Position numbers and translations under genes: made by a program
Notes under the pieces: model-generated
Databases searched by the model: none
Seen by the model: the letters and a program-made list of their open reading frames with translations, nothing else
What the model was told of the DNA's origin: nothing
Shown: positions 1 to 32,037 of the stretch, in pieces
Layout: each line of letters begins with the position of its first letter
How positions within the stretch are numbered: position 1 is the first letter of the stretch
Origin: Opitutales bacterium
GTDB taxonomy: Bacteria; Verrucomicrobiota; Verrucomicrobiia; Opitutales; UBA953
DNA: 32,037 nucleotides
Assembly (NCBI GenBank): GCA_017546455.1
Contig: JAFYWY010000060.1
Span: 1-32,037, forward strand
Direction: 5' to 3'

Positions 1-476
1 CCCTTAAATAAAGGAAAGAAAATTATTTATCCCAATAAAAACACACACAAAACACCCTCAAAAATAGCAAGAGCCGAGAGATTTTTAAGAAAAACAGACA
101 GCCCCCCCCAAAAAAACAGAGCTCAGGGAAAAATATATTATTATATATAAGCATAAGCGCTTAATCTCCCGGCAGGGATAAACCTATGACACGTACCTCA
201 CGACACATATAGCTATATGAACAGCCCCTCCAGCCCCGGAATTTCGTCTCATTTTTAAAAACGCTCAAAGCTGCCCTAAACCCCAACACCGCCTCCGGGA
301 GTGCACAGACACAAAAAAACAAACGTAAATAAAATAAAAATACACAATAAGCCCGCTTCTTCGAATGCACGAACAAGGCACCGACACACATGGAAGCACA
401 ACGAGCGATTATCCTCCTTTATAATGCGCCAAGAATCATCTTTGCGTTTTTCACGGAAACACAGTACTTTCTTAAC
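1..476. other. AT-rich intergenic leader, no gene recognised
   Basis: This stretch is rich in A and T runs, with one C-tract followed by an A-tract near position 101-118 and an AT-only block near 130-150. Two short open frames cross it but neither has coding character or recognisable motifs. It presumably contains the promoter of the GH89 gene that follows, but I cannot pick a convincing -35/-10 pair. Confidence 0.4.
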
Positions 477-3044
477 ATGTTTTTATCCCCCCTTTCTTTA
501 CTACGCGCCTGCGCGCTTTGCGGGCTCGTCACAATCACTGCCGTTACCCCTGCCCGGGCACAGGACGCCGCACAACTGAAGCAACTTTCGGAGCTTGTAA
601 AAAAAATCGGCACGGATAACCCGAAAAATGTGGAATTTAAAATCGATAAATCCGTCAAGGGATTTAAGGTTGTCGTCAACGGCGACAAAGTTGCAGTCCG
701 TGCAGACACGCTCAATGCGCTCCCGGCCGGCTACGGTTACTATTTAAAGCACGGCAGGAATGTTTTTTGGAGCTGGAGCGGAACGCGCGCCGCCCCCTTG
801 AATGCCGCCACCCAAAATACCTTCGAAGCAAGTTCTCCCTGGCAGTGGCGCTACGCTTATAATTACTGTACGCTTTCCTACACCTCGGCGGTTTGGGACG
901 AAAAAGCTTGGGCAGCGGAAATCGACCGCATGGCCCTCAACGGCATCAACAAGATGCTGGTCCAGGCCGGGCTTGAGAAGGTTTGGCAGTTGACGTTAAC
1001 GGAGTTGGGCTACCCTAAAGACAAAATTGCTGCCTATATTCCGAATCCCGCATTTGCCGCCTGGTGGAATATGGGCAATTTAGAAGGTCACGGCGGTCCG
1101 ATTACGCAAGGACAAATCGACCGCGAAGCGGCTCTCGGTAAATACATCGTTTCCCGCATGCGCAATTATGGCATGGATCCGATTTTGCAAGGCTTTGTCG
1201 GTCTCGTCCCGCACGACTTCGGCGAACACTGCAAACTCGAAGGCATTCGCATGATTCCTCAGGGGAACTGGGTTGACGGATTTTTACGTCCGGCAATCAT
1301 GGATCCGACCTGCCCGGCATTCCCGAAAGTCGCAGACGTATGGTATAAAAATTTACAGAAGGTTTACGGCACAAAAGGTAATGCATTCGGCGGCGACCTC
1401 TTCCACGAAGGCGGCCGCTCCGGCGGAGTCTCCGTCAAGAATGCCGCCACTGCAGTCCAAGCAGCCATGCAAAAAGCCTCGCCCGGCAGTGTTTGGGTAC
1501 TTCAGGCATGGCACGCCAATCCGTCGGCCGAATTGCTCAGCGGCTTGGACAAGGACAAGTGCATCGTCCTTTCGCTTTGTAAAAACATGGCAACGGGTAC
1601 GGAATCCGCGAAGAGCTATCACGGAGCCCCTTGGGTTTGGTGCGAACTCTCCAACTTCGGCGGCAACCACGGCCTTTACGGTTCGCTTCGCGTTCTCGGC
1701 AGAATCGGAAAGATGGCAAGTGCCCCCGGTAGCGACAAACTCGTCGGCATCGGCCTCATCCCGGAAGGCACGGAAGTCAATCCCATCACCTACGACCTGC
1801 TCTTTGATCGCCTCTGGATGCCTAAGGACCTGATTATGGACGATGCCGCAATTTCGGAATGGATTAAAGGCTACACACTCCGCCGCTACGGCAAAACGAA
1901 TCCGGCAATTCACGAAGCCTGGCAAATTCTCGAACGTTCCATTTACCGTCCGGAACGGGAACAGGAAGGCTGCACGGAATCCATTCTTTGCGCCCGTCCC
2001 AATCGCAACGCCCAGAAGGCTTCTACCTGGGCCTCCGGGAAAGTCTATTGGAACCCGCGCGAAGTACAGAAGGCGTTCGCGCTCCTCGTCCAAGAAGGTG
2101 AAGCCGATGCGACTCTGGCAAAACGCTCCACTTTCCGCTGGGACCTCTGCGACCTCGGACGCCAATTCATGGCCGACCTTGCCCGTCCGCTGCTCGCCAA
2201 AGCAATGGAAGCCTACGACGCCGGCAATAAAGCCGCCTTTGATAAATACAGTTCGCAATTCCTGGACCTGATCGCTTCTACGGACAACCTCCTTTCCACG
2301 CACGCGCAGTGGCACTTCGGACGCATGTACCAGATGGCCTTGGAAAAAGGGAAAAATAGCGCCGAAAAGAAAAATGCCGTCCAAGCCCTCAAAACACTGA
2401 TTACGAGCTGGGGCGGCAAGCCGGGTTCCCTCAACGACTACGCGCATCGTCAACTCGGCGGCCTGATGAAAGATTACTACCTCGTGCGTTGGGGCTATTT
2501 CTTCGATGCCCACAAAAAAGCGCTCGCGGGCAATGCGGAGGAACTCAATAAATTAAACGAGAAGATTAATAAGCTGCTGGTAGAGTGGCCGAACGACAAG
2601 ACCGCCTATAAATATGATAAGCGGAAAAACAACACGCTCGCCGAAGCTCAAAAGGTGCTTGAGAAATTCTCCCCGCTCGCGGACGAACTCTTCGGAAAGA
2701 GCGCAGACAACGATCGCCCGTGGACTCTCCGCGACGGCGCAAGCGTGCTGAGCTTCGACGTCTCCGACGACATTATGCAAGCCGGCAGCTTCACGGCCAC
2801 ATTCAAGCGTACCTCCGGCAAGGCATCTCTTGCCGTCAAAGCCGTTCGCCTTTACGAAGGTGACAAACTCGTCGCCGAAGACATCCACGACGGACTTGCC
2901 GGGCAGGAAAACAAAAACAACACCTACAAGATTACCGTTGAGCAGATGCGCACGAATCTGGACGCCTACACGCTCAAGGCGGAAGTCAAAGGTGTACCGT
3001 CCGACGATGCCGCCGGCATTCTGATTTTCAAACGCACGCGTTAG
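477..3044 (+). CDS. Secreted alpha-N-acetylglucosaminidase, GH89 (NAGLU family)
   Basis: This predicted exo-glycosidase removes terminal alpha-linked N-acetylglucosamine from glycans, such as mucin O-glycans or heparan-type chains. The start at 477 was chosen because it gives a clean signal peptide (MFLSPLSLLRACALCGLV..., cleavage after ARA near residue 28); an upstream in-frame ATG at 390 would bury it. An N-terminal alpha/beta domain is followed by the family signature WQWRYAYNYCTLSYTSAVWD and a TIM barrel. The expected catalytic acids are Glu311 (GGDLFHEGG) and Glu430 (PEGTEVNP), which match the human NAGLU pair Glu316/Glu446 in context and spacing. After the helical C-terminal part there is an extra ~95-residue beta-rich segment ending the protein, which I cannot name. 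The gene stands alone and ends in a strong terminator. The family assignment is firm; the natural substrate is inferred. Confidence 0.93.
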   Translation: MFLSPLSLLRACALCGLVTITAVTPARAQDAAQLKQLSELVKKIGTDNPKNVEFKIDKSVKGFKVVVNGDKVAVRADTLNALPAGYGYYLKHGRNVFWSWSGTRAAPLNAATQNTFEASSPWQWRYAYNYCTLSYTSAVWDEKAWAAEIDRMALNGINKMLVQAGLEKVWQLTLTELGYPKDKIAAYIPNPAFAAWWNMGNLEGHGGPITQGQIDREAALGKYIVSRMRNYGMDPILQGFVGLVPHDFGEHCKLEGIRMIPQGNWVDGFLRPAIMDPTCPAFPKVADVWYKNLQKVYGTKGNAFGGDLFHEGGRSGGVSVKNAATAVQAAMQKASPGSVWVLQAWHANPSAELLSGLDKDKCIVLSLCKNMATGTESAKSYHGAPWVWCELSNFGGNHGLYGSLRVLGRIGKMASAPGSDKLVGIGLIPEGTEVNPITYDLLFDRLWMPKDLIMDDAAISEWIKGYTLRRYGKTNPAIHEAWQILERSIYRPEREQEGCTESILCARPNRNAQKASTWASGKVYWNPREVQKAFALLVQEGEADATLAKRSTFRWDLCDLGRQFMADLARPLLAKAMEAYDAGNKAAFDKYSSQFLDLIASTDNLLSTHAQWHFGRMYQMALEKGKNSAEKKNAVQALKTLITSWGGKPGSLNDYAHRQLGGLMKDYYLVRWGYFFDAHKKALAGNAEELNKLNEKINKLLVEWPNDKTAYKYDKRKNNTLAEAQKVLEKFSPLADELFGKSADNDRPWTLRDGASVLSFDVSDDIMQAGSFTATFKRTSGKASLAVKAVRLYEGDKLVAEDIHDGLAGQENKNNTYKITVEQMRTNLDAYTLKAEVKGVPSDDAAGILIFKRTR

Positions 3045-3065
3045 CGTCCGAAAATTCAGGCAAAC

Positions 3066-3097
3066 AAAAAAGCGTTCCTTTGCGGGAACGCTTTTTT
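3066..3097 (+). terminator. Strong bidirectional Rho-independent terminator
   Basis: A 13-bp perfect stem with A6 on the left and T6 on the right (AAAAAAGCGTTCC / GGAACGCTTTTTT) encloses a 6-base loop. It sits 21 bases after the GH89 stop codon and, read on the other strand, just past the 3' end of tRNA-Gln, so it can serve both. Confidence 0.9.
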
Positions 3098-3099
3098 AA

Positions 3100-3173
3100 T
3101 GGTTGTCCGACCAGGATTCGAACCTGGACAAAATGAACCAAAATCATTTGTGCTACCATTACACCATCGGACA
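3100..3173 (-). tRNA. tRNA-Gln (anticodon TTG), CCA encoded
   Basis: The minus strand folds into a full cloverleaf. It has a 7-bp acceptor stem (TGTCCGA/TCGGACA), D arm GTGT...GCAC, anticodon stem AATGA/TCATT around loop TTTTGGT giving anticodon TTG, and T arm CCAGG-TTCGAAT-CCTGG. Discriminator A and CCA are encoded. The weak U1-A72 pair is typical of glutamine tRNAs. Confidence 0.95.
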
Positions 3174-3201
3174 GTGCCTAAGTGAACTTCTCAAAAAAAA
3201 G

Positions 3202-3237
3202 AGTTTTTAAGAAACTAAATCTTTCTGTGGCTGTCAA
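3202..3237 (-). promoter_or_regulatory. Possible promoter for tRNA-Gln
   Basis: A perfect TTGACA lies on the minus strand at 3237-3232, about 60 bases upstream of the tRNA. The -10 region near 3210 (TCTTAA-like) is poor, so only the -35 element is convincing. Confidence 0.3.
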
Positions 3238-3276
3238 TCTGCTTTTTTGAAAATTCGGAGATTTCCGGATTGCCCT

Positions 3277-4092
3277 TTATTTGATTAAGGCTGCGCGAAT
3301 CTTCTCAAGCTCACGTACCTTCTCCGGCTTGATTTCGCAAAGCCCGCGGCCGAGCTGAAGCGCAATCGCGAGCGTGTGGCAATAGGCATCGAGAATTTCC
3401 ACGCGCCAGTACGCGTCTTCGGCATTCTTTCCCCAGCACAGCACGCCGTGGTTTTTCATAATGACGGCCTGATGTTGCGTTGCGCACTCGGCGACGGTAT
3501 CGGCGAGCTCGGGAGCGCCCGGCGTCTGATATTCGGCAATGCCGATGTTTCCGAGGAAAATTTCGGCTTCCGGAATAATGCCCTTCGCGGGAACTTCGTT
3601 AGAAATTGCAAACGCCGTTGCATGCGGCGGGTGTGCGTGAACGCAGGCACGTGCATTCGGCACGCGCTTGAGCACTTCGAGGTGCGTCATCGCTTCGCTC
3701 GTACGGCGTTGCGTGCCCGCGAGTTGATTGCCTTCAAAGTCGATGAGGCAAATATCCTCCGGCTTCATAAAGCCTTTGGAAACCAAAGTCGGCGTGCAAA
3801 GCACGAGATTGTCGCCGACGCGAACGGTGATGTTTCCGCCGTTGCCGTCCACGAAATCCTTCGCCCAAATACGGCGGCCGAGATCGCACATCTGCACCTT
3901 GATGGCCGTGATTTCGGGAGAGTTGAAGAAGGCTTCGATTTCCTCCGGAGTCTTGGCATCCTTCCCGGCTTCCCATTCATAGGATTTCCCGAAAGGATTT
4001 ACGGGAGCGACTTTCGGCGTTTTCTTTTCCAAAAGCGCATCCAATTTAGCTTCAATTGCGTTTAAGCGAGCTTCAATCGTTTGTGTTTCCAT
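3277..4092 (-). CDS. Class II aldolase / adducin family protein (FucA-like)
   Basis: This is a zinc-dependent aldolase or epimerase of the L-fuculose-phosphate aldolase / ribulose-phosphate 4-epimerase superfamily, cytoplasmic. Zinc ligands are visible as His152 and His154 (VHAHPPHA) and His215 (KNHGVLCWG). The catalytic acid is expected at Glu133 (RTSEAMTH), and the phosphate-binding loop is GNGGNITVR near residues 83-91. At 271 residues it is about 55 longer than typical FucA; the excess is an N-terminal segment (1-60) that begins as a short amphipathic helix or coiled coil. It starts 18 bases after the ychF stop on the same strand, so the two may be co-transcribed. The substrate cannot be read from sequence. 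Fuculose phosphate would fit a glycan-degrading lifestyle, but no other fucose gene is nearby. Confidence 0.85.
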   Translation of the reverse strand: METQTIEARLNAIEAKLDALLEKKTPKVAPVNPFGKSYEWEAGKDAKTPEEIEAFFNSPEITAIKVQMCDLGRRIWAKDFVDGNGGNITVRVGDNLVLCTPTLVSKGFMKPEDICLIDFEGNQLAGTQRRTSEAMTHLEVLKRVPNARACVHAHPPHATAFAISNEVPAKGIIPEAEIFLGNIGIAEYQTPGAPELADTVAECATQHQAVIMKNHGVLCWGKNAEDAYWRVEILDAYCHTLAIALQLGRGLCEIKPEKVRELEKIRAALIK

Positions 4093-4110
4093 GATTTTTG
4101 TTCGGTAAAA

Positions 4111-5214
4111 TTAGTTAGCGAAACGGAACACCGCCACGTCACCGTCTTTGAAGACGTATTCCTTGCCTTCGAGGCGGTACTTTCCGGCTTCGCGTGCGGC
4201 AGGAACGGAGCCAGCGGAAACCAGATCGTCGTACGAAACAACGTCTGCCTTAATGAATCCTTTTTCGAAGTCGGTGTGAATGACACCGGCACACTGCGGA
4301 GCCGTCATACCTTTCTTAAAGGTCCAGGCGCGCACTTCCTTTTCACCGGCGGTAAAGTACGAAGCCAATCCGAGCAAATCATAGGAAAGGCGGATCAGCT
4401 GGGAAACACCGGAGTCATCCACGCCGAGGCTCTCCAAAAATTCTTTGCCTTCTTCCGGAGAAAGCTCGCAAAGTTCGGCTTCGACCTGAGCGCAGATCAC
4501 GCAGACACGCGCGTCGTGGTTGTCCGCCACGTATTTTTCGACGGCCGCAACATACGGATTTCCCGTGGGATCGGCGAGATTGGATTCGTCGACATTGCAG
4601 GCGTAGAGCACCGGCTTCATCGAGAGCAGCGAGAAAAGCTTCACGCGCTTGAGTTCGTCTTCGTTCATGGGAAGCGAAGCCGCCGTCTTGCCTTCGTTCA
4701 GGTGCGGAATCAGTCGCTTAAGCAAGGCGACGTTTTCCGCCGCTTCCTTATCTTGGCCGCGCATTTTCTTCGTGTTCTTGTCGAGCTGCGATTCGCAGGA
4801 CTGCAAGTCCGCAAGCACCAGCTCCGTCGTAATCACTTCGATGTCGCGCACCGGATCAACCGAGCCCATGTTGTGGATAATGTCGTCGTTATCGAAGCAA
4901 CGCACGACATGGACGATCGCATCGACCTCGCGGATGTTCGCCAAAAACTTATTTCCGAGACCTTCCCCCTTCGATGCTCCGGCAACGAGACCGGCAATAT
5001 CCACGAATTCAATCGCGGCGGGGACGATCACACTCGTCTTCGCAATCGAGCGCAAAACTTCCAGACGCGGATCCGGCACTTCGACAATGCCCACGTTCGG
5101 CTCAATCGTGCAAAACGGATAATTGGCAGCCTCCGCGTTGCGCGAACGCGTCAGTGCATTAAAAAGCGTGCTTTTGCCGACATTCGGCAATCCGACAATA
5201 CCTGCTTGTAACAT
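4111..5214 (-). CDS. ychF: Ribosome-binding ATPase YchF (Obg family)
   Basis: This is a universally conserved translation-associated P-loop NTPase that prefers ATP and binds the 50S subunit. The P-loop GLPNVGKST is at residues 8-16, followed by the switch region (NYPFCTIEPN), DIAGLVAGASKGEGLGN, and the YchF-specific specificity loop CNVDES in place of the NKxD of true GTPases. The coiled-coil insertion (about 125-205) and C-terminal TGS domain (about 280-367, ending KDGDVAVFRFAN) are present. Length (367) is normal. No Shine-Dalgarno sequence is visible. The guaB terminator lies upstream, so this gene probably starts its own transcript, with the aldolase gene downstream. Confidence 0.97.
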   Translation of the reverse strand: MLQAGIVGLPNVGKSTLFNALTRSRNAEAANYPFCTIEPNVGIVEVPDPRLEVLRSIAKTSVIVPAAIEFVDIAGLVAGASKGEGLGNKFLANIREVDAIVHVVRCFDNDDIIHNMGSVDPVRDIEVITTELVLADLQSCESQLDKNTKKMRGQDKEAAENVALLKRLIPHLNEGKTAASLPMNEDELKRVKLFSLLSMKPVLYACNVDESNLADPTGNPYVAAVEKYVADNHDARVCVICAQVEAELCELSPEEGKEFLESLGVDDSGVSQLIRLSYDLLGLASYFTAGEKEVRAWTFKKGMTAPQCAGVIHTDFEKGFIKADVVSYDDLVSAGSVPAAREAGKYRLEGKEYVFKDGDVAVFRFAN

Positions 5215-5302
5215 AATCTGACCATTTTGCCACGTTCCCGCATTTTTTTAAATCCAAAACAAGAGCTCCGCCCAACGCAGTCCGCACGACCGTCTCCCGG
5301 GA

Positions 5303-5338
5303 CAAAAAAAATTCCCGCACCGAAGTACGGGAATTTTT
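5303..5338 (-). terminator. Rho-independent terminator after guaB
   Basis: On the minus strand, a 7-bp stem (ATTCCCG/CGGGAAT) extends inward to a C(TTCG)G tetraloop and is followed by a run of eight T. It lies about 20 bases past the guaB stop codon. Confidence 0.85.
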
Positions 5339-5357
5339 GTATTCGCGAATTTGTCGC

Positions 5358-6932
5358 TTAGCCGCGGGTCGCGCCCGGAGCCGTTTTGATTTCGACGATA
5401 TCGTGCGGAGCGGATTCGCGCTGGCCGGCCGGCGTAACGCGGATGAAACGCGCACGTTCGCGCAAGGTCTTCAGGTCCGGAGCGCCGAGATAGCCCAAGC
5501 CGCTTTGGACACCGCCCGCAAGCGTAATCAGAATCTGGTCGACGCTGCCGGAAACTTCCTTGAGAGCTTCCACGCCTTCCGCCGCCACCTTCGTGACCTT
5601 GCTATTGCGCAGGTCGTGACCGTAACGCGCCGCCGAGCCCTGGCGCATCGCTTCGAGCGAGCCCATGCCGCGGTATTCTTTGTAAAGTTTGCCGTTGATT
5701 TCCATGATCTTGCCCGGGGCTTCCTTGCAACCTGCAAGCATACCGCCGAGCATCACGCAATCGGCCTGCGTCAGCGCCTTCACGATGTCGCCCGACTTCG
5801 TAATGCCGCCGTCCGCGATAATGCGCACGCCCTTTTTCTTCGCAGCCTGAGCGGAAACATAAAGCGCCGTGAGCTGCGGAATCCCGACACCGGCGACGAT
5901 GCGCGTCGAGCAAATCGAGCCGGGGCCCTGACCGATTTTAACGGAGTCTGCACCCGCGTCGGCGAGGAATTCAACGCCTTCGCCGCTCGTAACGTTACCG
6001 GCGACAATCGTCAGATCCGGGAAATGAGAACGCACGAAGCGCACGCATTCGCCGACACCTGCCGAATGGCCGTGCGCCGTGGAAATAATGACGGCATCGA
6101 CGCCGGCGGCAACGAGGTTGGAAACGTGTTCGTTGAGCGCATCGTAGTTAACGCGTCCGTCCGGATAACGCGGAACGGCGACGGAAGCACCGCAACGCAA
6201 ACGGAAGTTTTCATCGCGCGAAGGACGAATCGCGTCCGTTCCGGCCTCATCGCGGATGCGTTCGATGTCGGAAAGCGTAAACAAGCCGCGGAGCTGTCCC
6301 TTTTCGTTGACGACGAGCAGCTTGTTCGTGCCGATGTGTTCGAGGAAAATACGGTCGGCCGTTGCAATCGGATCGCCGCCGAGATCCTTTTCCTGGATCG
6401 TCAGAACCTGTTCGCGCGGAATCATCACATCGGCAACCTTATGTGCTGCGTGACGGCTCTTAACGACACCGCCGCGGAGAAGGCCGAGCAGAACGCCGTT
6501 TTTGTCAACAACCGGGAATGTGGAGAAATTGTAGTCGTGCGCTTCGATCATCGCAAGCACGTCGCCGACCGTAATATCCGCAGGGACGGTCGCCGGACGG
6601 TCAATCATGCCGTGGATGTACGTTTTGACGCGGCGGACCTTCTCAATCTGGTCGGCGTTCGACATGTTGTAGTGGATCATGCCGATCCCGCCGTGAAGCG
6701 CCATGGCGATGGCCATCGTGGATTCCGTCACCGTGTCCATGTCGGCGGACATAATCGGGAGCGAAAGCGCGATTTTGTCGGAAATCGACGTGTCGAGGCG
6801 CGTCATGCGCGGAAGCACGTCGGAGAAGCAGGTCGCGAGCGAAACGTCGTCGTAAGTCAGACCCGTTCCCGCATTCGCGGCAAAAAAGTCGTCGGAATTC
6901 TTGTAGAATTGATCGTCAATGTGCATTGCCAT
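5358..6932 (-). CDS. guaB: IMP dehydrogenase
   Basis: This enzyme oxidises IMP to XMP with NAD+, the first committed step of GMP synthesis, in the cytoplasm. The N-terminal barrel half contains [10 protein letters not shown] and the substrate region [16 protein letters not shown]-pair (Bateman) domain occupies roughly residues 110-240. The catalytic loop is GPGSICSTR with Cys341, followed by [14 protein letters not shown] and the phosphate-binding MLGGMLAG. Length (524) is a little above the usual ~490 because the CBS region is slightly expanded. The start was chosen at the first ATG; another lies two codons inside. It ends in a clear terminator. The decayed Rhs fragment lies immediately upstream, so its promoter must lie in or near the 118 bases between them. 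Confidence 0.96.
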
Positions 6933-7049
6933 AGTTGGTCCAAATAGTTTTTTGACAGGTGATTTTATACCTCCCCTGCCCCCGCGACAAGCGATAAGTT
7001 CTAAAAAGTCTTAGTCTGCTCTGTTTATAGGCAATCCTCCGGAATCTCG

Positions 7050-7891
7050 CTAAAGAATCGCAATTACACAATTTGCTCCCAATAAACACATACAAATTCC
7101 ATCACCTTGTTCTTCGATGGGGTCGCGGGAGAGGAAGCGGCCGAGCGAAGGTGAGTAGTGGCGGTAGTTGTAGTAAACAAGGTCGAGCTCGGAATCGTAA
7201 TGTTCCGAAGACCATTGGAAGGGTTGGGTGACGTCACCGGAAGCAGTGACAGCGCCGAAGGGCGCGTAGGAATACGCCGTTCGGATGTAGCCGGCCGGTC
7301 CGAAGACTTCGCAGATGTTTTTCGTGAGGTCGTAGCCGTAGGTGAACCACGTGCCGTCTTTTTGAATCGCGAGCGGACGCGTCGCCGTCGCTTGCGACGG
7401 TTCCCAAGTCGTCAGCCACAGGTCCGGCTGCCCGGAGCGCGTCATATCGACCGCCGCGATTTGAAAATACCCGCGATAGATGTAGCGGTGATGCAGCGTA
7501 ACCGTTCCCGAGACCGTTACTTTCTTGAAGTAGCGCCGACCTTGCGAGTCGTAGCCGCAGTCGATTGTCGTATCGCTTTCTTCATTACGGAAACGCACCG
7601 GGCGGTTCGCGCCGTTGTAAGTGATTTGCCACGTTCCCGTGAAGGTTTGAATCAAAGTCGCGTTTCCGTCGGCGTCATATTCGGGAGCGAATGCGTGCTT
7701 TGCGTTCCCGTTTCGGTTGCAGAGTTTCTGTTGCCGATGTTGTCGAAGGCATACGCGTAGTTGTCCGAGCCAAGCGTCGCGGACGTAAGTTCGCTTCGCG
7801 CGTTGTAGCCGAACGTGTCGTTCTGCGTCGTGCCGTTTCTCGCCGTCGAGCGTCTTGCAAGTATTGTCGTATAGAAAGCGCAAAAATTCAT
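7050..7891 (-). pseudogene. Displaced Rhs/YD-repeat core fragment, frameshifted
   Basis: This is the 3' end of an Rhs core without its 5' part. From 7891 one frame reads Rhs-like (NARSELTSATLGSDNYAYAF, then DNIGNRNSATETG). Near 7690 the frame shifts and continues as EYDADGNATLIQTFTGTW, GYDSQGRRYFKKV, IQKDGTWFTYGYDLTKN, and the family hallmark YNYRHYSPSLGRFLSRDPIEEQG. Near 7105 a second shift takes it out of the expected NLYVFIGS continuation, so the reading frame ends in an unrelated short tail. Rhs proteins carry C-terminal toxins; here the toxin is absent. The fragment begins five bases after the stop of a small gene, matching the known pattern of displaced Rhs remnants that lie behind an immunity gene. 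It is almost certainly non-functional. Confidence 0.85.
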
Positions 7892-7895
7892 AGAA

Positions 7896-8405
7896 TTAAA
7901 TTTCTATCTGAAAGTTTTCCGTCGAGAGCTTCCTTTCATTTTCTTCAACAAGCCTTAAAACTTCTTCGTAGAAAGAATTTCCGTACACAGATGCGACACA
8001 GTATTTCCCGCACCGACTAAGAAATAACTCTGCCGTTCTTCCTTCGAAACTAATTTTCCATGGAGAAGAAAACTCCTGCGTATAGAATTGAACGTCCGGC
8101 TCAAACTCAACAGTTCGAAAACAAGAGCGAAGCTTCCATGTTCTTAGTTGATATTGAAGATGGTCTAAAATTTCGGAATCGCTTACAACAAAACGGATAT
8201 TCACAACCTCGTTCGTTTTTACCTCTCTCTTTCGATAAGTAATAACGGCTTTTGTAATTTTTTCTTCTTCAATGCGCTTAAAAAATGAATCATCAATCTT
8301 AGGAGAAGAAAGCATATCTAACCCTGTCAGAGTAAGCCACCCGATTGGAATCCAAGATGTTCCTAAGAAAAAGCCGATACTTCCAAAAAGAATGTTTCTC
8401 TTCAT
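7896..8405 (-). CDS. Small membrane-anchored protein, possible Rhs-linked immunity protein
   Basis: I do not recognise this family. The 169-residue product has one N-terminal hydrophobic segment (NILFGSIGFFLGTSWIPIGW), then a charged region with a predicted strand-rich middle (ITYRKREVKTNEVVNIRFVV) and a Cys-containing C-terminal part (SRCGKYCVASVYG). Its coding DNA is AT-rich compared with the flanking lepA and guaB. It lies directly upstream of the displaced Rhs fragment on the same strand, where orphan immunity genes often sit in Rhs loci. The immunity role is inferred from position only. Confidence 0.6.
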   Translation of the reverse strand: MKRNILFGSIGFFLGTSWIPIGWLTLTGLDMLSSPKIDDSFFKRIEEEKITKAVITYRKREVKTNEVVNIRFVVSDSEILDHLQYQLRTWKLRSCFRTVEFEPDVQFYTQEFSSPWKISFEGRTAELFLSRCGKYCVASVYGNSFYEEVLRLVEENERKLSTENFQIEI

Positions 8406-8423
8406 GAGAATTTCTTAATGAGG

Positions 8424-8646
8424 TTAAAACATACATGGAATTTTTTCCCATGCACATGCAATATCTTGTCCTTCCTCAAATGCAATCTCCGCAGAACCGG
8501 CAAGCAAAAGAGCACTTTCATAAGTCCCTGTCGGAGTCGTTTTCCCCGATCCCCGCCAAAGCCCAAATTGCACCCGCAATCCCCGCAAACGCCAGCGTCG
8601 AACGCAATATCCACTTCCCGAAGTGTTTTTGTTGTGTTTCTTCCAT
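8424..8646 (-). pseudogene. Short membrane-protein gene broken by a frameshift
   Basis: From the ATG at 8646 the frame encodes a short N-terminus and a hydrophobic segment (KWILRSTLAFAGIAGAIWAL), then stops after 42 codons at 8518. Near the G4 run around 8546-8549 an alternative frame continues as TTPTGTYESALLLAGSAEIA and FEEGQDIACAWEKIPCMF before a stop at 8424. Removing one G would join both halves into a ~73-residue protein. A longer minus-strand frame also overlaps this stretch but is Cys/Arg-rich and looks non-coding. Function is unknown; it belongs to the same small accessory block as the Rhs fragment. Confidence 0.45.
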
Positions 8647-8833
8647 CTTCAACCATTAAGTTAAGTTTCAAAGACACAATAAATACACAAAACAAATTCC
8701 GTCAAATAAAATTTTACACAAATATTATTCCTGCGACCCGATAAAAGGGACTTCGCCACTTATTGGCGGGCGCGCTTTGCCCCGCCCCCATTTTCAGTGT
8801 TCTTTTTTATTAAGGTATCACGGGGAAAACGCG

Positions 8834-8868
8834 TCGGGCGGCAAACGAAAATTTCGTCTGCCGCCCGA
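8834..8868. terminator. GC-rich hairpin downstream of lepA
   Basis: A 10-bp perfect stem (TCGGGCGGCA/TGCCGCCCGA) encloses a second, AT-rich palindromic core (ACGAAAATTTCGT). It lies 23 bases past the lepA stop. The T-tract on the minus strand is weak (GCGTTTTCC), so termination is probable but not certain. Confidence 0.5.
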
Positions 8869-8891
8869 GCGTCGCATCTGTGTGTGCCGGA

Positions 8892-10694
8892 TTAGCCTTC
8901 GTTTTTGAGAATTTTGATAAAGGCATCCTGCGGAATCGACACCTTGCCGATTTGCTTCATGCGCTTTTTACCTTCCTTCTGCTTATCGAGAAGCTTGCGC
9001 TTACGCGTAATGTCGCCGCCGTAGCACTTGGCCAAAACGTCCTTGCCGACAGAACCGAGCGTTTCGCGGGCAATAATCTTGCCGCCGACGGCCGCTTGAA
9101 TCGCCACCTTGAAGAGCTGGCGCGGGAGCAAATCCTTGAGGCGTTCGCAAAGTTTACGTCCGTTGGATTCCGCCTTCGTTTCGTGAACGATACTCGAGAA
9201 CGCATCGACTGCCTCGCCGTTGACGAGGATATCGAGCTTCACGAGCTTGCTTTCGACATAATCTCCCAATTCGTAGTCCATCGAGCCATAGCCGCGCGTA
9301 ATGGATTTCATGCGGTCGTTGAAGTCGACGAGAATTTCGTTGAGCGGAAGCACGCAGGAAAGCATAACGCGCTGTTCGTCAATCGTATCGATGTGATCGC
9401 AAATCCCGCGCTTTTCCTGAATGAGCGTCAACATGTCGCCGATACTCGTGCCCGGGATGTGGATGTGCGCGCGAATCGTCGGCTCTTCCATGCGTTCGAT
9501 TTCCGCGGCATCGGGCATGAGCGTCGGATTGTCGACGTAGGTCAGTTTGCCGCCGTTGGAATACACCTTGTAGATAACGCTCGGATAAGTCGAGAGGATG
9601 TCCAGGTCGTATTCGCGACGCAGGCGCTCCTGGATAATTTCCATGTGGAGCAGACCGAGGAAGCCGCAGCGGAAGCCGAAGCCGAGCGCGACGGAGCTTT
9701 CCGCGACATAGGTCAGCGCAGCGTCGTTAATCGCGAGCTTGGCAATCCCCGCCTTAAGCTTTTCGTAGTCCGTCGTATCCAGAGGATAAATGCCGCTGAA
9801 CACCATCGGACGTACTTCCTTAAAGCCCGGCACCGGATCCTTTGCGGGACCGTTTGCGTGCGTCATCGTATCCCCGATTTTCACTTCGGAAACATCACGG
9901 ATATTCGTGACAATGTAGCCGACCATGCCGGGTTCGAGCACGTCCGCCTGCTTCATCTTCGGGGAGAAAATACCGACTTCCTTAATCTGGCTCTTCGCTC
10001 CGGTCGCCATCAGCGAAATCGTGTCGCCGGCCTTGAAAGTGCCCGAGAATACGCGGACGTAGGAAATCACGCCCTTGTAGGTATCGAATTTGGAGTCAAA
10101 AATCAACGCACGCGCGGCGGGATAATCCGACCAACGCGGCGGCGGAACGCGCGTAACGACCGCTTCGAGAATTTCCGTAATCCCAATTCCGGATTTTCCG
10201 GAGGCCAAAACCGCGTCGTCCGCAGGAATCGCCAAAACGTCTTCGACCTGCTTTTTCGCGTGATCCGGCTGCGCACTCGGCAGGTCCACCTTGTTAATCA
10301 CCGGAATGATTTCGAGATTCTGCTGCATCGCCAGAGTCGCATTCGCCACGGTCTGCGCTTCCACGCCCTGCGACGCGTCAATCAACAGGCAGGCGCCTTC
10401 GCAGGATGCCAGCGAGCGGGACACTTCATAGGAAAAATCGACGTGGCCAGGCGTATCAATCAGGTTCAGCAGGTAGGTCTTGCCGTCCTTCGCCAGGTAT
10501 TGCATCGAAACCGGATGGCTCTTGATGGTAATGCCCTTTTCGCGCTCCAAGTCCATCGCGTCGAGCAACTGGTTCTTCATTTGGCGCAGTTCAACCGTCT
10601 GCGTCTGTTCGAGCAAACGGTCGGAGAGCGTCGTCTTCCCGTGGTCAACGTGCGCGATGATACAAAAATTACGAATGAGCGAAATATCCGGCAT
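8892..10694 (-). CDS. lepA: Elongation factor 4 (LepA), back-translocating GTPase
   Basis: LepA is a ribosome-associated translational GTPase involved in initiation and elongation fidelity. The G domain shows the P-loop AHVDHGKTT (about 14-22), G3 DTPGHVDF, and G4 NKVD. It is followed by EF-G-like domains II, III and V and the LepA-specific C-terminal domain with GGDITRKRKLLDKQKEGKKR. Its 600 residues are standard length. The start ATG at 10694 gives the canonical N-terminus (MPDISLIRNFCIIAHVDHG). It lies about 200 bases downstream of infA, behind a terminator, and so is probably transcribed separately. Confidence 0.97.
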   Translation of the reverse strand: MPDISLIRNFCIIAHVDHGKTTLSDRLLEQTQTVELRQMKNQLLDAMDLEREKGITIKSHPVSMQYLAKDGKTYLLNLIDTPGHVDFSYEVSRSLASCEGACLLIDASQGVEAQTVANATLAMQQNLEIIPVINKVDLPSAQPDHAKKQVEDVLAIPADDAVLASGKSGIGITEILEAVVTRVPPPRWSDYPAARALIFDSKFDTYKGVISYVRVFSGTFKAGDTISLMATGAKSQIKEVGIFSPKMKQADVLEPGMVGYIVTNIRDVSEVKIGDTMTHANGPAKDPVPGFKEVRPMVFSGIYPLDTTDYEKLKAGIAKLAINDAALTYVAESSVALGFGFRCGFLGLLHMEIIQERLRREYDLDILSTYPSVIYKVYSNGGKLTYVDNPTLMPDAAEIERMEEPTIRAHIHIPGTSIGDMLTLIQEKRGICDHIDTIDEQRVMLSCVLPLNEILVDFNDRMKSITRGYGSMDYELGDYVESKLVKLDILVNGEAVDAFSSIVHETKAESNGRKLCERLKDLLPRQLFKVAIQAAVGGKIIARETLGSVGKDVLAKCYGGDITRKRKLLDKQKEGKKRMKQIGKVSIPQDAFIKILKNEG

Positions 10695-10805
10695 AATTCT
10701 AAAATTAAGGGTTCATTAAAAAGAAAAACCCCTTCCCGCGCAACAACGAGAAGATACTTCGCAGATTTTCCCGCAGAAAACGCGCTCGGATTTTCTTTTA
10801 CGGCA

Positions 10806-10848
10806 GAAAAACGAAGCGTAAACTCCAAAACCCGTTTGAAGTTTACGC
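10806..10848 (-). terminator. Rho-independent terminator after infA
   Basis: A 9-bp stem (GCGTAAACT/AGTTTACGC) with a 15-base loop is followed on the minus strand by TTCGTTTTT. It lies about 45 bases past the infA stop and upstream of lepA. Confidence 0.65.
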
Positions 10849-10894
10849 TCAAAGGAAAGCTGTGTGCCTATCGTCAGGCGACAGGCAACGACGA

Positions 10895-11179
10895 TTAGCG
10901 GCGGCGGGGTGCCGGGCGGGAAGCTGCGGGAGCGGCGCCGAGCGGTTTCGGAGCCGAGCTGCGGAGGCGGTACGTGATACGCGCCTGCGTGATGTCTTTC
11001 GGATCCATTTCGACACGCACGGTGTCACCGACAAAAATCTTGATAAAGTTTTTACGCAACTTTCCCGAGATATGCCCGAGCACCACGTGTTTATTCGGGA
11101 GTTCAATGCGGAACATCGTGCCCGGAAGCACGGCCACGATTTTACCTTCTAATTCGATGAGACCTTCAGAATTCGCCAT
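10895..11179 (-). CDS. infA: Translation initiation factor IF-1 with C-terminal extension
   Basis: IF-1 is the S1-like OB-fold protein that occupies the 30S A site during initiation. The core (residues ~5-72) contains the expected ELEGKIVAVLPGTMFRIEL, VVLGHISGKLRKNFIKI and VGDTVRVEMDPKDITQARIT blocks. Bacterial IF-1 normally ends near residue 72; this one continues for about 22 residues in a Pro/Ala/Arg tail (SSAPKPLGAAPAASRPAPRR), likely disordered and basic. It is flanked by terminators on both sides and is probably a single-gene transcript. Confidence 0.95.
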   Translation of the reverse strand: MANSEGLIELEGKIVAVLPGTMFRIELPNKHVVLGHISGKLRKNFIKIFVGDTVRVEMDPKDITQARITYRLRSSAPKPLGAAPAASRPAPRRR

Positions 11180-11255
11180 GTAGATTGTAATGTTTCAAAA
11201 AAATCAAAACTCAATAATCATATTTCAATTACATGCAGTCAACGGCGAAGTTCCA

Positions 11256-11293
11256 CAAAAAACATCCCGCAGAAGCGATTTCGCCCTGCGGGA
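11256..11293 (-). terminator. Rho-independent terminator after gpmI
   Basis: The minus strand shows TCCCGCAG pairing with CTGCGGGA around a 13-base loop, followed by TGTTTTTTG. It lies about 100 bases past gpmI and upstream of infA. Confidence 0.75.
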
Positions 11294-11316
11294 ACGTTTT
11301 TCGGAAATTACGGCTC

Positions 11317-11390
11317 AAAGATTAGAGCTTGAAGAAGGAGGAACGGCTTTCTTCCTCTTTAACCTCTAATCTTTAATCTCTAATCTATTC
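11317..11390. repeat. Inverted repeat built from 7-base units behind gpmI
   Basis: AAAGATTAGAG at 11317-11327 is the exact reverse complement of CTCTAATCTTT at 11364-11374. The right arm runs into a degenerate tandem with period 7 (CTCTAAT CTTTAAT CTCTAAT). Between the arms lies a purine block mirrored by a pyrimidine block, so the whole can fold as a long imperfect hairpin. It begins a few bases past the gpmI stop. Confidence 0.6.
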
Positions 11391-11391
11391 C

Positions 11392-12954
11392 TTATTTCTC
11401 AATAAGCGACTTGCCCGTCATTTCCGGCGGCGTGGGCAGGCCCATCATGTCGAGCAGCGTCGGAGCGATATCGCCGAGCGCACCGCCCGTCTGGCGCAGC
11501 TTCACATTCTTGACGTCCTTGCCGTAGAGCACGACTTCGACCGGGTTGAGCGTGTGTTGCGTGTGCGGGCCCTTCGTGGCTTCGTCGTACATTTCGTCGA
11601 CGTTACCGTGGTCCGCCGTGATGAGCATATCGACGCCGCATTCGTCGGCGACGGCGCAGATGCGTTCGAGGCACTTGTCCACCGTTTCAACCGCCTTGAT
11701 GATTGCGGGTTGCTTGCCGGTGTGGCCGACCATGTCCGGGTTCGCAAAGTTCGTCACGATGAGCGCGTACTTGCCGGAGCGGAGTGCGTTAATCGTGGAC
11801 TCGCAAACGCCTTCCGCCGACATTTCCGGCTTCTGGTCGTAGGTGGCCACTTCCTTCGGAGACGGGATGAGGCCGCGTTCTTCGCCCGGGAACGGCTCGT
11901 CGCGATAGTCGTTGAAGAAGAAGGTGACGTGCGGGAACTTTTCGGTTTCCGCCGTACGGAACTGCGTGAGTCCCTGCTGGGCAATCCAGTCGCCGAGAAT
12001 GTTTTTCATCGGTTCCGGCTTCGGGAACACGACGTTCGGGCAAAGTCCCTTCTGGTACTCGGTCATCGTCGCGTAGTAAATATCGAGCTTCTTCGCGCGC
12101 GGGAAGCCTTCAAAGTTATCGTCGATAAACGCGTGCGTGAGCTCGCGCGGACGGTCGCCGCGGAAGTTGAAGAAGATAACGCTGTCGCCGTCCTTGATCG
12201 AGCCGACGGGGACGCCGTTTTCAACGACGCGGGTCGGAAGCACGAATTCGTCGCCCTGCTCGGAGTCGCTCGACGGATTGTTGTAGTACCATTCGACGGC
12301 AGCGGTCGCGGATTCTGCCGTGAGCGCATCTCCGCCGACGAGGCAGTTGTACGCCTTTTCGACGCGGTTCCAGCGGTTGTCGCGGTCCATCGCCCAGAAG
12401 CGGCCGGAGACCGTAGCGATTTTGCCGAGACCGATTTTCGCGCATTCATCTTCAATTTCCTTGATGAAGCCGACGCCGCTGGTGGGCGGGCTGTCACGAC
12501 CGTCCATAAACGCGTGGATGCAAACGTTTTGCACGCCGGCAGCCTTCGCGCCGCGGATCAAACCGTAGAGGTGCGGGAGCGTCGAGTGGACGCCGGCAGC
12601 ACTGGCGAGGCCCATGAGGTGGAGCGTGGAATTTTTCGCGTTGGCAAAAGCGGCTTGGAGCACGGCATTGTTTTTCATGCCTTCGTCGGTCAAACCGAGG
12701 TCGATGCGCATGATTTCCTGCGGGACGATGCGGCCGGCGCCGATGTTTTGGTGACCGACTTCGGAATTGCCCATGATGCCTTCGGGCAAGCCGACGGCGG
12801 GACCGTGGGCGGCGACTTCCGTGCGCGGCCATTCGGCGGAAAGCTTGTTCGAGAACGGAATGTTCGCGATTTTGAGCGCATTGAATTTATCCTGCGCGGC
12901 GTTGTGGTTGGCTCCCCAACCGTCACGAATAACGAGTAGAACTGTTTTGCTCAT
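11392..12954 (-). CDS. gpmI: 2,3-bisphosphoglycerate-independent phosphoglycerate mutase
   Basis: This manganese-dependent enzyme interconverts 3- and 2-phosphoglycerate in glycolysis. It belongs to the alkaline phosphatase superfamily. The N-terminal metal site DGWG and the phospho-accepting Ser64 in [15 protein letters not shown] are clear. The phosphotransferase insert (about 80-310) has the typical GRDSPPTSG and DRDNRW motifs, and the C-terminal metal ligands are in [12 protein letters not shown] and [12 protein letters not shown]. The start at 12954 ([14 protein letters not shown]) is preferred over a frame extension 22 codons upstream, which has no family counterpart. Length is then 520, normal. 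No Shine-Dalgarno is visible. A bile-salt-hydrolase-like gene ends about 115 bases upstream on the same strand. Confidence 0.96.
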
Positions 12955-13069
12955 AATTGAGGGAGATTCTGTGCTTTTCGCGGGAACGCGACAAGACCAA
13001 TTAAAACTCGCGCGGGACAAATTCCGAAAGATTGCCGTACTGCGGATTAAGCCGATTCATGCACGGCGT

Positions 13070-14044
13070 TCAGTTGACGGCAAAAATATCGTCTTCGCGG
13101 CGCAGCGGATAGCTCACGAGCATGTCGCCCTCGAGTTCCTCGCGATGCATGTCCACGGCATTGATGCGGCTGTTCCCGTAGGTCCTGTAATAAAATACGC
13201 CGGTCCGGGTATTGCAGCAGGAGGAATAAAGCGTCATTTCGCATTTTCCGTTTTCGAGGCGGACGCAACCGCGAACCTGTTCGACGGAAGCAAGAATGTG
13301 GAAAAACTGCGCAACGCTGTCGGCCTCCGAACTTCCGCAAACGGAATTGAGCTTGGTAAATGCCGCCCGCACAAAGCGCGACGCCGACGAGCAATCTCCC
13401 GGCAAGCCGATGGCGCCCATCCCGCGACTGTAGGCGCTGAGCGGGAAATCTTCCGCAAACGTATTTTTCGCGGGATGACACGAAAGCTGCATGTAATCGG
13501 CAAGCCGCAGCATTTGGAAACGGAACGGCGGATTATTCGTCAGGACGCCGACGGGATTGTCGATCAGATTCAACCCGCCGCGGGTGATTTCAATGACAGC
13601 CGATTTTTTCGCGTCGGCAATCAGCCAATGCAAAGGCGAAAGCGGAAGATTTTCGGAAAAAGCTTCGTCCAGGGGATTGATGCGTTCAAGCTTTTCGCGC
13701 GCTTCCTCGAGCGTCGAACACTGCCCGAGAATCCAGGGAATCAACTCAAAGGGCGTGACATTGTCTTTCCCGACAACATAGGGACGCCACTCGGCGTTTT
13801 CAGGGAAATTCAATCCCGCCATGCTAAGCCCCACCTCGTTGGTGGCATCGTAATAAAGCGGATAGTCGTCCGCGACATAGGCAACGCCGATCATCGCAAA
13901 ATGCTTCGTCATCGCGGGGAGGCGATGAAAATGAAGCGGGAAATGCCTCGGCGTTATCGTAACGCTCTCACGATAGGAATATTCCAAATCCAGATTGCGC
14001 CCGAAATAATGATCTTTGGTCTTAAAGGAAACAGCAGTACACAT
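13070..14044 (-). CDS. Choloylglycine hydrolase family enzyme, probable bile salt hydrolase
   Basis: This is an N-terminal-nucleophile amidase expected to split the amide bond of conjugated bile acids. Cys2 directly follows the initiator Met (MCTAVSF), as required for the catalytic N-terminal Cys. Other active-site positions align with known bile salt hydrolases: Arg16 and Asp19 (GRNLD), Asn79 (MAGLNF; penicillin V acylases usually have Tyr here), Asn170/171 (GVLTNNP) and the Arg of SRFVRAAF. There is no signal peptide, so it should be cytoplasmic. A YSRGMG loop precedes GLPGD; an S-R-G loop at this place was linked to taurine-conjugate preference in Lactobacillus enzymes, and its meaning here is inference. 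Length (324) matches the family. Penicillin V acylase or another linear-amide hydrolase is the alternative. Confidence 0.88.
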   Translation of the reverse strand: MCTAVSFKTKDHYFGRNLDLEYSYRESVTITPRHFPLHFHRLPAMTKHFAMIGVAYVADDYPLYYDATNEVGLSMAGLNFPENAEWRPYVVGKDNVTPFELIPWILGQCSTLEEAREKLERINPLDEAFSENLPLSPLHWLIADAKKSAVIEITRGGLNLIDNPVGVLTNNPPFRFQMLRLADYMQLSCHPAKNTFAEDFPLSAYSRGMGAIGLPGDCSSASRFVRAAFTKLNSVCGSSEADSVAQFFHILASVEQVRGCVRLENGKCEMTLYSSCCNTRTGVFYYRTYGNSRINAVDMHREELEGDMLVSYPLRREDDIFAVN

Positions 14045-14110
14045 AGCAACGAGGAAGCGTCCCCGTGCCCTGTTCTTCTCTAAAAAAATGCGTTCCGACG
14101 CGTGCGCCGA

Positions 14111-15103
14111 CTACTGCTCGGCGGAATCGCCGTAGGGCGGCGTAAGCAAAAGCGAAGTCTTCAGTCCGGGCAGAAATTCGGAGAATTCTTCGCCGCCGGG
14201 TACGGCATTGCGCAGGGCGTTTTGCACCATCCCGAGCTTGGCGTCGAGATTATCGACAAGCGAGACAAAGACCGCTTCGGGCGTGGCGGCAAGCGCGGCG
14301 GCGCCCCATTCCAACTCGCCCTGGTGACTCAGGACAATGTGTTCCAAACGCTCCAAGAGCGCTTCGGGAAGGTGATTCTTCAAGCCGTGCTTGCGGACGA
14401 TGCGGTAGCCGAGCACAACGTGGCCCTGCAAAATCCCCGCGCGCGTCTTGCGCGTGGAAAGGCCCTGCGTGTATTCGACGGTTTTTCCGATATCGTGCAA
14501 AAGCGCTCCCGCGATCGCAAGGCTCGGATCGACCTGCGGATAAAGCGGCAAAAGTGCGCGGGCGGCACGGGCAAGGTGGCAGGAATGCTCCAACAAACCG
14601 TGACGGTAGGCGTGATGCATCGAAATCGCGGCGGATGAATTCACGAATATGCCGTAAATTTCCTCAATCGCCGAACGCGTCACGGCACGCAATCCCGCGT
14701 GCGAAATCGCTTCGATGTGAGCATTCAGCTCCTCGCAAAGCCCGTCAAAATCCTCCGGGGACGATTCGACGAGCGCCTCCGCCAGACCGTCGCGCTCGAC
14801 AATTTCTGCGGAAACTTCTTCGAGCGAATCGGGCTTGGGCGAAAAACGTCCCTGATAGAAATCCACCTTTCCCGACGCACGCACAATCGCACCTTCGCTG
14901 ATGCTGCGCAGAACATTGCCGATAAGATTGTCCGAAAAAACATTGCAGGAGAAACTCCCCGTCTTGTCGCCGAGCTCAAGCGAGTAAAAGGAGGAGCCGT
15001 TCTTCGCTGTCTTAACCGCACACTTTTTCAGGATAAAAACTCCGGAAAAGGGCGCACCGGCATCGAGAGTCTTCAGGACATTAACGGGATAAAAATTCGG
15101 CAT
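14111..15103 (-). CDS. OB-fold/HD-domain 3'-5' exoribonuclease, YhaM-like
   Basis: An N-terminal OB-fold (about 15-100, with YSLELGDKTGSFSCNVFSDN) is followed by a metal-dependent HD phosphohydrolase domain. HD-domain ligands are visible in HHAYRHGLLEHS, in ALLHDIGKT and in the later HIVLSHQGELEWG. This domain order matches YhaM/CBF1-type exoribonucleases. The protein ends in a short hydrophilic tail. It starts 34 bases after the methyltransferase gene and lies in a same-strand run with mutL, the methyltransferase and the bile-salt-hydrolase gene, suggesting one transcript. RNA is the expected substrate; single-stranded DNA is possible. Confidence 0.85.
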   Translation of the reverse strand: MPNFYPVNVLKTLDAGAPFSGVFILKKCAVKTAKNGSSFYSLELGDKTGSFSCNVFSDNLIGNVLRSISEGAIVRASGKVDFYQGRFSPKPDSLEEVSAEIVERDGLAEALVESSPEDFDGLCEELNAHIEAISHAGLRAVTRSAIEEIYGIFVNSSAAISMHHAYRHGLLEHSCHLARAARALLPLYPQVDPSLAIAGALLHDIGKTVEYTQGLSTRKTRAGILQGHVVLGYRIVRKHGLKNHLPEALLERLEHIVLSHQGELEWGAAALAATPEAVFVSLVDNLDAKLGMVQNALRNAVPGGEEFSEFLPGLKTSLLLTPPYGDSAEQ

Positions 15104-15137
15104 GGGAGCAGTCTGTAGGCGTACGTTTCAAATAAGA

Positions 15138-16019
15138 TTAACGGGTCCACTTTGCCCAGAGGGACAGCGGAAGCGGGCGCGCGGAAGGCGCCGATTCAAG
15201 CGTCACCAGCTCGCCGCATTCGACCTTCCCGCCCGCGATATCCGCCGTCATTGCCTCAATCAGGTTTTTACAAAGCAACGACGACGCGTCAATCGTGTAA
15301 AGCGTCAGAATGACGAGCGAGGCTTGCGAAGAAAGCAATTGGCGGCAGAGCTCAAGCAGGGGCGGCAAATCGCGTTCGACCTTCCAGAGCTCTCCTCCCG
15401 GGCCGCGTCCGAAAGCCGGCGGATCGAGCAGAATCGCTTCGTAGGTGTTCCCGCGGCGCACTTCCCGCTGGCAGAACTTTACGGCGTCTTCGAGAATCCA
15501 GCGAATCGGCGCTTTTTCGAGTCCGGAAATTTCCTGATTGCGGCGCCCCCAAGCGACGGCGGGCTTCGACGCATCGACGTGTGTGACCTGCCATCCGGCG
15601 CGCGCAGCTGCGAGCGAGGCCGCACCCGTGTAACCGAAAAGATTCAAGAGCTTCTTCGTCTTTCCGGCGGGAACGGGATTATTCAAAATGAAATCCCAAT
15701 GCGGCGACTGTTCGGGGAAAATTCCGATTTGCTTCGAGCGGTCCATGAAGCGCAGTTGCAGGGAAAAGGCATCGCGGAATTTCAGTGTCCAGGGTTCCGG
15801 AGCACGTCCGCGGAAACGCCAAGCTCCTTCGCGCGAAGTTTCGTCTTCGTGGATGGCGACGGCAGCGCGCCACTCCGCATCCGGCAACGACGGCTTCCAC
15901 CAGGCCTTCGGCTCGCTGCGGATAATCCGGACCGGGCCGAATTGTTCCAGCTTTCGCTTATTCCCGCTGTCGAGCAGGCGATAGTCGGTGCAGACGTTTT
16001 TTAAAACTTCAATATTCAT
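15138..16019 (-). CDS. Class I SAM-dependent methyltransferase, RlmI/RlmK-like
   Basis: The Rossmann-type methyltransferase core is clear: motif I LLNLFGYTGAASLAAARAG, an acidic ribose-binding site VTHVDASKPAV, and the catalytic-type DPPAFGRG. The upstream segment with DRSKQIGIFPEQSPHWDF is characteristic of the COG1092 family of 23S rRNA cytosine/guanosine methyltransferases. It is shorter (293) than full RlmI (~400) because it lacks an N-terminal PUA domain. That makes the exact rRNA target uncertain. It begins five bases after the mutL stop, so the two genes are very probably co-transcribed. Confidence 0.8.
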   Translation of the reverse strand: MNIEVLKNVCTDYRLLDSGNKRKLEQFGPVRIIRSEPKAWWKPSLPDAEWRAAVAIHEDETSREGAWRFRGRAPEPWTLKFRDAFSLQLRFMDRSKQIGIFPEQSPHWDFILNNPVPAGKTKKLLNLFGYTGAASLAAARAGWQVTHVDASKPAVAWGRRNQEISGLEKAPIRWILEDAVKFCQREVRRGNTYEAILLDPPAFGRGPGGELWKVERDLPPLLELCRQLLSSQASLVILTLYTIDASSLLCKNLIEAMTADIAGGKVECGELVTLESAPSARPLPLSLWAKWTR

Positions 16020-16024
16020 AGGAC

Positions 16025-17866
16025 TTAGAGCAATCCGAATTTACGGGAGATTTCCTGGTGTGAGATTTCGACAAAAATTTTCTGACCGTTCGGCGACACA
16101 TTCGGCTGGGAGCACGCGAAGAGCTCCCGTAGCAAAATACCGATTTTTTCCGCATCGAAATTTTCGGAAGCGGAAGACGCGTGCGCCCCCGCAAGGCGCG
16201 CCAGCGTTTCGTGAGCGACATTGGCCCGGGAAAAATCGGCCGGCAGGCGGGCAATGCGCGCCACGAGATCGCGCACGCAGGCGGCGACATCGGCCCCCGC
16301 ATCCAGCCAATCCGGCACGGCATTGACGCGGAAGAAGTTCCGCCCGAACTCCTCGATTTCAAAGCCTGCCGCGTTGAGTGTCGGCAAATTGCGGTTGAGC
16401 GCATCGGCCTGAATCGGATCAAATTCCAAAGGCTCGGGAATCAGCAATTGCTGAGAAACCGGCGCAGCCGTCCGGAAACGCTCAAGCACGCGCTCGAAAG
16501 CGATACGTTCCCGCGCAAAGCGGATGTTCAGCAGAAGCAGCCCTTCGCCCGCCTGAAAAACGGCGACATTGTCGCCCGCAAGCTTGCCGAAAAATCGCCA
16601 TTGGCGGAATGCGGGTACCGCGGAAGCTTTTTCCGGAAGCTTCGCAGGTACCGGAGATTCCGGCGGCTTGGGCGCGGAAGGCGGTGCCGCGAGCGGTCGC
16701 GGGGAGACCTCGCCGGAACGGGCCGGCATTGTCAAAACGTTTCCGCGGTCGCCCTGCCCGACGGAATAATCGCGGGCCGGGACTCGTACTTCCGTCGCCG
16801 GCGAAGGCATGGGATTCGGCTCCGTCCTGAACGGCGTTGCGGGAATCGGGCGCGCCGGCTCGGGCGCCTCGGTTTCCTGCGGAGAAAGCGTCCCCAAGAC
16901 CGTATTTATCAAAAAATTGCGCACGCGGGATTCGTCACGAAAACGGATCTCACGCTTTGCCGGGTGGACATTGACGTCGATGGCGTGCGGATCGATTTCC
17001 AAAAACAAAAACGCCAGCGGATAGCGCCCGCGCGGAATCAGCGTGTGGTAGCTCTCGACCAGCGAATACGCCATCGTGCGATTATCAACCGGGCGGCCGT
17101 TGACGATGGTAACCATTTCCTGACGGGAACTACGGCTCACGCCGGGCTTGCCGATGAGGCCCGAAACCTTCATACCGAACGCCTCCGCAGGCGTAAGCGG
17201 GATTAGTTCGTCAGCGAGCTGGCGGCCCCAAATCGCGGCGACGCGGTCAATCATGTCAAGATTTGCGGGCGAGCGGAAAATCTCGCGTCCGTTTTCCCAA
17301 AGCGTGAAAGCAATTTTCGGATGGGCGACGGCGTAAAGGCGAATTGTACGCGTGATGTGGGCCGCCTCCGTGTTTTCCGACTTCAGAAATTTCAGGCGTG
17401 CGGGCACATTGGCAAAGAGGCTCGCAACTTCGATTTTCGTCCCCGGAGCCATCCCGACGTCCCGGCAGTGGACGTATTTCCCGCCGCTGACGAAAATTTC
17501 CGTTCCGAGCGGCGAATCCGCCGTGCGCGTTCTGAGCGTAAACTGCGAAACGGAAGCGATGGACGGAAGCGCTTCCCCGCGAAAACCGAAGGTCTGAATC
17601 GTGTCCAAATCCTCGGTCGCCCGGATTTTGCTCGTCGCATGCCGTTCGAGCGCCATCAGGGCTTCATCACGCGTCATCCCGACACCGTTGTCCTCGATGG
17701 ACATGAAGTTGCGCCCGCCGTTGCGGAATTCGATGCTGATGCGGGTCGCTCCCGCGTCGATGGCGTTTTCCAGCAATTCCTTAATCACGGACACGGGACG
17801 CTCCACCACTTCGCCGGCGGCGATTTGATTGGCGACATTGTCGGATAGAATTCGGATTTTCGGCAT
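16025..17866 (-). CDS. mutL: DNA mismatch repair protein MutL
   Basis: MutL is the GHKL ATPase that couples MutS mismatch recognition to strand removal. The start at 17866 (MPKIRILSDNVANQIAAGEV) is the canonical N-terminus; an upstream ATG adds 17 unconserved residues. GHKL motifs ENAIDAGAT, DNGVGM and GFRGEALPSI are intact, followed by the transducer domain (NGRPVDNRTM, HPAKREIRF). A Pro/Ala-rich linker spans about 335-420, and the C-terminal dimerisation domain follows. At the place where endonuclease-type MutL has DQHAxxE, this protein reads LNIRFARERIAFE, so the metal-binding nuclease motif is missing. It heads a same-strand run of genes. Confidence 0.95.
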   Translation of the reverse strand: MPKIRILSDNVANQIAAGEVVERPVSVIKELLENAIDAGATRISIEFRNGGRNFMSIEDNGVGMTRDEALMALERHATSKIRATEDLDTIQTFGFRGEALPSIASVSQFTLRTRTADSPLGTEIFVSGGKYVHCRDVGMAPGTKIEVASLFANVPARLKFLKSENTEAAHITRTIRLYAVAHPKIAFTLWENGREIFRSPANLDMIDRVAAIWGRQLADELIPLTPAEAFGMKVSGLIGKPGVSRSSRQEMVTIVNGRPVDNRTMAYSLVESYHTLIPRGRYPLAFLFLEIDPHAIDVNVHPAKREIRFRDESRVRNFLINTVLGTLSPQETEAPEPARPIPATPFRTEPNPMPSPATEVRVPARDYSVGQGDRGNVLTMPARSGEVSPRPLAAPPSAPKPPESPVPAKLPEKASAVPAFRQWRFFGKLAGDNVAVFQAGEGLLLLNIRFARERIAFERVLERFRTAAPVSQQLLIPEPLEFDPIQADALNRNLPTLNAAGFEIEEFGRNFFRVNAVPDWLDAGADVAACVRDLVARIARLPADFSRANVAHETLARLAGAHASSASENFDAEKIGILLRELFACSQPNVSPNGQKIFVEISHQEISRKFGLL

Positions 17867-17910
17867 CGTAAAGTTGGGCAAAAGGATACGCGGGAGGCTC
17901 GGGAAAGTAA

Positions 17911-17949
17911 AAAACAAAAACGTCCCCGCAAGGCCTGCGGGAACGTTTT
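17911..17949 (-). terminator. Rho-independent terminator after rubrerythrin
   Basis: On the minus strand AAAACGTTCCCGCA pairs with TGCGGGGACGTTTTT around AGGCCT (one mismatch), followed by a T-rich tract. It lies about 20 bases past the rubrerythrin stop and just upstream of mutL. Confidence 0.85.
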
Positions 17950-17970
17950 ATAGCGGCAAACCGGAAAGAA

Positions 17971-18546
17971 TTACCAGTTTTCGGCGAGCACTTCGAAGTG
18001 CGCCTGCGGGTGATCGCAAGCCGGGCAGGCGATCGGGGCTTCGGCGGCTTCGTAGATGAAACCGCAGTTGCGGCAGCGCCACCAGACCTTGCCGTTTTTC
18101 TTAAAGACTTCGCCCTTGCGGATGTTTTCGCAGAGTTCGCGGAAACGCTTTTCGTGCTGTTTTTCGGCAACGGCGACATTGCGGAAAACGGCTGCGATTA
18201 CCGGGAAGCCTTCCTTTTCCGCGACATCGGCAAACGCCGGATACATTTCCGACCATTCTTCGTTTTCGCCGCCGGCTGCGGCAGCCAGGTTTGCTTCCGT
18301 CGAGCCGATAACGCCCGCCGGGAACGATGCCGTGATTTCGAGACAGCCGCCTTCAAGGAATTTGAAGAAGCGCTTGGCGTGTTCTTTTTCCTGATTCGCG
18401 GTTTCCTCAAAGATGTCTGCGATTTGGACGAATCCGTCCTTTTTCGCCTTGCTCGCATAATACGTGTAACGCATGCGTGCCTGGGACTCGCCGGCAAATG
18501 CCTTGAGGAGGTTCTTTTCGGTTTCGGTTCCTTTGATAGATGCCAT
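17971..18546 (-). CDS. Rubrerythrin
   Basis: This non-haem di-iron peroxidase protects anaerobes from hydrogen peroxide in the cytoplasm. The N-terminal ferritin-like four-helix domain (about 1-140) carries Glu/His iron ligands in the two helix pairs ([58 protein letters not shown]). The C-terminal rubredoxin-like domain has both knuckles, CRNCGF and CPACDHPQ. Length 191 is standard. It has its own terminator, so it is probably monocistronic. Its presence suggests an anaerobic lifestyle. Confidence 0.96.
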
Positions 18547-18673
18547 AACTTCGTTGGATAGGGTTATAAATTTTCGAGGCAGAATTTATGAAGAAGGCCT
18601 CCCGCAGGCAAGCGGAAAGCAAAGGAGAAACGGGAAAAACAATTCCGATAAAGTCCGCATTTCCGGTCCCGAA

Positions 18674-18705
18674 CAAGGGCGGAAGCCCCGAGACTCCCGC
18701 CCTTG
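18674..18705. terminator. Hairpin downstream of doxX-like gene
   Basis: CAAGGGCGG and CCGCCCTTG form a perfect 9-bp stem about 20 bases past the DoxX-like stop codon. No strong T-run follows on the minus strand, so it is only a candidate terminator. Confidence 0.4.
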
Positions 18706-18723
18706 CCCGAAGCCTTTTCCGGC

Positions 18724-19185
18724 CTAATCGTCTTCCTCCGCGTCTTCGACCTTGCAGGTTTTCTTTCCGAAAAAGCGGCAAGCCGGGCACGGGACGGAGA
18801 AGCGCCCGCCGCCGGAGAGCATGAGCATGACGGCAAAGAGCATGTACAGCCCTTGCACTTCGAGCATCCACCCGCCCTGCGGAGAAAGCAGCCACAAGTC
18901 GTCCGCATGCGTCAGCCCGACCGCAAATACCATATTTACGAGCAGGATAAACGCCGCCGGGCGCACCGCGAAGCCGACAATCAGCATCAGCGGCGCAACG
19001 ATTTCGCCGAGATAAACCCCGTAAGCCAAAAAAGCCGGCATCCCGTTAAGCTGAAGCAATTGCTCCAGCCAGACGATTCCGCCGGTAAGTTTCCCGATTC
19101 CGTGGAGCAACATCATTCCGCCGACACCGAGTCGGGCAAGCAGCAATGCCGCATCCGTCGCCAAACAGTTTCTTTCGTAACACAT
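18724..19185 (-). CDS. DoxX family membrane protein
   Basis: This is a four-helix integral membrane protein of the DoxX/SURF4 superfamily. The start at 19185 (MCYERNCLATDAALLLARLG) is chosen over a frame extension 60 codons upstream that would overlap the GH20 gene and is not membrane-protein-like. Helices are visible around LLLARLGVGGMMLLHGIGKL, YGVYLGEIVAPLMLIVGFAV, PAAFILLVNMVFAVGL and GLYMLFAVMLMLSGGG. A cytoplasmic-type tail carries CPACRFFGKKTC and an acidic end. It begins 22 bases after the GH20 stop, so they probably form a two-gene operon. The biochemical role of such proteins is not well defined. Confidence 0.85.
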   Translation of the reverse strand: MCYERNCLATDAALLLARLGVGGMMLLHGIGKLTGGIVWLEQLLQLNGMPAFLAYGVYLGEIVAPLMLIVGFAVRPAAFILLVNMVFAVGLTHADDLWLLSPQGGWMLEVQGLYMLFAVMLMLSGGGRFSVPCPACRFFGKKTCKVEDAEEDD

Positions 19186-19207
19186 ATACCTGAAAGCGTT
19201 ATCGCTC

Positions 19208-20941
19208 TCAGTTTTTTCTGTATTTTTTGTAGGGCTTGTAGTTTTCGGGAATTTGCGTCGGGCGGGCATTAATCCCCGCGGCTTTGTAGCGTGCCTGCTG
19301 GGCTTCGACGCGGCGCTGGAAGTCCGCCCAGTTGCGGTCTTCCTTGCGGCTCCAAGTCGCCTCACTCATCGCGCTCATACGCGGAAAGAAGTGAAATTCG
19401 ACAATCTGCGCGTTCGGCGCCTTTTCGCCCCAGAAGCAGGCTTGCGCGCCGAGAACATGCTTTTCGAGTTTCGGCGAAAGCCCTTTCGGAATCGGCTCAA
19501 AGTCGTAGGCCTGTTTCATCGGCATAATCCCGCCCTGAGAAAACAGGAATTTGCGGTCCGCCTTGTCGTAGCCCCAATTGTAATAACACGACGGGCGCGT
19601 CGCGACGATGAGGTCCTCGCCCTCGTTCGGCGCAATTTTCGCATCCGTGTATTCCCGCCAGTGCATGACGGTGCACCCCTTGGGAATGCCGCCTTCGGTA
19701 ATTTCGTCCCACGCGATAATCTTGCGCCCTTTCTTTTCCAAAAACTTCCGGATGCGATCAATCGTGTAGCTCTGCAGCTTGTCTTCCGCCGTGCGCTTGC
19801 CTTCGGCGACCAGCTTTTCGGTCTTAATGCGCTTCTGGCAGTCCGGACAATTTTTCCAGGCGCCCTTCGGGCATTCGTCCCCGCCGATGTGGATGTATTC
19901 GCCCGGGAAAAGCTTGGTCACTTCGTCGAGAATGCCCGTAAGGAACTTGAAAGTCTCTTCCTTGCCCGGACAATACACCTTGCCGAACACCCCGCCCTTG
20001 AGCGGCAGGCCTCCGGGAGGCCGCCCGTCGCAGGAGAATTCCGGATACGCCAGCAAAGCCGCCGTCGAATGCCCGGGAATTTCGATCTCGGGGACAATCG
20101 TGATAAAACGTTCGGCCGCGTAGGCGACAATTTCTTTGACGTCGGCCTGCGAATAAAATCCGCCGTATTGGCCTTTGGCGTCCCAGAAAGGCGAATCGCT
20201 CTTTTCGAGCGGATAATGCCCGCGCGGTTCGGAATCCGGGCATTCGTTCACGAGCAAATTTGAACGCCAAGCCCCAATTTTGGTCAGCTTCGGGTATTTC
20301 TTGATTTCGATGCGCCACCCCTGGTCCTCCGTCAGGTGCCAGTGGAAACGATTGATCTTATGCCACGACAACGCATCGATGATTTTTTTGAGTTCGTTCT
20401 TCGAATAAAAATGGCGTCCGCAGTCCAAATGCACGCCGCGCCATTTGAAACGCGGAGCATCGGCGATTTTCACACAGGGAAGGCTCCATTCGATTTTGTC
20501 CTTCTCGGCCTTGCGGCGATAGATTTCGGGCGGCATGAGCTGACGCACCGTCTGCAATCCGTAAAAAAGCCCCGCCGGCGTTTTCGCAAGAATCGTGATG
20601 CGCGTCCCCGCCACTTCGAGCTTGTAGCCTTCGTCGTGCATTTTTTCCGAGGGCTTCAGGCGCAGAATCACGGCGTTGTTGATTCCGCCCTTCTCGATCG
20701 CCAGCTTCATGCCCGTAGCACGCTCGATTTCCTTTTGAAAATAACGGGCCACGCCGACAGCCTCCGGCGAAGCGGCGACAATTTGCGTCGTCGGCTTAAA
20801 AACAAACTTTCCCGACTGCACGGAGCAGGCATTCGGCACCGGCACAATGGCAGGCTCGGAGCGCTTGTCCTTCGGCGCGGCCGCAAGCGGAAGCACCAAC
20901 GAGAAAAGCAGGCAAGTCAAGGCGGGGAGCAGGTTTCGCAT
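19208..20941 (-). CDS. Secreted beta-N-acetylhexosaminidase, GH20
   Basis: This exo-enzyme removes terminal beta-linked GlcNAc or GalNAc using substrate-assisted catalysis. The start at 20941 gives a signal peptide (MRNLLPALTCLLFSLVLPLA, cleavage near residue 21-22). An upstream frame extension has no family counterpart and overlaps ybaK antisense. A GH20b domain occupies about 30-150. The catalytic barrel shows FKWRGVHLDCGRHF, FHWHLTEDQGWRIEI, VPEIEIPGHSTAAL and the catalytic Asp355-Glu356 pair in HIGGDECPKG. Length (577) is normal. With the GH89 gene this supports host-glycan foraging. It is divergent from ybaK across a 90-base gap that must hold both promoters. Confidence 0.95.
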   Translation of the reverse strand: MRNLLPALTCLLFSLVLPLAAAPKDKRSEPAIVPVPNACSVQSGKFVFKPTTQIVAASPEAVGVARYFQKEIERATGMKLAIEKGGINNAVILRLKPSEKMHDEGYKLEVAGTRITILAKTPAGLFYGLQTVRQLMPPEIYRRKAEKDKIEWSLPCVKIADAPRFKWRGVHLDCGRHFYSKNELKKIIDALSWHKINRFHWHLTEDQGWRIEIKKYPKLTKIGAWRSNLLVNECPDSEPRGHYPLEKSDSPFWDAKGQYGGFYSQADVKEIVAYAAERFITIVPEIEIPGHSTAALLAYPEFSCDGRPPGGLPLKGGVFGKVYCPGKEETFKFLTGILDEVTKLFPGEYIHIGGDECPKGAWKNCPDCQKRIKTEKLVAEGKRTAEDKLQSYTIDRIRKFLEKKGRKIIAWDEITEGGIPKGCTVMHWREYTDAKIAPNEGEDLIVATRPSCYYNWGYDKADRKFLFSQGGIMPMKQAYDFEPIPKGLSPKLEKHVLGAQACFWGEKAPNAQIVEFHFFPRMSAMSEATWSRKEDRNWADFQRRVEAQQARYKAAGINARPTQIPENYKPYKKYRKN

Positions 20942-21031
20942 GCCTCCAACGCTATCGCCTTTGCCCGGTATCGCGAGAATATTTTTCAAAAAACTTGCTT
21001 CTCCGCACCCGATGACTTTCTCTTTCCCGAC

Positions 21032-21496
21032 ATGGTAAAAACCAATGTCATGCGCCTGCTCGAAGTCGCCGCCATTCCGTTTTCGACTCACGAATACGAT
21101 CCGGAACTGACGGACGGCGTTTCCGTCGCCGCCGCGCTCAATCAGGACCCGTTCCACGTTTTTAAAACGCTGGTCACCATCGGCGCCTCCCGCGCGCATT
21201 ACGTCTTTGCCATCCCCGTCAACGCCACACTCCACCTGAAAAAAGCCGCCAAGGCTGTCGGCGAAAAAAGCATTGAAATGCTCAAGCAACGCGATTTGCT
21301 TCCGCTTACGGGCTACATCCACGGCGGATGCTCGCCGATCGGCATGAAGAAAGCCTTTCCGACGGTCTTCGACGAAACGGCGATTCTCTTCGACACCCTG
21401 ATCGTCAGCGCCGGACGCCGCGGCTTTCAGGTCGAACTCGCCCCGCAAGTGCTCTGCGACTACGTCGGCGGCAAGTTTGCCGACATCACGGAATAA
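21032..21496 (+). CDS. ybaK: YbaK-type aminoacyl-tRNA deacylase
   Basis: This trans-editing enzyme hydrolyses mischarged tRNA, in the classic case Cys-tRNA(Pro). Its 154 residues carry the family blocks HEYDPELTDGVSVAAAL, VFKTLVTIG, AIPVNATLHLKKAAKAVGEK, GYIHGGCSPIGMKK and GFQVELAP. The GGxSP-type loop is here GGCSPIG. The start at 21032 gives the standard N-terminus. It is divergent from the GH20 gene and convergent with the accessory array, and its stop codon touches the left arm of an inverted repeat. Confidence 0.9.
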   Translation: MVKTNVMRLLEVAAIPFSTHEYDPELTDGVSVAAALNQDPFHVFKTLVTIGASRAHYVFAIPVNATLHLKKAAKAVGEKSIEMLKQRDLLPLTGYIHGGCSPIGMKKAFPTVFDETAILFDTLIVSAGRRGFQVELAPQVLCDYVGGKFADITE

Positions 21497-21585
21497 TTTT
21501 GCCTGCGGCGGTGAGCTGTGAATGGTGAATCGTAAGCGGGAAATTGCTCTGTTTAATACTCACCACTCACCGCCGCAGGCAAAAT
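21496..21585. repeat. Inverted repeat element, copy 1 (20-bp perfect arms)
   Basis: ATTTTGCCTGCGGCGGTGAG at 21496-21515 is exactly complementary to 21566-21585. The interior is made of degenerate 7-base units: GTGAGCT GTGAATG GTGAATC GTAAGCG on one side and, complementarily, GTGAGTG GTGAGTA on the other. The right arm joins without a break to the conserved 3' end of the next minus-strand gene. It separates ybaK from the array and may also act as a convergent terminator. Confidence 0.85.
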
Positions 21586-21598
21586 TCGCGGATGATTT

Positions 21599-22465
21599 CT
21601 ACTTAGTTCTTCTTCCTGCCGGGAACAGCCAAAGGAAAAGCCCGGCAAGGAGGGCAAGTACACTCACCCATGAAACGTATTTTACGGCATCTCGCTGTGT
21701 CTCCTGCGTTTCGGATTCTCCGTCATTTATATTTCCCGACAGGTCGGATTCTAGCTCTGCCGGAGTTTTCAGAGGCTCTCTGTTCAGAGCCTCCCAGACG
21801 TGATTGCGAACAACTGCCCTTTTTTCTTCTACGAGACGCATAAGCTCATCCCCGCGAAGATTTCTTACGCCAGCAGCTCTTAATCCGGCAATCCCGATAG
21901 GAAGCTTTTCTTTCTCGGAGGCGTCACAAAGTCCGTACTTTTCGAGAAGGCGAATCCGAAAGAGATTTTCAGCAACTTCGTCCTTAGGAGGAGGGATGTA
22001 TGGGGTTCCGTCCGATTTCTCAAAAAACAGATCCTGTGTAATATCGTAGCAGAACAGAATTTCGCCCAAGCGGGTCTTAATGACGGCATCGAGGATGTTT
22101 TTCTCCGAAGAACGGAAATGAGCAGAATCCCCGAATTGACAAGAAAGTCCGACCAAGGGAAGCTCCCGGCTTTTGAATTTAACGGAAGCACAGTCCTCCT
22201 TGTTCAATGCGGATAATTCGGTCGATGAAAAAAAATGATCTATCGGAATCCCCGCTTCATCTTGACAGTAAAACTGACAAGCAGGACTGGGTAAATCCGG
22301 ATAAAATCGCCAAAAAACCGTCCGTTTAGCAAAATCGGCTTTTCCGATTGTTGAAGGAATTACGATCTTCTTCTGTGTTGTTCTCTCCGGAGACCTCATT
22401 TCCAAGAAATCGGCAAACAGCATTGTTTGCATTAATAACAAAAACAAAATCAAAATTCTTCTCAT
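21599..22465 (-). CDS. Array gene A: signal peptide, outer domain, C-terminal anchor
   Basis: Not a recognised family. Residues 1-18 form a signal peptide (MRRILILFLLLMQTMLFA). A ~230-residue outer domain with several Cys follows, then a hydrophilic spacer rich in Glu/Asp, and a C-terminal membrane segment (VSVLALLAGLFLWL). The tail here ends LFPAGRRTK instead of the usual LKIRSRRRK. At the DNA level the consensus sequence is still there, but an indel after TTTGGCTG changes the frame for the last codons. A central stretch resembles array gene I: GEILFCYD ... SDGTPYIPP ... RLLEKYGLC against GILFLYKF ... SDGIAEKYV ... RLLQKREEC. It is the last gene of the array and lies next to inverted repeat copy 1. 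Confidence 0.75.
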   Translation of the reverse strand: MRRILILFLLLMQTMLFADFLEMRSPERTTQKKIVIPSTIGKADFAKRTVFWRFYPDLPSPACQFYCQDEAGIPIDHFFSSTELSALNKEDCASVKFKSRELPLVGLSCQFGDSAHFRSSEKNILDAVIKTRLGEILFCYDITQDLFFEKSDGTPYIPPPKDEVAENLFRIRLLEKYGLCDASEKEKLPIGIAGLRAAGVRNLRGDELMRLVEEKRAVVRNHVWEALNREPLKTPAELESDLSGNINDGESETQETQRDAVKYVSWVSVLALLAGLFLWLFPAGRRTK

Positions 22466-22510
22466 TGTCGTATTCAGTTTTATCGAGGGAAAGGTGTCAC
22501 GTCTTCAAAG

Positions 22511-22585
22511 TAAATTCGTGGATGATTTTTATTTAGCTCTTCTTCCTGCGGGAGCGGATTTTCAGCCAAAGGAAAAGTCCGATGA
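22511..22585 (-). repeat. Conserved 3' tail block with half inverted repeat
   Basis: On the minus strand this block reads CTTTTCCTTTGGCTGAAAAT, then CCGCTCCCGCAGGAAGAAGA, a TAA stop at 22533-22535 and ATCATCCACGAATTTAC. It matches the ends of array genes I, K, G and (with an indel) A, including bases past the stop codon. Only one arm of the inverted repeat is present here. Confidence 0.75.
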
Positions 22586-22621
22586 AAAAGGCAAGTACTG
22601 TTACGAAAGCAAGGCATAGCG
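22533..22621 (-). pseudogene. Out-of-frame membrane anchor of array gene B
   Basis: This stretch encodes the array's standard anchor (VTVLAFFIGLFLWLKIRS, then RRKKS and stop). It is in the -1 frame relative to the upstream gene. Adding a single A to the A5 run at 22632-22636 (minus strand) would fuse it to gene B, so gene B has lost, or can switch, its membrane anchor. Confidence 0.75.
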
Positions 22622-23389
22622 TTAATCCCGATTTTTCGCCTCCAAATCAGATGTTTTATCCGGTTCCCCTTGCTTTGTTCGGTGTTTTCGCTTTCTCTCC
22701 GCTTCAATGATGTGAGCCCCTACTTGAGGCGCCCACGAAGTCTCTCGGAATTTCTTCCCGTAAGATTCCGAGAAGCAGCCCATTTCCGTTTTTTCTTCAA
22801 GCAGTGAATAATCGTAGATGTCCAAAAGTTTCTCGGGGTCATCTCCGTATAAGCGGAGAAGAGTGGCAAGGTATGTTTCATAAACTACCGGAGGGTTTAC
22901 GACAATACGCTGATTTACCTCCAAGAGTCGATTTAAGCGCCAAATTGCAATAACCCGCTCTTTGTTAAGGGCTTCTATCTTTTGCAAATCTTTGCTGTTT
23001 GAATCTTTGCACGCCAAGTACTCACGCACAATTTTAGACAGATTTTGAGTGAGTTCCTCACGTTTTTCCTTACCTCCGTATTCTTTGAGCGCACCGCGAA
23101 ACAGCAAAGTCATTTCGTGAAGGGCTGCCTCTGCCTCTGCTCGATTGCATGTTTCCTTGCGGAGTATCGAAACCAGTTCCCACAATCGATTACGCTTTGC
23201 AATAATATCGCCGGCATAAAGGCTTACGAGTCTGCGCTCGCCAATCTTCGAAGCATCATACAACTCTCCCAAGTCCGGAACCCATTCGGGGTCCGGTAGC
23301 TTCGGTAATTCTTCTTGTGCACGACTCTCGGCCGAAAACACAATTAGGACAGCGAAAAGAAAAAGTAAGTGTAAATAAAATGTCCTCAC
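22622..23389 (-). CDS. Array gene B: secreted helical protein, anchor lost by frameshift
   Basis: Not a recognised family. It starts with GTG at 23389, preceded by a good Shine-Dalgarno-like AAGGTG. The signal peptide is MRTFYLHLLFLFAVLIVFSA with cleavage near SRA-QE. The ~230-residue outer part is strongly charged and predicted helical (for example LLFRGALKEYGGKEKREEL and IEALNKERVIAIWRLNRLL). The frame as it stands ends at KNRD, just before an out-of-frame copy of the array's membrane anchor. In its present form the product would be released from the membrane. It begins 11 bases after gene C, in the same first-then-second pattern seen for other pairs in the array. Confidence 0.7.
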   Translation of the reverse strand: MRTFYLHLLFLFAVLIVFSAESRAQEELPKLPDPEWVPDLGELYDASKIGERRLVSLYAGDIIAKRNRLWELVSILRKETCNRAEAEAALHEMTLLFRGALKEYGGKEKREELTQNLSKIVREYLACKDSNSKDLQKIEALNKERVIAIWRLNRLLEVNQRIVVNPPVVYETYLATLLRLYGDDPEKLLDIYDYSLLEEKTEMGCFSESYGKKFRETSWAPQVGAHIIEAERKRKHRTKQGEPDKTSDLEAKNRD

Positions 23390-23400
23390 GGTTCACCTTT

Positions 23401-23727
23401 TTAGAAAAGTTTATCGACAATAATCTCAAGGCGAGTTTCTCCCTCTTCTGGAACATGCACATAGGTCTTTTGAGTCCTATCGGGAAGGACTCCGTCGTAG
23501 GGGAGGTAGGAATTTTTAAATGCCGATCCCGGATTCAGAATGCTCCACCGCACAGGACACAACCAAGTGAGCGTTCCAACATATCCAAATGAATTCGGAA
23601 TAAGGGCGCGAATCCTTTCTTTTGACATATCAATCGAATAACCGGCAACATCAAGCCAAATATTGTTGTTTAAAACTGAAGGAGGGGAAGGTTTGTATTC
23701 TGTATCCAAGCCATACTGAGAGTCCAT
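23401..23727 (-). CDS. Array gene C: probable 3' part of a frameshifted gene D
   Basis: This 108-residue frame has no signal peptide or membrane segment. Its residues (NSFGYVGTLTWLCPVRW, NPGSAFKNSYLPYDGVLP) look like the strand-rich end of a larger protein. Reading upstream, a different frame gives EEKIYIWENDCIEEK ending at an A3 run (23739-23741). One extra A would join it to RWYFMDSQYGLDTEYK of this frame. That upstream frame in turn joins gene D if one T is removed from the T4 run at gene D's stop. I think C and D were one gene, now broken twice. I do not recognise a known family. Confidence 0.5.
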   Translation of the reverse strand: MDSQYGLDTEYKPSPPSVLNNNIWLDVAGYSIDMSKERIRALIPNSFGYVGTLTWLCPVRWSILNPGSAFKNSYLPYDGVLPDRTQKTYVHVPEEGETRLEIIVDKLF

Positions 23728-23811
23728 AAAATACCATCTTTCTCTTCAATGCAGTCATTTTCCCAAATATAAATTTTTTCTTCATGATCAGTTCGAATCT
23801 GTGAATTAGTC

Positions 23812-24417
23812 CTAAAAGGGAACGTCCAAATTTCGAGAATTGATAAACCAACGATACATCATAAGGTCACTTTTCCGAATCATTGCTCCTTGCGTAAGAC
23901 GACCGTGATGCCAGACGTAAAAGCATTTTTCAGTTTCGATACACGTATCCGGGGCTGACGAATAGGTGTAATTTCTGCAGTTCAAAAGCAATGCCAAAAC
24001 ATTAGACGGCGTATGCGGCTCTTCCCGAAGATAGTGATCAAAGTAAATTTTTAACGATTGCGGAGTACTATGCATCCAAGATGCTGAGTGCTCAAAAGCA
24101 AATTCGCGAAAAACAACCTCTGTCTCCCGCAAAATAGCGTAGACTTTTTCTCTTCGTGCCCCTAAAGCTTGTGAGCTTGAAACAAAAGACACAATACCCG
24201 GCCAGCGATTTTTCAACATCCTGACAATTTCCGCAGTTTCGGATTTCGAAAGCGGCGGCATAACGCGGCCATCCCGAACTTCGGGATGCGGAAAGCGCTC
24301 CGATCTTTCGTCGTTCTCGGATTGCGACTCAAGCTTCGCCGTCTCACTAAGAGAAAAAGCCCAAATTCCCGCAAGAAGTATTTCGAGCAGCAATAAGCTA
24401 TACACTATTTTTTTCAT
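23812..24417 (-). CDS. Array gene D: N-terminally anchored protein with F-Y-x-W motif
   Basis: Not a recognised family. An N-terminal membrane anchor or signal (KKIVYSLLLLEILLAGIWAF) is followed by a charged linker and a ~130-residue domain. Its C-terminal part carries NVLALLLNCRNYTYSSAP, then CFYVWHHGRLTQGAMIRK and LMMYRWF. This matches the motif of array genes H, J and F (hydrophobic helix, then F-x-Y-x-W, G, K-x-x-L, W). The frame stops at a T4 run, and removing one T would open it into a further ~140 codons (gene C), so the present product is probably truncated. The predicted location is the outer face of the inner membrane. Confidence 0.65.
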   Translation of the reverse strand: MKKIVYSLLLLEILLAGIWAFSLSETAKLESQSENDERSERFPHPEVRDGRVMPPLSKSETAEIVRMLKNRWPGIVSFVSSSQALGARREKVYAILRETEVVFREFAFEHSASWMHSTPQSLKIYFDHYLREEPHTPSNVLALLLNCRNYTYSSAPDTCIETEKCFYVWHHGRLTQGAMIRKSDLMMYRWFINSRNLDVPF

Positions 24418-24517
24418 TGTTATTCCAAATTGTTAAATGGACTCGTCACGCAAACAAGCTCCAGAGCACCCATGTTGTTGTTTTGGCAATAGTTTGTCCA
24501 CAGGTGATGAAATCCGC

Positions 24518-25171
24518 CTATTGTTTGTATTTCCTCAATCTAAAACAAAGCAAGACAGGCAAGAGGAAAACAAGCACGCCTCCCAAAACAAAACTCCAAA
24601 TAAAATACGTTTTTTTATTTGAAGGAATCTCACTTTGCTTGCTCTGCTCGTTGTTTCCAGCCCCGAAGGAATTCCGCTTCGAACAACCCTTCGTGGCTTT
24701 TAAACCTTCTTCGATCTGCGAAGCCTTGTCGATTCGGACATCCGCTTCTTTAAACCACAAAGCAAAGGATTTCTCATCTTGGGGACGAAAAAACACCTCG
24801 TTCACACCTCCCGTCATGTGAAACCATTGCGCCTTCTTCCGGTCGTAATAGAATCTGTACAGTCGGTAAGTTTTATCTTTGAGCGGTTTTGCATACGGCC
24901 AGTCTGATTGTCCCGAGACGTAAATATTCCCGAATTCATCTCCGGCGCATATCCGTACGTATTTCGACAAAAAAGAATGAAACGTATTCCGAACCGCATC
25001 CTGAGATTCACAAGTCAATGTTGATGCCAACCTCATCTTATAAGAGAGATAATCTTCAGGATGAGCGGAATGCCATTCTTCAATCTTTTCCCAAATAGCT
25101 TCGTCTTGGGAAAAAACGGTTGTACTTCTCCCGAGAAGAATAAACAGAAAACATAAAAGCAGGTGTTTCAT
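24518..25171 (-). CDS. Array gene E: signal peptide plus C-terminal anchor, atypical tail
   Basis: Not a recognised family. It has a signal peptide (MKHLLLCFLFILLGRSTTVFS), an outer domain of ~150 residues with aromatic-rich strands (YRLYRFYYDRKKAQWFHM), a Ser/Asn/Lys spacer, and a C-terminal membrane segment (FIWSFVLGGVLVFLLPVLL) with basic end RLRKYKQ. The anchor keeps the general design of genes A, B, G, I and K but not their sequence, and no inverted repeat follows. It begins 20 bases after gene F, forming an anchored-then-secreted pair like H-G and J-I. Confidence 0.7.
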   Translation of the reverse strand: MKHLLLCFLFILLGRSTTVFSQDEAIWEKIEEWHSAHPEDYLSYKMRLASTLTCESQDAVRNTFHSFLSKYVRICAGDEFGNIYVSGQSDWPYAKPLKDKTYRLYRFYYDRKKAQWFHMTGGVNEVFFRPQDEKSFALWFKEADVRIDKASQIEEGLKATKGCSKRNSFGAGNNEQSKQSEIPSNKKTYFIWSFVLGGVLVFLLPVLLCFRLRKYKQ

Positions 25172-25191
25172 AAGCTCAGCGCTTCTTGGAA

Positions 25192-25647
25192 TTAATCATT
25201 GCCTTCACAGTCCTTCCATCCCCATCCGACGACTTCTCCAGTTTCTTTGTAAACAGCTTCTCCCGCACGGGGAGTTGAGTTGTTCCAAAAATAGAAGAAT
25301 AAATCATCCTCAAAAGAACAAAAAGGAATCCGCTCCAAACGAAAGGAAATGTGCTTTCGAACCAGCAAAAGAACCTCATCTTTCCCAATACCTTGTTTAT
25401 ATTCAGGGAGTATAAAGTGAGATTTTGAGACTTTCCCCATAAGGCGTGATTTCAGACGAAGATATGAAAAAGGAGGATGATTAATTTCCTCGGCATCAGA
25501 CATTTTCGCTTGGGCTTTTATCCAGTTCTTATGAATTTTCGATTCATTGTCCGTATTCTGAAATATTGCCTCCTCTTCATTTCTCTGTAAGAAAAAGAAG
25601 AAAATTGCCCCCGTCACGACGAGTAGAAAGATAATTTTTAGTTTCAT
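25192..25647 (-). CDS. Array gene F: small anchored protein, NTF2/PepSY-like end
   Basis: The product is 151 residues. Residues 4-20 are a membrane anchor (KIIFLLVVTGAIFFFFL), followed by a charged linker. The C-terminal ~65 residues read DEVLLLVRKHISFRLERIPF, DDLFFYFWNNSTPRAGEA and VYKETGEVVGWGWKD. The layout is a helix followed by a beta hairpin ending in K-x-TGEV. That pattern recalls NTF2-fold immunity proteins or PepSY-type domains, which is inference by eye. It is related to the C-terminal halves of genes D, H and J. Its ATG follows the stop of a 52-codon small frame by one base, so it may be translationally coupled. Confidence 0.65.
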   Translation of the reverse strand: MKLKIIFLLVVTGAIFFFFLQRNEEEAIFQNTDNESKIHKNWIKAQAKMSDAEEINHPPFSYLRLKSRLMGKVSKSHFILPEYKQGIGKDEVLLLVRKHISFRLERIPFCSFEDDLFFYFWNNSTPRAGEAVYKETGEVVGWGWKDCEGND

Positions 25648-25648
25648 C

Positions 25649-25807
25649 CTACAATGAATTGTAATTGTGAGTTGTAATTATCAAATCGTCATTTGATACA
25701 TCATTCTTGCGCGTAGAATACAGCATAATTTCTTCAATGGTCTCAAGTATTCCAAACCCCGAAAAGGCGGATGCATCATAAGACTTCTGCTTCCCAGTCC
25801 AATGCAT
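25649..25807 (-). CDS. Small 52-codon frame, possible remnant of a gene 3' end
   Basis: It starts at ATG 25807 (MHWTGKQKSYDASAFSGFGI) and continues LETIEEIMLYSTRKNDVSND to a TAG placed one base before the ATG of gene F. Composition is protein-like, with no Cys/Arg bias of shadow frames. The same frame upstream of a stop also looks coding (SLFDKNDTASNLLRL). It may therefore be the decayed 3' end of a larger gene, such as a toxin domain, that once preceded gene F. Function is unknown. Confidence 0.4.
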   Translation of the reverse strand: MHWTGKQKSYDASAFSGFGILETIEEIMLYSTRKNDVSNDDLIITTHNYNSL

Positions 25808-25908
25808 TTAGAGACGCAATAGGTTGCTCGCCGTATCGTTTTTGTCAAACAAACTTTTCACTCGTCTTGAAGCATGGCTTTTACGGGAATTTTTTACTTT
25901 TCTCGAAG

Positions 25909-26008
25909 GAAATCCACGAGTTTTACCTACGGCGGCGAGTAGTGAACAGTAAGCCCTGCGCGGCGATTCACCATTCCCAGCCCACTGCCACAGGCAAAAT
26001 TCGTGGAA
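25909..26008. repeat. Inverted repeat element, copy 2 (degenerate)
   Basis: The left arm reads AATCCACGAGTTTTACCTAC then GGCGGCGAG; the right arm is CCACTGCCACAGGCAAAATT then CGTGGA. The arms pair with several mismatches. The interior again shows 7-base units (GTGAACA GTAAGCC and, on the other strand, GGGAATG GTGAATC). It directly follows the stop of gene G. Confidence 0.7.
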
Positions 26009-26017
26009 GATCCTCAC

Positions 26018-26875
26018 TTAGCCTTTCTTCCTGCGGGAACGAATTTTCAGCCAAAAGGAAAAAGCACAAAGGCAACAGATGCCCGCCACAATGAGTGACT
26101 TCGAAAGAAACCACTCTGTCGCTACGGAAGAAGAAATGGCGTTCTCGGGAAGGCTTTTCTCTTCTGATTGAAATGAATTGTCCTTCAAGAACGTATCCCC
26201 TCTGTCCGACAGCGACGGAGAAAAAGTGCCTTGCTCGACGTCGTATATATAGGACTCTACGTCGGAAAGACTCTTTATCCGAGGATTGAGCGGATGAGCC
26301 AGAAGTTTTCCGTTGCGACTTTCAAAGCTCCAAGCTTGGCGACGAATCGGATCATCTCTTGCGCCGCAATAGGGCAATCCAAGATTCCGGTTCCAATTGT
26401 GCCAAGAGAGTTTTTCCAATACATTCGGACTACTTCTATTGTCGGTGAAATATTCATTTGACCAAGGAAGAGATAACTTTGAAAGAGCCTCCAAGTCATT
26501 CGCACGAAATATCCCTACCGAATAGGTTGTAACGCTTCCGAAGAATCCGTCAGAAGAGACTATTGCAATAAAATCCTTACAGGAAAACATCTTCACTTGA
26601 GCGGCTTCGTTGAGCGTAAACATCGCCAACACCTTCACAGAAGAATCATTTTCCCGACAAAGATAGTAGTGTACGATTCGCCAGGACGAATGACGCGGGT
26701 CTTCTGAATACCCGAGAGTGTATTTGCTTTTCCGGAGGGTGTACGTTTGGCCGTCAAACTCACCGGTAGCTTCAAGGCTTAAAATATGGCCTTTGACGAG
26801 TTCTCCTTCTTCGAGGGAGTAAAGATTGCTCCATCCCCAAAGGAGCATAGCTCCAAAAATAATTAATGTTTTCAT
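26018..26875 (-). CDS. Array gene G: signal peptide, outer domain, conserved anchor
   Basis: Not a recognised family. It has a signal peptide (MKTLIIFGAMLLWGWSNLYS) and an outer domain of ~220 residues that is strand-rich in its first half (TYTLRKSKYTLGY, WRIVHYYLCRE, VKVLAMFTLNEAAQVKMF), perhaps beta-propeller-like. A Ser/Glu-rich spacer leads to the array's C-terminal anchor (CCLCAFSFWLKIRSRRKKG). It starts 21 bases after gene H and is followed at once by inverted repeat copy 2. The protein should face the periplasm, held by a single C-terminal helix with a basic cytoplasmic tip. Confidence 0.75.
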   Translation of the reverse strand: MKTLIIFGAMLLWGWSNLYSLEEGELVKGHILSLEATGEFDGQTYTLRKSKYTLGYSEDPRHSSWRIVHYYLCRENDSSVKVLAMFTLNEAAQVKMFSCKDFIAIVSSDGFFGSVTTYSVGIFRANDLEALSKLSLPWSNEYFTDNRSSPNVLEKLSWHNWNRNLGLPYCGARDDPIRRQAWSFESRNGKLLAHPLNPRIKSLSDVESYIYDVEQGTFSPSLSDRGDTFLKDNSFQSEEKSLPENAISSSVATEWFLSKSLIVAGICCLCAFSFWLKIRSRRKKG

Positions 26876-26896
26876 GGTGTTCTTCTCTCCACCACT

Positions 26897-27484
26897 TCAT
26901 CGGTTTTCCGTAGCAACGGCTGAAGGCTTTGGTTTCCTTCTGTTTACCAAAAACGTCCCAGCTGCGTCCGTAGCCCATGCATAGTATTCGAGCGTAGCCT
27001 TATCTAATATTCTTCCGCCCAATGGATCGTCTTTAACCCATACATAGATGAAGTTTTCGTCTTCAGAATAAACGTTGGGAAAGCGATTTGGCGGACAAGC
27101 AAGACCGGAAAGATACAAGGCTTCGATGAATCCGGAACCGCTAATCCCGGGAAAAACTGCCGGGCCGCTAATTCCGGGAAGGATTACTCGCAGGCTTTCG
27201 GAGGGAACTCTCTCCGGAATACTTGAAGTCAAGGGCCTGATTTTTTCTCGAATAAATACCACTTCTTCCGGGTCGGGCTGCAGAATTTCCATTTTGGGCC
27301 TGCTGCTTTCTATGCATGTTTTCGGGAAGTCTTCAAATGCTGGAATGTCTTCTTGCTGTTTCCCGAAAAAAACGTTCCAAAAAACAATTGTCGACGCCAA
27401 CGTTCCGGTAAGTCCGGCAAACGCCAGCATTCCCGTGGTCCACGGTAACCTGCGGCCGTATTTTCGAGCGTTTGATGAATTCAT
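26897..27484 (-). CDS. Array gene H: anchored protein with F-I-Y-V-W motif
   Basis: Not a recognised family. The start at 27484 (MNSSNARKYGRRLPWTTG) puts a basic cytoplasmic stretch before the membrane segment (MLAFAGLTGTLASTIVFW); an upstream ATG at 27580 would add 32 residues. A Pro-rich linker contains two near-identical copies of PGISG (LPGISGPAVFPGISGSG). The C-terminal domain reads IEALYLSGLACPPNRFPNVY, SEDENFIYVWVKDDPLGG and DKATLEYYAWATD. This closely parallels gene J (FNALFLS, RVPNVWTEDGDFLYMW, DKKTLTYSMW). It lies between inverted repeat copy 3 and gene G. Confidence 0.7.
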   Translation of the reverse strand: MNSSNARKYGRRLPWTTGMLAFAGLTGTLASTIVFWNVFFGKQQEDIPAFEDFPKTCIESSRPKMEILQPDPEEVVFIREKIRPLTSSIPERVPSESLRVILPGISGPAVFPGISGSGFIEALYLSGLACPPNRFPNVYSEDENFIYVWVKDDPLGGRILDKATLEYYAWATDAAGTFLVNRRKPKPSAVATENR

Positions 27485-27630
27485 GTTTTTATCGTTTATT
27501 GAATTTTCGTCGCACGTTTCGAGCCCTTTGCCCGAGCGTGCGGGAATAAGTGTATCAACACCACCGTGACTAATCCTCACAAACTTGTCACAAAATGCAT
27601 TTTTTTTGAAAAAATTTTACTTTTTCGAAG

Positions 27631-27733
27631 AAATCCGCGAATTTTGCCTACGGCGGTGATTGGTAAGTAGTAAGCAGAGCAATTTACTGTTTACCATCCA
27701 CCACTCACCGCCGCAGGCAAAATTCGTGGATGA
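27631..27733. repeat. Inverted repeat element, copy 3 (about 29-base arms)
   Basis: The left arm, AAATCCGCGAATTTTGCCTA then CGGCGGTGA, pairs with TCACCGCCGCAGGCAAAATT then CGTGGATGA, with only scattered mismatches. The interior is 7-base units (GTGATTG GTAAGTA GTAAGCA; complement GTGAGTG GTGGATG GTAAACA). It follows the stop of gene I at once. The sequence left of the arm (ACTTTTTCGAAG) is shared with copies 2 and 4. Confidence 0.85.
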
Positions 27734-27745
27734 TTTTTTATTTAC

Positions 27746-28501
27746 TTAGTTCTTCCTCCTATGGGAGCGAATTTTCAGCCAAAGGAAAAGTCCGGCAAGG
27801 AGCGCGAGCCCGATGCTAATTGCGATCGTCCGTTTATAAGAATTCGACTCTTCCTGTGTGTTTTTCGAGCTGCCGCCTATCCCGTCTGTGAAACCACTAC
27901 TATTCTTCACGGGAAAAGAGTCGTTACCTTTAAGCTTACCGGCAATGACTCCTTTTATCCTCTCGATTTCTTCCCGAATGTCTTTGGCAGACGAAAAGCC
28001 TTCAAACTCCGGCGCCGACGAAACGGCAAAAAACGGACGTTCAAACACACGCGGTTCTCCCCGCATGCGTGAGCATTCCTCCCTTTTTTGCAAAAGGCGG
28101 TAAAGCCAAACGTGCTCTCCGACAAGGGTGGGTTCCGGAGAAACGTATTTCTCGGCAATTCCGTCCGAAGCGCAAATCCACTCTCCGTTGACAAATTTGT
28201 AAAGAAACAGAATTCCTTTGATATCCAGTTCGAGGAACAATTCTCTTTTGTCCGCATAGCAACGCATTGTTTGCGGTTTTACAAATCGATGCGTCTCTGT
28301 CGGAAAAGAGATGCTCTCCGAATTTCCGCTTCCCGTCTTTCGGGAAAGTCGATGCGGTCCGGCATACGGTCCCAAAATTCCGTTCGATATATCTTTCCAG
28401 ACGTAACACCCGGAGTTCGTTTCAAGTGCGACATCCTCTCCTGCAAAAATTATTTGAAATGCAGAATAGAGAAAAATCACCAACCAAAAAAAATGCTTCA
28501 T
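27746..28501 (-). CDS. Array gene I: signal peptide, outer domain, conserved anchor
   Basis: Not a recognised family. It has a signal peptide (MKHFFWLVIFLYSAFQIIFA), then an outer domain with TMRCYADKRELFLELDIKG, GILFLYKFVNGEWICASDG and VWLYRLLQKREEC. That stretch resembles the middle of array gene A, so the two share an ancestor. A helical segment (SSAKDIREEIERIKGVIAG) and a Ser/Asn spacer lead to the consensus anchor (GLALLAGLFLWLKIRSHRRK). It starts about 90 bases after gene J and is followed at once by inverted repeat copy 3. Confidence 0.75.
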   Translation of the reverse strand: MKHFFWLVIFLYSAFQIIFAGEDVALETNSGCYVWKDISNGILGPYAGPHRLSRKTGSGNSESISFPTETHRFVKPQTMRCYADKRELFLELDIKGILFLYKFVNGEWICASDGIAEKYVSPEPTLVGEHVWLYRLLQKREECSRMRGEPRVFERPFFAVSSAPEFEGFSSAKDIREEIERIKGVIAGKLKGNDSFPVKNSSGFTDGIGGSSKNTQEESNSYKRTIAISIGLALLAGLFLWLKIRSHRRKN

Positions 28502-28534
28502 TCCTTAATCCTTCCGATTACCCTATTTCTTTTT

Positions 28535-28556
28535 GGAGAGAAATCCACGAATTACA
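28535..28556. repeat. Solitary inverted-repeat arm
   Basis: GAGAAATCCACGAATTACAC matches the left arm of the array's inverted repeats, but no partner arm lies nearby. It sits between genes J and I and may mark a past recombination or deletion. Confidence 0.5.
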
Positions 28557-28590
28557 CAAAGAATGTTTTCGCCGCAAGACTTGTTCCGTA

Positions 28591-29148
28591 TTAATCCTCA
28601 GAAGCTTCCGCTTCTTGCTTTTCGGCATCCTGAAAATGCTTCGGCTTTGGAAACCGACTCAAGACAGGTTTCTCCTTGCTGAAAAATACAGGAGGGGAAT
28701 CAAATTGCCACATGCTGTAAGTAAGTGTTTTTTTATCAATACAGTACCCCAACGACGCTTCTGAATACCACATGTAGAGAAAATCCCCGTCTTCGGTCCA
28801 AACATTAGGTACGCGCCAAAGCGGAATCGTTGTAGACAGGAAAAGAGCATTGAATATTTTGTGTGCGTCAGCTCCCTTATTTACATCGTGAATAGGGCTC
28901 CATCGTTTGTCCCTGATTTTTTTTGCCGATTGATACATGTCCTCTCTGACTGATTCATCAATCTCAACCTTCAGCAACGGAGAGAAAGGTCTTGTCATCC
29001 CTTCATTCGCTTGTGCGGTTGTAGAACTATTTGAAACATTTGAGTCGCAACAAACAGTCGAATTACGTCCTTCGGGGTAAAAGCAAACAATACCCACCAC
29101 AACAATCAGAGCAAAACAACTAACTAAAACCTTGGTTGGATAACGCAT
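28591..29148 (-). CDS. Array gene J: anchored protein with F-L-Y-M-W motif
   Basis: Not a recognised family. The start at 29148 (MRYPTKVLVSCFALIVVVGI) is preferred; an ATG 17 codons upstream lies inside the inverted repeat and would translate repeat DNA. One membrane segment is followed by a Ser/Thr/Asn linker and a domain with FNALFLSTTIPLWRVPNVW, TEDGDFLYMWYSEASLGY and CIDKKTLTYSMWQFDSP. It aligns along its C-terminal half with gene H. The protein ends in a charged Glu/Lys tail. It lies between inverted repeat copy 4 and gene I. Confidence 0.7.
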   Translation of the reverse strand: MRYPTKVLVSCFALIVVVGIVCFYPEGRNSTVCCDSNVSNSSTTAQANEGMTRPFSPLLKVEIDESVREDMYQSAKKIRDKRWSPIHDVNKGADAHKIFNALFLSTTIPLWRVPNVWTEDGDFLYMWYSEASLGYCIDKKTLTYSMWQFDSPPVFFSKEKPVLSRFPKPKHFQDAEKQEAEASED

Positions 29149-29178
29149 GTCATTAAAATTTTTTTTAGTTTTTCGAAG

Positions 29179-29288
29179 GAATCCACGAATTATACCCATT
29201 GCACGAATGGCGGCAGAGAACGCTTCGTTTACTATTCACCGCTCACCGCCATAGTCAAAATTCGTGTAATTAGCGTAATTCGTGGAGG
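29179..29288. repeat. Inverted repeat element, copy 4 (degenerate)
   Basis: The left side reads GAATCCACGAATTATACCCA and the right side CACCGCCATAGTCAAAATTC, followed by a duplicated arm end (TTCGTGTAATTAGCGTAATT then CGTGGAGG). The 7-base units are visible on the complement (GTGAGCG GTGAATA GTAAACG). It follows the stop of gene K. Confidence 0.65.
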
Positions 29289-29296
29289 ATTTTTAC

Positions 29297-30151
29297 TTAG
29301 CTTTTCCTCCTGCGGGAACGGATTTTCAGCCAAAGGAAAAGTCCGGTCGAGCAAGCAAGTATACCTATCGCTGACCAAAGAAGACACATCCTCAATGAAT
29401 TTTCTTCATTCGGGAAACTCTGTCCGTCGCCTACAAGGGGAGTCCTTGCGTAAATAGATTTCTGTGCTTCGCGTAGAGAAACCGGCACCCATTTCCATTT
29501 TTCTTTCGAGCTCCTGTCTAAGTAAAAATAGGCTATTCCTTCTATTTCTTTAAACGGCACCTCTTCCGAATGCGTAACAGGTAAGGCTTTCAAGGTTTCG
29601 CCTGTAATTTCGAAGCAATAGCTAATGTAGCGATTATCCCAACTGCGTTTTCCGGAGTATGAGTCTGTAAACGTCCCACGGGTAGGAAGACCGAATCCGT
29701 AATTAATCACGTTCACAAACATTCGATCCTTAGAGTATTCTTTGTCCACAAGAGCTTCCAGACTCAGTTGTTTTCGTGACTCGGAATCTAATGAGTCATA
29801 GTTCTCCCAAAAGCAACGAGGCAGCTGCTCCAAGCATGCTCGGTCAATGCGCTCAAGTCTAAAAAATGGTTCCATTCCCGAGTATCGCTTATATATCCAT
29901 ATTTCGCTTTTCCCTATCACAACCGAAGAAATAACTTCATAAGGCCTTGCTTTGTGCGAGAAAACGATTTGTTCTCGTCCCGGCTCTCCCTCTAAGAGAA
30001 AGAAGCATCGAGATTTTCCCACGTCGGAACAAACCAACGAAAATGGGGTCCCGTCTGTCTCCCAAGACCTGATAGGTTCAGAGAGGGGCTTTGCTTGGAG
30101 CCCCACAGAAACGATTAAGGAGAAAAATAAGATTATCGATTTGTGTAGCAT
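29297..30151 (-). CDS. Array gene K: anchored periplasmic protein, candidate immunity protein
   Basis: Not a recognised family. It has a signal peptide (MLHKSIILFFSLIVSVGLQA), an outer domain of ~230 residues with strand-like segments (FFLLEGEPGREQIVF, VVIGKSEIWIYKRY, GIAYFYLDRSSKEKWKWVPV), and the consensus anchor (CSTGLFLWLKIRSRRRKS). Its ATG lies five bases after the stop of the toxin-like gene, with a Shine-Dalgarno (GAGGA) inside the end of that gene, so the two are translationally coupled. In polymorphic toxin loci this is where the cognate immunity gene sits. The outward-facing topology would suit neutralising a toxin in the periplasm. The role is inferred from position and topology. 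Confidence 0.7.
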   Translation of the reverse strand: MLHKSIILFFSLIVSVGLQAKPLSEPIRSWETDGTPFSLVCSDVGKSRCFFLLEGEPGREQIVFSHKARPYEVISSVVIGKSEIWIYKRYSGMEPFFRLERIDRACLEQLPRCFWENYDSLDSESRKQLSLEALVDKEYSKDRMFVNVINYGFGLPTRGTFTDSYSGKRSWDNRYISYCFEITGETLKALPVTHSEEVPFKEIEGIAYFYLDRSSKEKWKWVPVSLREAQKSIYARTPLVGDGQSFPNEENSLRMCLLWSAIGILACSTGLFLWLKIRSRRRKS

Positions 30152-30156
30152 ATTTG

Positions 30157-32037
30157 TTATTCCTCAACTACGAGTTCAAGGCTTTCCTTAGTATAAATCC
30201 GGCAACGAAGATATTCTTCGCCTTGGATTTGCAGAACAGGCACTCTAGTGTTACAGAAGCCTGCAATTACGTGCTTGGACCACAGAAAAAGAGCCTGTTC
30301 TCTCGTGAAGGCTGCTCCTCCTAATTTTACTCCGTAAGATGGATCGTAGATGTGGCCTTCCCAAAAAACTAGCCCATGGTTGCTAAACCTCGAGCGCGGA
30401 TCTTGGTTATTTTGGCCTGCGAGCCCATCGTATTCATAAAGGACGTCTACAGCCTCTTTATTAGGTAGGCTAAAGTAGTCATCTAACGAATCAAGGATTA
30501 AACATGCATAGACATCAGGGAACACGATATGCTCTACATCTTCAGTTCTTCCCATAATTCCATAATTGTGTATTAATGGCCCTTCATCTGAATTAATTGG
30601 AACAACGCCAAAATCTCTTAAATTAATGCCATTTAAAGAAGTGCATTCACAGAAAAATTTGGACCACGCTCCGCATTGCCCATCTGCGAAACAAATAAGC
30701 TCCTCGGGATAATCTAATTTCGCATTTTTTTTGTCGAGATTATTAGGGTCTTGATCTGATACCGCGCTTCGAACACATGCTTCCTCTCCCCAATATTTCA
30801 TTGGGGTGCCGTCGCGGCGGCAGAGGTTAGCAGGGCCGGAGCCGGTGGAAAACTTGCTCCAGATGCCCGCAACGATATCCTCGTCCGTGCTTTTGCCGTG
30901 GCAGGCGGAACAGGCGACCCAAAACAGCGTTTCTTGGGCAAGCCCTGCCTGCGGCGCACCACGCGTGAAGTAGATTTCGTGCGTGCTTGTGCCGACTTTT
31001 TCCCAGGTATCGGAATTCGCGTCGTAGCTGACTTTCCAGACAATCGTCACGTTTTCGAAGTAGCCGACCGTCCCAGCAGGAACCGGAGCCGGAATCTCGA
31101 TGCCGCTCCCGCGCTCTGACCACGCAAGCGTGTAGGTATTTGTCGAGTTCCCCAAGGTAACTTGCGCTTGGATGCGGGCGGGAACCGTGGAATCCGGCAA
31201 ACGGAACGTCGGCACGATTTTCAATTTCGAGCCGCTTTGGAAGGCCACCGGATTGGCTTGGCGCGTGCGCGAAAGCACCCAATCGCTTCCCGTGAACGCC
31301 GCGCCGCTATCTTGCGTCACGGCAAACTCCGTTCCGCCGTCGCCGGCATTTAAATTAACTTCCGTAAGGCTGATGACTTCACGCAGCTCAAACGCACCCA
31401 CCAAAGGACCTTTCGTATTCGTCGTGTTTTCGGGAACAAACGAAATCTGAAGCGCACCGTTATCCGTCGCCGTAAACGTCAGCGACACCTCTTCGATGTC
31501 TGCAACACTCTCGCATTCCGGGGCCGTAAAACCAAAAGCGGCGTTACGGCTCGGCCCGCTAACCGAAACCGTATAATTCGCGCTTCCGTCATCCGGACGC
31601 TCCAAGTGTTTCCACTTAAGCGTGTATCTTCCGGCGGGCACATCGTCCAAAGTGATTACAATCCCGTAACTGCCGTTTCGGGCACACAGCTCGTAGTAGC
31701 CGGGGCTCCAATATTCGATTTCCGTTCCCGCATAAGCCCTCCACGCGGAGCTTTCCGCCGGCGTGTAGAAAGTATAGTTCAAGCGTTCTCCGAACCAAGC
31801 CGTGTTATGCCACATGTTCTGTTGCGAAGACCAAGTCGGAGCAGGCAAGTTCAGGATGTTTGTCGCCGGCTCGTCGCCGCTTTCCGTTGTTTCGTTTGCC
31901 GCTGCGGCGACGCTGTACGCTGCGCTTGCACCGCGAGCCTGCGGCGGATCGTTCGGGTCAAGCGGGTTGGTACCATCGAGGAATTCAAGGTAGTCGGCGA
32001 TGCCGTCGCCATCGGAATCCCAAGGATCGGTTTCGTC
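30157..32037 (-). CDS. Partial secreted protein with C-terminal transglutaminase/papain-like toxin-type domain
   Basis: The 5' end lies beyond the window; 626 codons are visible. The visible part opens with a thrombospondin-type-3 calcium repeat (DPWDSDGDGIADYLEFLDG). Next comes an Ala/Glu linker, a beta-sandwich region (GIVITLDDVPAGRYTLKWKH ... GALQISFVPE) and a second beta domain (IPAPVPAGTVGYFENVTIVW). A CSACHGK motif precedes the C-terminal module, which carries a Cys-His-Asp triad: ADGQCGAWS (Cys codon at 30675), FSNHGLVFW (His, 30378) and HIYDPSYG (Asp, 30345). This arrangement is typical of transglutaminase-like or papain-like enzymes. Base composition changes from GC-rich to AT-rich near 30,800, just before the module, as in swapped toxin tips. 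It could instead be a surface peptidase. It is followed five bases later by gene K. Confidence 0.75.
   Translation of the reverse strand, partial: DETDPWDSDGDGIADYLEFLDGTNPLDPNDPPQARGASAAYSVAAAANETTESGDEPATNILNLPAPTWSSQQNMWHNTAWFGERLNYTFYTPAESSAWRAYAGTEIEYWSPGYYELCARNGSYGIVITLDDVPAGRYTLKWKHLERPDDGSANYTVSVSGPSRNAAFGFTAPECESVADIEEVSLTFTATDNGALQISFVPENTTNTKGPLVGAFELREVISLTEVNLNAGDGGTEFAVTQDSGAAFTGSDWVLSRTRQANPVAFQSGSKLKIVPTFRLPDSTVPARIQAQVTLGNSTNTYTLAWSERGSGIEIPAPVPAGTVGYFENVTIVWKVSYDANSDTWEKVGTSTHEIYFTRGAPQAGLAQETLFWVACSACHGKSTDEDIVAGIWSKFSTGSGPANLCRRDGTPMKYWGEEACVRSAVSDQDPNNLDKKNAKLDYPEELICFADGQCGAWSKFFCECTSLNGINLRDFGVVPINSDEGPLIHNYGIMGRTEDVEHIVFPDVYACLILDSLDDYFSLPNKEAVDVLYEYDGLAGQNNQDPRSRFSNHGLVFWEGHIYDPSYGVKLGGAAFTREQALFLWSKHVIAGFCNTRVPVLQIQGEEYLRCRIYTKESLELVVEE

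Follow-up and report, generated by a model that had tools for sequence, protein, structure and literature searches.

In a 32,037-nucleotide stretch of an Opitutales bacterium genome (hereafter, the window), we detected the remains of a contact-killing Rhs toxin locus between lepA and guaB in which a single gene, P0001, is still whole. We propose, with a probability of about 0.7, that P0001 once belonged to an Rhs cassette with a phospholipase A2 (PLA2) tip and has outlasted its decay as an orphan immunity gene, and that the Rhs sequence following it is the remainder of the displaced core that came next. On the minus strand, the order is lepA, the start of a 42-residue ORF at 8646, a shift of reading frame with a stop following at 8424, P0001, the Rhs core remnant, and guaB. 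The genes at the two borders are taken to be lepA and guaB, as they are named in the first-pass annotation. The features are:

8892..10694, minus strand: lepA, left border, with orthologues of 88-90% identity in six other genomes of the genus
8518..8646, minus strand: start of the 42-residue ORF, containing a hydrophobic stretch and interrupted by a frame change
8424..8543, minus strand: apparent stump (C-terminal end) of an Rhs toxin tip of the PLA2 type, similar to the end of the tip in the relative G017
7896..8405, minus strand: P0001, intact N-anchored ORF of 169 residues, probable orphan immunity protein
7053..7891 (about), minus strand: Rhs core remnant (TIGR03696), core end only, frameshifted and tipless
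7065..7100 (limits approximate), minus strand: NLYVFIGSK, continuation of the core end in the third frame
5358..6932, minus strand: guaB, right border, with orthologues in all seven other genomes of the genus

The ORF layout and a profile match confirm that a decayed Rhs island lies between lepA and guaB, as the first-pass annotation had claimed. The core remnant is read in two or more frames, first over 7655-7891 and then from about 7700 to 7053, and its residues 206-261 match the NCBIfam model Rhs_assc_core (TIGR03696) far beyond chance, given a score of 59.6 bits against a cut-off of 32.5. It corresponds to residues 1437-1715 of a 1869-residue Rhs protein of the same genus, which is no more than the final part of the core, and an N-terminal delivery part in open frame is absent from the core at 7053-7891. 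The remnant ends in SRDPIEEQG. Past EEQG the frame shifts again, the canonical NLYVFIG being read in the third frame, and beyond NLYVFIGSK no recognisable Rhs sequence or toxin tip was found before guaB. The earlier description of a core fragment with the SRDPIEEQG end and without a toxin is therefore accurate.

Ahead of P0001, the first-pass annotation had placed a broken short membrane gene. Its ORF start at 8646 and the frame change are real; we reinterpret its second half (8424-8543), which, judged from sequence similarity, appears to be what is left of the C-terminus of a PLA2-type Rhs tip. Translated in its own frame, the stretch 8427-8543 aligns with the end of the G017 tip at 50% over 26 residues, a match that none of 2000 shuffles equalled, while 20 of 2000 did so for the match to the tip of G015. 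When a tip profile was searched against 14,453 frames, the stump came out as the fifth-best distinct place (E 0.015), behind two intact tips, the tip of G342 and a tip tail on contig C41 of G015. The stump ends 18 bases ahead of P0001, the position expected for the end of a tip, and it lacks the catalytic Cys-His-Asp stretch present in the G017 and G015 tips. In G015, the stretch preceding the P0001 homologue also resembles the stump, with 1 of 2000 shuffles doing as well; its matches to the tails of the two intact tips are unconvincing (177 and 88 of 2000 shuffles as good), and at the DNA level the sequence ahead of P0001 and that ahead of its G015 homologue reach a local score of 19, below the maximum of 27 in 300 shuffles. 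The stump and this G015 stretch may possibly be akin at the protein level. For the 42-residue ORF start, the best outside match (52% over 21 residues, E 0.22) lies within a 150-residue protein of G017, and this kinship was dismissed as chance.

The relative G017 carries the complete unit, consisting of an Rhs core end, a PLA2 tip and a P0001 homologue 14 bases on. Its tip matches the Pfam family PLA2G12 (PF06951) with 35.9 bits, the cut-off being 34, and contains the motif CNAHDVCYGTC; among solved structures, the tip profile found only 1faz, a bacterial PLA2 (E 0.023). A search with PF06951 was positive in 4 of 372 genomes of the order, two of which exceed the cut-off. The genus has one other intact Rhs-PLA2 tip, on contig C13 of G015; it matches PF06951 below the cut-off, and the gene behind it has no detected similarity to P0001. 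This unlike neighbour disfavours a strict pairing of PLA2 tips with immunity genes of the P0001 type. In G342, which belongs to another family, a PLA2 match stands behind sequence that is Rhs-like by eye. Two further arrangements were observed in the genus. On contig C41 of G015 (L104:3438-3824), a second tip is reduced to its tail, which is fused in frame to an Rhs core fragment. On contig C8 of G017, an ORF (L075:5618-6643) begins like the Rhs N-terminus of G014 and continues, by eye, with hydrophobic, unlike sequence; it stands directly before the core end that carries the PLA2 tip.

P0001 itself is an open ORF with a hydrophobic N-terminus, and it matched no family of the Pfam, NCBIfam and PADLOC libraries at E values up to 1, so that the family seems undescribed in these three collections. 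A scan of genome contigs returned one relative among 88 candidate stretches, in the Opitutales MAG RGIG9148 (L027; 59% over 169 residues), which is the same place as contig C2 of G015 and is counted once; there, the homologue sits between Rhs fragments. At the level of the taxonomic family, P0001 proteins occur in 3 of 79 genomes, the source genome included, and a profile built from these three (A1) recovered the same three among the 372 genomes of the order. No match was found in plasmids, phages or viral contigs. The third member is the gene directly behind the Rhs core end and tip of G017. With a two-sequence P0001 profile, this gene stood out from 2297 ORFs at an E value of 3.8e-6, the next ORF being at 0.82, and hhalign gave an E value of 2.4e-5 with a probability of 75.5. 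The homology is distant, at 27-29% over about 100 residues (29% over 98 residues by BLASTP), and the N-terminal third is poorly covered. Considering that Rhs immunity genes are recognised by their position directly behind a toxin tip, it is this distant homologue that occupies such a position, while P0001 in the window follows a stump only. The proposal that proteins of this kind are encoded behind a toxin tip in relatives is thereby borne out, and the family was not seen to be conserved apart from Rhs genes: all three known places lie inside Rhs arrays. On contig C2 of G015, the P0001 homologue is separated from an Rhs fragment by the gene of a protein with ankyrin repeats (L027:1929-3161). 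This gene, whose product matches Sel1 below the Pfam cut-off, is perhaps another of immunity type.

That P0001 is an ordinary membrane protein unconnected to Rhs would agree with its lack of a Pfam, NCBIfam or PADLOC family, but the three places in Rhs arrays are at differing chromosomal positions, and we regard this explanation as very improbable. Somewhat less remote, and still improbable, is that P0001 is an Rhs immunity protein directed against a tip other than PLA2, the resemblance of the stump being due to chance or to another cassette. The stump is short and its profile E value is only 0.015, and in G015 the PLA2 tip is adjoined by an unlike gene; however, the stump and P0001 independently match two adjacent genes of G017, and they do so in the same order.

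An unlikely explanation, although the most credible of the three, is that the whole interval, P0001 included, is decaying debris and that P0001 is unused and has just stayed unbroken so far. Both its neighbours, the core and the tip, are broken, a promoter scan gave four consensus-level matches in 2 kb where 1.7 are expected, and a terminator was not found. In contrast, P0001 and its 59% homologue in G015 are both full-length, neither of them beside an intact PLA2 tip, and over their 169 codons they differ mainly at third positions (106 differences, against 57 at first and 32 at second positions). With a pN of 0.27 and a pS of 0.82, a value at which synonymous sites are saturated, the codon pattern of the two genes shows purifying selection for at least part of their history, although this constraint may predate the loss of the tips. 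Overall, these results support the reading of a displaced Rhs remnant with an orphan immunity gene, in which the immunity function is what we infer, and P0001 is probably still useful to the cell.

An AlphaFold2 model of P0001, made from two sequences, has a helical N-terminus and an alpha/beta domain, at a pLDDT of 61 and a pTM of 0.57. The best aligned solved structure was 4r7r, a putative Clostridium lipoprotein (Z 10.5, rmsd 2.5, 108 aligned residues), the model being weak at that pLDDT; Foldseek gave no match at an E value of 0.001 or better, and a P0001 profile search of solved structures gave nothing useful (best E 0.083). The predicted fold fits an extracytoplasmic domain and proves nothing.

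The core remnant has many counterparts in the source assembly (2.15 Mb, 105 contigs). Fifteen places match it, 14 of them outside the window on seven contigs (C96, C83, C2, C31, C62, C63 and C67), so that the at least two toxin-related loci of the first-pass annotation do exist and the figure was a large underestimate. Several of these copies have a tip and a downstream gene, and core fragments begin a few bases past such a gene, e.g., on C2. The same core thus recurs as had been anticipated, but a full-length gene was not recovered: the full-length Rhs of G017 used as query gave 19 matches in the assembly, none of them full-length. As several contigs end inside Rhs genes, a full-length copy could sit in the assembly gaps. 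The sole N-terminal match (residues 1-83) is a mini gene of 467 residues on C83 (L021:5917-7320), in which the N-terminal 83 residues of a long Rhs protein are joined straight to a core end, followed by a tip for which Pfam gave no match at E 0.01 and then by a downstream gene. On C96 (L020:4976-6352), an Rhs core carries a tip that matches Pfam Tlde1_dom above the cut-off.

All eight genomes of the genus (G000 and G011-G017) have matches to the Rhs core end, from 2 to 16 per genome. Among the seven in which lepA was found, four have Rhs sequence directly behind it, the remnant of the window counted, which makes this place a recurrent Rhs site; in G012, G014 and G017, it is the N-terminal region of an Rhs gene that starts there. 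The stretches examined behind lepA in G013, G015 and G011 contained no Rhs sequence, the G011 contig ending 1.2 kb past lepA, and in G015 guaB is immediately preceded by an Rhs fragment at a contig end. Around lepA and guaB of five relatives, only these two genes and the Rhs remnant of the window matched; an inversion between an Rhs array and guaB is at most a possible origin of the lepA-guaB junction, the gene order being too rearranged or the compared stretches too short. The T6SS sheath protein (PF05943) was detected in none of the eight draft genomes of the genus, the E. coli control being positive.

Orphan Rhs immunity genes with shown protection have been described at the Rhs1 locus of Serratia marcescens (PMC10539506). 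As in that system, an immunity-type gene without a tip of its own lies beside an Rhs locus; unlike in Serratia, where it stands downstream of an entire Rhs pair within a T6SS cluster, the locus here is wrecked and the genus has no detectable T6SS sheath protein (PMC10539506). In Neisseria cinerea, Nte1 is an Rhs effector with a PLA2-like tip that is delivered by the T6SS and accompanied by the immunity protein Nti1, and its phospholipase domain inhibits growth when it acts in the periplasm, an effect not seen in the cytoplasm (PMC8263058). The likeness to the present case, drawn at the level of description, is that of an Rhs phospholipase tip with an immunity partner. PLA2-fold tips on RHS-repeat proteins have also been classified as Tox-PLA2, for which the table row of that survey lists no immunity partner (PMC3482391). 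Compared with that class entry, the intact relatives here match Pfam PLA2G12, whereas the window retains a tail without the catalytic residues (PMC3482391).

Based on the anatomy of the locus and its homologues, we propose the following scheme. An Rhs array would once have stood behind lepA, and the present interval would be its rump. The Rhs gene there would have carried a C-terminal PLA2-type tip, followed directly by the immunity gene and, after that, by one more displaced cassette, represented by its core end. The delivery part and the core may have been lost by deletion together with the catalytic part of the tip, and the second core would have been wrecked by frameshifts, so that P0001 alone remained whole. 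The protein would be anchored in the inner membrane with its soluble domain exposed to the periplasm, where it could bind and block PLA2-type Rhs tips delivered by relatives. The cell would thereby retain resistance without the weapon.

We also tentatively consider, at somewhat less than even odds, a wider proposal, in which P0001 would be the first member of a so far undescribed family of immunity proteins that are anchored in the membrane, face the periplasm and counter PLA2 Rhs tips of the group-XII-like type. It would have been kept as a stand-alone shield at the place behind lepA where Rhs genes recur, and the Opitutales genus would export its Rhs toxins without a T6SS. The finding draws attention to a genus that is dense in Rhs arrays and in which no T6SS sheath protein was detected. 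It also offers a candidate partner for a toxin type whose row in the table of the 2012 survey has none (PMC3482391). The PLA2 tip of G017 and its neighbour form a testable toxin-immunity pair, and orphan relatives of this immunity gene are present in two other genomes.
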